From: an uncultured Bacteroidales bacterium
GTDB taxonomy: Bacteria > Bacteroidota > Bacteroidia > Bacteroidales > F082
DNA: 52,409 nucleotides
Direction of reading: 5' to 3'
NCBI GenBank assembly: GCA_900318465.1
Contig: ONKQ01000035.1
Span: 1 to 52,409 of the forward strand
Shown: positions 1 through 52,409 of the stretch, one piece after another
Layout of the letters: the number at the start of each line of letters is the position of its first letter
Numbering within the stretch: position 1 is the first letter of the stretch
Translations under genes and position numbers: made by a program
The notes under the pieces: model-generated
Told to the model about the DNA's origin: nothing
The model's input: the letters and a program-made list of their open reading frames with translations, nothing else
The model's database searches: none

Positions 1-141
1 AGGGGTTCGCCGTTTCTGCCGGCTCGCCTTTTCCTTTGCCTTTCACCAATCCCCATTGACGTTTTTTCCCTAACTTTCTGTGGCCGTAGCCATGCGGCGA
101 CCGAGAAAAAATGAAATGTCAAACATTTAAACATTAACGTT

Positions 142-2211
142 ATGAAGAAAGCATTTATCGTTATTGCCTGTCTTGCCGCGATGATGGCGGCTGGCACGAA
201 CCTTAAAGCTCAGCAAGTTACAATTCCTTTGATGCCAGGATGGACCTGGATTAGCTATCTAAGTACAGACACTGTGGACTTTGCGACCGCGATGGGTTCG
301 TTTACCCCTGCGGAAGGCGATGTCATCGAGTCGCAGTTTGATTATTTTGAATACATTGAAGGCGGCTGGTTGGGAGGCACTCAGAAGTTTTACCCTGGGT
401 ACGGTTATTTGTACTATTCTAGCCGCACCATGCTCGTCTTTTTGACCTTCAATGCGCAACAACCATCCCAGCAGGTTGTGGTAACCACCGACACGCCTCA
501 GTTCATTACCGCCATCTCGGCTATAGGGGGCGGTGAGGTAGCCACTACTGATGGGCACCTACATCCTCGTGAAAGGCCTTTGCTGGGCCACGCATGAGAA
601 TCCCACGACCAACGACGACTTCTATGAAGAAGCAGAAAGCGGCGTGGGCACATTCTCCGTTTCGATGACTGGCCTTAACATTGCAACCACCTACTATGTC
701 CGTGCCTACGCTGTTACTCCGAATGGCACGGTGTATGGTGACCAGAAGAGCTTTACTACTCGTGACGGCATTCCCACCTTGACAACGGACAGCATCACAA
801 GCATTACTGCGATAAGTGCCACAAGTGGCGGCAACATTACGGACGATGGAGGCTTGAGTTTTACGGCAAGGGGTGTTTGCTGGAGCACAAGCCCCAACCC
901 GACCGTGAGCGACAGCCACAGCACCGACGGCACAGGCAAGGGCAGCTTCACCAGTGGCATTACAGGTTTGGAGATAAGTACGACTTATTATGTTCGCGCC
1001 TACGCGACCACCAATGCTGGCACGGGATATGGAGAGCAGGTAAGCTTTACCACGCGCGATGGAATTCCGACAGTGACCACTGCTGAGGTTACAGACATTC
1101 AAGGGGAAACAGCCACTTGTGGTGGTAATGTCACAGACAACTGCGGATTGGCCGTTATTGCGCGTGGTGTGTGTTGGAGCACTTCTCCGAACCCGACCCT
1201 TGATGATACGCATACCACGAATGGCAGTGGGAATGGCAGCTTCACCAGCAGCATTACTGGTTTAACCATAAGCACCACCTATTATGTGAGAGCCTACGCC
1301 ACCACCTCAGCTGGCACAGGCTATGGAGAGCAGGTAAGCTTCACAACGCGGAATGGCATTCCGACTGTAACGACGGTAGAGGTTAGTCAAATTCAGGGTT
1401 TAGCTGCTACCAGTGGAGGCAACATTACTGACGATGGAGGATTGGCTGTTACTGCTCGAGGTGTATGTTGGAGCACATCACCGAGCCCGACTCTTGCTAA
1501 CTCTCATACTACCAATGGCAGTGGAGCAGGCTCTTTCTCCAGTTATATGACAGGTCTGACTATGAGCACGACCTATTATGTACGAGCCTACGCCACCAAC
1601 AGCTTTGTTATGGCAACCAACTCAGTTTCACCACAACAAATGATGAACATGTCTATGTTGACCTCGGCCTGCCGAGCGGTCTGCTGTGGGCCACCTGCAA
1701 CGTGGGTGCCGACAGCCCCGAGGACTACGGCGACTATTTCGCCTGGGGCGAGACCCAGCCGAAGGACACCTACAACTGGAGTACCTACCAATATGTTGAC
1801 GGCTACACTTTCACTAAATACACTGGAAGCGACGACCTGACCACCCTGTTGCCCGAGGACGACGCTGCCACAGCCAACTGGGGCTCTGACTGGCGTATGC
1901 CCACCAAGGAGGAATGGCAGGAACTCTACAACAACACGACGCATACGTGGACGACCCAGAACGGCGTGAACGGAAGGTTGTTCACCGCATCGAACGGCAA
2001 TAGTCTCTTCCTGCCCGCCGCTGGCTACCGCGACAATAGCAGTCTCAACGGCGCTGGAAGCAACGGCGACTACTGGTCGAGTTCGCTCACCACGGACTAC
2101 CTGGACTACGCGTGGGACTTCTACTTCAATTCGGGCAGTTGCAGTATGGGCTACTACTACGGCCGCTACTACGGTCATAGTGTGCGTCCAGTTCGTTCGG
2201 TTCAGAACTAA
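142..2211 (+). pseudogene. Secreted fibronectin-like repeat / FISUMP protein with two compensating frameshifts
   Basis: Starts with a signal peptide (hydrophobic residues 4-20, cleavage near KAQ), then an N-terminal region typical of Bacteroidota surface proteins, four repeats of about 95 residues (each with a GVCWS-type strand and TTYYVRAYA), and a C-terminal FISUMP-like domain (FAWGET, WRMPTKEEW, DYWSSS, VRPVRSV). The start at 142 and the end at 2211 share one frame, but bases about 553-1608 read in another. At 553-555 an extra G turns the expected D-G-T-Y into D-G-H-L; at about 1607 one base is missing, since S-F-G-Y-G-N would be expected from the other repeats. With both repaired the product is about 689 residues. 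The shifts could be base-calling errors, phase variation or true decay. Role: extracellular or surface protein, ligand unknown. The fold assignment is inferred from repeat pattern, not from a search. Confidence 0.7.
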
Positions 2212-2316
2212 CCTTTGTTCCGTTACGGGCAAGACGGGCAAGGGGCGAAAAAGTTGTCAGTCGGGGCGCGCACGCGGTAGCGTGCACGGAGGCCCCCGTG
2301 CGGCAACCTATCGCGG
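2212..2316. other. GC-rich hairpins downstream of the FISUMP gene
   Basis: Short region between the FISUMP gene and the left repeat array. Two small stem-loops are visible: GCACG-cggta-GCGTGC near 2270-2285, and CACGG with CCGTG just after it. They may serve as a 3' end for the upstream transcript, but no clear T-tract follows. No gene is seen. Confidence 0.35.
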
Positions 2317-2760
2317 CAGCCTCGTGCCGAAGGCACGGTATCCTATTAACCCCATACAGCTCTGCTGTGTGGGGTTTATCAGACTGTAGACTATGCAGAG
2401 CGTGCTGGAGGTACGCTACAGATGTATATGAGGTGTCGTGCCTCCAGCACGCAGGTTGCTGTCGGCCCCCACACTATGGCATGTGGGGTTAATAGGATGT
2501 CGTGTCTTCGACACGAGGTGCTGCTGCACGGTGGAAGTCGTGTATGGTGTCAGGTATGTATAGGATAGGCCAGACCATAGACTTGGGAGGGTGTGCTGGA
2601 GATAAGCTATGGATGTATATGAGGTGTCGTGCCTCCAGCACTCAGGTTGCTATGGCTGCTCTTGTGTCGGGCCCCACATTATGGCTGGTGTGTCGAGCCC
2701 CACACTATGGCGTGTGGGGTTAATAGGATGTTGTGTCTTCGACACGGGGCGTTGCTGCAC
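2317..2760. repeat. Left REP-like hairpin array flanking the Y1 transposase
   Basis: About 444 bp that recurs, with roughly 90 percent identity by eye, at 3274-3749 on the other side of the transposase gene. It is built from short palindromes: CGTGCC-gaa-GGCACG, CCCCATACAGC facing GCTGTGTGGGG, CGTGC-ctcca-GCACG, CCCCACAC facing GTGTGGGG, and CGTGTC-ttc-GACACG. The first unit (CGTGCCGAAGGCACG then ATCCTATTAACCCC) is the reverse complement of the unit that ends the array (GGGGTTAATAGGAT then CGTGTCTTCGACACG), so the units are arranged head to head, as in REP/BIME elements. No coding capacity is convincing here. Confidence 0.8.
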
Positions 2761-2791
2761 AATAGAAACGCATTATCCGCGTTCCATAATC

Positions 2792-3244
2792 ATGAGCTAC
2801 ACCACATCATACTATCACATAGTGTTCCGCACCTACTGCAGCGAGCACACCATCCCCTTCGAACATGAGCGGGAGCTGTATGCCTACATCTATGGCATCG
2901 CGAAGAACCTCCGCTGCCAAACCTATCGCATAGGTGGCATGCCCGACCACATCCACATTTTCGTGTCGTTACCCTCAGACCTGTCTTTGGCCTCGTTTGT
3001 GCAGCAGGTGAAGAGCAGTAGCAGCAAATGGATGAAAGGAAATCCTAACTTCCCTGACTTCCGCGGCTGGGGACGTGAGTATGCTGGCTTCAGTTACAGC
3101 TTGCGCGACAAGGACAAGATTGTGAGTTACATCATGAGGCAAAAGGAACATCATGGTGCTACTACCTTTGCTGACGAGTATCGTACATTCATAGAGGAGA
3201 ATGGGGCTCCTATTGATGAGAGTTATTTTCTGAATGACGATTGA
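2792..3244 (+). CDS. REP-associated / IS200-type Y1 transposase (HUH single-strand transposase)
   Basis: 150 residues, the usual size of a single-domain TnpA. It carries the HUH metal-binding motif as DHIHIFV near residues 53-59 and a downstream tyrosine in REYAGFSYS near residue 96, the expected place for the nucleophile. The family cuts and rejoins single-stranded DNA at short hairpins. No accessory TnpB gene is present. The gene sits exactly between two near-identical hairpin arrays, the layout of RAYT genes that act on REP palindromes, so the arrays are its likely substrates. The start at 2792 is chosen because the conserved domain begins there (MSYTTSYYHIVF); the upstream sequence belongs to the repeat. 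Confidence 0.85.
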   Translation: MSYTTSYYHIVFRTYCSEHTIPFEHERELYAYIYGIAKNLRCQTYRIGGMPDHIHIFVSLPSDLSLASFVQQVKSSSSKWMKGNPNFPDFRGWGREYAGFSYSLRDKDKIVSYIMRQKEHHGATTFADEYRTFIEENGAPIDESYFLNDD

Positions 3245-3273
3245 ATGTAAGTCTTGTATCCTACATCTTGCGT

Positions 3274-3749
3274 CAGCCTCGTGCCGAAGGCACGTTATTC
3301 TATTAACCCCATACAGCTTTGCTGTGTGGGGCAGACTGGACTATAGACTCAGAGTGGCGTGCTGGAGGCACGCTACATACATATATGAGGTGTCGTGCCT
3401 CCAGCACGTAGGTTGCTGTGGCAGCTCTTGTGTCGGCCCCACACTGTGCCGTGTGGGGTTAGTAGGATGTCGTGTCTTCGACACGGGGTGCTGCTGCACG
3501 GTGGGAGTCGTGTATGGTGTCAGGTATGTATAGGATAGGCCAGACCATAGATTTAGGAGGGTGTGCTGGAGATATGCTATGGATGTATATGAGGTGTCGT
3601 GCCTCCAGCACTCAGGTTGCTATGGCTGCTCTTGTGTCGGGCCCCACACTATGACTGGTGTGTCGGCCCCACACTATGGCGTGTGGGGTTAATAGGATGT
3701 CGTGTCTTCGACACGGGGTGCTGCTGCACGGTGGAAGTCGTGCACGGTG
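3274..3749. repeat. Right REP-like hairpin array
   Basis: Second copy, in the same orientation, of the array at 2317-2760. It begins with the same CAGCCTCGTGCCGAAGGCACG-type unit (slightly split here) and ends after GGGGTTAATAGGATG and the CGTGTC-ttc-GACACG hairpin. The copies differ by point changes and a few short indels, such as ATGGCTGGTG versus ATGACTGGTG, so they have diverged for some time. Within the array, the block around TGTATATGAGGTGTCGTGCC occurs twice. No gene is seen between the transposase and serS. Confidence 0.8.
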
Positions 3750-3806
3750 TCCGTATCCCTATCGATGAAAAACACAGCCCATGATTTATGGTATCTGATT
3801 TTTTCC

Positions 3807-3814
3807 TATCTTTG
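3807..3814 (+). promoter_or_regulatory. Bacteroidota -7 box of serS
   Basis: TATCTTTG, matching the TAnnTTTG consensus, 31 bases upstream of the serS start codon. It supports the start at 3845 rather than an in-frame extension that would lie inside the promoter. Confidence 0.7.
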
Positions 3815-3844
3815 CCCGTTTTTAAGAAGCAAAACGACAAACCT

Positions 3845-5122
3845 ATGATAGACATCAAGTTTTTAGTCAAGAACCCGGATGTGGTTCGGGAAAACATCAA
3901 GAAGAAGTTTCAGAATAACAAGTTGCCTCTCGTCGACGAGGCCATCAACTTGTACACGCAATATTGTGATTGCCAGCAAAGAGCCGACGACCTCCGCTCG
4001 CAGCGCAACTCCATCTCAAAGGAAATTGGCATCCTCTTCAAGAACAAGGAAGTGGAAAAGGCTAACGAAATGAAGAAGTTGGTTGAGGCCAACGCCCAAG
4101 AATTGGAGGCTTTGGGCAAGCAGCAGACTTCGCTCATGGAGCAACTGACCAAGGTGATGTATTCCATCCCGAACATCATCGCGCCCGAGGTGCCGATTGG
4201 GAAGGACGACACTTTCAACGTGGAAAAAGAACGCTTTGGAGAGCCTGTCGTTCCCGATTTCGAGGTACCTTACCATGCCGACATCATGGCCAAGTTCAAC
4301 GGCTTGGACTTGGATTCGGCGCACCGCGTGGCGGGCAACGGCTTCTATTACCTGATGGGCGACATTGCGCGGCTTCATTCCGCTGTCATCACCTACGCCC
4401 GTGATTTTATGATAGATAGAGGCTTTACTTACTGCATCCCGCCTTTCATGGTGCGAAGCGAAATCGTTTCCGGCGTGATGAGTTTCGCCGAGATGGACGC
4501 GATGATGTATAAGATTGAAGGCGAGGACCTCTACCTCATTGGCACCAGCGAACACTCGATGATTGGCAAGTTCATCGACCAAATCGTGCCCGAAGAAAGC
4601 CTGCCGCTGACCTTGACGAGTTACTCGCCCTGCTTCCGCAAGGAGAAAGGCGCGCACGGCATCGAGGAACGTGGCGTGTATCGCATCCACCAGTTCGAGA
4701 AACAGGAGATGGTCGTCCTTTGCAAGCAGGAGGAAGCCGATTATTGGTACGAGCAGATGTGGAAGAACACAGTCGACTTGTTCCGCTCGATGGATATTCC
4801 CGTCCGCACGCTTGAATGTTGCTCTGGCGACTTGGCCGACTTGAAGGTGAAGTCACTTGATGTGGAGGCATGGTCGCCGCGTCAGAAGAAATACTTCGAG
4901 GTGGGCAGTTGCTCTTATCTTGGTGACGCTCAGGCGCGTAGACTGAAAATCAGAATCAAGGGGAAGAACGGTAACTATTTCGCCCACACCTTGAACAATA
5001 CTGTGGTCGCCCCGCCGCGCATGTTGATTGCCTTCTTGGAGAACAACCTCCGTGCCGACGGTTCGGTAGCCATCCCGAAGGCCTTGCAACCCTACATGAG
5101 TGGAAAAACTGAGATTAGATGA
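3845..5122 (+). CDS. serS: Seryl-tRNA synthetase
   Basis: 425 residues, normal for SerRS. Charges tRNA-Ser (and tRNA-Sec) with serine in the cytosol. The N-terminal arm (about residues 25-105) is the long antiparallel coiled coil that grips the tRNA; the class II catalytic core follows, with TSEHSMIG, motif 2 FRKEKGAHG near residue 262, and the C-terminal GDAQARRLKIR and PPRMLIAFLENN motif 3 region. The start at 3845 gives MIDIKFLVKN, the usual bacterial N-terminus. It is alone on its transcript: its own promoter lies upstream and a palindromic AT-rich region follows. Confidence 0.97.
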   Translation: MIDIKFLVKNPDVVRENIKKKFQNNKLPLVDEAINLYTQYCDCQQRADDLRSQRNSISKEIGILFKNKEVEKANEMKKLVEANAQELEALGKQQTSLMEQLTKVMYSIPNIIAPEVPIGKDDTFNVEKERFGEPVVPDFEVPYHADIMAKFNGLDLDSAHRVAGNGFYYLMGDIARLHSAVITYARDFMIDRGFTYCIPPFMVRSEIVSGVMSFAEMDAMMYKIEGEDLYLIGTSEHSMIGKFIDQIVPEESLPLTLTSYSPCFRKEKGAHGIEERGVYRIHQFEKQEMVVLCKQEEADYWYEQMWKNTVDLFRSMDIPVRTLECCSGDLADLKVKSLDVEAWSPRQKKYFEVGSCSYLGDAQARRLKIRIKGKNGNYFAHTLNNTVVAPPRMLIAFLENNLRADGSVAIPKALQPYMSGKTEIR

Positions 5123-5133
5123 TTATTAGTTAT

Positions 5134-5204
5134 TGGCTTTTAGCAGTTAGCTATTAGCTTGAGATTCACTGAGCTAATAGCTAATGGCTAATAGCTAAAA
5201 GCCA
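5134..5204. repeat. Palindromic TTAGCTATTAGC-type intergenic repeat
   Basis: TGGCTTTTAGC at 5134-5144 pairs with GCTAAAAGCCA at 5194-5204, and inside it AGCTATTAGCT (5149-5159) pairs with AGCTAATAGCT (5172-5182). It may end the serS transcript. A related string of AGCTAAA units lies at about 10705-10770 between kdsA and the recombinase gene, so this is a dispersed family. Confidence 0.6.
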
Positions 5205-5219
5205 GCAAAAAAGAAGAAT

Positions 5220-6164
5220 ATGGACATTTCCGTTGTCGTACCGCTGTTGAATGAGGCTGAGTCGCTGCCCGAGTTGGAGGCGTGGATTCGCCGCGTGATG
5301 GACGAGCATGGCTTTTCCTACGAAATCGTCTTTGTTGATGACGGCTCCACGGATAATTCTTGGACCATCATCCAAGGGCTTTCGCAGACCAATCCGAATG
5401 TGAAGGCTTTGCGTTTCAGGCGCAACTATGGTAAATCGCCAGCCTTGAACGAAGGTTTCAAGATTGTGGAAGGCGATGTGGTCATTACGATGGACGCCGA
5501 CCTTCAGGACAGCCCCGACGAGATTCCCGGACTTTACAAAATGATAAAGGAAGAGGGTTACGACCTCGTATCAGGCTGGAAGAAAGTGCGTTACGACTCC
5601 AAACTGATGAAAAACATCCCGTCCAAGTTCTTCAATTGGACCACGCGGGTGATGTCGGGCATTAAGTTGCACGATTTCAATTGCGGCTTGAAGGCTTATC
5701 GCAAGGAAGTGGTGAAAAGCATTCAAGTTTACGGCGAAATGCACCGTTACATCCCCGTCATTGCTAAGATGAACGGTTTCAGTCACATAGGGGAGAAAGT
5801 CGTTCACCATCAGAAGCGGAAATACGGCAGTAGCAAGTTTGGCATGAGCCGTTTCATTCGTGGCTATCTCGACCTGCTGACCATCAATTTCATTTCGAAA
5901 TTCAGCAACCGACCCATGCACTTTTTCGGCGTGTTGGGTTCGTTGTCGTTCTTGGCCGGTTTTATCATTTCCATTTATTTGGTTTGTACCAAATACTTCG
6001 GTAATGTTTACATTTCGATGACCCGCCGTCCTTTGTTCTATTTGGGCATCCTCGCCATGATTGTGGGTGTCCAACTTTTCAGTACTGGTTTCCTTGCCGA
6101 GATGATTACCTCGACGCAGCGCGATAAACGGGTGTATTCCATTTCGGAACGCATCAACGCATAA
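5220..6164 (+). CDS. Membrane-anchored family 2 glycosyltransferase (polyprenyl-phosphate sugar transferase type)
   Basis: 314 residues. The GT-A domain begins at once (ISVVVPLLNEAESLPEL), with VDDGSTDNS near residue 40 and the DxD-type TMDADLQDSPDEI near residue 90. This is the DPM1/GtrB-like pattern of enzymes that move a sugar from a nucleotide donor to a polyprenyl phosphate. Two hydrophobic segments near residues 235-260 and 275-300 anchor the C-terminus in the inner membrane. The exact donor and acceptor cannot be read from sequence. It is followed by a strong terminator at 6166-6197, so it is probably monocistronic. Confidence 0.88.
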   Translation: MDISVVVPLLNEAESLPELEAWIRRVMDEHGFSYEIVFVDDGSTDNSWTIIQGLSQTNPNVKALRFRRNYGKSPALNEGFKIVEGDVVITMDADLQDSPDEIPGLYKMIKEEGYDLVSGWKKVRYDSKLMKNIPSKFFNWTTRVMSGIKLHDFNCGLKAYRKEVVKSIQVYGEMHRYIPVIAKMNGFSHIGEKVVHHQKRKYGSSKFGMSRFIRGYLDLLTINFISKFSNRPMHFFGVLGSLSFLAGFIISIYLVCTKYFGNVYISMTRRPLFYLGILAMIVGVQLFSTGFLAEMITSTQRDKRVYSISERINA

Positions 6165-6165
6165 C

Positions 6166-6197
6166 GAAAAAGCCACCAAAACGGTGGCTTTTTTTAT
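6166..6197. terminator. Bidirectional intrinsic terminator
   Basis: AAAAAGCCACC-aaaa-CGGTGGCTTTTTTT. Perfect GC-rich stem with an A-tract on one side and a T-tract on the other, placed between the convergent glycosyltransferase gene and the minus-strand acidic protein gene. Confidence 0.9.
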
Positions 6198-6213
6198 GCT
6201 TGTTTCCTGTAAA

Positions 6214-6645
6214 TCAATACAATTCGTCGAAACCGCCGTCGATGCTTTCATCGAAGCTGTCACCAAATTCATCGTTGAATTCCTCCTCGTCGAACTCGTC
6301 CTCAAACTCGTCGAAGGGCGAATCGTCTGCGAAGTCGTTGTTTTCCCAGTCGAAGTCGCGCTCCAATTTCGATTCGTCGAACTCGTCCTCCTCGTCGTGG
6401 CCGCTGATGAAGTCGTCAATCTCGTCGTCGCTCATCTTGTCGAAGTTCACGTCAAGCAAAGCCGAGTCGTTGATGGCACGGTTCATGGATTTCAGTTCGC
6501 GCATCACCGAGGGTGAAACATAGAACTCATCGATGTTTTCTTCGCAGTATTTCAAGTATTTAGGGTCTTTTTCGTACACTTCGGCGATGGTCATGCCCTC
6601 GTATTTTCCGAAAGTGAAAACTGAATCAATGTCATAGAATTTCAT
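6214..6645 (-). CDS. Small protein with ExoX C-terminal-like domain and acidic tail
   Basis: 143 residues with the start at 6645 (MKFYDIDSVFTFGKY). Residues 7-45 (FTFGKYEGMTIAEVYEKDP, then YLKYCEEN) resemble the small domain found at the C-terminus of ExoX-like exonucleases and in stand-alone proteins. From about residue 70 on the sequence is extremely acidic (DEEDEFDES, FDEFEDEFDEEEFNDEF), probably disordered. No catalytic exonuclease motifs are present, so enzymatic activity is not claimed. An upstream in-frame ATG adds about 20 residues but overlaps the probable promoter region. Confidence 0.7.
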   Translation of the reverse strand: MKFYDIDSVFTFGKYEGMTIAEVYEKDPKYLKYCEENIDEFYVSPSVMRELKSMNRAINDSALLDVNFDKMSDDEIDDFISGHDEEDEFDESKLERDFDWENNDFADDSPFDEFEDEFDEEEFNDEFGDSFDESIDGGFDELY

Positions 6646-6729
6646 ATTGTTGCCTTTCTTTTTGTCAGTTATTGGTGTCGTTTCGAGTCCGCAAATATCA
6701 TGCATTTTTCGGTTTGTCGCAACAAAAAA

Positions 6730-7101
6730 CTACTTTTTGAACGCGAAAAACACGGCGAGGATGATGAAGAGGAAGGAAAGGATATGGTTCCAGCGGAAAG
6801 TTTCGGTCTTGAAGACGGTAATCACGATGACGGTGAACACGGTCAGCGAGACGGCTTCTTGTATGACTTTCAACTGAATAAGGTTGAATGGGCCACCGTT
6901 TTGCATGGCACCGATGCGGTTGGCGGGAATCATGAACGAATACTCGAACAGCGCGACACCCCACGACATGAGGATGACCAAAAAAAGCGGCCAATCCTTT
7001 GACGAAGGGACGATTTCGAGCAGTTTGAGTTGGCCGTACCACGCAAAAGTCATGAAGATGTTGGAAACGATCAGCAAAAGGATGGTGTAAATGCCTTTCA
7101 T
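6730..7101 (-). CDS. DUF486 (DMT superfamily) membrane protein
   Basis: 123 residues, four predicted membrane helices. Hallmarks of DUF486 are the YSFMIPANRIGAMQNGGPF segment and FNLIQLKVIQEAVSL. The family belongs to the drug/metabolite transporter superfamily but has no established substrate. The start at 7101 (MKGIYTILL) is preferred because a -7 box lies just upstream at 7125-7132. Divergent from the symporter gene. Confidence 0.85.
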   Translation of the reverse strand: MKGIYTILLLIVSNIFMTFAWYGQLKLLEIVPSSKDWPLFLVILMSWGVALFEYSFMIPANRIGAMQNGGPFNLIQLKVIQEAVSLTVFTVIVITVFKTETFRWNHILSFLFIILAVFFAFKK

Positions 7102-7124
7102 GGGAAATAGTTTGTTTTGGGCGG

Positions 7125-7132
7125 CAAAATTA
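7125..7132 (-). promoter_or_regulatory. -7 box for the DUF486 gene
   Basis: TAATTTTG on the minus strand, 24 bases from the start codon, back to back with the symporter promoter. Confidence 0.6.
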
Positions 7133-7166
7133 GCGTTTTTTTCGGCGCGGCGGCTGCAATAATTCC

Positions 7167-7174
7167 TATTTTTG
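7167..7174 (+). promoter_or_regulatory. -7 box for the symporter gene
   Basis: TATTTTTG, 21 bases upstream of the ATG at 7195. It lies inside the longest possible reading frame and therefore argues for the shorter protein. Confidence 0.65.
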
Positions 7175-7194
7175 CACACTCAAACGCAAATCCT

Positions 7195-8667
7195 ATGACA
7201 CCAACCATCATCCTTTTCGTTTTTGTCGCCTATACGGTTCTTCTCTTTGTGATTTCGCACTTCACGGCGCGGAAATCCGACAATGCCGCGTTTTTCCGTG
7301 GCAACAAAAACTCGCCGTGGTTTGTGGTGGCATACGGTATGATTGGAGCCTCTTTGTCAGGCGTGACGTTCATGTCAGTGCCGGGAGGGGTCTATACAGG
7401 ACAGTTTACCTATATGCCTTTGGTTTTTGGCTATGTGCTTGGTTATGCGGTGATTGCGTTGATTTTACTACCCTTGTATTATCGGCTTAACCTGACTTCG
7501 ATTTACACCTATTTAAATATGCGCTTCGGGCCGAGGTCGGAGAAGACGGGCGCGGCGTTTTTCATTTTGTCGCGATTGTTGGGCTCGGCGTTGCGGATGT
7601 ATCTTGTTGTCTTTGTGCTGTATGAGTTCGTTTTCAAGGATTGGGGCGTGCCGTTTTGGGTGCCGGCGGTCATTTTCATCGCCATTATTTTGCTCTACAC
7701 TTTCAAGGGCGGCATCAAAACGGTGGTTTGGACGGACACCTTGCAGACGACTTTCCTCCTGTTGGCGGCTTTCCTGACGGCATGGTTCATCCTGAAAAAC
7801 CTCAACATTTCGTTGGGCGACCTGCTGAAATCGGCCTCAGAAAAGGGGTATACCAAGATGTTTGAAACCGATTGGACGCATAACAAGTTTTGGGTCAAGC
7901 AGTTGCTGAGTGGAATGTTCATCACCATCACCATGACGGGCCTCGACCAAGACATGATGCAGAAAAACCTGACTTGCAGGAACTTACGCGATGCACAAAA
8001 GAATGTAATGACTTCGAGCCTGTTGTTTGTGGTGGTCAATGCGTTGTTCCTTTGCCTCGGTGCTTCGTTGATTTGTTATGCTCAGGCAACGGGATTCCAA
8101 TTGCCTGTGAATGAGGCGGGTGTGGTGGTCAACGACAAGATTTTCCCATCGGTGGCTTTCAGTTTGAGCAAGTTCACGGCAATAGTGTTTGTCATTGGCT
8201 TGGTGGCGGCAGGCTATTCCAGTGCAGATGGTACCTTAACCGCCTTGACCACAACGTTTTGCTTCGACTTTATGCACTTCGACAAGAAACAGTTGACCGA
8301 AGCGCAAATCACGAAATACCGCAAGTGGATTCATGTGGCGTTTGCCCTGCTTTACTTATTGGTAATCATTGCGTTCCGTCCCTTCCATAACGAATCATTA
8401 ATAGATAAGGTGTTCGACATTGCAGGTTACACTTACGGGCCATTGTTAGGTTTGTACACTTTCGGCCTGTTCATCAAAAACAGGAGGGTCATCGATTGGG
8501 CAGTGCCTTACATTGCCGTCGCGTCGCCAGTGGTCAGTTATTTTCTGAAGATGTATTCACCTCAATTGTTCGGAGGTTATCGAATCGGGTTTGAGATATT
8601 GATTATCAATGGTTTGCTGACTTTCTTATCGTTGCTGGTTTTCAGTAGAAAGGAAAAATTAGCCTAA
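7195..8667 (+). CDS. Sodium:solute symporter (SSS family)
   Basis: 490 residues with about 13 membrane helices, the usual SSS topology. Seen features: an N-terminal helix (TIILFVFVAYTVLLFVI), FFRGNKNSPWFVVAYGMIGASLSG near residue 35 (the family signature around the unwound first core helix), VWTDTLQTTFLL near residue 180, and VAAGYSSADGTLTALTTTF near residue 340, which holds the Ser/Thr pair of the second sodium site in this fold. It couples sodium entry to uptake of an organic solute across the inner membrane; the substrate is unknown. Single-gene transcript. Confidence 0.88.
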   Translation: MTPTIILFVFVAYTVLLFVISHFTARKSDNAAFFRGNKNSPWFVVAYGMIGASLSGVTFMSVPGGVYTGQFTYMPLVFGYVLGYAVIALILLPLYYRLNLTSIYTYLNMRFGPRSEKTGAAFFILSRLLGSALRMYLVVFVLYEFVFKDWGVPFWVPAVIFIAIILLYTFKGGIKTVVWTDTLQTTFLLLAAFLTAWFILKNLNISLGDLLKSASEKGYTKMFETDWTHNKFWVKQLLSGMFITITMTGLDQDMMQKNLTCRNLRDAQKNVMTSSLLFVVVNALFLCLGASLICYAQATGFQLPVNEAGVVVNDKIFPSVAFSLSKFTAIVFVIGLVAAGYSSADGTLTALTTTFCFDFMHFDKKQLTEAQITKYRKWIHVAFALLYLLVIIAFRPFHNESLIDKVFDIAGYTYGPLLGLYTFGLFIKNRRVIDWAVPYIAVASPVVSYFLKMYSPQLFGGYRIGFEILIINGLLTFLSLLVFSRKEKLA

Positions 8668-8693
8668 TATCGGGTCGGTTTTCGGAAAATTTG

Positions 8694-8701
8694 TATTTTT
8701 G
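8694..8701 (+). promoter_or_regulatory. -7 box for the DUF4831 gene
   Basis: TATTTTTG, 25 bases upstream of the ATG at 8727. Confidence 0.6.
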
Positions 8702-8726
8702 AACTTTGAAACTAAACAGAATTGAA

Positions 8727-9818
8727 ATGAACAGATTTATTACAAGATTTACCATTGCCGTGATGTTCATGGCGATGATGGGCGGCCAACTTCAGGCGCA
8801 GTTCACAACTACTTTTGCCAAGAATGCCGCGCCCGGACAGCAAAACGGCTTGTATTATTCCTTGCCTCAGACCATGTTGCAGTTGGATTTCCTCATTGAG
8901 GAGATTGAATTTGTACAAGGTCCGCTCAGCGATTATGCCTCACGTTATTTGGAGTTGGAGGACTATGTGGAATACGAATCCACTGAGTATCACCTTCTTG
9001 ACGTGAAGTTGAGTACAGTGGCTTTCCCCGACCCGAGTGCAACGTTTTTTGTTAGTTTTGCCCCAATCAGAGGTGGAAGTAAGGCTCAGTTCGACTTGCT
9101 TCCGAACGGTATTATCCGCAGCGTTGGAATAGGTAATCCTGCTGAAAATGAGGAACTAATGCCGCCACCAATGAATAAGGAAATGCCCAAATGCAGCCAA
9201 GTAAAAACCGATGCCAATTCGGGTTTCATCGCATTGATGTCGGCGGGGAAAACCAATGCCCAGTTGGCCAAGGAAGTGGCTGACAAAATTGAGGAAATCC
9301 GAAAGGCCAAGTTTTACCTGATTTCAGGCGATGTTGAAATGGCTCAAAATCCTGAAACATTTAACGCCATGTATCAGAAATTGGACGAAATGGAGAAGGA
9401 ATACACGAGTTTGCTGTTAGGTAAGCGTGTTTCGAAAAAGGTGGTTAAGACTGTGTATGTGATTCCAAATAAGGAAGTTACAATGCAAACAGTGGCAGAG
9501 TTCTCCGAAACCGAAGGCTTGACTTTGGGTATAAAAGGTTCAGGCAGTGTAATTACTGTCCAGACTTTGTCGCTCAATACGACGGCGGCCATCAATGCCC
9601 CGAGCCAGTCGGCGGTGGAATCCGTTACGTATGAAAACAAGGTGTTTTACCGCATTCCTGAAATGGCTAACGTTAGGGTGATTTTCGACGGACGCACTTT
9701 GTTGGAAGAACGTTTGAATGTCAATCAGTTGGGCGTTTTGCTGATGGCTCCATTGTCGAATACCCAATTAGTGTTTAATCCGGAAACGGGGCAGATTGTC
9801 AACATGAGGACGAAGTGA
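8727..9818 (+). CDS. DUF4831 family secreted protein
   Basis: 363 residues. Signal peptide at residues 1-25 (ITRFTIAVMFMAMMGGQLQAQ). The mature part shows the DUF4831 pattern: GLYYSLPQTMLQLD near residue 40, SDYASRYLELEDYV near residue 70, and a middle region with AKEVADKIEEIRKAKFYLISGD. The function of the family is not known; members are periplasmic or surface proteins of Bacteroidota. The ATG at 8727 is preferred over a TTG seven codons upstream. The last 20 bases overlap the 3' end of convergent kdsA. Confidence 0.8.
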   Translation: MNRFITRFTIAVMFMAMMGGQLQAQFTTTFAKNAAPGQQNGLYYSLPQTMLQLDFLIEEIEFVQGPLSDYASRYLELEDYVEYESTEYHLLDVKLSTVAFPDPSATFFVSFAPIRGGSKAQFDLLPNGIIRSVGIGNPAENEELMPPPMNKEMPKCSQVKTDANSGFIALMSAGKTNAQLAKEVADKIEEIRKAKFYLISGDVEMAQNPETFNAMYQKLDEMEKEYTSLLLGKRVSKKVVKTVYVIPNKEVTMQTVAEFSETEGLTLGIKGSGSVITVQTLSLNTTAAINAPSQSAVESVTYENKVFYRIPEMANVRVIFDGRTLLEERLNVNQLGVLLMAPLSNTQLVFNPETGQIVNMRTK

Positions 9819-10626
9819 CGGCCTCTTTGATTCTAACCAATTGTTTCAGAAGATTTTCAGCCAAGTCTAAGCGCAGCATGTTTGCGCCGTCCGACTTGGC
9901 TTTTTTCGGCTCGGGATGCACCTCCATGAAGATGCCGTCGGCACCCGCTGCGATGCCTGCCTTGGCAATGAGGCCAATCATTTCAGGTTGTCCGCCCGTG
10001 ACGCCACTGCTTTGGTTGGGCTGTTGCAAAGAGTGCGTAACATCCAGAATGACTGGTACTTCAAACTTCTTCATTGCGGCGATATTCCTGTAATCCACCA
10101 CCAAATCTTGATAGCCGAACATGGAGCCGCGTTCCGTGAGCATGACCTTGTCGTTGCCCGACTGCCTAACCTTTTCGACGGCAAACCCCATCGCCTCACC
10201 CGAAAGGAACTGCCCTTTCTTGATATTCACTGTCTTTCCCGTCTTGGCAGCAGCCACAAGGAGGTCGGTTTGGCGGCAAAGGAAGGCCGGAATTTGCAGA
10301 ATGTCAACATATTCGGATGCCATTGATGCTTCCTCAGCTGCATGGATGTCGGTCACAACAGAGAGTTCAAATTCCTTGCCGATTCTTTGCAGCACTTTCA
10401 AGGCTTTTTCGTCGCCGATGCCCGTAAAAGAGTCCAATCTGGAACGGTTGGCCTTGCGATAGGAGCCTTTGAAAACCAAGGGAATATCCAATTTTTGGCA
10501 AATGTTTTTCAAGGTTTCGGCAATGAAGAAGGGCGAACTCTCGTCTTCGATTACGCATGGGCCGGCCAAGAGAAAGAAACGGTCGTGGCGAAGGGCTTTC
10601 AAAAAGTTGAAATTGGTGGTGTACAT
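9799..10626 (-). CDS. kdsA: 3-deoxy-8-phosphooctulonate (KDO-8-P) synthase
   Basis: 275 residues. Condenses PEP with arabinose 5-phosphate to give KDO-8-P for lipopolysaccharide inner core synthesis, in the cytosol. Key segments: FLLAGPCVIEDE near residue 20, FKGSYRKANRSR near residue 54, and MLTERGSMFGYQDLVVD near residue 168. The Cys of AGPCVIE sits where metal-dependent (class II) enzymes have their Cys ligand and metal-independent ones have Asn, so this should be the metal-dependent type. The start at 10626 is chosen because a TATCTTTG box covers the region further upstream. Ends 20 bases inside the convergent DUF4831 gene. Confidence 0.95.
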   Translation of the reverse strand: MYTTNFNFLKALRHDRFFLLAGPCVIEDESSPFFIAETLKNICQKLDIPLVFKGSYRKANRSRLDSFTGIGDEKALKVLQRIGKEFELSVVTDIHAAEEASMASEYVDILQIPAFLCRQTDLLVAAAKTGKTVNIKKGQFLSGEAMGFAVEKVRQSGNDKVMLTERGSMFGYQDLVVDYRNIAAMKKFEVPVILDVTHSLQQPNQSSGVTGGQPEMIGLIAKAGIAAGADGIFMEVHPEPKKAKSDGANMLRLDLAENLLKQLVRIKEAVTSSSC

Positions 10627-10641
10627 GATGGATATTTTTTG

Positions 10642-10649
10642 CAAAGATA
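10642..10649 (-). promoter_or_regulatory. -7 box of kdsA
   Basis: TATCTTTG on the minus strand, 15 bases from the kdsA start codon; a longer TTG start would fall inside this box. Confidence 0.65.
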
Positions 10650-10780
10650 ACGGTTTTGTTGATTGAATAATTGTTTAATTGTTGAATTGTTATTGTTTTG
10701 GCATTTTGACTTTTAGCTTAGTAGCACATAAGCTAAAGGCTAATTGCTAAAAGCTAACAGCCTTTGCGCCAAAAGCCAAA

Positions 10781-11704
10781 TTATTTCTTGAACCTTGGAT
10801 GATATGTAGTCAAAGTATCACGGAGCAATTCATCAGAGATATGCGTATAGATTTCCGTTGTGCTCACGCTGGAGTGACCAAGCATCTGTTGGACGGCGAG
10901 CAAATTCGCTCCACCTTCAAGCAAATGGGTGGCGAAACTATGCCTGAACGTGTGCGGGCTGATGGTTTTGGTAATGCCGTTTCTCTCCGCCAAGTCCTTG
11001 ACAATCAGGAAGACCATTTGTCGGGTCAATCCTGTACCACGGCTGTTGAGAAAAACGGTGTCGGTGAATTTTGGCTTTACGTTGATGTGTAGTCTTTCAC
11101 CTTCAATATATTGGAACAAGATTTTCAGGCTGCTGTCTCCGATGGGAACAAGCCTTTCTTTACTGCCTTTGCCAAAGATGCGGAGGAAACCTTCGTTTCT
11201 GTATATATCGTTGATTTGCAAACCGATGAGTTCAGAAACACGCAAGCCACAACCGTACATCACCTCAATCATGGCCTTGTTGCGGTGACCGTTGGACTGG
11301 CTCAAGTCAATGCTGTCAATCATTTTTTGGATTTCCTCGTAGGTCAGTACTTCGGGCAGGTGGCGGCTCAAAATGGGGGAGGAGATGAGCACGGTTGGGT
11401 CGGTTTCGGCGAGGTTTTCTTGGAGCAGGTAACGCCAGAACGACTTCAACCCAGAGAGGATTCGCGCTTGCGATGTGGCACCGATGTTCAAGTCATAGAG
11501 GAAGGTTAAAAAGTTATCAATGGTTTCCTGTGTGATAGAGTTGATTTCGGTAGAAAGGTTTTGGCTTTCAAAGTATTGCAAAAACAAATGGACATCGTGG
11601 CAATAGGCTTCCACGCTATTCTCTGAAAGCGACAATTCCAAACTGAGATAGTCGGCGAAATGTTTGATGAGGTTTTGGGTGATATTTACGGGGTGCTTGT
11701 CCAT
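10781..11704 (-). CDS. xerD: Xer-type site-specific tyrosine recombinase
   Basis: 307 residues. The N-terminal SAM-like core-binding domain (about 1-105; YLSLELSLSENSVEAYCHDV) is followed by the catalytic domain with Arg in YGCGLRVSEL, the HTFRHSFATHLL box (His and Arg), LGHSSVSTTEIYTH (His) and the nucleophilic Tyr in EIYTH. All catalytic residues are present. Xer recombinases resolve chromosome dimers at dif with FtsK. Whether this is XerC or XerD, or an additional integrase, cannot be settled here; XerD is the closer match by eye and no mobile element surrounds it. Its promoter is at 11717-11724. Confidence 0.85.
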   Translation of the reverse strand: MDKHPVNITQNLIKHFADYLSLELSLSENSVEAYCHDVHLFLQYFESQNLSTEINSITQETIDNFLTFLYDLNIGATSQARILSGLKSFWRYLLQENLAETDPTVLISSPILSRHLPEVLTYEEIQKMIDSIDLSQSNGHRNKAMIEVMYGCGLRVSELIGLQINDIYRNEGFLRIFGKGSKERLVPIGDSSLKILFQYIEGERLHINVKPKFTDTVFLNSRGTGLTRQMVFLIVKDLAERNGITKTISPHTFRHSFATHLLEGGANLLAVQQMLGHSSVSTTEIYTHISDELLRDTLTTYHPRFKK

Positions 11705-11716
11705 GGTTTTGTTTTG

Positions 11717-11724
11717 CAAAAGTA
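11717..11724 (-). promoter_or_regulatory. -7 box of the recombinase gene
   Basis: TACTTTTG on the minus strand, 13 bases upstream of the start codon, divergent from the nitroreductase promoter at 11758-11765. Confidence 0.6.
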
Positions 11725-11757
11725 CATTTTTTTGCCGCTGTGGTAATGTTTTTTCCC

Positions 11758-11765
11758 TACTTTTG
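11758..11765 (+). promoter_or_regulatory. -7 box of the nitroreductase-fold gene
   Basis: TACTTTTG, 32 bases upstream of the ATG at 11798. Confidence 0.6.
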
Positions 11766-11797
11766 TCCCGAGAATTAACCCCTAAAATAGTCAAAAC

Positions 11798-12439
11798 ATG
11801 AAAAATTCAAGATCAATCTTACTTTTTGCGGCAGTTTTGTCATTCTTGATGCTGACTGCCTGCTCGAACAAAGAAAACAACAATAAAACAGCCGTTGCCA
11901 ATGCGGTTTCTTTCGATGAAGTGTTGGCCTCTCGCAGAAGTGTTCGTAGCTACGATGCCACTAAGACCATCAGCGAGGCCGAAGTGAGAGAGTTGCTTAT
12001 TGCAACACAAGAGGCTCCTTCGTGGGCCAACCAACAGCCTTCGAAATACTATGTGGCCATGACTCCGGAAAAAGTTGAAGCCGTGGCCAATCTTGTGGGT
12101 GAACGCAACAAGCAGAACGTTGCCGGTGCACCCGTGCTGATTGTCTCCACTTACGAGAAGGGCAAGTCTGGCTTTTTCCGTGGCGAGCAAACCAACGAGG
12201 TGGGCGATGGATGGGGTGCCTATGACAACGGCCTCAGCAATGCCTACTTCATCCTGAAGGCCCGCTCCAAAGGCTTTGACACGCTCATTATGGGTATGCG
12301 TGATTCCGATGCACTTCGCGAGCTGTTCAACATCCCTGAAAACGAAGCGATTATGGCGGTCATCTCATTGGGCTATAGGTCGGGTGAGCTTCGCCAGCCT
12401 GAACACAGGCCGCTGGATGAGGTGGTGGAGTTTTTCTAA
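11798..12439 (+). CDS. Nitroreductase-family lipoprotein
   Basis: 213 residues. A lipoprotein signal peptide ends in LTAC, with the Cys at residue 22 as the lipidation site. The mature part is a nitroreductase fold: FDEVLASRRSVRSYD (FMN-binding start), EAPSWANQQPSKYYV, DNGLSNAYFILKARSKGFDTLIMG and VISLGYRSGE. These flavoproteins reduce nitro groups, quinones or dehalogenation substrates with NAD(P)H; the actual substrate is unknown. Export as a lipoprotein is uncommon for an FMN-NAD(P)H enzyme but occurs in Bacteroidota. Confidence 0.85.
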   Translation: MKNSRSILLFAAVLSFLMLTACSNKENNNKTAVANAVSFDEVLASRRSVRSYDATKTISEAEVRELLIATQEAPSWANQQPSKYYVAMTPEKVEAVANLVGERNKQNVAGAPVLIVSTYEKGKSGFFRGEQTNEVGDGWGAYDNGLSNAYFILKARSKGFDTLIMGMRDSDALRELFNIPENEAIMAVISLGYRSGELRQPEHRPLDEVVEFF

Positions 12440-12443
12440 ATAA

Positions 12444-12486
12444 TACTTTTGCGACTGTCTTGCTTATTGAAAAATGTGTAATTTTG
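12444..12486 (+). promoter_or_regulatory. Two -7 boxes upstream of the DUF3791-DUF3990 module
   Basis: TACTTTTG at 12444-12451 and TAATTTTG at 12479-12486. The nearer one is 16 bases from the ATG at 12503. Two starts could serve the three-gene module. Confidence 0.5.
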
Positions 12487-12502
12487 CAAAAACTCATCAA
12501 TT

Positions 12503-12799
12503 ATGCAAGGTGATGCCGTAAATACTAGCACAGACTCCTATATTTGGGACGAGGGCTATCCGCATCCTACGGAGCAGGAACGCATTATCACTTTTGTGAG
12601 TTCGTGCATCGAGTCGGTGGCCGAGAGGCTTGGTTGCAAAGCTTCAGAAGTCTATCATCGTATGGATCGGGTTGGATTGATAGAAGACTATATCATCCCT
12701 TGTTATGACACCATTCATACGGAAAGCCGCGAAAATGTCACTGCTGACATTATTGAAACGTTGGAGTTTTGGGAGAAAAAGAAAGGAATAAGCCAATGA
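12503..12799 (+). CDS. DUF3791 protein (first)
   Basis: 98 residues. Residues 27-85 fit DUF3791: IITFVSSCIESVAERLGC, ASEVYHRMDRVGLIEDYIIPCYDTIHT. The family consists of small helical proteins that sit beside DUF3990 genes; I infer an antitoxin or partner role. Its TGA overlaps the ATG of the next gene by four bases (ATGA), which suggests translational coupling. Confidence 0.75.
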   Translation: MQGDAVNTSTDSYIWDEGYPHPTEQERIITFVSSCIESVAERLGCKASEVYHRMDRVGLIEDYIIPCYDTIHTESRENVTADIIETLEFWEKKKGISQ

Positions 12800-13278
12800 T
12801 TACCGTGTATCATGGTTCGGCCTTGGAAGTGAGCAAGCCATTAGTCGCTTTGGGTCGGCCTAATCTTGATTTTGGACAAGGTTTTTACGTTTCCGACCTT
12901 CGCGAACAGGCTGAAAGGTGGGCAGCAAGGATAGCCATAAGGAGGATGGAAAAACCAGTGCTGAATGTCTATGAGTTTGACCTTGATGCGGCCAAGCAAT
13001 ATAGTTACCTGAAATTCGATTTTTACGATAAAGCATGGCTTGACTTTATAGTAGCCAACCGAAAGGGAAAGATGGAATGGAAGGACTACGATGTGATTGA
13101 AGGCGGGGTGGCCAACGACAATGTCATCGACACTGTTGAAGATTACATGCGAGGTCGAATGTCAGCCGAAGCTGCTTTAGTTGAGTTGTCAAAATATCGG
13201 CCTAACAACCAGTTCTGCATATTGAACCAAGAGATTATCGACCTTCATTTACATTTTGTTGAATCAATAATAATGTAA
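12796..13278 (+). CDS. DUF3990 protein, ADP-ribosyltransferase-like fold
   Basis: 160 residues. It opens with ITVYHGSALEV and LDFGQGFYVSDLREQAERWA, the first His and the Tyr segment expected of an H-Y-E type ADP-ribosyltransferase fold, and ends with NNQFCILNQEIIDLH, where the Glu would be the third catalytic residue. DUF3990 is placed with the ADP-ribosyl superfamily; the target is unknown. Starts inside the stop codon of the upstream DUF3791 gene and is followed after 4 bases by a second DUF3791-like gene. Most likely the toxin of a toxin-antitoxin-like module; this role is inference. Confidence 0.7.
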   Translation: MITVYHGSALEVSKPLVALGRPNLDFGQGFYVSDLREQAERWAARIAIRRMEKPVLNVYEFDLDAAKQYSYLKFDFYDKAWLDFIVANRKGKMEWKDYDVIEGGVANDNVIDTVEDYMRGRMSAEAALVELSKYRPNNQFCILNQEIIDLHLHFVESIIM

Positions 13279-13282
13279 GACT

Positions 13283-13489
13283 ATGCTTAGGACAGACCAA
13301 ATGTGGTATAAAATAGGTGGAGTGGTCATGGCTTTGGCCGAACAGTTGAAAATCAGTCCAGAACGTGCATTAGGACTGTTTTATGAGTCAAAGACTTGTG
13401 ATGATCTCCATAATCCTGACACTTTGTTGTATACATTCAGTGATGCATACATTGCCGATGAGGTGATAGCCGAATTGCAGGGAATGTAA
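13283..13489 (+). CDS. DUF3791-like protein (second)
   Basis: 68 residues: MWYKIGGVVMALAEQLKI, SPERALGLFYESKTCDDL, then TLLYTFSDAYIADEVIAELQ. This is the shorter DUF3791 type. It is 4 bases after the DUF3990 gene and before a terminator, so the three genes form one transcript. Confidence 0.65.
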   Translation: MLRTDQMWYKIGGVVMALAEQLKISPERALGLFYESKTCDDLHNPDTLLYTFSDAYIADEVIAELQGM

Positions 13490-13514
13490 ATTGCACAGAG
13501 TAAAGATGAAAACC

Positions 13515-13553
13515 AAAACACGGGACAAGACGAACCTTTTGTCCCGTGTTTTC
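13515..13553. terminator. Bidirectional intrinsic terminator
   Basis: AAAACACGGGACAA faces TTTTGTCCCGTGTTTT across a loop of about 12 bases. It closes the DUF3791-DUF3990 operon. Confidence 0.9.
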
Positions 13554-13566
13554 TATACTATAGCTA

Positions 13567-13690
13567 TTAATCCAAAGTGTGAATCACAAGACCCGAGCGC
13601 AGTTTCAGCTCAAACCAAGTGGTCTTGGGAGGCATGATGTTGCTGGTGTCGACGATGTCGATGATTTGGCAAGGCTTTGAAGAAGTCCTT
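13567..13690 (-). pseudogene. 3' remnant of a larger gene (C-terminus resembles DUF1015)
   Basis: The minus strand here encodes, ending at the TAA at 13567-13569, a peptide with QIIDIVDTSNIMPPKTTWFE and LKLRSGLVIHTLD. MPPKTTWFExKLRSGL is like the conserved C-terminus of DUF1015 proteins, which often neighbour serine biosynthesis genes in Bacteroidota. An in-frame stop lies about 5 codons before the recognisable part and no start is present, so only the last 35 or so codons survive. The family assignment rests on memory of the motif and is uncertain; the truncation itself is clear. Confidence 0.5.
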
Positions 13691-13700
13691 GGTGGTTAAG

Positions 13701-14090
13701 TTATAACTCGTCTTTCATCCGCTCAATCATTCGCCGTTCCTTCTTCGTTGGACGACCGGCGCCACGGTCGCGCCACTCGGTTTTATAGGCGTGCATGAAC
13801 TCGATGCGCTCGTATTCTTCCTTGGGCGTGAGGTCGTTGTAGACTTCGGGCACTTGCTTGGCTGAAACCCGGTTCTTGATGACCGTTTTCACCTCCACCA
13901 CTTTGTGTAACTGTTCAATCTGCACTTGGATGACATCGCCTACTTTCACCTCGCGTGAGGGTTTGACAGGTTTGTCGTCCACCTTCACCTTGCCACCCTT
14001 GATGGCATCGGCAGCTAATGAGCGTGTCTTAAACAGGCGCGCCGCCCACAGCCATTTGTCCATCCGGACGATGTTTTCTTCGTTTTCCAT
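13701..14090 (-). CDS. RNA-binding S4 domain protein (Hsp15/HslR-like)
   Basis: 129 residues. The S4 domain covers about residues 8-70: VRMDKWLWAARLFKTRSLAA, DAIKGGKVKVDDKPVKPSREVKVGD. A basic C-terminal tail follows (GRPTKKERRMIERM). Members bind rRNA or stalled 50S-nascent chain complexes. The ATG at 14090 is preferred; an upstream in-frame start would translate a repetitive intergenic stretch into two copies of SRVPK, an unlikely N-terminus. Confidence 0.85.
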   Translation of the reverse strand: MENEENIVRMDKWLWAARLFKTRSLAADAIKGGKVKVDDKPVKPSREVKVGDVIQVQIEQLHKVVEVKTVIKNRVSAKQVPEVYNDLTPKEEYERIEFMHAYKTEWRDRGAGRPTKKERRMIERMKDEL

Positions 14091-14100
14091 TTTTTTTGAC

Positions 14101-14152
14101 TTCGGGACACGTGACTTCGGGACGCGGGACAATCCTTGCCTCGTAGTCCCGC
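14101..14152. repeat. Small intergenic direct and inverted repeats between der and the S4 gene
   Basis: ACTTCGGGAC occurs twice, and GCGGGAC (14124-14130) pairs with GTCCCGC (14146-14152). It could form a weak 3' hairpin for der. Nothing else is seen here. Confidence 0.45.
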
Positions 14153-14177
14153 AGTCTCATAGTCTCGTGTCAACAAA

Positions 14178-15485
14178 CTACTTCTCCTTGAAAATCAACT
14201 GAATCGGCACTCCGTTGAAGTCCCATGTCTCGCGCAACTTGTTTTCCAAGAAGCGTTTGTAGGAATCCTTCACGTCTTTGGGCAGGTTGCAGAAGAACAC
14301 GAATTGTGGTGTGCGGCCTTTCAGTTGGGTGATGTATTTGATGCGCAGGAAACGTCCGCGCGAAGCGGTCGGCAGTGGCACGGAGTTGATGATTTCCAGC
14401 ATCTTGTCGTTCAGCTCGCGGACGGGAATGCGGCGCTCGCGGTTTTCATAGACCTTGTGCGCGGTTTCCAACACTTTATATATACGTTGTTTGTTGATGG
14501 CGGAAGTAAAGATGATGGGGTAGTCGGTGAAGGGCGCGGTCTTGGCGCGGATGAATTCCTCGTAGCTTTTGTGCGTGTTGGAGTCCTTCTCAACCAAATC
14601 CCACTTGTTGACGACCATTACCAAACCTTTTTTGTTTCGCTCGATGAGGCGCAGGATGTTCATGTCCTGGGCCTCAAAGCCTTGTGTCGCGTCAAGCATA
14701 AGGATGGCCACGTCGCAGTCTTCGATGGCGCGGACGGAGCGCAACACACTGTAAAACTCAATGTCTTCCTCTACCTTGCTCTTCTTGCGCAGTCCGGCCG
14801 TGTCGACGAGCATAAACTCCATACCGAAGGCATTGTAGCGCGTGTAGTTGGCGTCGCGGGTGGTGCCTGCGATGTCGGTGACGATATGTCTGTCCGTGCC
14901 AAGGAAGGCGTTGATCAATGAGGACTTGCCTACATTCGGACGGCCCACCACAGTAAACTTGGGCAGGTCGGTGTTGAAATCAGTGGTGTCGGAGGGCAGC
15001 AACTCGCAGATTTTGTCCAACAGCTCGCCCGTTCCCGTGCCCGTCATGGCAGAGAAGGGGTAGGGGTCATCCAAGCCTAAGGCATAGAACTCCGAAATCA
15101 GAGTCTCTTTGTTGGGCTCGTCTATCTTGTTGACGGCCAGAACGACAGGCTTTTTCTGTTGTCTAAGGATGTTGGCCACATCTTCGTCGAGGACGTGCAA
15201 TCCCTCGCGACCGTCGACGATAAAGACGATGACGTCAGCCTCGTCGATGGCCAAGTCCACCTGTTTGCGGATTTCTTCTTCAAAGATGTCGTCCGACCCC
15301 ACCACATAGCCGCCAGTGTCGATGACGGTGAATTCCTTTCCATTCCAATCGCTCTTGCCGTAGTGCCGGTCGCGCGTCACGCCACTCGTTTCTTCCACAA
15401 TGGCCATGCGCTGCTTCAGCAGTCGGTTGAACAGCGTCGATTTTCCCACATTGGGTCGCCCCACAATTGCTACAATGTTTGACAT
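14178..15485 (-). CDS. der: Ribosome-assembly GTPase Der (EngA)
   Basis: 435 residues with two tandem G domains: [15 protein letters not shown] at residue 8 with DTGGY and NKID, and [16 protein letters not shown] at about residue 182 with [12 protein letters not shown] and NKWD. A KH-like domain closes the protein ([15 protein letters not shown]). Der is needed for 50S subunit maturation. Own promoter at 15511-15518. The neighbouring minus-strand gene is era, another ribosome GTPase. Confidence 0.97.
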
Positions 15486-15510
15486 TTTTCTTTGAGTTTA
15501 AAATCGGGTG

Positions 15511-15518
15511 CAAAAATA
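15511..15518 (-). promoter_or_regulatory. -7 box of der
   Basis: TATTTTTG on the minus strand, 26 bases upstream of the der start. Confidence 0.65.
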
Positions 15519-15530
15519 AGCAATTTTTTA

Positions 15531-15610
15531 ATGCGGAATGCGGAATGCAGAATGAGCGAAGCAGGTCGTCGCTTTGCGTCATTCAGCATTCTTAATTCAT
15601 AATTCCGCAT
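15531..15610. repeat. Inverted repeat between era and der
   Basis: ATGCGGAAT (15531-15539) pairs with ATTCCGCAT (15602-15610), with inner GAATGA and TCATTC arms around a loop rich in GCGAAGC. It forms a long imperfect hairpin just after era and may end that transcript. Confidence 0.6.
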
Positions 15611-15612
15611 TT

Positions 15613-16494
15613 TTACGCTTCATATCCAAACCGCTTCAGCTCGGCCTCGTTGTCGCGCCAGTCCTTGTCGACTTTCACGAAAAGTTCGAGGAAAATCTTT
15701 TTTCCCGTAAACTCCTCGATGTCGGCGCGGGCCTGCATTCCGAGTTTCTTGATGGCACTGCCGCCCTTGCCGATGATGATGCCTTTCTGCGAGTCGCGGG
15801 CAACGTAAATGACGCTGCGAATGTGGATGCGGTGCTCGGTTTCCTCGTAGCTTTCCACCTCAACCTGAACGGAATACGGGATTTCCTGCTGGTAGTTGAG
15901 CAAAACCTTCTCGCGGATGATTTCGGTGATGAAAAAACGCATAGAGCGGTCGGTGAGTTCGTCCTTGGGGAAATAGGGCGGACATTCGGGAAGTTTCTCC
16001 AAAATTTGCTTGAAGATGAACTCCACATTGGCATTGTATTGCGCCGAAAGCGGAAAAATGGTTGCATTGGGTAGTGTCTCTCTCCAAAAGCCGACGGCCT
16101 GCTCGACTTGTTCTTGGGTGGAAAGGTCGATTTTGTTGATAAGGACGAAAACGGGTATCTCTGTGGTTTTCAGTCGTTCCACGGTCTTTTCCTCGATCTT
16201 TTTGTCGGTGATGTCGACCACAAAAAGAATGAGGTCGGCATCGATGAGGGCTACGTTGACAAACTGGTTCATCACCTCGTGCATCTTGTAGGCCGGATCT
16301 TTGATGATGCCGGGCGTGTCGGAGAAGACGATTTGGAAGTCGTCGCCGTTTACGATGCCGAGGATGCGATGGCGCGTGGTTTGCGCTTTCGAGGTAATGA
16401 TGGAGATTTTCTCCCCAACTAATTGATTCATAAGGGTTGACTTGCCCACGTTGGGGCGACCTATAATGTTGACATAGCCTGCTTTATGCGTCAT
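15613..16494 (-). CDS. era: GTPase Era
   Basis: 293 residues. N-terminal G domain: [18 protein letters not shown] near residue 10, TTRHRILGI (G2), DTPGI (G3), NKIDL (G4). C-terminal KH domain with VARDSQKGIIIGKGGSAIKK near residue 235. Era binds the 3' end of 16S rRNA and checks 30S assembly. The start at 16494 (MTHKAGYVNIIG) is the usual N-terminus. Divergent from the initiator tRNA gene, with overlapping promoters. Confidence 0.97.
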   Translation of the reverse strand: MTHKAGYVNIIGRPNVGKSTLMNQLVGEKISIITSKAQTTRHRILGIVNGDDFQIVFSDTPGIIKDPAYKMHEVMNQFVNVALIDADLILFVVDITDKKIEEKTVERLKTTEIPVFVLINKIDLSTQEQVEQAVGFWRETLPNATIFPLSAQYNANVEFIFKQILEKLPECPPYFPKDELTDRSMRFFITEIIREKVLLNYQQEIPYSVQVEVESYEETEHRIHIRSVIYVARDSQKGIIIGKGGSAIKKLGMQARADIEEFTGKKIFLELFVKVDKDWRDNEAELKRFGYEA

Positions 16495-16532
16495 AGTGAA
16501 ATTTTTTCTTGATTTTTTACCCTGCAAAGAAA

Positions 16533-16540
16533 CAAAATTA
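16533..16540 (-). promoter_or_regulatory. -7 box of era
   Basis: TAATTTTG on the minus strand, 38 bases upstream of era; it almost touches the divergent tRNA promoter. Confidence 0.5.
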
Positions 16541-16541
16541 T

Positions 16542-16549
16542 TATTTTTG
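16542..16549 (+). promoter_or_regulatory. -7 box of the initiator tRNA gene
   Basis: TATTTTTG followed by CAGCC, the same context as the tRNA-Gln promoter and the rRNA promoter at the right edge, which suggests a shared strong stable-RNA promoter type. Confidence 0.7.
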
Positions 16550-16599
16550 CAGCCGATTTCAGGAGCGAAAAATTTTCGTTGACCGGAATTTTGACACGA

Positions 16600-16671
16600 T
16601 GCGGGGTAGAGCAGAGGCAGCTCGTCGGGCTCATAACCCGGAGGTCGGAGGTTCGAATCCTCCCCCCGCTA
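16600..16671 (+). tRNA. Initiator tRNA-fMet (anticodon CAT)
   Basis: Complete cloverleaf of 72 bases. Acceptor TGCGGGG pairs with CCCCGCT, leaving the first pair (T1 and T72) mismatched; the anticodon stem holds three consecutive G:C pairs (GGG with CCC) around CTCATAA; the D stem has A11:T24. All three are marks of the initiator rather than the elongator. T arm: GGAGG-TTCGAAT-CCTCC. CCA is not encoded. Confidence 0.95.
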
Positions 16672-16675
16672 CAAA

Positions 16676-16710
16676 CGAAAAGGAGTCTCATCAGAGAGGC
16701 TCCTTTTTCG
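16676..16710 (+). terminator. Terminator of the tRNA-fMet transcript
   Basis: CGAAAAGGAG pairs with CTCCTTTTTCG around a loop of 14 bases, ending in a T-run. Confidence 0.8.
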
Positions 16711-16730
16711 ATTAATGTTGTGTCAATCAG

Positions 16731-17090
16731 TTAATTGTCGGTTTTGTTCGCTTCTACAGCCTTTTCCTTGCTTTTGTTGACTTCGGCCTTCACTTTGCTG
16801 TTTGCCTTCTTGTTGGCTTGGCGGGCGGTACTCAACTGTTTCTTGCATTTGTTGTCGGAGGCACAGCAGTCATGAGAAGCGGCTTGCTTTGTGTCGGCTG
16901 TCTTGTCCACGGTGGCTTTGTCGGACTTTACGGTAACTGTCGGAGTAGCGGCATCAGTGCTGTTTTGGCTCTTCTTGACTTCGGTCTTGACGTTCTGTTT
17001 CTTTACAGGATTTTGAGCCTCAACACTTTGGATGCTCATAGCACTGATGGCGAAAATGGCCAAAGCGCCTAAAAGAATGGATTTTTTCAT
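16731..17090 (-). CDS. Small secreted lysine-rich protein of unknown function
   Basis: 119 residues. Signal peptide of about 25 residues (ILLGALAIFAISAMSIQSVEA) followed by a low-complexity, Lys/Ala/Thr-rich mature part with a short Cys cluster (HDCCASDNKC). The sequence looks disordered and no family is recognised. Lies between the tRNA-fMet terminator and queA, on the minus strand. Confidence 0.65.
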   Translation of the reverse strand: MKKSILLGALAIFAISAMSIQSVEAQNPVKKQNVKTEVKKSQNSTDAATPTVTVKSDKATVDKTADTKQAASHDCCASDNKCKKQLSTARQANKKANSKVKAEVNKSKEKAVEANKTDN

Positions 17091-17152
17091 CGTGATGTTA
17101 TTTTAGGTTGATAATTTACAGGCGTTTTTTTTTATCAAAAACTGTTCCAGAA

Positions 17153-18367
17153 TTATTCTGGTAGGAACAGGCAGCTGTCGCCATAGCTTAGGAATCGGAA
17201 TCCGTTGTCCAAGGCGAAACGGTAGCAGTCTTTCCAACGGTCACCGATGAGCGCCGAAACTAATAATAATAAGGTGCTTTTCGGCTGGTGGAAGTTGGTG
17301 ATGAGCCCGGTGATGACGCGCATCTTGTAGCTTGGCGCAATCATCAAACTGGTGCTGGCTTCAAGTCGGGTAAGGTGGTGACGGTCGATGTAATCCACGA
17401 TGTTTTGCAAGGCTTTGGCGGTTGAAATGGGCGCGTGGCTCTCGTAGGGGAACCATTGTCCTATGTGCAAAGGTCGCAATTCTATGCCTTGCTCAGCGAG
17501 CATGACACCAATCCAATAAAGACTCTCCAAAGTGCGTGTGCTTGTCGTCCCAACGGGGATGATAGGTTTGCCAATGTGGTGTATAAGGTTTTCAATCAAT
17601 GACTTGCGTACAACGATGGTCTCGGAGTGCATGGCGTGTTCACCAATGGTTTCGGTGCTGACAGGGCGGAAAGTGCCTGCACCGACGTGTAGTGTCACCT
17701 CATCGAAAGAGAAGCCTTGTTCGCGCAAATGGGCGATAAGTGGCTGGGTGAAATGCAGTCCGGCGGTGGGTGCGGCTACTGAACCGTCGTAACGGGCGAA
17801 GACGGTTTGGTAACGGTCGCGGTCGGAAGGCTCTGCGTCGCGATGCAGGTAGGGTGGGAGTGGTATCTCACCAGCGGCCTCTATGACAGACGCGAAAGGC
17901 AAGGTCTCCGGCGACCAAGAAAACTCGATTTCGGAATACTGGTCGTTATGTGCAAGGCGTTCCGCATAAAGCGTGGTTTCTTGGCCGTTGACGCTCAATG
18001 GCATAGAAAGTTTGCCTTCCTTCCAGCGTTTGGCATTGCCCACCAAACACTTCCATTTGACGGGCGAGATAGCCGCAAAAGCAACCTGATAGTCTTGCTC
18101 GGGTTCGAGACAAAACACTTCAATTCGAGAACCCGTGGATTTGTGAAACTGCAAACGGGCGCGGATGACCTTAGTCTCGTTGAACACCAACAAGGCGTTT
18201 TCGGGGAGGAAATCGCCGAGGTTTCGGAATTGTGATTTTTGTATCTGGTTGTCTTTCAGTACTAAAAGATTCGATGCATCACGTTCCGCCAAAGGGTATT
18301 TTGCAATGCGTTCCTCGGGCAGAGGATAGTCGTAGTCGTCTATTGTGATATGCTTTACGTCAATCAT
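17153..18367 (-). CDS. queA: S-adenosylmethionine:tRNA ribosyltransferase-isomerase
   Basis: 404 residues. Transfers the ribosyl part of SAM to preQ1 at position 34 of tRNA, giving epoxyqueuosine. Recognisable segments: YPLPEERIAKYPLAERDAS near residue 15, VFNETKVIRARL near residue 60, SVAAPTAGLHFT near residue 195, THVGAGTF-like LHVGAGTFRPV near residue 225 and TSTRTLES near residue 275. It is 8 bases downstream of the fucosidase gene, so it may be cotranscribed. Confidence 0.95.
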   Translation of the reverse strand: MIDVKHITIDDYDYPLPEERIAKYPLAERDASNLLVLKDNQIQKSQFRNLGDFLPENALLVFNETKVIRARLQFHKSTGSRIEVFCLEPEQDYQVAFAAISPVKWKCLVGNAKRWKEGKLSMPLSVNGQETTLYAERLAHNDQYSEIEFSWSPETLPFASVIEAAGEIPLPPYLHRDAEPSDRDRYQTVFARYDGSVAAPTAGLHFTQPLIAHLREQGFSFDEVTLHVGAGTFRPVSTETIGEHAMHSETIVVRKSLIENLIHHIGKPIIPVGTTSTRTLESLYWIGVMLAEQGIELRPLHIGQWFPYESHAPISTAKALQNIVDYIDRHHLTRLEASTSLMIAPSYKMRVITGLITNFHQPKSTLLLLVSALIGDRWKDCYRFALDNGFRFLSYGDSCLFLPE

Positions 18368-18375
18368 GGTTCAAT

Positions 18376-20103
18376 TCATTTCATCTTGAACACCCAAGCC
18401 GCCGTGCTTTTCAGGTCGCTGTATTTTAGTCCGCTCGTGTCGATGATGAGTTGGCCGTTCTCGTATTTCCAAGGCAAGGTTTTCGGGCAGCCCAACAGCG
18501 TGATTTTCGTGTCTTTTTCGGGTTTTTCGATATTTAAAACCAACTGGTCTTCAGGGTAATCCAAGGCGATGGCGTAGAGGGCGTCGTCGCTTTGCGTGTA
18601 ACAAACGCTGGGTTGCTCGCAGGTATAGGTACCCATTAGACCCTCTATGGGTAGCGCGGATTCCGCTTTATAGAAACCTCGTGCTACTTGTTTCTCCATC
18701 TGTTTCGACGACACGAACAGGGTTATGGTGGCTTCCAATTCGTCTTCCTCGTAGAAAACATCAATGCTGTGGTCACCTTCGGAGAGTTTTATTTGCCCTG
18801 TGGGCGATTTCCTCGTGTCTTCGATGACGGTTTGCCCGTCAATAACAAGTTTTGCGTAATCATCGGTTTGGATTTCAAAGGTATAGGTGCCCTTTCCGCA
18901 TCCGAAATAACCTTCCCAATGGACTTGGAAGTGGTCGCAGCTGATAGAGGGAGCAGGAGAGTTGCGTTTCCAGTCGAAGTCAATTACCGAGTCATTGAGC
19001 ACTTGCAGGACGGGCCTCATCTCGTAGAATTTCTTGTAAGGCCTTGTGCCGTAAATCGCTTCACCATTGATATGGAGCCAACGACCGAGGTCTAATAACC
19101 TTTCCTGTTGCAGCAATGGGATCTTGCCGTCGGCGGCAGGCCCTACATTGAGCGTCATGCCGCCACCCGCAGCTACGAGGATGCAGAAATGGCGGATGAG
19201 TTCGTCGGAAGTCATATAGTTCTCCAAAGGTTCATTGCGGTTGAGGCCGAAGCTGCGCCCCAAACCGCGACACTCGGCCCAAGGCCTGTCGGTGAGCGTG
19301 ATGCCCGCGCTGTATTCGGGTGTGCGGAAGCCGTGCTGTTGTCCGTCGCCCCAGCGGTCGTTGACGATGGCTTCGCTGCCCACGGTGTTGTAGTACCACG
19401 AAATCAGTTCGGTGGCGTGCCATTGTTCCGCGCTGTTGCGCCATTCGCCATCGGTGAAAAGGACGGTGGGTTTGTATTTGGTAATCAATTCCTTGAACTG
19501 CGGAATCATGTGCGTATCGACGTAAGTGCCAATGTTCTCGTCAGGGTCAACGTACCAGCGGTGGATGTCGCTTTTCCACTCGGGCAGGGAATAATAAAAG
19601 CCCATTTTGAGGCCTTTTTTGCGGACGGCCTCGGTCAGTTCGCCGCAAATATCGCGTTTTGGCCCCATTTCCACGGAGTTCCAATTCGGCGCATATTGGC
19701 TCGGCCAAAGGCAAAAACCGTCGTGGTGTTTTGAGACCAGAAGCACGTACTTCGCCCCCGATTTTTGGAACAAATCCGCCCATTCGTCGGGATTCCAAAG
19801 TTCGGCTTTCCACATCGGCGCAAAGTCTTCATACTGAAAGTCTTTGCCATAAATTCGCTCTTGGAAGGCCTTGCGGTCGTCGTTGGTCATCAGGCCGCGA
19901 TAGTACCATTCGGCGTAGCCTTCGAGGCTCGCGTAGGCGGGCACGGAATACACGCCCCAATGGATGAAAATGCCCAATTTGGCATCAGAGAACCACTGCG
20001 GATAGCCCCGCTCGTTGATGGATTCCCAAGTGGGCTGGACTTGGGCGGAGAGGGTAATGGTGATTAATGCCAATAAAATAATGAATGAATGTTTGATTCT
20101 CAT
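18376..20103 (-). CDS. Alpha-L-fucosidase (GH29) with PA14-like domain
   Basis: 575 residues with a signal peptide (HSFIILLALITITLSAQ). GH29 features: PQWFSDAKLGIFIHWGVYSVPAY, YVLLVSKHHDGFCLWPS, GFYYSLPEW and VLFTDGEW, whose Asp sits where the GH29 nucleophile is expected. A PA14-like beta domain is suggested near residues 385-470 (FGCGKGTYTFEIQTDDYAKL, GQIKLSEGDHSIDVFYEE). Removes terminal L-fucose from glycans outside the cytoplasm, consistent with a gut glycan degrader. No -7 box is visible in front, and the RelE gene ends 3 bases upstream, so it may depend on transcription through the toxin-antitoxin pair. Confidence 0.9.
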   Translation of the reverse strand: MRIKHSFIILLALITITLSAQVQPTWESINERGYPQWFSDAKLGIFIHWGVYSVPAYASLEGYAEWYYRGLMTNDDRKAFQERIYGKDFQYEDFAPMWKAELWNPDEWADLFQKSGAKYVLLVSKHHDGFCLWPSQYAPNWNSVEMGPKRDICGELTEAVRKKGLKMGFYYSLPEWKSDIHRWYVDPDENIGTYVDTHMIPQFKELITKYKPTVLFTDGEWRNSAEQWHATELISWYYNTVGSEAIVNDRWGDGQQHGFRTPEYSAGITLTDRPWAECRGLGRSFGLNRNEPLENYMTSDELIRHFCILVAAGGGMTLNVGPAADGKIPLLQQERLLDLGRWLHINGEAIYGTRPYKKFYEMRPVLQVLNDSVIDFDWKRNSPAPSISCDHFQVHWEGYFGCGKGTYTFEIQTDDYAKLVIDGQTVIEDTRKSPTGQIKLSEGDHSIDVFYEEDELEATITLFVSSKQMEKQVARGFYKAESALPIEGLMGTYTCEQPSVCYTQSDDALYAIALDYPEDQLVLNIEKPEKDTKITLLGCPKTLPWKYENGQLIIDTSGLKYSDLKSTAAWVFKMK

Positions 20104-20106
20104 TGT

Positions 20107-20427
20107 TTAATTATTTGAAAGAATGCTTTTTAATTCATTAGGACTTTGTCTGCAATTCCAAACTGCAACGATATACAAATGGTCGGAATCTGCAACATGA
20201 TAGATGACTTTTAATACCTTGAATATCGGGATAAAACGATATTCTTTTTGTAAATCATCTAAACAAGGCTCGATAGTACCCATAAAAGGAAATGATTCAA
20301 GTTGTTTGGCCAATCTGGCAAATAGCAATTTCAATTTGTCGGCTTGTGATTTTCCAAAAGTATTAGCCGTGTAACGCAAAATGGAGTCTGCCATATCTAT
20401 GGCTTGCGGTGTCCAGTTAACTTGCAT
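20107..20427 (-). CDS. RelE/ParE-type toxin
   Basis: 106 residues with the ParE/RelE pattern: VNWTPQAIDMADSILRYTAN at the N-terminus, then EYRFIPIFKVLKVIYHVADSDHLYIVAVWNCRQSP. Toxins of this fold cleave mRNA on the ribosome or poison gyrase; the type cannot be told. Its first 11 bases overlap the antitoxin gene. Confidence 0.85.
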   Translation of the reverse strand: MQVNWTPQAIDMADSILRYTANTFGKSQADKLKLLFARLAKQLESFPFMGTIEPCLDDLQKEYRFIPIFKVLKVIYHVADSDHLYIVAVWNCRQSPNELKSILSNN

Positions 20428-20725
20428 AATCGAAATTCATAAAGTGTTCAAATGCTTCATCCGCAGAAACGACTTGGCCTTGTTCAATCTGTTTCATACT
20501 GATTGCTATTTGCTCTTTCAATTCCTCAACCGTCCAACTGCAAGGCATCTTGTCCCACTCGGAACGGTTGTTTTTCAGTTCAAAGGGCATCCCATCAACA
20601 GCAATCGACCTTCTCAAAAAGATGCGTATAGCCGTGGGCAGGTCCAATCCAAGTTGCTCAAAAACATCAGAAGCCTGATTTTTCATATCCTCATCGAGGC
20701 GCAAATGTAATGTTGTCGTACACAT
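20417..20725 (-). CDS. RelB/DinJ-family antitoxin
   Basis: 102 residues. The N-terminal ribbon-helix-helix is TTTLHLRLDEDMKNQASDVF, followed by QLGLDLPTAIRIFLRRSIAV; the C-terminal half is the toxin-neutralising part. Binds its own promoter as a dimer; tandem 9-bp repeats TTTGTATAT at 20726-20744 immediately upstream are a candidate operator. Confidence 0.88.
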   Translation of the reverse strand: MCTTTLHLRLDEDMKNQASDVFEQLGLDLPTAIRIFLRRSIAVDGMPFELKNNRSEWDKMPCSWTVEELKEQIAISMKQIEQGQVVSADEAFEHFMNFDYAS

Positions 20726-20744
20726 TTTGTATATGTTTGTATAT
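20726..20744 (-). promoter_or_regulatory. Candidate operator of the toxin-antitoxin operon
   Basis: Two direct copies of TTTGTATAT with a 10-bp period, between the -7 box at 20751-20758 and the antitoxin start. The one-turn spacing suits a ribbon-helix-helix repressor. Confidence 0.5.
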
Positions 20745-20750
20745 TTTCCG

Positions 20751-20758
20751 CAAAAATA
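20751..20758 (-). promoter_or_regulatory. -7 box of the toxin-antitoxin operon
   Basis: TATTTTTG on the minus strand, 26 bases upstream of the antitoxin ATG. Confidence 0.65.
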
Positions 20759-20801
20759 CGATACTTTTTTGATAAACTATATGACTTTGCACAAAAAACT
20801 T

Positions 20802-20809
20802 TAATTTTG
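20802..20809 (+). promoter_or_regulatory. -7 box almost touching the GH13 start codon
   Basis: TAATTTTG ends 4 bases before the ATG at 20814, so the transcript would begin at or next to the start codon. The weaker TGACTTTG at 20782-20789 is an alternative. Confidence 0.5.
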
Positions 20810-20813
20810 CAGT

Positions 20814-22331
20814 ATGAATATCTATCAACTCTTTCCACGACTTTTCGGAAACAAGCAAACCGCGTTCCGAATGAACGGCAGCAAGGCAGAAAACGGCTGC
20901 GGCACTTTTAACGATATTGACGAAACTGCCCTCAACGCGATTAAGGATTTGGGCATCACGCACATTTGGCTGACGGGCATTCTGGAACACGCTTCCGAAT
21001 CGACGGGCACACATCCCGACATTACGAAGGGGCGTGCAGGCTCGCCATACGCCGTCACTAATTATCATTCCGTTGATCCCGATTTGGGCACGATGGCCGA
21101 TTTTGAGCAATTGGTCAAGCGTATTCATCAGCACGGAATGAAAGTAATTATCGACTTCATTCCCAATCATTTGGCGCGACAAAACAAGAACTTTGACCCT
21201 TGTAATTTCTATTATTGCGAGGGTCAGGCGTTTGTTTCGCCAAGGCGAATCAGCGAACAGCCTTACGAGGAGTTTCCCGCCAAAGCAACGGGCAACAATG
21301 TGTTTGCGCCCAATCCGAGCATTAATGATTGGTACGACACGGTGAAACTGAACTACGACAACCACGACACTTGGGAGAAAATGCTTGGCATTTTGCGTTT
21401 TTGGTGCGCCAAGCAGGTGGACGGTTTTCGTGTGGATATGGCCGAGATGGTACCCGTGGCATTTTGGCAGTGGGTGATTGCCGAATTGCGCAAAGATTAC
21501 CATCCTTTGATGATTGCAGAAATTTATCAGCCAGCACTTTACAAGCCATTCCTTGAGGCAGGTTTCGATTATTTATACGATAAAGTTGGATTGTACAATA
21601 CTTTGGAAAACATCCTTTGCCACGGTCACGAGGCCAAAGAGATTAGCCAAGTGTGGAAGGATTTGGACGAGATGGATGCCCAAATGCTGCGCTTTATGGA
21701 AAACCACGACGAGAAGCGTTTGGCCTCGCCACAGTTTGTGGGCGATGCCTTTGCCGCCTTGCCTGCTGTGTCGCTTTCCGCTTTGATGAACACGGGACCG
21801 TTTATGGTTTACAACGGTCAGGAGAGCGGTGAAACTGCTATCGGCGAAGTGGGTTACAGCGGCGACGACGGTCGCACTTCCATTTTCGATTATTGCAATA
21901 TGCCCGAACATCAGAAGTGGATGAACAGCGGCCAATTCGATGGCGGCCAGTTTGACGAAAAGCAAAGGAAATTGTTTGGTTATTACCGTAATCTGCTGAA
22001 TTTCAGGAAAGAACATTCCGCCATCAGTGAAGGGAAGTTCTACGATTTGATGTGGTGCAACCCGTGGTATATGAACTTCGACCCGCAGTTTGTGTATGCT
22101 TTTTTGCGCTATTCCGACACCGAGCGGCTGTTGGTCGTCGTGAATTTCAACCGCAACGAGCCTCGCGATATGGAAGTGAAAATCCCGCACGATGCCCTCG
22201 TTTTGATGGGCAAACGCAAAGCCAATGAGTTCGATATGAATGACTTCGCTAACGAGGTGGTTCCTGTGCGTTTGGAGTCTTCGGAAACGAGGGTCATTGA
22301 TTTGGATTCGGGGGAGGTTGTGTTTCATTGA
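20814..22331 (+). CDS. Alpha-amylase family (GH13) enzyme, cytoplasmic
   Basis: 505 residues, no signal peptide. GH13 motifs in order: VIIDFIPNHLAR (region I), GFRVDMAEMVP with the nucleophile Asp (region II), MIAEIYQP with the acid/base Glu (region III), and FMENHDEKRLAS with the third Asp (region IV). The N-terminus MNIYQLFPRLFGN is the start usual for the family, which supports this ATG despite the very short leader. Likely acts on intracellular alpha-glucans together with the branching enzyme two genes downstream. Confidence 0.9.
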   Translation: MNIYQLFPRLFGNKQTAFRMNGSKAENGCGTFNDIDETALNAIKDLGITHIWLTGILEHASESTGTHPDITKGRAGSPYAVTNYHSVDPDLGTMADFEQLVKRIHQHGMKVIIDFIPNHLARQNKNFDPCNFYYCEGQAFVSPRRISEQPYEEFPAKATGNNVFAPNPSINDWYDTVKLNYDNHDTWEKMLGILRFWCAKQVDGFRVDMAEMVPVAFWQWVIAELRKDYHPLMIAEIYQPALYKPFLEAGFDYLYDKVGLYNTLENILCHGHEAKEISQVWKDLDEMDAQMLRFMENHDEKRLASPQFVGDAFAALPAVSLSALMNTGPFMVYNGQESGETAIGEVGYSGDDGRTSIFDYCNMPEHQKWMNSGQFDGGQFDEKQRKLFGYYRNLLNFRKEHSAISEGKFYDLMWCNPWYMNFDPQFVYAFLRYSDTERLLVVVNFNRNEPRDMEVKIPHDALVLMGKRKANEFDMNDFANEVVPVRLESSETRVIDLDSGEVVFH

Positions 22332-22342
22332 GGAGATTTTGG

Positions 22343-22350
22343 TAATTTTG
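22343..22350 (+). promoter_or_regulatory. -7 box before the short regulator-like gene
   Basis: TAATTTTG, 13 bases from the ATG at 22364. Confidence 0.55.
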
Positions 22351-22363
22351 CGGTGCTATAACG

Positions 22364-22888
22364 ATGAAAATGACGGAATCCAATAGAATAGAATTCAAGC
22401 GCAAATTGACCGACGAACTCGACATTGAGAAGGCGGCGGTCATCAATTTCATCGTTCACAACAACACATTTATGGAGCATTTCATTCGGTTTACTGTGCC
22501 GTTTTATAAGGATGTCACCGATAGTGTCACTGATAATGTCACCGAAGGAAATACAGACTCGCAAAAACACGTAGAGAAAGACCAAAAACACATGGAAATG
22601 GATATAGAATATGTGGAAAAAGATGAAAAACACGTGGAAAGTATTGGTACAAAAACGCTACAGAAAACGCTACAGAAAACGCTACAGAAAACGCTACAGA
22701 AAATAATGGATTTGATAATGAAGAATCCTGATATTACCACTCAAGAAATGGCCACATTAATTGGAATAGATAGGAGTAATATTGCAAGAGCCATCAAAAA
22801 ACTTCAAGAACGTGGTTTGGTTCGCCGCGTTGGTCCCGACAAAGGCGGCCATTGGGAAATCATCGAAAACAAAACAAAAACAGAATAA
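22364..22888 (+). CDS. Internally deleted AlbA_2-type regulator with winged helix and LQKT repeats
   Basis: 174 residues. Residues 4-28 (TESNRIEFKRKLTDELDIEK) match the start of AlbA_2/ATP-binding regulators that are normally about 450-550 residues, but the sequence then jumps to what looks like their region after the ATPase domain (HFIRFTVPFYKD). A Lys/His-rich linker follows (QKHVEKDQKHMEM), then LQKT four times encoded by a 12-bp repeat, then a winged helix (NPDITTQEMATLIGIDRSNI, RAIKKLQERGLVRRVGPDKG). It therefore looks like a shortened DNA-binding remnant or a new small regulator. One base separates its stop from glgB. Confidence 0.6.
   Translation: MKMTESNRIEFKRKLTDELDIEKAAVINFIVHNNTFMEHFIRFTVPFYKDVTDSVTDNVTEGNTDSQKHVEKDQKHMEMDIEYVEKDEKHVESIGTKTLQKTLQKTLQKTLQKIMDLIMKNPDITTQEMATLIGIDRSNIARAIKKLQERGLVRRVGPDKGGHWEIIENKTKTE
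22658..22705 (+). repeat. 12-bp microsatellite, four copies
   Basis: CTACAGAAAACG repeated four times (the last ends in AAAATA), coding for LQKT. The length is a multiple of three, so copy changes keep the frame. Confidence 0.85.
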
Positions 22889-22889
22889 T

Positions 22890-24896
22890 ATGCTCCCTCT
22901 CGTAAAAAACGACCCTTGGCTAAACCCCGTCAGCAATGCCGTTGACGACCGCCACAACCGCTACGAATGGCGGTTGAACGATATTAAAAACCGCTATGGT
23001 AGCCTCAAAAATTTTGCCTCGGCGCATCAGTTTTTGGGCTTCAACTACGACAAACGCCGCCACGGTTGGTGGTATCGCGAATGGGCACCTGCCGCGCATT
23101 ACCTCTCGCTGATGGGCGACTTCAATAATTGGAACCGCTATGAGTTCCCTTTGGAAAACATCGGCAATGGCATTTGGGAAATCTTCTTGCCAGATAGCGA
23201 GTTTGGAAAAACGCTTGTCCACGGCAGCAAACTGAAGGTGCTGGTGCAGTCGCAAATCGGTGAGCACGAGCGTATTCCCGTGTATATCAAGCGGGTGATT
23301 CAGGATGAAGGCACCAAGGACTACGACGCCCAGTTCTGGAACCCGCCGACACCTTATATATATAAGCACACCGCGCCTCAATTGAAAAACGAGCCGCTAC
23401 TGATTTACGAGGCGCACGTCGGTATGGCTCAAGAGGAAGGGAAGGTCGGGACTTACAAAGAGTTCACCGAGAAGATATTGCCGCGTATCAAGGCGGACGG
23501 CTACAACGCCATCCAGCTCATGGCCATTGCGGAGCATCCTTACTATGGCTCGTTTGGCTACCATGTCTCCAATTTCTTCGCGCCGAGTTCGCGTTTCGGT
23601 ACGCCCGAAGAATTGAAGGAACTGATTGATACAGCGCACGGTATGGGTATGTTGGTCATTATGGACTTGGTTCATTCCCACACGGTGAAGAACATTCGCG
23701 AGGGCATCAACTTGTTTGACGGAACTGATTTTCAATACCTTCATGCGGGTGAGCGCGGCAACCACAACCTTTGGGATTCCAAACTCTTCGACTACGGCAA
23801 GGAGGAAACCCTGCAATTCCTGCTTTCCAACGTGCGCTATTGGTTGGAAGACTTCCGCTTTGATGGTTTCCGTTTCGACGGCGTGACCTCGATGCTCTAT
23901 CTTGACCACGGCAATGGCCTCGTCATCGACAATCCGTGGAAGTATTTTGACGGCAACGTGGATGCCGATGCGGTCACTTACTTGCAGTTGGCCAACACAC
24001 TTTGCCACGAGATGAATCCACACGCCATCACCATCGCGGAGGATGTGAGCGGTATGGCGGGCATTTGCCACCCGATTTCCGATGGCGGCATGGGTTTCGA
24101 TTATCGCTTGGGCATGGGTGAGCCTGATTTTTGGATTAAGGTGCTGAAAGATCAGCCAGAGAACCAATGGAACATGAACGACTTCTTCTTCACCATGACC
24201 AACCACCAGCCGCAGACCAAAACTGTGGCCTATGCTGAAAGCCACGACCAAGCCTTGGTGGGCGACCAAACCATTGCGTTCCGACTGATAGGCAGCGAGA
24301 TGTACAACGCTATGAGTATCGACACGCCTTCTATGACAGTTGACCGTGGCATTGCCTTGCACAAGATGATTCGCTTGTTCACCCTCACTTTGGGCGGAGA
24401 GGCGTGGCTCAACTTCATGGGCAACGAGTTCGGCCATCCCGAATGGATTGATTTTCCGCGCGAAGGCAACAATTGGAGTTACCATTATGCCCGTCGCCAG
24501 TGGTCGTTGGTGGACAACGAGCATTTGAAATATCGCTTCATGGGTGCTTTCGACAAGGCCATGCTCGATTTTGTGAAAAACCATATTGTGATGAACGCTT
24601 TGCCCGCTTGGCTGTTGTTGGCCGACGAGAACAACAAGACTATCGTTTATGAGCGCGGCAACCTGATTTTCGTCTTCAATTGGGGGCCGCATTCCATCCC
24701 CGATTATGTGATACCCGTCAGGCAGACAGGCGATTACCGCATCATTCTCACCACCGATGAGCCTGCTTTCGGCGGTTTCAACAACATCGATACAAACATA
24801 AGATTTCCCTCCGAGCAGCACGGCGACAGCATTACGATGAAGGTTTACAACGTGAGCTGTGTGGCCACGGTGTATCAAAATTGTGGGAATCTGTAG
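22890..24896 (+). CDS. glgB: 1,4-alpha-glucan branching enzyme
   Basis: 668 residues. N-terminal CBM48-like domain (HGWWYREWAPAAHYLSLMGD, FNNWNR), then the GH13 barrel: LVIMDLVHSH, GFRFDGVTSML with the nucleophile Asp, ITIAEDVSG with the acid/base Glu, YAESHDQALVGD with the third Asp. Forms alpha-1,6 branches in glycogen. The layout resembles GH13 subfamily 8 enzymes. The start at 22890 follows the upstream stop by one base, so the two are probably cotranscribed. Confidence 0.93.
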   Translation: MLPLVKNDPWLNPVSNAVDDRHNRYEWRLNDIKNRYGSLKNFASAHQFLGFNYDKRRHGWWYREWAPAAHYLSLMGDFNNWNRYEFPLENIGNGIWEIFLPDSEFGKTLVHGSKLKVLVQSQIGEHERIPVYIKRVIQDEGTKDYDAQFWNPPTPYIYKHTAPQLKNEPLLIYEAHVGMAQEEGKVGTYKEFTEKILPRIKADGYNAIQLMAIAEHPYYGSFGYHVSNFFAPSSRFGTPEELKELIDTAHGMGMLVIMDLVHSHTVKNIREGINLFDGTDFQYLHAGERGNHNLWDSKLFDYGKEETLQFLLSNVRYWLEDFRFDGFRFDGVTSMLYLDHGNGLVIDNPWKYFDGNVDADAVTYLQLANTLCHEMNPHAITIAEDVSGMAGICHPISDGGMGFDYRLGMGEPDFWIKVLKDQPENQWNMNDFFFTMTNHQPQTKTVAYAESHDQALVGDQTIAFRLIGSEMYNAMSIDTPSMTVDRGIALHKMIRLFTLTLGGEAWLNFMGNEFGHPEWIDFPREGNNWSYHYARRQWSLVDNEHLKYRFMGAFDKAMLDFVKNHIVMNALPAWLLLADENNKTIVYERGNLIFVFNWGPHSIPDYVIPVRQTGDYRIILTTDEPAFGGFNNIDTNIRFPSEQHGDSITMKVYNVSCVATVYQNCGNL

Positions 24897-24959
24897 GAAA
24901 ATTGATGAAAAAATTATGGGAATCTGTGGTAAAACCGATGAAAAAATTATGGGAATCTG
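24884..24959 (+). repeat. 33-bp tandem repeat at the end of glgB
   Basis: TGGGAATCTG recurs at 24884, 24917 and 24950, each within a 33-bp unit that also holds GATGAAAAAATTA. The first copy encodes the last residues of GlgB. A short frame that reads MKKLWES twice is produced by the repeat and is not called a gene. Confidence 0.8.
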
Positions 24960-24970
24960 AAAAAAATCCT

Positions 24971-24978
24971 TATTTTTG
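24971..24978 (+). promoter_or_regulatory. -7 box of the DUF4143 ATPase gene
   Basis: TATTTTTG, 30 bases from the ATG at 25009. Confidence 0.6.
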
Positions 24979-25008
24979 CCGCTGAAATACAAAGTAATAC
25001 ATTGAAAA

Positions 25009-26349
25009 ATGGAAGAAAAGGTATTCAAGCGGAAGTTGTATTCCTCGATGTTGCAGTGGAAGGAAGAGAAAAAGGGAGCCACGGCATTGCTTATCAAAGG
25101 GGCGAGGCGTGTGGGAAAGTCGACATTGGCTGAACAATTTGCCAAAAATGAGTACGAGTCTTATTTGCTGATTGATTTTTCGGAGGCTTCGGCGGAAGTG
25201 AGGAATCTGTTCAACGACATTTCCAATCTTGACAGCATCTTTATGCGGCTGCAATTCATTTATGATGTGGCCTTGACACCCCGTAAGTCTGTCGTTATCT
25301 TCGATGAAGTGCAGGATTGCCCGATGGCTCGCCAAGCCGTAAGAAAGTTGGTAAAAGACCGTCGGTTTGATTACATTGAAACAGGATCGCTGTTGTCTAT
25401 CAGAAAGAATACCAAGGATATACGTATTCCGAGCGAGGAGACACGCCTCACGCTTTATCCCTTGGATTATGAGGAATTCCGTTGGGCTTTGGGTGATGAG
25501 GTTACTTTCCCTCTTTTGAAAAATGCCTTTGAACAGAAACAATCGCTTGGTGATGCGGTGATTCGCAAATTGATGCGTGATTTTCGACTCTATATGCTTG
25601 TCGGAGGAATGCCACAAGCAATTGATACTTATCTAAAAACCAACAATTTGGGTTCCGTTGACAAAACAAAGCGCGAAATCATCGAACTGTATGAGGATGA
25701 TTTTTTCAAGATTGATGGTTCAGGACGAGCCGCTCGTTTGTTCAGGGCCATTCCTGCCCAATTGAATAGCAATGCGTCCCGCTATCAGGTTTCAAGTGTG
25801 TTGGAAAATGATAGGCAAAGCTCTGTGAGCGAACTTGTTCAGGAGATGGAAAACTCTCAAACTGTTTTGATGGCGCGTCATGCGAATGACCCGAATGCGG
25901 GATTGGCACTTCATGGGAGCGTTGAAAAGTACAAGATGTTTGTCTGCGATACGGGTTTGTTTATCACTCTGGCGTTCTGGGATAATGCCTATACCGACAA
26001 TATTATCTATCAGAAGTTGTTGTCGGATAAGCTGAGATCTGATTTGGGTTATGTTTTTGAAAACATGGTGGCGCAGATGTTGAAGGCGGCAGGCAATGAA
26101 TTGTACTACCATACTTGGCCAACAGGGAAAGGAAACCACAACTATGAAATCGATTTTCTGTTGTCGCGTAAAGGGAAAGTTTGTCCGATAGAGGTGAAGT
26201 CGTCTGGATACAAGTCTCATGCTTCTTTGGACACATTCAAGGTGAAGTTTTCTTCGCGCATTGATCAAAATTACTTGATTTACACCAAGGATTTGAGGAG
26301 AGATGGTGATGTTATGCTTATGCCAGTGTTTATGACGCCTTTGCTATAA
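25009..26349 (+). CDS. AAA ATPase with DUF4143 domain
   Basis: 446 residues. Walker A GARRVGKST near residue 31, Walker B VVIFDEVQD near residue 93, sensor-like FDYIETGSLL, then the DUF4143 part with an apparent restriction-nuclease-like fold (NHNYEIDFLLSRKGKVCPIE, VKSSGYKS) near residues 375-400. Such proteins are common and often multicopy in Bacteroidota; their role is not established. Its own promoter lies upstream and a strong terminator follows. Confidence 0.85.
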   Translation: MEEKVFKRKLYSSMLQWKEEKKGATALLIKGARRVGKSTLAEQFAKNEYESYLLIDFSEASAEVRNLFNDISNLDSIFMRLQFIYDVALTPRKSVVIFDEVQDCPMARQAVRKLVKDRRFDYIETGSLLSIRKNTKDIRIPSEETRLTLYPLDYEEFRWALGDEVTFPLLKNAFEQKQSLGDAVIRKLMRDFRLYMLVGGMPQAIDTYLKTNNLGSVDKTKREIIELYEDDFFKIDGSGRAARLFRAIPAQLNSNASRYQVSSVLENDRQSSVSELVQEMENSQTVLMARHANDPNAGLALHGSVEKYKMFVCDTGLFITLAFWDNAYTDNIIYQKLLSDKLRSDLGYVFENMVAQMLKAAGNELYYHTWPTGKGNHNYEIDFLLSRKGKVCPIEVKSSGYKSHASLDTFKVKFSSRIDQNYLIYTKDLRRDGDVMLMPVFMTPLL

Positions 26350-26352
26350 ACG

Positions 26353-26385
26353 AAAAAAGCCGCCCAAACGAGCGGCTTTTCTTTT
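26353..26385. terminator. Bidirectional terminator
   Basis: AAAAAAGCCGC-ccaaacga-GCGGCTTTTC, between convergent genes. Confidence 0.88.
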
Positions 26386-26399
26386 CAAATTCCTATGAT

Positions 26400-26900
26400 T
26401 TAGAAATTGTAATACAGTCCAAAACGGGGGGCTGCGGTTTCAAAATCAAGGACAAATGCACCATGGTCATAATAATTCATCTTGTCGTAGCCGAGGAAAC
26501 CTACCGAGAATGCGGCAGTCCAATGCTTTGTGGCCATCCAGGCGACGATAGGTCTGAGACCGACTCTGTAACCTTCAGCATCCATGAGGCCGAATTGACC
26601 CATTACATCCATAGCAACGCTGAACTTCTCAACATTGGCAATAGTGTAACGGATATAAGGTGTCAGCATTAAGCCCGTGCCCTCTCTGAAAGGAGTCTCA
26701 GACTTTATATAAACAAAGTCGGCGGCACAAGCGAAGGTCAACGGAACACTGGTGAGGCTGTAACCAATTTCGGGAGCAATTTCAAAAGACTTGGTGTCTT
26801 TTGACATGACAGTGCTGACGGAACCGCCCAACCAAACTTGAGCGTTAGCAGTGAAAATGCCAGCGAATACAATGACTAAGGTTAAGAACAATTTTTTCAT
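26400..26900 (-). CDS. Small outer-membrane beta-barrel-like protein
   Basis: 166 residues. Signal peptide (LFLTLVIVFAGIFTANAQ) followed by alternating strands (FEIAPEIGYSLTSVPLTFAC, LMLTPYIRYTIANVEKFSVA, FGLYYNF) and a C-terminal Phe, as in 8-stranded outer-membrane barrels. No specific family is recognised. Confidence 0.7.
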   Translation of the reverse strand: MKKLFLTLVIVFAGIFTANAQVWLGGSVSTVMSKDTKSFEIAPEIGYSLTSVPLTFACAADFVYIKSETPFREGTGLMLTPYIRYTIANVEKFSVAMDVMGQFGLMDAEGYRVGLRPIVAWMATKHWTAAFSVGFLGYDKMNYYDHGAFVLDFETAAPRFGLYYNF

Positions 26901-26985
26901 TTTGTTGATGATTTTTAATTAAACATTTAGTGAATAGATTTCGTTTTAAAGAACCGCACGGCCATTATCAAATTCCGTGCCAGAA

Positions 26986-28752
26986 TCATTTCTCAATAAA
27001 TGCAATCGTCTCGCCTTTCGCGACGCGCTTGCCTTGGTCCGCTGTGGCCTCCACAATTTTGCCAGACCAGAGTGCATAGACAGGCTCCATGCCATGCTCG
27101 CTGTTGATGGCGCAAAGCAGGTCGCCTTCCTTATAAACCTTGCCAGGGGCGGGGGCGATGCTCTTGTCATCGAAGTCGACTTCCCACATCACGATGCCGC
27201 TCACGGGAGCGATGACGGGTTCGGCGTTGGGATGGCGCAAGGCGCGCAAGTCCGGAATCTTGGCCTCGCCGCCTGCCTTCTCGAACTTGGCCTTCATCTT
27301 GGCTTCCAATTCTTGGTTGAAGCGGCGCTTGGCCTCGCCCGACTTGTACTCGCGGTACTGCTTCTCGTGCATGGCGAACTCGAAGAGTTCTTCGTCGTCC
27401 TGTCCACGGTCCCAGCCTTCTTTTTTCATCTCTTCGATGAAGTGCGGCAAGGCGTTGGGGTAGTTGTCCTGCGGGTTGCCAGTGAAGAACTCAAAGCCTT
27501 TCTTCTTGGCCAACTCCACGATTTCGGGAGCCAAGGTGCCGGGCAGTTTGCCGGCTTTGCCGAGAATCATGTCCCAAGCGGCGGGGTCGATGCTGGTTTC
27601 GTAGCGCGGTTCGCCCTTGCTCAATGCGAAAAGGTTCATCAGGGCGATGTTCTTGGTGTATTGGCTGAACGGGGTGACCAAGGGCGGGTTGCCGAGTTTC
27701 GGCCAAATGTTCTGCACTTCTTGGAACAGTTCGACGAGCATCTCGTCTTCGCTGAGTTCGGGCAGTCCGTCTTTCTTGCGGTTCATGTTGATGGCGGCGT
27801 GTACCGGCTTGAGGTCGGCCATCAGCGAGCCCATCATGCCTCCGGGCAGGCCACAACCCAACAGCAACGAGTTGATGTAACGGTTGCGCGGGTCGATCCA
27901 ATAGCCGAGGAAGTCGTCGATGAAGCTCTGCGTCATGCTGCGGGCGGCCATGTAGGTCTTCATGTCGATTTCCTTCACGAGGAAACCGGCGTCCTTCAAC
28001 ATAGCCTGAACGCTAATCACGTCGGGATGGACGGTGCCCCACGACAGCGGCTCCATGGCCACATCGACATAATCGCAACCGGCCTTGCAAACCTCAAGCA
28101 TCGAAGCCATCGAGAGGCCGGGAGTGGTGTGGCCGTGGTATTGCACCTTGATTTCGGGGTGCTGCGTCTTGATGTGATTCACGATTTTGCCCAACGAAAC
28201 AGGGCGACCCACACCCGCCATGTCCTTCAGTGCGATTTCCTTGGCTCCGGCGGCGATGAGCTGGTCAGCCATCTTCATGTAATACTCGGCGGTATGCACC
28301 TGCGAGTAGGTGATGCTCATGGCGGCTTGCGAAACCATGCCCGCTTCATTGGCCCATTGGATGGACGGGATGATGTTGCGCACGTCGTTGAGGCCGCAGA
28401 AGATACGGGTGATGTCCACACCTTGGGCTTTCTTCACCTTATACATCAGTTGGCGCACATCGGCGGGCACGGGGTTCATCCTCAGGGCGTTGAGGGCGCG
28501 GTCGAGCATGTGGCACTCGATGCCGCCTTTGTGCAATGCCGCCGTGAAAGCGCGTACCGAAGGGTTCGGGTTCTCGCCGTAAAGCAGGTTCACTTGCTCG
28601 GCGGCACCGCCGTTGGTCTCAACGCGGTCGAAGCAGCCCATTTCGATAATCAAGGGGGCGATTTGCTCCAATTGGTCCTTGCGTGGCACGTATTTGCCTG
28701 ACGACTGCCACATATCGCGGTAAACGAGGCTGAATTTTACTTCTTTTTTCAT
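26986..28752 (-). CDS. Carboxyltransferase (pyruvate carboxylase subunit B / oxaloacetate decarboxylase alpha type) with degenerate biotinyl domain
   Basis: 588 residues. The carboxyltransferase barrel shows LVYRDMWQSS (the metal-binding Asp), ADVRQLMYKVKKAQG, ALKDMAGVG with the Lys that is carbamylated in this family, and VQYHGHTTPG with the metal His pair. The conserved PYC/OADA domain follows. Residues about 515-588 form a biotinyl-lipoyl-like domain (IAPVSGIVMWEVDFDD), but where EAMKM is expected the sequence is NSEHGMEPVYAL, with no acceptor Lys. No frameshift explains this. The enzyme may use biotin on a separate carrier. Starts at 28752 with a -7 box at 28790-28797. Confidence 0.85.
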   Translation of the reverse strand: MKKEVKFSLVYRDMWQSSGKYVPRKDQLEQIAPLIIEMGCFDRVETNGGAAEQVNLLYGENPNPSVRAFTAALHKGGIECHMLDRALNALRMNPVPADVRQLMYKVKKAQGVDITRIFCGLNDVRNIIPSIQWANEAGMVSQAAMSITYSQVHTAEYYMKMADQLIAAGAKEIALKDMAGVGRPVSLGKIVNHIKTQHPEIKVQYHGHTTPGLSMASMLEVCKAGCDYVDVAMEPLSWGTVHPDVISVQAMLKDAGFLVKEIDMKTYMAARSMTQSFIDDFLGYWIDPRNRYINSLLLGCGLPGGMMGSLMADLKPVHAAINMNRKKDGLPELSEDEMLVELFQEVQNIWPKLGNPPLVTPFSQYTKNIALMNLFALSKGEPRYETSIDPAAWDMILGKAGKLPGTLAPEIVELAKKKGFEFFTGNPQDNYPNALPHFIEEMKKEGWDRGQDDEELFEFAMHEKQYREYKSGEAKRRFNQELEAKMKAKFEKAGGEAKIPDLRALRHPNAEPVIAPVSGIVMWEVDFDDKSIAPAPGKVYKEGDLLCAINSEHGMEPVYALWSGKIVEATADQGKRVAKGETIAFIEK

Positions 28753-28789
28753 TATGATTGTGTGTTTTATGCGAATTTGATTGAGGCTG

Positions 28790-28797
28790 CAAAGGTA
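28790..28797 (-). promoter_or_regulatory. -7 box of the carboxyltransferase gene
   Basis: TACCTTTG on the minus strand, 37 bases from the start codon, divergent from structured RNA A. Confidence 0.65.
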
Positions 28798-28859
28798 CAA
28801 CTTTCCCAGCAATTAGACTCAAAAAAACAATAGTTTCGCTTGCCCAACCAAAAAAGTTG

Positions 28860-28867
28860 TATCTTTG
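28860..28867 (+). promoter_or_regulatory. -7 box of structured RNA A
   Basis: TATCTTTG with a TTG 17 bases upstream (28840-28842), a good -33/-7 pair. Confidence 0.7.
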
Positions 28868-28871
28868 TGGC

Positions 28872-29081
28872 GGTTCTTATGGCGGAATTTTGCCGCCGAC
28901 ATATAGAAACACGAAGCGTTATGCTCGTCTTGTGGTTGGAAATGTGAGAGTTTTCAAGAGTCGCAAGAAAAGTGTAATGGTTCACGCAATTTGCGTGGGC
29001 TGTTGTTACACCTTCTTGACTCAAGGTATCTCTCACAACCTCCAATCAAAGAAGTGGTATATCAGTGCCACGCTTCTTTTG
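28872..29081 (+). ncRNA. Structured RNA A of a three-member family
   Basis: Closing stem GAAGCGT (28913-28919) with ACGCTTC (29070-29076). Inside: GTGAGAG (28944-28950) with CTCTCAC (29030-29036); GAGTC plus AAGAA (28958-28969) with TTCTTGACTC (29013-29022); GTGTAA (28972-28977) with TTACAC (29006-29011); and an apical hairpin CACGC-aattt-GCGTG (28983-28997). A 5' hairpin GGCGG/CCGCC (28881-28897) and GACATATA (28898-28905) precede the closing stem. The sequence keeps the same order of elements as RNA B and, more distantly, RNA C. An alternative 3' hairpin (AAAGAAG, TGG with CCA, CTTCTTT; 29048-29079) uses the same 3' strand and runs into TTTTGT. The next gene starts 77 bases later with no clear promoter. 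Confidence 0.7.
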
Positions 29082-29152
29082 TATCAATTTTCCTTTGGGG
29101 TGCTGAAAAGGAAAATAAAGGTTGCTCCCGTCACGGATTTAGGGATAAGAAA

Positions 29153-29539
29153 ATGAGAAAAATGACTTTAGCATTTATGGCCGCAATGATGCTGATGACC
29201 ATATCTGGTTGTAAACGCGATGTTTATGGAGATTTGTTCATTAAAAGAGCTCCTGTGACTTTTCGTGTGACGAATGAAAGCGGCCAAGCGTTGTCTAATG
29301 TGAGCGTGAAGGCCGAAGAACGTGACGGTTTTGATGGAGACCTCATTATGAATGGGGAACGTTATACCTATACGGATGCCGAAGGTATGGCCACTATTTC
29401 GGATGCCGCCTGTTATGATCCATCCCAATTTGGAGGCCGCACTAATGGGTTCGTCTTTACGACCACAGGGTATGCCGTTTTCGACACCATCTTCAACACT
29501 TGGGAAGGCACTGTCGATATTGTTCTACACAGAGAATGA
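29153..29539 (+). CDS. Small lipoprotein with Ig-like/regulatory domain
   Basis: 128 residues. Lipoprotein signal with lipobox ISGC (Cys at residue 20). The mature part, APVTFRVTNESGQALSNVSV then DGDLIMNGERYTYTDAEGMA, resembles the carboxypeptidase-regulatory/Big_1-like beta sandwiches of Bacteroidota lipoproteins. Function unknown. It is the first gene after structured RNA A. Confidence 0.7.
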   Translation: MRKMTLAFMAAMMLMTISGCKRDVYGDLFIKRAPVTFRVTNESGQALSNVSVKAEERDGFDGDLIMNGERYTYTDAEGMATISDAACYDPSQFGGRTNGFVFTTTGYAVFDTIFNTWEGTVDIVLHRE

Positions 29540-29589
29540 TGCGAAACAAAGAAAAGCCACAAAGAGGGCGCGGCGAGAAGAGGACTTTT

Positions 29590-29970
29590 ATGAAAACAAA
29601 CAAAAATAGGGGTAATAATGCCTTATTGATAATGCTTGTAACAAGTCCTATCTGGATTATTCCGTTAGCGTTGCTTGTGGATTATTTAGATGAAAGATAC
29701 TCAGCTCCAAAAGTGGAGAAGGTGCATAATTATCCAAGGTATGAATATCCAGATGATACCATTTTAGCTCACCCGGAAAGAATCCCTAAAAAAGGAGAAT
29801 CTATTATGCCAAGGGTAAATGGCTATGCTGGGAACAATGGAGTAGTCTTAACTTTACCTGGTGGTAACAAGATAAATACTGGCCTGTCTTCAGAAGAAAT
29901 CATAGAACAATTAGACTTTGATTATCAAGATGTCTACGATTACTATGGAGGGGCCGAGGAGTTATACTAA
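29590..29970 (+). CDS. Hypothetical single-pass membrane protein
   Basis: 126 residues from the ATG at 29590; an in-frame ATG pair at 29536/29539 overlapping the upstream stop would add about 17 basic residues. One membrane helix near residues 10-28 (ALLIMLVTSPIWIIPLALLV), then a hydrophilic tail ending in acidic YYGGAEELY. No family is recognised. Base composition is clearly more AT-rich than the flanks and shared with the next gene. Confidence 0.6.
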   Translation: MKTNKNRGNNALLIMLVTSPIWIIPLALLVDYLDERYSAPKVEKVHNYPRYEYPDDTILAHPERIPKKGESIMPRVNGYAGNNGVVLTLPGGNKINTGLSSEEIIEQLDFDYQDVYDYYGGAEELY

Positions 29971-30001
29971 TCTGTCTTATCTTCATTAAAATTTAACTGA
30001 C

Positions 30002-30496
30002 ATGAAAAAAAATGATTCAACTATTGTAGAAGGTTTTCCTCCACTAATGTGTCATGAGCCTCGAGTATTGATTTTGGGAACAATACCAGGGAAGAATTCT
30101 ATTAGTGAGTATTATTATGACAATAAAAATCGGATGTGGAAAATGTTGGCAGAATTAGCAACACAAAAATTGCCTACAAATTATTCCGAGAAAAAGGTGT
30201 TATTAGAACATTTGCATGTCGTATTTTGGGATTATTATCAGTTTGGTGAGCAGCGAACTAAAGGCAAGGTTAAAGGTACCATTCCAAACGATATTGTTGG
30301 TTTTGTTAGAAAAAATCCGACTATAACAAAGATAGCCATAAATGGTTATGGAAATTACAAAGACTTTGGAGAAAAACTACAAAATCAGTTCGGACAATCC
30401 ATCAAAGTGTTTCGTTTGCCAGAAACAAGCGGCCTCAACGCTTCTTGGACTTTAGAAAAACTGTGTAAGGAATGGAGCGTTGTGTTTGAACTATGA
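30002..30496 (+). CDS. Uracil-DNA-glycosylase superfamily protein (hypoxanthine-DNA glycosylase-like)
   Basis: 164 residues, the size of this single-domain family. LILGTIPGKNSISEYYYDNK near residue 22 replaces the usual GSFPG loop; LLEHLHVVFWDYY corresponds to the substrate-binding region; IAINGYGNYKDF and RLPETSGLNASWTLEKLCKE are the C-terminal motif with the expected S-xxN-A-S. These enzymes remove deaminated bases such as hypoxanthine or uracil from DNA. Base composition is AT-rich, hinting at transfer with the preceding gene. Confidence 0.7.
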   Translation: MKKNDSTIVEGFPPLMCHEPRVLILGTIPGKNSISEYYYDNKNRMWKMLAELATQKLPTNYSEKKVLLEHLHVVFWDYYQFGEQRTKGKVKGTIPNDIVGFVRKNPTITKIAINGYGNYKDFGEKLQNQFGQSIKVFRLPETSGLNASWTLEKLCKEWSVVFEL

Positions 30497-30543
30497 CCTG
30501 TTGAAGCTCCGCCTTCAGCATTTGCAATACGAGACAAAAGTTA

Positions 30544-30576
30544 AAAAAGAGCGACCTTTTTAGTCGCCCTCTTTGT
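30544..30576. terminator. Terminator between convergent glycosylase and hutU genes
   Basis: AAAAAGAGCGAC-ctttttа-like loop then GTCGCCCTCTTT: stem GAGCGAC with GTCGC-C-CTC, A-tract before and T-tract after. It can serve both strands. Confidence 0.75.
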
Positions 30577-30584
30577 TATAGGAG

Positions 30585-30612
30585 GTAGAGACGGTGCATA
30601 CACCGTCTCTAC
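30585..30612. repeat. Perfect 12-bp hairpin GTAGAGACGGTG
   Basis: GTAGAGACGGTG-cata-CACCGTCTCTAC. The same GTAGAGACG/CGTCTCTAC arms appear at 35014-35041 with another loop, so it is a dispersed hairpin type. Confidence 0.75.
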
Positions 30613-30627
30613 AAACGTCCAATTCTG

Positions 30628-32628
30628 TTAAAACAGATTATCCAAAATCTTGTCCTCCACCATATTCGGCAAGGTGACTTTCAGTTTAGGCTCGGCCTCC
30701 ATGGCACGCTTAATGGCGAAGGTGGCACCTTCGTTTCTGGCCCAGTTGCGGCGGGCGATGCCGTTGTTCACGTCCCAGTGCAACATGCAGTGGAGCCTAC
30801 GGTCAGCATCGGTAGTGCCGTCAAGCACCATGCCGAAGCCGCCGTTGATGACTTCGCCCCAGCCTACACCGCCGCCGTTGTGGATGCTCACCCAAGTGGC
30901 ACCACGGAAACCGTCGCCGATGACGTTCTGCACGGCCATGTCGGCGGTGAACGACGAACCGTCGTAGATGTTGGAGGTCTCACGGAACGGGCTGTCGGTG
31001 CCGCTCACGTCGTGGTGGTCGCGGCCAAGGACGACAGGACCGCTCAGGCGACCATCTGCAATGGCCTTGTTGAACTCGGCAGCAATCTTGGTGCGGCCTT
31101 CGCAGTCGGCATAGAGGATACGGGCTTGCGAACCCACCACGAGGTGGTTCTCCTGTGCGCCACGGATCCACTGGATGTTGTCGCGCATCTGCTGTTGAAT
31201 CTCAGCAGGAGCCGTGCGGGCAATCTCTTCAAGCACGTTGCAGGCGATGTCGTCGGTGACGGCGAGGTCTTCAGGCTTGCCCGAAGCGCACACCCAGCGG
31301 AAGGGACCGAAGCCGTAATCGAAGCACATCGGGCCCATAATGTCCTGAACGTAGGAAGGATAGCGGAATGAGCCGTCTTCTTTCAAAATGTCGGCACCGG
31401 CGCGTGACGATTGCAGCAAGAAAGCGTTGCCGTAGTCGAAGAAGTACATACCCTTGGCAGTCAGCTTGTTGATGGCGGCCACATGGCGGCGCAACGAAGC
31501 CTGCACCTTCTCCTTGAACATTTCAGGATTCTCTGCCATCATGGTCTTGGATTCCTCAAACGACAGCCCAACAGGATAGTAACCACCTGCCCAAGGGTTG
31601 TGGAGTGAGGTCTGGTCGGAACCGAGGTCGACGTGGATGTCGTGCTCGGCGGCATATTCCCAAAGGTCCACCACATTGCCTTGGTAGGCATAGCTGCGGG
31701 CTTCCTTCTTGGCGAGGCTCGCATTGACATGCTTGAACAGTTCCTCGATGTTGTCGTACACCTCATCGACCCAGCCTTGCTGATAACGTTTCTGCGTGGC
31801 AGCCGGGTTGATTTCGGCGGTGATGCTCACCACTCCGGCGATGTTACCAGCCTTGGGCTGGGCACCGCTCATGCCGCCGAGGCCAGCAGTGACAAACAGT
31901 TTGCCAGCCGTGCTGCCACCGTGCTTGCGGGCTGCGTTCAAAACAGTGATGGTCGTGCCGTGGACGATGCCTTGAGGTCCGATATACATATAGGAGCCGG
32001 CGGTCATCTGGCCGTATTGCGTTACGCCGAGGGCGTTGTAGCGTTCCCAGTCGTCGGGCTTCGAGTAGTTCGGGATCATCATACCGTTGGTGACCACCAC
32101 GCGCGGGGCGTCCTTATGCGACGGGAACAGACCCATGGGGTGGCCGCTGTACATGGCCAAGGTCTGGTCTTCGTCCATGTTGGCCAAATATTGCATCACG
32201 AGGCGGTATTGTGCCCAGTTTTGGAAGATGGCACCGTTGCCGCCGTAGATGATGAGCTCGTGCGGATGCTGTGCCACAGCGGGGTCGAGGTTGTTTTGGA
32301 TCATCAGCATGATGGCTGCGGCCTGCTTGCACTTGGCAGGATATTCCTCAATCGGGCGGGCGTACATCTTGTAGGACGGGCGGAAACGGTACATGTAGAT
32401 GCGGCCGTATTTTTCCAATTCCTCGGCAAATTCGGGAGCCAGCGTGGCGTGGAACTTGGCGGGGAAATAACGCAAAGCGTTACGGATGGCCAATTTCTTT
32501 TCGGCTTTTGTCAAGATGTCCTTGCGCTTGGGCGCGTGGTTGATGTTAAGGTCGTATTCCTTCACTTCCGGCAATTCATCGGGGATGCCGGCAAGAATCT
32601 CTTTTTGGAAATCGTTGAATGCGTTCAT
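30628..32628 (-). CDS. hutU: Urocanate hydratase
   Basis: 666 residues. Converts urocanate to imidazolonepropionate in histidine degradation, with NAD+ as tightly bound cofactor. Motifs: ELIIYGGNGAIFQNWAQYR, GMMIPNYS, FVTAGLGGMSGAQPKA (NAD binding), GRDHHDVSG and SIHNGGGVGWGEVINGGFG. It is the longer form of about 660 residues found in Bacteroidota. Other hut genes are not in the window, so it stands alone here. Confidence 0.96.
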   Translation of the reverse strand: MNAFNDFQKEILAGIPDELPEVKEYDLNINHAPKRKDILTKAEKKLAIRNALRYFPAKFHATLAPEFAEELEKYGRIYMYRFRPSYKMYARPIEEYPAKCKQAAAIMLMIQNNLDPAVAQHPHELIIYGGNGAIFQNWAQYRLVMQYLANMDEDQTLAMYSGHPMGLFPSHKDAPRVVVTNGMMIPNYSKPDDWERYNALGVTQYGQMTAGSYMYIGPQGIVHGTTITVLNAARKHGGSTAGKLFVTAGLGGMSGAQPKAGNIAGVVSITAEINPAATQKRYQQGWVDEVYDNIEELFKHVNASLAKKEARSYAYQGNVVDLWEYAAEHDIHVDLGSDQTSLHNPWAGGYYPVGLSFEESKTMMAENPEMFKEKVQASLRRHVAAINKLTAKGMYFFDYGNAFLLQSSRAGADILKEDGSFRYPSYVQDIMGPMCFDYGFGPFRWVCASGKPEDLAVTDDIACNVLEEIARTAPAEIQQQMRDNIQWIRGAQENHLVVGSQARILYADCEGRTKIAAEFNKAIADGRLSGPVVLGRDHHDVSGTDSPFRETSNIYDGSSFTADMAVQNVIGDGFRGATWVSIHNGGGVGWGEVINGGFGMVLDGTTDADRRLHCMLHWDVNNGIARRNWARNEGATFAIKRAMEAEPKLKVTLPNMVEDKILDNLF

Positions 32629-32639
32629 TATGTTTAATT

Positions 32640-32768
32640 GTTGATTGATTAATCGTTGAATTGTTTAATTGTTGATTCTGAAGAGCTTTGCGTCATTGCG
32701 CGGAGGAACAACGAAGCAATCCAGAGTAAAATATGTTTACTGGACTGCTTCGTGCCTCGCAGTGACGC
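32640..32768. repeat. Dispersed palindrome upstream of hutU
   Basis: After an AT-rich TTGTTTAATTGTTGA string (32640-32678), GCGTCATTGCG and ACGAAGCA-TCCAG (from 32690) pair with CTGGA-TGCTTCGT and CGCAGTGACGC (to 32768) to give an imperfect hairpin with arms of about 32 bases. One arm recurs at about 39673-39706 upstream of yajC. Confidence 0.7.
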
Positions 32769-32849
32769 GAAGCGACCCAAATTTGGCTGCAAATTTAGGG
32801 AAAATTTCATCATTTCTCAAAAATTCGTTTGCGTCACCATAAATTTCCC

Positions 32850-32857
32850 TATTTTTG
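32850..32857 (+). promoter_or_regulatory. -7 box of structured RNA B
   Basis: TATTTTTG with TTG 18 bases upstream at 32829-32831. Confidence 0.7.
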
Positions 32858-32861
32858 CCCC

Positions 32862-33095
32862 CGAATTGGTTCGCCAGTGCTTCGATGTACTCAGCAACCA
32901 TTCGCGACATTTTGAACTTTAGAAGCGTTATGCTTCCTTGTACTTGAAAACGTCGGAACTTTTCAAGTCTATAACGGAAGAGGTTGTATAACGGCTTCAC
33001 GCTATATGCGTGGGCTGTTATTACATTTTCTGTTATGGGTTTCCGACGACCTTCAAGTACGATGTGATATAACACAGCACACGCTTCTTTTGTTT
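32862..33095 (+). ncRNA. Structured RNA B of a three-member family
   Basis: Closing stem GAAGCGT (32922-32928) with ACGCTTC (33081-33087), then TTTTGTTT. Inside: GTACTTGAA (32940-32948) with TTCAAGTAC (33052-33060); GTCGGAA (32952-32958) with TTCCGAC (33041-33047); ATAACGGA (32971-32978) with TCTGTTAT (33029-33036); TGTA with TACA; and apical CACGC-tatat-GCGTG (32998-33012). GACATTTT (32906-32913) precedes. The stems of RNA A are replaced by different but complementary sequence, while GAAGCGTTATGCT, GCGTGGGCTGTT and ACGCTTCTTTTGT are shared exactly. A small secreted protein gene starts 70 bases after the closing stem without its own box. Confidence 0.7.
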
Positions 33096-33156
33096 GTGTC
33101 GATACGTTTAAGTTGAACTTAATTAATTCAGTATTAACCTAATAAACAAAAGTAAA

Positions 33157-33462
33157 ATGGCAAAACTCAAAATGAAGAAGAAAGCTTTGGTGCTTTCATT
33201 GGCAATGTTGGCTACGTCCATCGGGGCTTTTGCCCAAGACGGTTTGTTCCAGCGAGGCGTGAATGACGAGGCGTATAGCGGCTATGGTTGTTCCACCGAC
33301 AAGGCTGGACTCCTTGATAATCGTAGTGGTATAATCTGGTCGGAAGGCGGAATGTTTGCCCAAGACCCAACTCAACCGGCTCCGCTTGGTAACGGATTGT
33401 TTATCCTTGTGGCAACAGGGGTGGGCTATGTGACCTTAAAGAGAAAGGAGGACAAGCAATGA
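33157..33462 (+). CDS. Small secreted protein with C-terminal PLG-type membrane tail
   Basis: 101 residues. N-terminal signal peptide (ALVLSLAMLATSIGAFAQ) and a C-terminal tripartite tail: PAPLGNGLFILVATGVGYVT followed by LKRKEDKQ. A proline/LG motif, hydrophobic helix and basic end recall C-terminal sorting or anchoring signals and recur in Bacteroidota small proteins. Function unknown. Its stop overlaps the ATG of the next gene by four bases, so the two are coupled. Confidence 0.65.
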   Translation: MAKLKMKKKALVLSLAMLATSIGAFAQDGLFQRGVNDEAYSGYGCSTDKAGLLDNRSGIIWSEGGMFAQDPTQPAPLGNGLFILVATGVGYVTLKRKEDKQ

Positions 33463-34997
33463 AAAAACTGGTTTTCATCTTTGCCACTGCTATTCTGGCG
33501 GTATTCACGCAGTGCAAGAAACAGGATTCAACACAAGAAAATGCCACAACTAATGGCATCCAGATAGTGCTGACTGCTGACAACGGCGGTTCAAGAACAT
33601 CGTTTGGAGTCAATGGTTCCATCAACTGGAACACGAATGAGAAAGTTTTCGTGATATGCAATGGCCAATGTGTCGGTTATGTTACTAACGGCACAGAAGG
33701 TGGCAACATCTTCACAGGTACGCTCACTGGAATCACAGAAAATGGCATTTACGATTTCCATTATTATTATGTGGGCAACACGCAAACGATTGCAAATGAA
33801 GCCACCTCTTTCACCATGAACTTTTCCAACCAAGATGGAACACTTGCTCACCTTGGCGATTTTCACGTAGGCTACGGTTCGCAAAGCAACGTGGAAGTGA
33901 TTTTAGGCGAAACTGTCAATTCACAAGCCAGAATGAAATCCCTCGTTTCCATTGCCTATTTCGACCTTGCGGGCATGGCCGAAGTGGGTGAGATGGTGTA
34001 TTTTTATGGTGACAACATCAATAATCAAATGACCATTGATTTTTCGACCAATACGCCCAGCTATGGGAGAGTCTATGAAGAAGGTGTGAACTATATCTGC
34101 GCAGGAACGGTAGCTGAAGACACGAATAGTCCTTGCTATGTGATGCTCTTGCCTAACCATATTGATGGAACAGAGGAACTCACCACAGATTTTACTTTTG
34201 TTTCCAAACGAACTACTGGAACCTGTAATAATGTGTTCAATTATGGAATCGTTGGGGGAAGGTTCTATTGCCAAAGTGGAGACACGAATATGCCTATTGC
34301 GGTGAATGTTGAATCGTATGACGAAGGTGCATTGCGCGGCTTGTTTGGCATTTCCATAAACACACAGACGCATTTTTCGCAAGGAAATCTAAAATATGAG
34401 GCTTCAACTAATAGTTTGAGTTTTGAAGAAGAACAGCTTTCAAAGGGTGATGTTTTTTGCTGGGGTACTGGCGATGATCCAGCCAACAACACGGGCGATT
34501 ATAATGATTATTTAGCTTTCACAGATTGGGGTATAAACCCTATTGTCAATGGTGGCAATGTGGCCGACATGTGGAGGACACAATCCGAGACGGAATGGGA
34601 ATATATCTTTTACGATAGAAATGATGCATCTGATAAATACGGTACAGGTAACGTAGATGGGGATAAGGGAATGATTCTATTGCCTGACAACTTTGTATTG
34701 CCTGCTGGGATTTCGTTTAATTCTGGTATGGCATCGGATCCCAATGATTGGACTCATAATAGCTACACCCAATCTCAATGGTCATTAATGGAAGCTGCTG
34801 GTGCTGTGTTTTTGGCACATAATGATGCATATTATGATGATTCTTATCCTGTATTTGGAGGTTGCTATTGGTCGTCTGACGCAATAGATGATCAAGTAGC
34901 ATCTTCTCTATGGTTTGATGGCAATTTGCTTATAACGAATGATGGTAGCGGCAAGATTTACGGATTCGGTGTCCGTCTTACCCGTAGTATTGAATGA
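33459..34997 (+). CDS. Fimbrillin-like lipoprotein with FISUMP-like C-terminus
   Basis: 512 residues. Lipoprotein signal (FIFATAILAVFTQC, Cys at about residue 19). The N-terminal half resembles Mfa/fimbrillin-like proteins (NGGSRTSFGVNGSINWNTNE, IFTGTLTGITENGIYDFHYY). The C-terminal third has FISUMP-type features (GDVFCWGTGD, WRTQSETEWEYI, GCYWSS, GVRLTRSIE) similar to the end of the broken gene at 142-2211. Probably exposed on the cell surface; ligand or partner unknown. Confidence 0.7.
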   Translation: MKKLVFIFATAILAVFTQCKKQDSTQENATTNGIQIVLTADNGGSRTSFGVNGSINWNTNEKVFVICNGQCVGYVTNGTEGGNIFTGTLTGITENGIYDFHYYYVGNTQTIANEATSFTMNFSNQDGTLAHLGDFHVGYGSQSNVEVILGETVNSQARMKSLVSIAYFDLAGMAEVGEMVYFYGDNINNQMTIDFSTNTPSYGRVYEEGVNYICAGTVAEDTNSPCYVMLLPNHIDGTEELTTDFTFVSKRTTGTCNNVFNYGIVGGRFYCQSGDTNMPIAVNVESYDEGALRGLFGISINTQTHFSQGNLKYEASTNSLSFEEEQLSKGDVFCWGTGDDPANNTGDYNDYLAFTDWGINPIVNGGNVADMWRTQSETEWEYIFYDRNDASDKYGTGNVDGDKGMILLPDNFVLPAGISFNSGMASDPNDWTHNSYTQSQWSLMEAAGAVFLAHNDAYYDDSYPVFGGCYWSSDAIDDQVASSLWFDGNLLITNDGSGKIYGFGVRLTRSIE

Positions 34998-35013
34998 TTC
35001 GTAAGATTTGTTA

Positions 35014-35047
35014 GTAGAGACGTGCCATGGCGCGTCTCTACGTTTTT
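35014..35047 (+). terminator. Hairpin with T-run after the fimbrillin-like gene
   Basis: GTAGAGACG (35014-35022) pairs with CGTCTCTAC (35033-35041), followed by GTTTTT. Related in sequence to the hairpin at 30585-30612. Confidence 0.75.
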
Positions 35048-35066
35048 ATGTGGGTGGTTTATGCGG

Positions 35067-35121
35067 CTGTCACGGTGTGACAGTCCTACACAGGGTGTAC
35101 GGCTGTCGCATTGCGGCAGCC
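35067..35121. repeat. Two adjacent GGCTGTC hairpins
   Basis: CTGTCAC-ggt-GTGACAG (35067-35083) and GGCTGTCGC-att-GCGGCAGCC (35101-35121). Variants of one unit, REP-like, directly before the 149-bp palindromic element. Confidence 0.7.
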
Positions 35122-35124
35122 GCT

Positions 35125-35273
35125 GTTTTTCGGCGAGGGTTTCATTTCATTCCACCGCCCGCATGATTTCAGGCCGTCACTTCGTGACTTTTGGGAGGGC
35201 ACGAGGGAACCCCGTAGGGGTGATGGGACATTAGGCAGGTGGTGGAATGCAATGGAACCCCTGCCGAAAAAAC
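35125..35273. mobile_element. 149-bp palindromic element with 32-bp terminal inverted repeats (MITE/REP-like)
   Basis: The left arm 35125-35156 (GTTTTTCGGCGAGGG... ending CATTCCACC) is nearly the reverse complement of the right arm 35241-35273 (GGTGGAATG... ending GCCGAAAAAAC), with about four mismatches and one extra base. Inside are GTCAC-ttc-GTGAC (35176-35188) and ACCCC-gta-GGGGT (35209-35221), so the folded strand is a three-armed structure. No coding capacity. Likely a non-autonomous transposed element or a REP doublet; the mobilising enzyme is unknown. Confidence 0.65.
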
Positions 35274-35340
35274 GTATAATACCAAATCGACCCCCGGGGG
35301 GGGTGACAGGAATAATTGTTGCAGTGTCGGAGAATTTGTT

Positions 35341-35348
35341 TATTTTTG
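35341..35348 (+). promoter_or_regulatory. -7 box of the HEPN/MNT operon
   Basis: TATTTTTG, 22 bases before the ATG at 35371. Confidence 0.65.
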
Positions 35349-35370
35349 CAGACGATTATTCATTCATTGT

Positions 35371-35760
35371 ATGACAAAAGAGGAGAAAATTGCTTACTGG
35401 CTTGATTTGGCCGACTACGACATCGAAACGGCGGAAGGCTTGTTTGTTGTAAAGCGTTGGTTGTATGTGGGTTTTATGTGTCATCAGGTGATAGAAAAGA
35501 CGTTGAAAGCCTATTGGTGCAAGAAACGAGATGACGACCCACCCTATATTCATAATTTGGCGCAACTGGCAATTCGAAGTGGATTATATGAACAAATGTC
35601 GTCGGAACAACAGCGGACGATAGCCCAATTGATGCCCATGAACATAGAGGCTCGCTATCCAGAATACAAGGAACAATTACTGAAAAGGATGACTCCAGAG
35701 TTTTGTCGTCAATTAATTGATGACACAAAAACACTACAACAATGGATAAGGAACAAGTGA
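35371..35760 (+). CDS. HEPN domain protein (of a HEPN/MNT pair)
   Basis: 129 residues, all helical HEPN. It shows YWLDLADYDIETAEGLFVVK, YVGFMCHQVIEKTLKAYWCK, DDDPPYIHNLAQLAIRSGLY and NIEARYPEYKEQL. The ARYP motif is usual for HEPN partners of MNT nucleotidyltransferases. HEPN proteins of this type act as ribonuclease toxins or as nucleotide-binding partners. Overlaps the MNT gene by 19 bases. Confidence 0.85.
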   Translation: MTKEEKIAYWLDLADYDIETAEGLFVVKRWLYVGFMCHQVIEKTLKAYWCKKRDDDPPYIHNLAQLAIRSGLYEQMSSEQQRTIAQLMPMNIEARYPEYKEQLLKRMTPEFCRQLIDDTKTLQQWIRNK

Positions 35761-36041
35761 TAGAAATAGTAAAAGAGTATAAGACCGCAATACTCAAACA
35801 GATAAGCGATGCAAAAGTTTATCTTTATGGTTCGTACAGCAAAGGCACGGCTCGTCCTGAAAGCGATATTGATGTGGCCGTTGTTGTTCCCGAAGTTCAA
35901 GACGATTGGTTGGATGTTTCAACTACGCTTTGGTTGCTTGCTCCACAAGTCAACTATTTGATTGAGCCAGTATTAATAGACCAACGTTTTCCTTCGCCTT
36001 TGTATGATGATGTCATGCGTACTGGCATTGCAATAGCATAG
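35742..36041 (+). CDS. MNT-type minimal nucleotidyltransferase
   Basis: 99 residues. The nucleotidyltransferase signature GSYSKGTARPESDIDVAVVV (GSx10 D-x-D) is complete near residues 30-49. In HEPN/MNT modules this partner can silence the HEPN toxin by AMP transfer. A third Asp/Glu further along (IEPVLID) may complete the metal site. Confidence 0.87.
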   Translation: MDKEQVIEIVKEYKTAILKQISDAKVYLYGSYSKGTARPESDIDVAVVVPEVQDDWLDVSTTLWLLAPQVNYLIEPVLIDQRFPSPLYDDVMRTGIAIA

Positions 36042-36071
36042 TGCGTTATGTCTTCAAAAACAAGATTTGGA

Positions 36072-37817
36072 ATGAAACGTTTAATTTTCATCTTGACATT
36101 ATTATTTCCAATTCTGGTTGTTTCACAGAATATTGAAACCCCAAACTATACCTCTGCCTTTCAATCCGCCTACCAAGCCTGCCCCGACATCCCCCAAGGT
36201 CTGCTTGAAGCCATTTCTTACACCAATACACACTGCAATCACTTGACGGATGCGAACTATTTCCACGACGGCTTCGATGCCATGCCGCGCACTTACGGCT
36301 TGATGGGCTTGGTGAAAGATGGCAAGGGCTATTTCCGTGAGAACTTGCATCTTTTGTCAGAACTTTCAGGGATTTCGGAAGAAGAGATTTTGGAAAGCCC
36401 CGAAAAGAATGTGTTGGCGTATGCCAAGGCTTTCGAGCGTTTGGCCAAGGAAAATAAAGCAACTGATACTAAAGGCTATCTGTCAGTTATCCAGCAACTT
36501 TCGGAATTGCCGATAGGGGAGGAGAAGGACATTTATCCTATGCAAAGTATGTTGTATTCGGTGTGTACTTTCTTGAATGATGCAAAAAAGGCTGAGCAAT
36601 TCGGTTTCCCGAAATACGATATCGACTTGAAATCATTTTTTGCCGAACATTACGACTTGCTCACCGCGCCTAAATTGAGCGTTACACGCAGCCCCGACTA
36701 TCCTCCAGCCATTTGGGACCCTGCGCCGGAATGCAATTGGGAGCCGCGTACCAAAGAGGTGAGTGCGGTCGTAATCCATTATACTGAAGGCTCTTATGCG
36801 GGCTGCATCAGTTGGTTCAAGAATTGCGAGGCGCAGGTTTCGGCACATTATGTCATCCGCTCGTCTGACGGTCAGGTGACCCAAATGGTGCGCGAAAGGG
36901 ACAAGGCTTGGCACGCCCGCACTGCCAACGGCTACACCATCGGCATCGAGCATGAGGCTTATGGGAATATCTGGAGTTTTTTCACGGAGGAGATGTACCA
37001 GTCTTCCGCTGACTTGGTGCGGAGTATCTGCTCGCGCTACGAGACCATCAACGGGCAGCGCACCCACGACCGCGACACTTTGGACAACGGTTTTTGCCTC
37101 AACAATGGCCTTTACAACCTCGGCGGCGAAGGTTCTTGCGTCCAAATCAAGGGACACCAGCATTATCCCGACCAGTCGCACACCGACCCAGGACCGTATT
37201 GGGATTGGAACTATTATTACAAACTCATCAACGAGGGCACACCCGTCACCGTTTTGGAAGGCGATTCGGGGCGCCTCGACCATCAGAACTACGGCAATGA
37301 TGAGCGCAAGATTTGGGTGATTCGTGGACCAGAGGAATCGACCATCCAGTTGGATTTCAGTAGTTTCAGCTTGGAAACGGATTTCGATTTCCTTAGAATT
37401 TACGATGGCGACAACGTGTTCGCTCCGAAAATCGGTCGTTGGAACACGCAGAGTCCGGGCATGGTGCAATCCACTTCCAATGTGATGTGCGTTGAGTTCC
37501 GCTCCGATTGCCTCACCACTGATGCTGGCTGGGTGGCCTCGTGGACAGCTATGATGCCCACGCCCATTGATCCGGAACTACCTGAAAGTGAAGCTGGTGT
37601 GTTTCCCAATCCTACCGAAGGGGTGTTTACTATCAAGACGGAAGAGTTGGGCTACTCGGATGCAGTGGTCTTCGATGTTTACGGCAAAGAAATGACGAGA
37701 GTGCGCTTCGAAAAATCAGTCGAGATTGACGCAAGCGATTGGGCTTCGGGTGTTTATGTGGTCAACTATGGTGCCCCTATCAAGGTGGGCAAAGTGGTCA
37801 AATTGGTGAAGCTTTAA
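36072..37817 (+). CDS. N-acetylmuramoyl-L-alanine amidase with CUB and type IX secretion domains
   Basis: 581 residues from the ATG at 36072, which opens a signal peptide ([17 protein letters not shown]). About residues 230-390 are an Amidase_2 (PGRP-like) domain: [19 protein letters not shown] (zinc His), [27 protein letters not shown], and [20 protein letters not shown] (second zinc His and Asp-rich end). Residues about 400-500 form a CUB domain ([11 protein letters not shown]). The last 75 residues are a type A sorting signal ([18 protein letters not shown]). The N-terminal 200 residues also resemble a lysozyme-like helical region. Likely secreted or surface peptidoglycan hydrolase. Confidence 0.85.
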
Positions 37818-37872
37818 TCTTGTTGATGAAACAATAATCGGCAATATGTTGCGTTCATCTTTGGAATTTTCC

Positions 37873-37880
37873 TATTTTTG
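37873..37880 (+). promoter_or_regulatory. -7 box of the CHU_C protein gene
   Basis: TATTTTTG, 19 bases from the ATG at 37900. Confidence 0.6.
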
Positions 37881-37899
37881 CAACCTATTTCAGAGACGA

Positions 37900-39111
37900 A
37901 TGAAAGACAAATCCATCATATTCAAAGCCTTGTTGCTGGTTTCGGCCTTGCTCTTGGCTGTTTTTGCGAAGGCGCAAGAACCTTGCGAAATCACTTGCAA
38001 CGTTGAAATGCCCGTGTGTAGCGGCTCGGCTGTAACCCTCAGCGTTCCAGGAAATTATCTCTATACCTTTGAATGGAGTCCCGGAGGCCAAACCACCAAC
38101 AGCATCACGGTGCGTCCTTTGCAAACCACTTCCTACAGCGTGACTATCCGTGATTTGGATACGGATACGGTTGTTTGTCAGTCCAATCCTTTTAGGGTCG
38201 AGGTGATGCCGCGTTTCTCCATCGATTTCCGTCAGGTGAAGAAGACTTGTAGCAATCGCGAGGAAGAGAACGGGCGTAATGCTCAGGCCATTGCATGGGT
38301 AGACCCGAATTCCGATGTCTATGCCAGACCTTTCACCTACCAATGGGATGTCAGTCCGCTGCATATTGCCCCAGGCTGCGACTCGTTGGCCATTGGTCTT
38401 GAGGCATATCGCTACTACAAAATCGCGGTGACCGACAGCCGTGGTTGTATGCAGGAAGACAGCGTTAAGCTTGTGGCCTACGATAACCCGATTATTGAAA
38501 TCAGCACCGACCCGGGCGATACGGTCTACTTGCAGAACCCGCATGTCACCTATTCTTTTGAAAACACCACCGATACTATTCCGGTCATTAACTTTTATTG
38601 GATATTGAACTCGACCTACAACCTCACCTCGACCGAGCCTGAGCCGCGATTCACTTATGTGGAAACGGGTAACTATACTACCGAACTGAAGGTCTACAAT
38701 CCGCAAGGTTGCGACACCTCTTATTATAAGACCATCCAAGTGGAACCCGTCAAGCTGAAGATTCCGAATGTATTTACGCCCAATGGCGACGGAGTGAACG
38801 ACTATTTCATCATCTCTTTGGACAGTGGCGGCGGCAGTGGCACTTCTGGAGACGACCACAGAAGCACTCGCGACGACGTGCTTGAATACGAGAACTACGA
38901 ACCGCTGAGCCGTTACTATGAGTCTTCCGAGCTGACCATCTTCAACCGTTGGGGTAGGGTGGTGTATCACGTCAAGGACTACCAGAACAATTGGGATGGA
39001 GGCGGCCTCTCCGACGGCACCTATTTCTACGTGCTGAAATGTCATGGCCTCAAGCAAGACGCCACCTACCAAGGCTCCGTGATGATTGTAACCGCACAAC
39101 GACAACAATAA
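37900..39111 (+). CDS. Surface protein with gliding-motility (CHU_C, type B) C-terminal sorting domain
   Basis: 403 residues. Signal peptide ([19 protein letters not shown]). The middle has PKD/Ig-like beta domains ([20 protein letters not shown]). The C-terminal 90 residues are the CHU_C/type B sorting domain: [47 protein letters not shown]. Exported by the type IX system. Function unknown; followed after 9 bases by a DUF1573 gene. Confidence 0.85.
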
Positions 39112-39120
39112 CCTATCGAT

Positions 39121-39576
39121 ATGAAGCATCTGCTATCAGTTTTCATTTTGTCTCTTTGCCTTCTTACCGCTTGCAATAATGACAGTAAGGAAGGCGAGAT
39201 TTCGACCGACCTTGTCACCAATCCCAAGTCGGCTACCCAGCCTTCCAACAAGCAGCCCATCATCACTTTCGACAAGACGGAACACGACTTTGGTGCCATC
39301 CTACAAGGCGAGCGGGTTGCCTATACCTTCCATTTCACCAACACGGGCAATGTGCCCCTTATCATCAGCAATGTCAACTCCTCATGCGGTTGCACTGTGG
39401 GTGATTTCTCGCGCACTCCCGTTGAGCCTGGCAAAAGTGGGAGCATCAAGGCCACCTACGACAGCAAAGGCCATCATGGGTTCCAGTCGCGTACACTCAC
39501 CGTCATCAGCAATACCAATCCCAGCAGGACCATACTTCGCCTGAAAGCCAACGTTAAGACGCCGGACCAGTATTAG
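39121..39576 (+). CDS. DUF1573 lipoprotein
   Basis: 151 residues. Lipobox LTAC (Cys at residue 18). DUF1573 features: ITFDKTEHDFGAILQGE, YTFHFTNTGNVPLIISNV, SCGCTVGDFSRTPVEPGK and a final strand (RTLTVISNTNP). An Ig-like domain with unknown role. DUF1573 genes are often found before yajC in Bacteroidota, as here. Confidence 0.88.
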   Translation: MKHLLSVFILSLCLLTACNNDSKEGEISTDLVTNPKSATQPSNKQPIITFDKTEHDFGAILQGERVAYTFHFTNTGNVPLIISNVNSSCGCTVGDFSRTPVEPGKSGSIKATYDSKGHHGFQSRTLTVISNTNPSRTILRLKANVKTPDQY

Positions 39577-39670
39577 TTGAGAGTTGAAAGTTGAGAGTTG
39601 AAAGTTGAGAGTTGAAAGTTGAGAGTTGAAAGTTGAGAGTTGAAAGTTGAAAGTTGAAAGTTGAGAGTTG
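39576..39670. repeat. GTTGAGAGTTGAAA tandem repeat and half palindrome
   Basis: About 95 bases of a 7/14-bp repeat (GTTGAGA, GTTGAAA). It is followed at 39673-39706 by one arm of the palindrome seen at 32690-32768, then an AT-rich string of AAATCTTGAAAT type before yajC. No gene is seen. Confidence 0.85.
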
Positions 39671-39761
39671 GACGCACTTTGCGAGGAGGAACGACGAAGC
39701 AGTCTGATGCAAACAATCTTGAAATTTGAAATCTTGAAATATTAAACTTAAATTACTAAAA

Positions 39762-40085
39762 ATGAACAATTTATTTATCCTTTTACAAGAACAAGCCCCG
39801 CAGCAGGGTGGCTCCCCTTGGTCGAGCCTCATTTTTATTGTTTTGCTCATTGTTGTCTTCTGGCTGTTTTTCATTCGTCCGCAGTCGAAGAGAGCCAAGG
39901 AAGAGCAAAAGTTCCGCAGTGAGCTGAAGAAAGGCGACAAAGTGGTCACCATCGGCGGCTTCCACGGCAAGATTACCGAGGTGAAGGAAACCACCGTCAT
40001 GCTCTCGATTGCTCCCAACATGGAGGTCGAAATTGAGAAGACCGCACTCGTCAAGGACGGCTCGTCTGTCGGTCAGGCGCAATAA
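39762..40085 (+). CDS. yajC: Preprotein translocase subunit YajC
   Basis: 107 residues. One membrane helix near residues 24-40 (LIFIVLLIVVFWLFFIRPQ), then KRAKEEQKFRSELKKGDKVV and TIGGFHGKITEVKE, the YajC core. Works with SecDF at the Sec translocon. Three bases before the YbbR-like gene. Confidence 0.93.
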   Translation: MNNLFILLQEQAPQQGGSPWSSLIFIVLLIVVFWLFFIRPQSKRAKEEQKFRSELKKGDKVVTIGGFHGKITEVKETTVMLSIAPNMEVEIEKTALVKDGSSVGQAQ

Positions 40086-40088
40086 ACC

Positions 40089-41015
40089 ATGAACAAAAGT
40101 TCTTTTTTCACTTTTTTGATTTTCGTCGTCATCTCTGCGATGGCGTGGTTGGTGGTCAAGTTGTCGGAAAACTATACCACACAAACCCAATTCCGCCTGC
40201 GCATCGAAGAGGTGCCTGCTGACATGTGGCTCTCAACGCCTGAGCAGACGGCAAAGCTTTCGTTGACGACCAACGGATTCCATACGTTGCGCTACAAGAT
40301 GATGCGCGAGCAGAAGCGTGTGGTCAGTTTGCCTTTGGACGAAGTGCCTTACCGGCTTGAGAACGGCACGACTTACTCGTTCAGCAGCCTCTATGTGACG
40401 GAACGTGTCGCCGAGATGCTTGGCGTCAACGCTAACGATTTGACGATGAACGATGCCAAGGTGTATTTCAATCTGGACCCGCTCAAGTCGAAACTGGTGC
40501 CGGTGAAATTGCGGAGCGACATCCGCCCTCAGCGTCAGTTTGAGGTGTATGGCATTCCAGTGCTTGAGCCTTCAACGGTGACCGTTTACGGGCCGGAAGA
40601 GATTGTTGACACCTTGAAATCGGTGGCTACGCAGACACTTTCCAAACACAATGTCAGTAGCGGTTTCACCGAAATGGTATCCTTGAACCTTTTGGATGGA
40701 CAGATACATTCCGAGGTGAAAATGGTGAAGGCGACGGTGCAGGTGGAGAAGTTCACCGAGGCTGACGTGCAGGTGCCTCTTGCACAGCCCGACTCGCTTC
40801 ATGTGAGGTTCTTCCCCGATGCGGTGACGGTGAAGTGCCACGTGGCCATCAAGGACTATCCGAATCTTTCGCCCGATCTGTTTCGCGTCGTGGCCAATGA
40901 AAAGCAGCTTAGTGCTTTGCAACCGCTCTTGGACGTAAGCCTGACCGTGTGGCCGCCTTACGTCCAGATTCTCAACACTACTCCCGAAAAGGTGGAATAT
41001 CTCATTGTGCAATGA
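40089..41015 (+). CDS. YbbR-like domain protein
   Basis: 308 residues. N-terminal membrane helix (FFTFLIFVVISAMAWLVV) followed by repeated YbbR-like beta domains (VPVKLRSDIRPQRQFEVYGI, VLEPSTVTVYGPEEIVDTLK). In Firmicutes the relative CdaR controls a diadenylate cyclase; none is nearby here, so that role is not assumed. Its stop overlaps the coaE start. Confidence 0.85.
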   Translation: MNKSSFFTFLIFVVISAMAWLVVKLSENYTTQTQFRLRIEEVPADMWLSTPEQTAKLSLTTNGFHTLRYKMMREQKRVVSLPLDEVPYRLENGTTYSFSSLYVTERVAEMLGVNANDLTMNDAKVYFNLDPLKSKLVPVKLRSDIRPQRQFEVYGIPVLEPSTVTVYGPEEIVDTLKSVATQTLSKHNVSSGFTEMVSLNLLDGQIHSEVKMVKATVQVEKFTEADVQVPLAQPDSLHVRFFPDAVTVKCHVAIKDYPNLSPDLFRVVANEKQLSALQPLLDVSLTVWPPYVQILNTTPEKVEYLIVQ

Positions 41016-41629
41016 AAAAGGTAGCCCTCACAGGCAACATAGGTAGCGGCAAGTCGTGGGTCAGCCAGCTTTTTCAACGCATCGGCATCCCTGTGTTCAA
41101 TAGCGATGAGGAGGCCAAACGGCTATACGACCGCGATGACATCCGTGAGGCCATGAAAGCCCGCTTTGGCGAGGATGTGTATTTCGACGACAATCAGGTG
41201 AATCGGAAACGTGTGGCGGAAATCATCTTCAACGATGACAAGGCCATGCATGATGTGGAGCAGATGCTTTATCCCGCCCTCAATGCCTGGTTCGATGAGT
41301 GGGCTGAGCAACAGGAGGCACCATACGTTCTTTATGAGTCGGCCATCATCTTTGAAAAAGGGCTTGCTGAGCGTTTCGATGCCGTTGTTTTGGTGTCGGC
41401 TACCGAACAGACCCGTTTGCGTCGAGTCATGCTCCGCGACCATTGCGATGAAGCTATGGTGCGTGAGCGTATGTTGGCGCAATGGACTGAAAATGAGAAG
41501 CGTGAGAACGCTGACTACATCATCGAACATGACAACGACGATGAGGACGACTACTTGCTCGAACAAGTAATGAATATACATGAAGACCTGCTCCCGTCGC
41601 GCAAATTCCACTTTTTTTCAAAAAAATGA
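41012..41629 (+). CDS. coaE: Dephospho-CoA kinase
   Basis: 205 residues. P-loop GNIGSGKSW near residue 8, then GIPVFNSDEEAKRLYD, and LYESAIIFEKGL; last step of coenzyme A synthesis. The start at 41012 overlaps the upstream stop (ATGA) and gives MKKVALTGNIGSGKS. Confidence 0.95.
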   Translation: MKKVALTGNIGSGKSWVSQLFQRIGIPVFNSDEEAKRLYDRDDIREAMKARFGEDVYFDDNQVNRKRVAEIIFNDDKAMHDVEQMLYPALNAWFDEWAEQQEAPYVLYESAIIFEKGLAERFDAVVLVSATEQTRLRRVMLRDHCDEAMVRERMLAQWTENEKRENADYIIEHDNDDEDDYLLEQVMNIHEDLLPSRKFHFFSKK

Positions 41630-41660
41630 AAAAAACGCTTGCGCATAACCAAAAATGTTG

Positions 41661-41668
41661 TACTTTTG
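41661..41668 (+). promoter_or_regulatory. -7 box of tRNA-Gln
   Basis: TACTTTTG followed by CAGCC, as at the other stable RNA promoters of the window. Confidence 0.7.
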
Positions 41669-41691
41669 CAGCCGCATTCAGGAATGAATGA

Positions 41692-41762
41692 TGTCGAGTG
41701 GTGTAATGGCAGCACTGCAGATTTTGGTTCTGCCTGTCAAGGTTCGAATCCTTGCTCGACAA
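41692..41762 (+). tRNA. tRNA-Gln (anticodon TTG)
   Basis: 71-base cloverleaf: acceptor TGTCGAG with CTCGACA, anticodon stem GCAGA with TCTGC around TTTTGGT, T arm CAAGG-TTCGAAT-CCTTG, discriminator A. Anticodon TTG reads CAA/CAG. CCA is not encoded. Confidence 0.95.
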
Positions 41763-41777
41763 CTTGAGGTGGAAGAA

Positions 41778-41811
41778 GAAGACCTGCTACTTTAAGTAAC
41801 GGGTCTTTTTG
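41778..41811 (+). terminator. Terminator after tRNA-Gln
   Basis: GAAGACC faces GGGTCTTTTTG with an inner ACTT/AAGT pair; T-run at the end. Confidence 0.75.
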
Positions 41812-41834
41812 TTTAACAAAATACTGACTTGCAA

Positions 41835-42290
41835 ATGATTACGAAAGACCAAATAGCAGCCTTGACCAATGAAGCCCTTGCCGACAGCGACCGTTTCTTG
41901 GTCGAAGTGAAGGTGAAGCCCAACAATGTAATTGAAGTCTATGTCGACTCCGACACGGCAATCAACATCGACCACTGCGTTGAAATCAGTCGCTTCATTG
42001 AAGGCAAATTGGACCGCGATGTGGAAGACTTCGAGTTGAGCGTGATGTCGTGGGGTCTTTCAGGTGCCTTGAAAATGGACCGCCAGCTTCAGAAATACGT
42101 GGGGAAGGACGTGGAGGTGAAGACCAAGGAAGTTGGCAAAATACAAGGGAAACTCATTAGCTTCGATGAGGAAAAGGTTGAGATACAGCCAGCTCCGAAG
42201 AAATCATCTAAGAAAAAGCCCGCCGAGCCTCAAACCAACTTGATATTACCCCGCAAAACCACTGAAATCAAACCCGCCATCATCTTCTGA
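41835..42290 (+). CDS. rimP: Ribosome maturation factor RimP
   Basis: 151 residues. FLVEVKVKPNNVIEVYVDSD, then DHCVEISRFIEGKLDRDVED and FELSVMSWGLSGALK, the RimP N-terminal domain; a short SH3-like C-terminal domain follows. Helps 30S assembly. First gene of the conserved rimP-nusA-infB operon. Confidence 0.92.
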   Translation: MITKDQIAALTNEALADSDRFLVEVKVKPNNVIEVYVDSDTAINIDHCVEISRFIEGKLDRDVEDFELSVMSWGLSGALKMDRQLQKYVGKDVEVKTKEVGKIQGKLISFDEEKVEIQPAPKKSSKKKPAEPQTNLILPRKTTEIKPAIIF

Positions 42291-42321
42291 ATTTGAAATT
42301 TGAAATCTTAAATCATATACA

Positions 42322-43581
42322 ATGGACAACTACAAATTAGTCGAAACATTTTCCGAGTTCAAGGACTTTAAGAACATCGACCGTGAAGCCCTGATGCGCA
42401 TCATTGAGGACGTGTTCAGAGGTATGCTCGACAAGAAATTCAACACCAACACCGAAGAGTTCATCGACATCATTGTCAACGTGGACAAAGGTGACTTCGA
42501 AATCTATCACAACCGCACCGTCGTGGAAGATGATGAGTTGAAAGACCCGGCACGCGAAATCAAACTTTCCGATGCCATCAAGATTGAGCCTGACTTCGAG
42601 GTTGGCGACGACGTGAGCGAAGTGCTGAAAATCGAGACTTTCGGTCGGCGCGACATCCTGGCCCTGCGTCAGAACTTGCAGGCCAAAGTTCTTGAGTATG
42701 AGAAGGAAAACATCTTCCAGAAGTATAAGGAGAAGGTGGGTGAGATTATCACTGCCGAGGTGACGCATGTTTGGAAACGCGAAATCATCGTTGTTGATGA
42801 CGAAGGCATTGAGCTGACCCTGCCTCGTATCGAGCAGATTCCAGAGGATATATATAAGAAAGGTGATACGGTGCGTGCCATCGTGAAGAGTGTCGAGAAT
42901 GTCAACGGTTCGCCCGTCGTCATTCTGTCGCGCACGTCCGAGATTTTCCTGCAACGTCTCCTCGAAGCCGAGGTGCCTGAGATTTACGACGGTCTCGTTA
43001 CCGTAAAGAAAATTGTCCGCGAGCCTGGCCAACGTGCCAAGATTGCCGTTGAGAGCTACGACGACCGCATCGACCCCGTGGGCGCTTGTGTCGGTATGAA
43101 AGGCTCTCGTATTCACGGCATTGTCCGCGAGTTGCGCAACGAGAACATTGACGTCATCAATTGGACGACCAATCCGAAGCTCTTCATCCAACGTGCCCTT
43201 AGTCCGGCCAAAATCACGGAGATTCGCCTCAGCGAGGACAATACGATGGCCAATGTTTACATGGAGAACGACCAAATCAGCCTTGCTATCGGTAAAGGTG
43301 GCTACAACATCAAACTGGCTGGCCGCTTGACAGGCTATGAGATTGACGTTTACCGCAACAGCGAAGCCAATGTCGATGAGGAAGACGTTGACCTTCAAGA
43401 GTTTTCCGATGAAATCGACCAGTGGGTCATTGATGCCCTCGTTAAGATGGGCTGTGACACGGCCAAGAACGTGCTTTCCTACACTCCCGATGAGGTTGCC
43501 AAGCGCGCCGATCTCGAAATTGACACCGTCGAAGAGGTGTTCCGAATCCTTAAATCAGAATTTGAACAAGATGCCGAATGA
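42322..43581 (+). CDS. nusA: Transcription termination/antitermination factor NusA
   Basis: 419 residues. N-terminal RNA polymerase-binding domain, S1 domain near residues 135-200 (IITAEVTHVWKREIIVVDDE), two KH domains with GACVGMKGSRIHGIVRELRN and NQISLAIGKGGYNIKLA-type motifs, and a helix-hairpin-helix C-terminus (MGCDTAKNVLSYTPDEVAKR). Binds elongating RNA polymerase. Confidence 0.96.
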   Translation: MDNYKLVETFSEFKDFKNIDREALMRIIEDVFRGMLDKKFNTNTEEFIDIIVNVDKGDFEIYHNRTVVEDDELKDPAREIKLSDAIKIEPDFEVGDDVSEVLKIETFGRRDILALRQNLQAKVLEYEKENIFQKYKEKVGEIITAEVTHVWKREIIVVDDEGIELTLPRIEQIPEDIYKKGDTVRAIVKSVENVNGSPVVILSRTSEIFLQRLLEAEVPEIYDGLVTVKKIVREPGQRAKIAVESYDDRIDPVGACVGMKGSRIHGIVRELRNENIDVINWTTNPKLFIQRALSPAKITEIRLSEDNTMANVYMENDQISLAIGKGGYNIKLAGRLTGYEIDVYRNSEANVDEEDVDLQEFSDEIDQWVIDALVKMGCDTAKNVLSYTPDEVAKRADLEIDTVEEVFRILKSEFEQDAE

Positions 43582-43632
43582 TGCCAAGGCATTGATAAAC
43601 AACAATAAACGAGAAACAAAGAGAAAGAAACT

Positions 43633-46557
43633 ATGTCCGAAGAAGCTAACACTACCATTCGATTGTCGAAAGCGGCAAAAGAATTCAATGTGGGCGTGTC
43701 GACCATCCGTGAATTCCTAACCAAAAAGGGGTTCCAAGTCGATTCATCGCCCAATGCGAAGCTCACGGCAGAAATGTATGATCTGATCGTGAAAGAATAT
43801 CAGGGCGAGAAGGAAGTGAAGAATGAAGCCAAGAAATTGGGCAACATCTCTTACAAGGGAGGGTCTGTTTCCGTTGAATCGGCATCAACGTCATCGCCTA
43901 AAAAGGACGACAACGAGGTGGAGGAAATCATCATTCGTTCCAACACGATGTCGCCCATCATCACCAAGTCTGAGGAACCCAAGGCAGAGGAAAAACCTGC
44001 CGAGCCTGTCGCTCCCGAACCGAAGCCTCAAGAAGAGGAGAAAGCCACTGAAGGTGGCACGGGATTGAAGGTGTTGGGCAAAATCGACCTTGATAGTCTC
44101 AATCCCAAGAAACAGTCGGAAAAGAAAGGCAAGGAGCAATCCAAGAAAGAGCAGAAGCCTGCGCAAAAGTCAGGACAGGAGAAGCCGCAGCAGGCCAAAC
44201 CACAACAGCCCAAGCAGCAGCCTAAACCTGAGCAACAGCCTAAGCCTGAGCAAAAGCCCAAACCAGAGCAAAAGCCTCAGCCCAAACCGGATGCCCCTGT
44301 AGAGAAAAAGGAACAGCTGCCCAACGAGCCTCGTTTCATCAAGACCGAGGTGCAAAAGTTGGAAGGCCCCAAGATTTTGGATAAAATCGAGTTGCCTGAC
44401 GAGAAGAACCGCACCAAAGCTACACCTGAGCGCAAGCGCAAACGCAAGCGCATTAGCGGCAAACCTGAAGGCTCTTCGGAGAATCCTGTCGATCCTAAGG
44501 CCAAGCAGCAAAGCCAAGGCAAGGGCCAAAAGCAGGAGAAAGGGAAGCAGCAAGCTGGAGGCAATGAAGCCAAGAAAGGCACCAAAGACAACGCCAAGCC
44601 CTCGAAGAAAGACCGTAACCGTCAGTCGAAGCGCGAGGAGAAAGTGGAGTTGACCGACGAGGAAATCTCGAAGCAGATTAAGGACACGCTTGCTCGCTTG
44701 TCGCCTATGGGCAAGTCGAAGACCTCGAAACACCGCCGCGAGAAGCGTCAGCAGGTGGCTGGAAGCATCATGGAAGAGATGATGCGTCAGGAAGAGGAGA
44801 AGAAAGTGCTGAAAGTCACCGAGTTCGTCACCGCCAACGAATTGGCCACGATGATGAACGTCCCTGTTGTGAAGGTCATCGGCACTTGCATGAGCCTCGG
44901 TATGCCGGTCTCCATCAACCAACGTCTCGATGCTGAAGCCCTGACTGTGGTGGCCGAAGAGTTTGGTTTCCAAGTCGATTTCGTCAGTGCCGATGTGCAG
45001 GAGGCCATTGCCGAAACGGATGAGAAAGACAATGAGGATGATCTCGTGCCTCGTGCACCGGTCGTCACCGTCATGGGTCACGTCGACCACGGTAAGACTA
45101 AACTCCTTGACTATATCCGTAATACTAACGTGGTGGCTGGTGAAGCTGGTGGTATCACGCAACATATTGGTGCTTATGAAGTTACTACTGAGAGCGGACG
45201 TAAGATAACCTTCTTGGATACCCCTGGTCACGAAGCCTTTACCGCTATGCGTGCCCGTGGTGCCAAAATCACCGACGTGGCCATCATCGTCATCGCTACT
45301 GATGACAATGTGATGCCCCAGACCGTTGAGGCCATCAACCACGCACAGGCCGCTGGAGTTCCTATCGTTTTCGCACTCAATAAGATAGATAAACCAACAT
45401 CACAACCTGACCGCATCCGTGAACAGCTTTCCAAGATGAATATTCTCGTTGAGAGTTGGGGAGGCAAGTATCAGGAGCAGGAAATCGCAGCAAAACTCGG
45501 TACTAATGTCGATGCCCTGTTGGAAAAGGTGTTGCTTGAAGCTGAGTTCCTCGATTTGAAGGCTAACCCGAAACGTTTGGCCAAAGGCTCAGTCATCGAG
45601 TCGGCTTTGGACAAGGGACGTGGTTATGTGGCGAAGATTCTTGTCCAGAACGGTACATTGCGCATTGGTGATATGGTGTTGGCTGGCACCACCTATGGCA
45701 AGGTGAAGGCCATGTTCGATGACCACAACCGCCCTGTCAAAGAGGCTGGCCCTTCAACACCTGTGCTTTTGCTTGGTTTGAACGGTGCCCCGATGCCTGG
45801 CGACGCTTTTAATGTGATGACCGACGAGCGCGAGGTGAAAGCCATTGCCAACCGCCGTGAGCAACTGCAACGCGAACAAACACGCCGCACCAGCCCGCAC
45901 ATCACACTTGATGAGATCGGACGTCGTATCGCCATCGGCGACTTCAAGGAATTGAACATCATCGTCAAGGCTGACGTCGACGGTTCGGTTGAGGCTTTGT
46001 CTGACAGTTTGCTGAAACTTTCCACCGAGGAGGTGCAGGTCAACGTGATCCACAAGTCGGTGGGTGCTATCAGCGAGTCCGATGTCATGCTTGCTTCGGC
46101 CTCCAATGCTGTTATCGTGGGCTTCAATGTGCGTCCTACGGCTCAGGCCCGCAAGATGGCGGAGAGCGAAAAGATCGACATCCGCCTTTATTCTATCATC
46201 TACACCGCCATTGAGGAAATCAAGTCGGCTATCGAAGGTATGTTGGCGCCCGATATTGAAGAGGTCGTCACCTGCAACCTTGAGATTCGCGAGACCTTCA
46301 AGATTAGTAAGGTCGGCACCATTGCTGGCTGTATGGTCTTGGACGGCAAGATTACCCGCAACACCAAGATTCGTGTCATCCGCGATGGTATTGTGGTATA
46401 CACGGGAGTCCTCGGTTCGTTGAAGCGTTACAAAGACGATGTGAAGGAAGTGGCCGCTGGCATGGACTGCGGCCTCAACATTGAGAACTTCAACGACATT
46501 AAGGTTGGCGACATCATCGAAGGTTATACCGAGAAGGAAGTCGCAAGGAAATTGTAA
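43633..46557 (+). CDS. infB: Translation initiation factor IF-2
   Basis: 974 residues. An N-terminal IF2_N domain ([20 protein letters not shown]) precedes a long Lys/Gln/Pro-rich linker (about residues 90-360, with runs such as [12 protein letters not shown]). The G domain has [13 protein letters not shown] near residue 481, DTPGHEAF and NKID, followed by the usual C-terminal domains that bind fMet-tRNA ([19 protein letters not shown]). The linker is compositionally biased but in frame throughout. Ends before a strong terminator. Confidence 0.97.
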
Positions 46558-46602
46558 TTATTTTGTTTGGGCGAACCTGTGTGTTCGCCTTATAGTTTGT
46601 GT

Positions 46603-46630
46603 GGGGCGAACCTGTGTTCGCCCTTTTTTA
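46603..46630 (+). terminator. Terminator of the rimP-nusA-infB operon
   Basis: GGGGCGAAC-ctgt-GTTCGCCC followed by a T-run. A second, weaker copy of the same hairpin (GGGCGAAC/GTTCGCC) lies just upstream at about 46569-46590. Confidence 0.88.
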
Positions 46631-46663
46631 TGTAATCAAGTCACTTCTTATTGATATTTTCCC

Positions 46664-46671
46664 TATTTTTG
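46664..46671 (+). promoter_or_regulatory. -7 box of structured RNA C
   Basis: TATTTTTG. No other box is visible between here and the mod gene. Confidence 0.65.
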
Positions 46672-46675
46672 CCTC

Positions 46676-46936
46676 GTACTAACCGATAAACGGCAGTGCA
46701 GACATATTTATAGAAAGACGTTTACTGACGTTTTCATTTGACGGTTCGAAACTTCGCAACTTTTGAATTCTATTGTCAAAGAGAATGCAGCGGTGAACGC
46801 CTGCGTTGGTATGTTATTGGTTTTCATCAAGCATATCCATCCGTGGGCTTCGCGTTGCTCAATCTTACAATAGAAGGTAATGCGAAGACCTCGAACCGTG
46901 GGAGCGAGTAACAAGATTCCCACGTTTTTCTTTTTT
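46676..46936 (+). ncRNA. Structured RNA C, divergent member of the three-member family
   Basis: GACATATT (46701-46708), then closing stem GAAAGACGT (46713-46721) with ACGTTTTTC (46922-46930). Inside: GGTTCG (46743-46748) with CGAACC (46892-46897); CTTCGC (46752-46757) with GCGAAG (46882-46887); TCTATTGT (46769-46776) with ACAATAGA (46867-46874); AACGC/GCGTT (46796-46807); and an extra hairpin TGGTATG/CATATCCA (46807-46839). CGTGGGCTT at 46842 echoes the GCGTGGGCTG of A and B. At the 3' end CGTGGGA (46897-46903) can pair with TCCCACG (46918-46924), making a terminator with a T-tract that shares bases with the closing stem. The mod start codon is 52 bases past the closing stem. Confidence 0.6.
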
Positions 46937-46981
46937 AGGGCAACCGCACTGGGGAGTCGGCGGAACGATAAACGCAGAGCA

Positions 46982-48991
46982 ATGATAAAGAACATAATGG
47001 CTCAAAACGAGACGGTGCAACCCAACGACAGAATCATGGCGAAACTTCATGCCGATTTTCCACAATGCTTCAACAAAGAAGGACAATTTGATTTGGAACG
47101 CTTTCAGCAACTGATTCAAAACGAGGTAGATGTGACTCGCGAAGGCTATGAATTGAACTTCCTAGGGAAGAATTATGCCAACTTGATTGCCAGCACCGAG
47201 ACGGAAACCGTCATCCAGCCCGACCTTGAGCACAATGCCAAGCCGGAGAACTGCAACAGCCAGAATGTTTATATCAGCGGTGATAATCTTGACGCACTGA
47301 AGCACTTGCTGAAATCGTACAGCAACAGCATCAAATGCATCTATATCGACCCGCCGTACAATACGGGTAGCGACGGCTTTGTGTATAACGACAGATTCAA
47401 TTTCACCGCAGAACAATTACAGACCAAGTTGGGGATAAGCAAGGAGAAAGCAGACCGCATTCTTGACCTTGCCCGCCGTGGTTCTGCATCCCATTCGGCT
47501 TGGCTGATGTTTATGGCACCGCGCCTGATGCTTGCCAAAGACCTTTTGACCGATGACGGCGTGATTTTCATTTCCATTGATGACAATGAGCAGGCGAATT
47601 TGAAATTGTTGTGTGATAGTGTGTTTGGAGAGGAAAACTTTGTGGCGCAATGTATAATTAATGGCACGCCCAAAAATGATCCTTATGTGGCATCTACGGC
47701 ACATGAATACTGTGTGATATTCGTAAAAAGTATGGATGTTGTGAAAGATGCGAATTATGGAATAATCAATCCTCGATATAAGGATTTGGTTGATATTTTT
47801 GAAAAAGGTAATGGGGATTACGTGTCCATTAAGGCTGCTCTGAAGAAGTATTACAAAGATAATGACCTCGAAGATGATAATATTTCAAACTATAAATATG
47901 TAGATGAATACGGTGTTTATCGAATAGGACCATTAGATGACCCTCAAAGTTCTGGTCCAAAAGATAATAGGATAAATCCTGTGACTGGCAATTATTGTGC
48001 AATTCCTTCAAGAGGATGGAGTTGTACTATAGATACATGGAATGAATGGGTTAGTCAGCATTTAATTGAATTTCCTGATGATGATAGTGTATTGCCATCA
48101 AAGAAAACATATGTTACCGTTGACCGATTGGATGTGATGCGTACTGTTTTTAAGATGCAAACAAGAAAAGATACAGATTTCTTGAAGAAATTATTTGGAA
48201 CATCTTACACTCCATTTTCAAATCCAAAGCCTGTTGATTTAATAAAGACCTTTATCGAAAACTGTAATGATAAAAAAATGATTGTTTGTGATTTCTTTTC
48301 TGGAAGCGCAACTACAATGCAAGCAGTAATGGAATTAAATCGCAAAGATAAAGGCAATCGAAAGTGCTTTCTTGTTCAATGGCAAGAGCCAATAGTTGTT
48401 TCTTCTAATAAATCAAAAAAAGCAAAGAAAATAGCTCAAGCTGCAATTGATTACTTGGATACTCAACACTTACCTTATACAATAGATAATATCGGACAAG
48501 AGAGGATTAGACTTTATGCTAAGAAAATTAGAGAAGAACATCCTGAATATCAAGGTGATTTAGGCTTCAAGCACTACACCCTGCAAGATGTACCACAAAA
48601 CACGTTGGACCGACTTGAACTTTTTGATCCAAAAGGAATGATTGGTGAAGAGGATATTTTGGATAAATTCGGCAAAGATACCGTGTTGGAAACATGGTGC
48701 GTGAAAGACGGCTATGGCTTCGGAGCAAATGTATCGGAATTGAAATTGGCGGACTATACAGCATATCATTGCGGCAGCCATCTTTACTTCGTTGAAGGCA
48801 ATGGCTTTGACGAAAATGCAATGATTGCCCTGATTGACAAATACCATAGCGATGCAGCGTTCAATCCACAAAACATGGTGCTGTTTGGCTATAGTTTTTC
48901 TTTCACACAAGTGGAGATGCTGAAGAAAAACCTCGCCACCTTGAGCGATAGCGCAAAGAACCTGAATATGAACCTTGACATTCGTTACTAA
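46982..48991 (+). CDS. Type III restriction-modification system, Mod (DNA methyltransferase) subunit
   Basis: 669 residues (an ATG at 46997 would remove five). N6-adenine methyltransferase of beta order: catalytic motif IV DPPYNTGSDGFVYNDRFNF near residue 124 and the SAM-binding motif I as DFFSGSATTMQ near residue 438. The region between, about bases 47640-48540, is markedly AT-rich and carries the target recognition part, while both ends match the window average. Recognises and methylates one strand of the target site and directs the partner Res. Ends by a 1-base TAATG overlap with res. Confidence 0.92.
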   Translation: MIKNIMAQNETVQPNDRIMAKLHADFPQCFNKEGQFDLERFQQLIQNEVDVTREGYELNFLGKNYANLIASTETETVIQPDLEHNAKPENCNSQNVYISGDNLDALKHLLKSYSNSIKCIYIDPPYNTGSDGFVYNDRFNFTAEQLQTKLGISKEKADRILDLARRGSASHSAWLMFMAPRLMLAKDLLTDDGVIFISIDDNEQANLKLLCDSVFGEENFVAQCIINGTPKNDPYVASTAHEYCVIFVKSMDVVKDANYGIINPRYKDLVDIFEKGNGDYVSIKAALKKYYKDNDLEDDNISNYKYVDEYGVYRIGPLDDPQSSGPKDNRINPVTGNYCAIPSRGWSCTIDTWNEWVSQHLIEFPDDDSVLPSKKTYVTVDRLDVMRTVFKMQTRKDTDFLKKLFGTSYTPFSNPKPVDLIKTFIENCNDKKMIVCDFFSGSATTMQAVMELNRKDKGNRKCFLVQWQEPIVVSSNKSKKAKKIAQAAIDYLDTQHLPYTIDNIGQERIRLYAKKIREEHPEYQGDLGFKHYTLQDVPQNTLDRLELFDPKGMIGEEDILDKFGKDTVLETWCVKDGYGFGANVSELKLADYTAYHCGSHLYFVEGNGFDENAMIALIDKYHSDAAFNPQNMVLFGYSFSFTQVEMLKKNLATLSDSAKNLNMNLDIRY

Positions 48992-51957
48992 TGGAAATCA
49001 AATATCAAAGCGGGCTGGAACACCAGCAAAAAGCCGTGGATGCCATCGTCAAGGTTTTTGACGAGGTTAGTATAGGCAAGCCAGTGCAACTGTATGAGAA
49101 TCCAACGGTCGATCTTGAAGACACGAAAATCAAGGTGAACATAAAAACCATACAGGCTGATACACAATACAATGTGGATGCCGAGTTCCGCAAGCCTGTC
49201 GTTTCGCAAGATTGTCTTACTCTTGATATTAAGATGGAGACTGGCACAGGAAAGACCTATGTCTATACGCACACGATATACGAGTTGCATAAACGATACG
49301 GCATTAATAAATTCATCGTGGCAGTACCCTCGTTGGCTATCAAGGAAGGAGCAAAGTCATTTCTTGGCGATGCAGATGTGAGAAGACATTTCAGCAACAC
49401 TTGCGGCTACAATGCCGAAATTGTTTTGTGTACACTGAAAGCCATGCAAATCAAGAAAGGCAAGCGGTTCTTTCCATCGGTGGTGAGGGCTTTTGTGGAT
49501 GGGTCAAGCCAAATCACCAACCAAATCTACGTGTTGCTGGTCAATATGGCGTTGCTGACCGACAGAAAAGACGGTTTGCTTGGTCGTGATGATTATGACT
49601 ATGGGGCGCAAGGCTTTTACCGGCCTTTGGATGCGCTGAAAGCTACCCGTCCGTTTGTCATCATCGACGAACCGCATCGTTTTGCCCGCGACCAAAAGGC
49701 TTATACTGTAATCAAGGAACAAATTTGTCCGCAATGTGTCATTCGTTTTGGAGCCACATTCCCTGAAATAACCGCGGGAAGAGGTAAAAACAAGATTACG
49801 CGGAAAGACTACGACAACCTGCTCTACAACTTGAACGCTTGCCAAGCCTTCAACCAAAACCTCATCAAAGGAGTGGCAAAAGAGCATTTTGAATCTCCAA
49901 GCAAGAAAAACGAGAAAATCAAAGTTCAGTCTATTGAAAGTAAAGAGTCGGTTACTTTTAGCCACGTTACTCCTTTGGGAACAAAACCGTACACGCTTTA
50001 TAAAGGTGACTCGTTGGGTTCCATTTCTCCAGATATGGAAGGAATGAGCATTGAAGCTATCGGTAAGGACTTTGTGGAATTCTCCAATGGACAGACCAAG
50101 CAAAAAGGCGAGGAGTTTGACGTAACCCTGTTTGCTGTGTCGTATCAAGAGGCCATGTTGAAATTGGCCATTGAGCGACATTTCGTGACCGAACGCAACA
50201 ATTTCAATCGCTCACAACGCATCAAGACTTTGGCTTTGTTTTTCATTGACGACATTGTTTCGTTCAGAGGCGACAAAGATGGAAATGGTGCATGGCTACG
50301 CGATGCCTTTGATCGGCTATTGAAGGAACGTATTGAAACAGAACTGGCCCAACAAAATTCTGCTGATTATGCTGATTTCTTGAAAGAGAGTCTTTTACAT
50401 CTGCAAGACTGCTCGGCTGGCTATTTCGCCCAGGATAATAGCGATAGCGACGAGGCAGTGGCACAAGAGGTGGATGATATTTTGCGAAACAAGAAAAGAC
50501 TGCTATCATTCAAAAATGAAATTGGCAACTGGAATGTTCGTCGTTTTCTCTTCTCAAAATGGACGCTAAAAGAAGGCTGGGACAATCCCAATGTGTTTAC
50601 CATCACTAAATTGCGTTCAAGTGGCAGCGATATTAGCAAGATTCAAGAAGTAGGGCGCGGTTTGCGCTTGCCTGTTGACGAGTTTGGCAACCGAATCAGC
50701 AACGAGGAGTTTATGCTCAATTATATCGTGGATTTCAAGGAAGCCGACTTCGCCAAAAAATTAGTGGCTGAAATCAATGGTGATGCCACATCGACAGGCA
50801 ATGTTTTGGCCATCACTGATGCCGATTTGGAGAGGGTGGCAGCATTGCGCAAAACGGATCCGAAGACTTTGCTCGTCGAATTGCTTATGAAGAATTATGT
50901 TGGCATAGACAAAGTAATTGCAATTGACACGATTTCTGATTTATACAACGATTACCCTGAGTTTAATACTGGGGTAAACAAGACAAAAGTCATCGACCGT
51001 AACAAGAAGGCAACCAACATGGTAAAGATTCGTTCTGATCGTTATGCAGAACTGAAAGAACTATGGAAGAAGCTCAACCAGAAATACATCATATTCTTCC
51101 AAAACGAACTTGACGAAAAAATCGAAAATGAGTTCCATTTGGATGAAGATACGTTCACTTTTGTGAGAGTGGAGAGCAGTAGAGATAAACTTGACACCAA
51201 CGATAAAGGCAGCTATATCATAGGCGATTCGGGCGTTCAATACACGATGGTTGGTAAGACGATGCCTTACAACGAGTTTTTGAAAAGGATAAGCAAGGCT
51301 ACATCCATTCCAATCAATGTGGTTCATCGAAAAGTGGTAGAATACTTTTCAACTTACCCCCACTTTACAGAAAATTATATCAACGAAAACTCGATGGCTC
51401 GTTTCATTGCCCAATTCAATGATTGGAAGGTTGAGAATATGAAAGGTTTGCTGAAATACAGGCAAGCCAACTACAATGCAAATGAAACTGCGCTCACAGA
51501 TGTGAATGGGTGTTTGAAACCAGAGATTGCACAAGGACTTATTGGCGTTTCTTTGGAACACAGCAATCCGTCAGCTAAGTACTTATATGAAGGTGTCGTT
51601 TTCGATTCCGACTTGGAGAAAAAGAACATAATGAGTGATATTGACGATGTCGTTGTTTTTGGTAAGATTCCGAGAAGAAGCATTGCCATTCCAACGGTTA
51701 TTGACAACTACAGCCCTGATTTTATGTATGTTGTGAAACGAAAAGATGGCAAAAAGGAATTGAATTTGGTTGTTGAGACTAAAGATGTGGAAACCAAATC
51801 CTCTTTGCGTCCTACAGAGCAAGTAAAAATAGATTGCGCGAAGATACTGTTTGAGCAGCTACGATTAGATGGATTTGAAGTGAGATTTGAGACGCAAATT
51901 AGCGATAAGAAAATGCAGGAAATTGTAACTGATTTGTTGAGAGAAGAGACTGCTTAG
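48991..51957 (+). CDS. Type III restriction-modification system, Res (helicase-nuclease) subunit
   Basis: 988 residues. SF2 helicase: Walker A METGTGKTYVY near residue 80, VIIDEPHRF (DEAD-type box) near residue 222, RFGATFPEI, and motif VI near QEVGRGLRLPV (residue 552). The C-terminal nuclease shows the PD-(D/E)xK pattern as YSPDFMYVV and LNLVVETKDVE near residues 910-930. ATP-driven search and double-strand cleavage with Mod. Confidence 0.93.
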   Translation: MEIKYQSGLEHQQKAVDAIVKVFDEVSIGKPVQLYENPTVDLEDTKIKVNIKTIQADTQYNVDAEFRKPVVSQDCLTLDIKMETGTGKTYVYTHTIYELHKRYGINKFIVAVPSLAIKEGAKSFLGDADVRRHFSNTCGYNAEIVLCTLKAMQIKKGKRFFPSVVRAFVDGSSQITNQIYVLLVNMALLTDRKDGLLGRDDYDYGAQGFYRPLDALKATRPFVIIDEPHRFARDQKAYTVIKEQICPQCVIRFGATFPEITAGRGKNKITRKDYDNLLYNLNACQAFNQNLIKGVAKEHFESPSKKNEKIKVQSIESKESVTFSHVTPLGTKPYTLYKGDSLGSISPDMEGMSIEAIGKDFVEFSNGQTKQKGEEFDVTLFAVSYQEAMLKLAIERHFVTERNNFNRSQRIKTLALFFIDDIVSFRGDKDGNGAWLRDAFDRLLKERIETELAQQNSADYADFLKESLLHLQDCSAGYFAQDNSDSDEAVAQEVDDILRNKKRLLSFKNEIGNWNVRRFLFSKWTLKEGWDNPNVFTITKLRSSGSDISKIQEVGRGLRLPVDEFGNRISNEEFMLNYIVDFKEADFAKKLVAEINGDATSTGNVLAITDADLERVAALRKTDPKTLLVELLMKNYVGIDKVIAIDTISDLYNDYPEFNTGVNKTKVIDRNKKATNMVKIRSDRYAELKELWKKLNQKYIIFFQNELDEKIENEFHLDEDTFTFVRVESSRDKLDTNDKGSYIIGDSGVQYTMVGKTMPYNEFLKRISKATSIPINVVHRKVVEYFSTYPHFTENYINENSMARFIAQFNDWKVENMKGLLKYRQANYNANETALTDVNGCLKPEIAQGLIGVSLEHSNPSAKYLYEGVVFDSDLEKKNIMSDIDDVVVFGKIPRRSIAIPTVIDNYSPDFMYVVKRKDGKKELNLVVETKDVETKSSLRPTEQVKIDCAKILFEQLRLDGFEVRFETQISDKKMQEIVTDLLREETA

Positions 51958-52229
51958 CATGAGGCAGCCACCATTTAGAGTCCTGAAAAGACAGTCCTAC
52001 CATACCCCAAAATGCAGTGTCAGGTCTTCATATTGATGCACGGACGGTGCACTTCCGCATCAAAAACGTATCAAAAACTCTCTAGAATTGCCCCTAAGCA
52101 GCCCTTCCGTATGCGTATTATATATAATAAAGGTGTCTAAAACCATTTCAGACTGCGCTGTGATGAAAATTTTTCTCATTGTAAATCAGTAAAATGTAAT
52201 ATTTGAAGAAAAATATTTGAAAAAAGTGC
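51958..52229. other. Intergenic region between res and the rRNA promoter
   Basis: About 270 bases. No convincing gene, terminator or hairpin was found apart from a small palindrome near GCACGGACGGTGC (about 52037-52050). An AT-rich stretch before the rRNA promoter (TATTTGAAGAAAAATATTTG) may be an upstream activating element. Confidence 0.5.
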
Positions 52230-52259
52230 TTGCTGTTAGATAAAAAGGTTGTATTTTTG
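52230..52259 (+). promoter_or_regulatory. rRNA operon promoter
   Basis: TTG at 52230-52232 and TATTTTTG at 52252-52259 with a 19-base spacer, the best match to the Bacteroidota -33/-7 consensus in the window, followed by CAGCC as at the two tRNA promoters. Confidence 0.8.
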
Positions 52260-52263
52260 CAGC

Positions 52264-52409
52264 CCGCAAACGAAAGGAAGAGGGGCGAGAAACTGAGAAG
52301 AGGGTTTGCGGAAGTTCTTTGAAAGCTTGAGGCCAGCACAGGAAGCCTCGTCGGGCCGGGAGGGTCGGGCGGGGCGGAACGGGAAGGAATAGAGAGAGCA
52401 ATGCGGAGC
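52264..52409 (+). other. Leader of a ribosomal RNA operon (rRNA genes lie beyond the right edge)
   Basis: CCGCAAAC (52264-52271) pairs with GTTTGCGG (52304-52311), directly followed by AGTTCTTTGAAAG (52313-52325), a boxA-like antitermination element typical of Bacteroidota rRNA leaders. A second hairpin GAGGC/GCCTC comes next, then GC-rich spacer ending in ATAGAGAGAGCAATGCGG, where the 5' processing region of 16S rRNA would be expected. The 16S gene itself is not in the window. Confidence 0.75.

Follow-up and report, generated by a model that had tools for sequence, protein, structure and literature searches.

The window analysed here, a stretch of 52,409 nucleotides from an uncultured Bacteroidales bacterium (contig ONKQ01000035.1), contains on its forward strand two loci, A and B, that share short strings at corresponding places, and the question that they raise is what RNA they encode and what that RNA does for the genes behind it. 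The strings described as common to both in an earlier sequence-only reading were confirmed in place: GAAGCGTTATGCT at 28913 and 32922, the tip GCGTGGGCTGTT at 28993 (A) and 33008 (B), and the 3′ end ACGCTTC followed by TTTTG at 29070–29081 (A) and 33081–33092 (B). The compensated stem was likewise present, with GTGAGAG/CTCTCAC at 28944–28950/29030–29036 in A and GTCGGAA/TTCCGAC at 32952–32958/33041–33047 in B. When at most one mismatch was allowed, GCGTGGGCTGTT gave three matches in the window compared to 0.33 expected, and none of 100 shuffles reached three; GAAGCGTTATGCT alone, with up to two mismatches, was not above chance in the window (27 of 100 shuffles reached two). The folding z-scores were −5.8 for A and −8.4 for B, and in neither case was any of 200 dinucleotide shuffles equally stable. 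A and B are confirmed as copies of one structured RNA, and the original observation is real.

By sequence, copy A is preceded by a putative promoter box of the TAnnTTTG type, TATCTTTG (28860–28867, + strand), and its leader (28872–28912) is predicted to fold a hairpin, GGCGGAATTTTGCCGCC, at 28881–28897. The RNA core, from closing stem to U-run, spans 28913–29081 and was scored by the covariance model R2 at 162 bits (E 1e-35) on the + strand and at 33 bits on the other strand, A itself being a row in the build of R2. The core consists of the closing stem P1 (28913–28919 with 29070–29076), the stems P2 (28933–28940 with 29041–29048) and P3 (28944–28950 with 29030–29036), the conserved tip (28993–29004), and a terminator-like end made up of the P1 3′ strand and the U-run (29070–29081). 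Copy B has the box TATTTTTG at 32850–32857, a leader predicted to form a hairpin (32858–32921) and a core at 32922–33092, with P1 at 32922–32928/33081–33087, P2 at 32940–32948/33052–33060 and P3 at 32952–32958/33041–33047. The same box, TATTTTTG, occurs at 46664–46671 ahead of a third and diverged copy, C (46715–46931, +; R2 48.8 bits, E 1e-9). A and B each contain a single RNA unit. Upstream of B, at about 32689–32775, lies a long imperfect inverted repeat, GAAGCAATCCAG...CTGGACTGCTTC, which is also found in the alleles L261 and L266.

A covariance model built from A and B, R1, gave matches in 30 of 40 relatives at a loose cut-off (E ≤ 1, weak matches included). From the R1 matches, an exact pattern scan (at least 120 stretches) and three virus contigs, 87 cores were aligned by sequence only to give the alignment A3, from which R2 was built. 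The rows of A3 were gathered largely by the strings GCGTGGRCT and CACGCTTCTTT and for the remainder by similar fuzzy strings, so finding these strings and the first U's conserved is no evidence. R2 found 20 copies in the own genome (E ≤ 1e-3). At E ≤ 1e-5 it detected the RNA in 116 of 295 genomes in a sample of the order and in 26 of 296 in a sample of the phylum, the latter sample containing the own genome and a second genome from the order; in both searches at most nine candidates were scored per genome, and strict filters lose weak matches. The proposal that homologues exist far outside the own genome was therefore borne out by both models. At E ≤ 1e-3, weak matches included, R2 gave 27 copies in a 1.9 Mb Rikenellaceae MAG, 20 in Dysgonomonas sp. 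520, eight in Phocaeicola coprophilus, six in Bacteroides heparinolyticus and three in Pedobacter jejuensis. Copies also matched plasmid-filed records of Bacteroides, Phocaeicola, Parabacteroides and Prevotella; a search of phage records with one divergent copy gave no match. One locus of Dysgonomonas sp. 520 (L307) has two copies about 1.1 kb apart (1501–1667 and 2796–2949). The divergent copies at L101 and L105 lie within a few kb of the Rfam RNAs abiF and rteR and ahead of RibD-like reductase genes, a hint of mobile elements.

A 6S-like RNA and the Bacteroidales-1 motif had been named as candidate families. Neither was supported, as Rfam 15 gave no match at gathering score on A or B. None of the matches in a relaxed Rfam scan of 28780–33200 fell on A or B, and no Rfam family was found on the RNA in 18 divergent loci or in 8 further loci. 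By these scans the RNA lies outside all Rfam 15 families.

The fold of the complete core, a long rod, showed changes on both sides in 28 of 43 pairs on A3 compared to 21.0 in shuffles, the structure being drawn from the same alignment. Double-change cells numbered 544 compared to 184 after shuffling, and 90.3% of cells were paired compared to 78.2% in shuffled and 39.2–46.1% in slid alignments. The covariation came mostly from P2 and P3, while P4 was weak (64.3% of cells) and had no G-U bias (34 G-U versus 32 A-C cells). In the rod as a whole, G-U cells outnumbered A-C cells by 492 to 85, mainly in P5 (271 versus 11) and P1b (136 versus 18). This covariation supports selection on RNA structure, which had been proposed from the differing stems of A and B. 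The rod was more stable than the separately folded halves in all 87 rows of A3 (by a mean of 18.2 kcal/mol) and in all of 32 other loci. A tertiary contact between CTGT of the tip and ACAG of a bulge was not among the top mutual-information pairs.

When growing prefixes of A and B were folded, the 5′ half closed on itself first; an early hairpin was also obtained in prefix folds of C. In A this hairpin (28913–28983, +; 28913–28925/28971–28983 and 28928–28932/28964–28968) is predicted to pair GAAGCGTTATGCT with AGTGTAATGGTTC and TCTTG with CAAGA, with the P3 5′ strand mostly as loop inside the inner loop, and in B it is formed by 32926–32933/32986–32993 (+). The results showed that the end strands of the 5′ half paired (at least six pairs) in all 87 rows of A3, with a mean z of −3.06 and a z below −2 in 64 rows. 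Native halves exceeded the mean of swapped halves in stability in 77 of the 87 rows, and pairing was retained by swapped halves in 78 of 87; since the 5′ strand hardly varies, the presence of the pairing alone proves little. On the columns of A3, the early hairpin had 69 double-change cells compared to 23.5 in shuffles, a number reached by none of 500, and its count of pairs with a double change was not unusual (9 versus 7.1 shuffled).

A further 45 loci were aligned to the rod only, and from these six that were identical or nearly identical and seven that were similar to A3 rows were set aside, leaving 32; the antisense match L209 was excluded from the analyses of further loci. In these 32 loci, none of them close to the rows of A3, the 5′ half showed early pairing in 30 (it was absent in L213 and L298), a z below −2 in 24, and a native half more stable than swaps in 30, with 445 of 640 swapped chimeras still pairing. 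Among 10 distinct loci outside the order, the early hairpin was predicted in nine and the native half beat the swaps in nine. The complementarity was kept with quite different letters in L214, L212 and L297. The early fold left the P3 5′ strand open in 86 of 87 rows of A3 and in 31 of the 32 further loci, the remaining one having no letters there. Since the 5′ strands of the early hairpin are also those of the rod, the two folds cannot coexist; by prediction, the RNA has two conserved and mutually exclusive folds that share these strands.

Of 80 loci, 74 had the TAnnTTTG box noted earlier at the RNA start in the 110 nt preceding the core, compared to 10 of 320 control windows. In the gaps between RNA and ORF it was found in 2 of 115, with 2.95 expected. 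In an unbiased ORF call, 140 of 159 loci had a first ORF that shares the strand of the RNA, and three more gave no ORF. A same-strand ATG ORF (at least 45 aa, within 260 nt) followed 164 of 177 units, three units, the pattern matches L088, L112 and L091, having been excluded beforehand as chance or coreless. The distance from RNA to ORF in 140 non-redundant cases had a median of 59 nt (quartiles 47 and 75). The arrangement suggests that the RNA, with a core of about 170 nt, follows the promoter and shares a transcript with the ORF behind it. In A and B the closing stem is followed by a U-run; among the 12 loci L200–L211 the U-run is broken in three (L208, L210 and L211). Terminator-like sites at the U-run were not enriched (8 versus 5.6 in shuffles), and by score a local hairpin just ahead of the U-run of A is also terminator-like.

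The genes behind the three window copies, all on the + strand, are unlike one another: a lipoprotein-like gene behind A (29153–29539) and a gene for a small secreted-looking protein behind B (33157–33462), both with no Pfam match, and a type III restriction-modification methylase gene behind C (46982–48991; PF18273, PF01555; start codon inferred). The methylase gene is followed by an ORF of 988 aa (48991–51957, +) that is probably the methylase's partner. Between RNA A and its gene lies a 5′-UTR box, GGTTGCTCCCGTCACGGATTTAGGG (29120–29144, +; motif GTTGCGCCCGNCACGNATTTAGGG), for which the own genome has four places when up to three mismatches are allowed and which is also seen at G000:C102:12796–12819; it precedes some genes with and without the RNA, often with a short hairpin ahead of it. 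The segment behind A is variable between relatives, and at 30002–30496 (+) it has a weak similarity to uracil-DNA glycosylase that falls short of the Pfam cut-off. A HEPN-domain protein is encoded at 35239–35760 (+; PF05168, E 1.2e-19). The proteins behind B-type copies (33157–33462 and those at L004, L009 and L033) have in common a hydrophobic tail at the C-terminus (PLGSGLxxLxAxGxGY type, then basic residues), which by eye looks like a sorting tail. Short peptides that carry YEAPxVEVIxxExQGxLCAS and have WP at the C-terminus were seen by eye to recur behind the RNA, at L007, L044 and L063. Among 138 downstream proteins, Pfam gave RibD_C 9, FISUMP 4, TerB 4, sorting-tail 4, DUF2971 3, PorV 2 and DarT 1. 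Searches with Pfam, PADLOC and NCBIfam of 138 of the 140 non-redundant proteins (L169 and L203 left out; top 25 families listed) found neither a dominant family nor a common function that hints at a signal. In a plasmid record of Parabacteroides distasonis (L226), a DUF4433 (DarT) gene lies directly behind an RNA copy, at 3185–4444.

In a search of 99 genomes of the genus, the flank of A was matched in 88 and that of B in 95, and 30 places were read for each. Counting the window's own copies, R2 detected the RNA in 8 of the 30 places read at A and in 5 of the 30 read at B, some of the places ending at a contig edge. At site A the RNA is absent from L229, L230 and L233: a segment that measures 245 nt in the window is 24 nt long there, and the promoter box, the 5′-UTR box and a lipoprotein relative are all retained; L234, L244 and L238 were judged by eye to hold decayed or truncated copies. 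At site B, a B-type gene without RNA is present in L260, L268 and L270. That promoter and gene persist in the RNA-less alleles of site A suggests that the RNA is an optional module that comes and goes within the leader. Among 34 locus pairs with a common upstream flank (six near-identical pairs excluded), the downstream DNA was unrelated in 21 and related in 13, although the pairs are not independent, as one is counted twice via L043 and L119 and nine of the 13 related pairs are one PorV-like locus. The classes are also rough: the pair of window A and L168 was scored as related despite predicted proteins that look unlike each other, and that of window B and L004 as unrelated despite a similar-looking layout. 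L012 and L173 have nearly identical cores and different genes. Inspection by eye of eight junction pairs showed no 3′ junction common to them. We regard gene exchange as a property of the loci, not an activity of the RNA, that probably proceeds by homologous recombination.

Taken together, the sequence-only reading stood as to selection on structure, the promoter box and the homologues, but not as to the families it named. Beyond it, the arrangement and the predicted folds suggest that the RNA forms the 5′ leader of the gene behind it, that relatives exchange these genes, and that the 5′ half of the RNA has a second, exclusive fold. Two exclusive folds and a place between a promoter and many unrelated gene starts make it probable that the RNA acts as a built-in on/off gate for these downstream genes in Bacteroidota. 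Given that the same 5′ strands serve both folds and that the rod's closing stem sits on the U-run, the simplest reading is attenuation, and we consider it moderately probable that A and B are a cis-acting leader RNA of Bacteroidia working as a bistable attenuator; folds and position were computed, and switching, termination, direction and trigger are what we infer. In such an attenuator the 5′ half would fold first into the early hairpin, hiding the 5′ strand of the closing stem. The P3 strand of the emerging 3′ half would then pair with the open loop of the early hairpin, making P3 the proposed start of refolding, and strand displacement would turn the hairpin into the rod, whose closing stem and U's would halt transcription. 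The gene would be expressed if the polymerase clears the U-run first or if something holds the early hairpin, so that in this kinetic scheme the early hairpin would give read-through and the rod termination. Given the rod's mean advantage of about 18 kcal/mol in stability, the early hairpin could be no more than a transient on the folding path. It could also be that the switch works in the opposite direction, because the hairpin before the U-run of A is terminator-like and the U-runs of L208, L210 and L211 are broken. A broader proposal, which we regard as possible but speculative, is that the RNA is a natural cis toehold switch across Bacteroidota in which loop-started refolding races RNA polymerase, a generic gate for accessory genes (surface proteins, restriction-modification, DarT) that perhaps answers to one global signal.

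The same data can be read in other ways. A stand-alone trans-acting noncoding RNA, binding protein like 6S or base-pairing like FopS, would be compact, stable, promoter-driven and multicopy, as this RNA is, and FopS, in the part of its report considered here, is a precedent for multicopy sRNA families in Bacteroides (PMC11697453); the U-run would end the RNA, the next gene would be served by low read-through, and the early hairpin would be a folding aid. We think this rather unlikely, as the start codon follows at a fixed short distance (the median of 59 nt), the gaps are without the promoter box, and RNA-less alleles place the same gene on the same promoter. The stability of the rod over its halves folded apart, found in 87 of 87 rows, would also suit a simple insulator or terminator, in which a single constitutive fold would hold expression of the next gene low with no regulated switching. 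Such a role appears improbable, since different clades preserve the second fold with different letters and 170 nt is more than a terminator would need.

The pairs in which flank and RNA are common and the gene differs (21 of 34), and stems that vary yet remain complementary, would fit a recombination site acting as DNA, like a folded integron attC, at the edge of exchangeable gene cassettes. We judge this very improbable in view of the excess of G-U over A-C cells, though mostly in P5 and P1b, the conserved promoter box, the eight pairs in which no common 3′ junction was seen by eye, and the stable PorV-like locus, which retains RNA and gene together. The order of promoter, RNA, putative terminator and gene is also that of a type III toxin–antitoxin RNA ahead of its toxin gene, and the plasmid copy of L226 precedes a DarT gene; this explanation is scarcely credible, given that the downstream proteins are diverse (RibD_C, FISUMP, TerB and PorV members) and that gene alleles exist without the RNA. 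A type III system would have a repeated RNA antitoxin and one toxin family, and what was found was diverse genes and a single RNA unit each in A and B.

If the bistable attenuator is correct, Rfam would be missing a cis-regulatory RNA that is common in Bacteroidota of the gut and the environment, and the RNA would be a natural case of loop-started strand displacement controlling transcription. It would also point to a signal common to many accessory genes, defence genes included, and offer a possible genetic part for organisms that have few.

No prior description of the RNA was found in the part of the literature covered, and it may be described elsewhere. In the parts of the following reports that were covered, the transcriptome of Bacteroides thetaiotaomicron has long 5′-UTRs, with TPP riboswitches mentioned (PMC7366714), and that of Flavobacterium has new 5′ elements before named genes (PMC9723704). 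6S-Flavo (RF01685) and Bacteroidales-1 (RF01693) are also structured RNAs of Bacteroidetes (PMC2864571), but neither matched A or B. Like the unnamed Bacteroidetes candidates of a human-microbiome survey (PMC8040213), the present RNA is predicted to be structured, contains a terminator-like end and lies near many genes; the survey's examples compared here differ in length (38–132 nt) and neighbours, and overlap with the rest of that survey is possible. FopS of B. thetaiotaomicron is described in the sections considered as a 14-member sRNA family of about 65–70 nt, intergenic, antisense or 3′-UTR derived, which acts in trans on susC mRNAs (PMC11697453); it resembles the present RNA as a multicopy family with canonical promoters in Bacteroides and, compared by length, differs from its core of about 170 nt. 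Terminating riboswitches and attenuators with strand displacement, such as the pbuE adenine riboswitch, differ from the present RNA, as far as the portions considered describe them (PMC7707468, PMC10907184), in that no ligand is known for it, it has no separate aptamer and platform, its whole 5′ half would refold, and its genes share no pathway; it has in common with them a 5′ leader position, exclusive folds and a terminator-like end before the gene.
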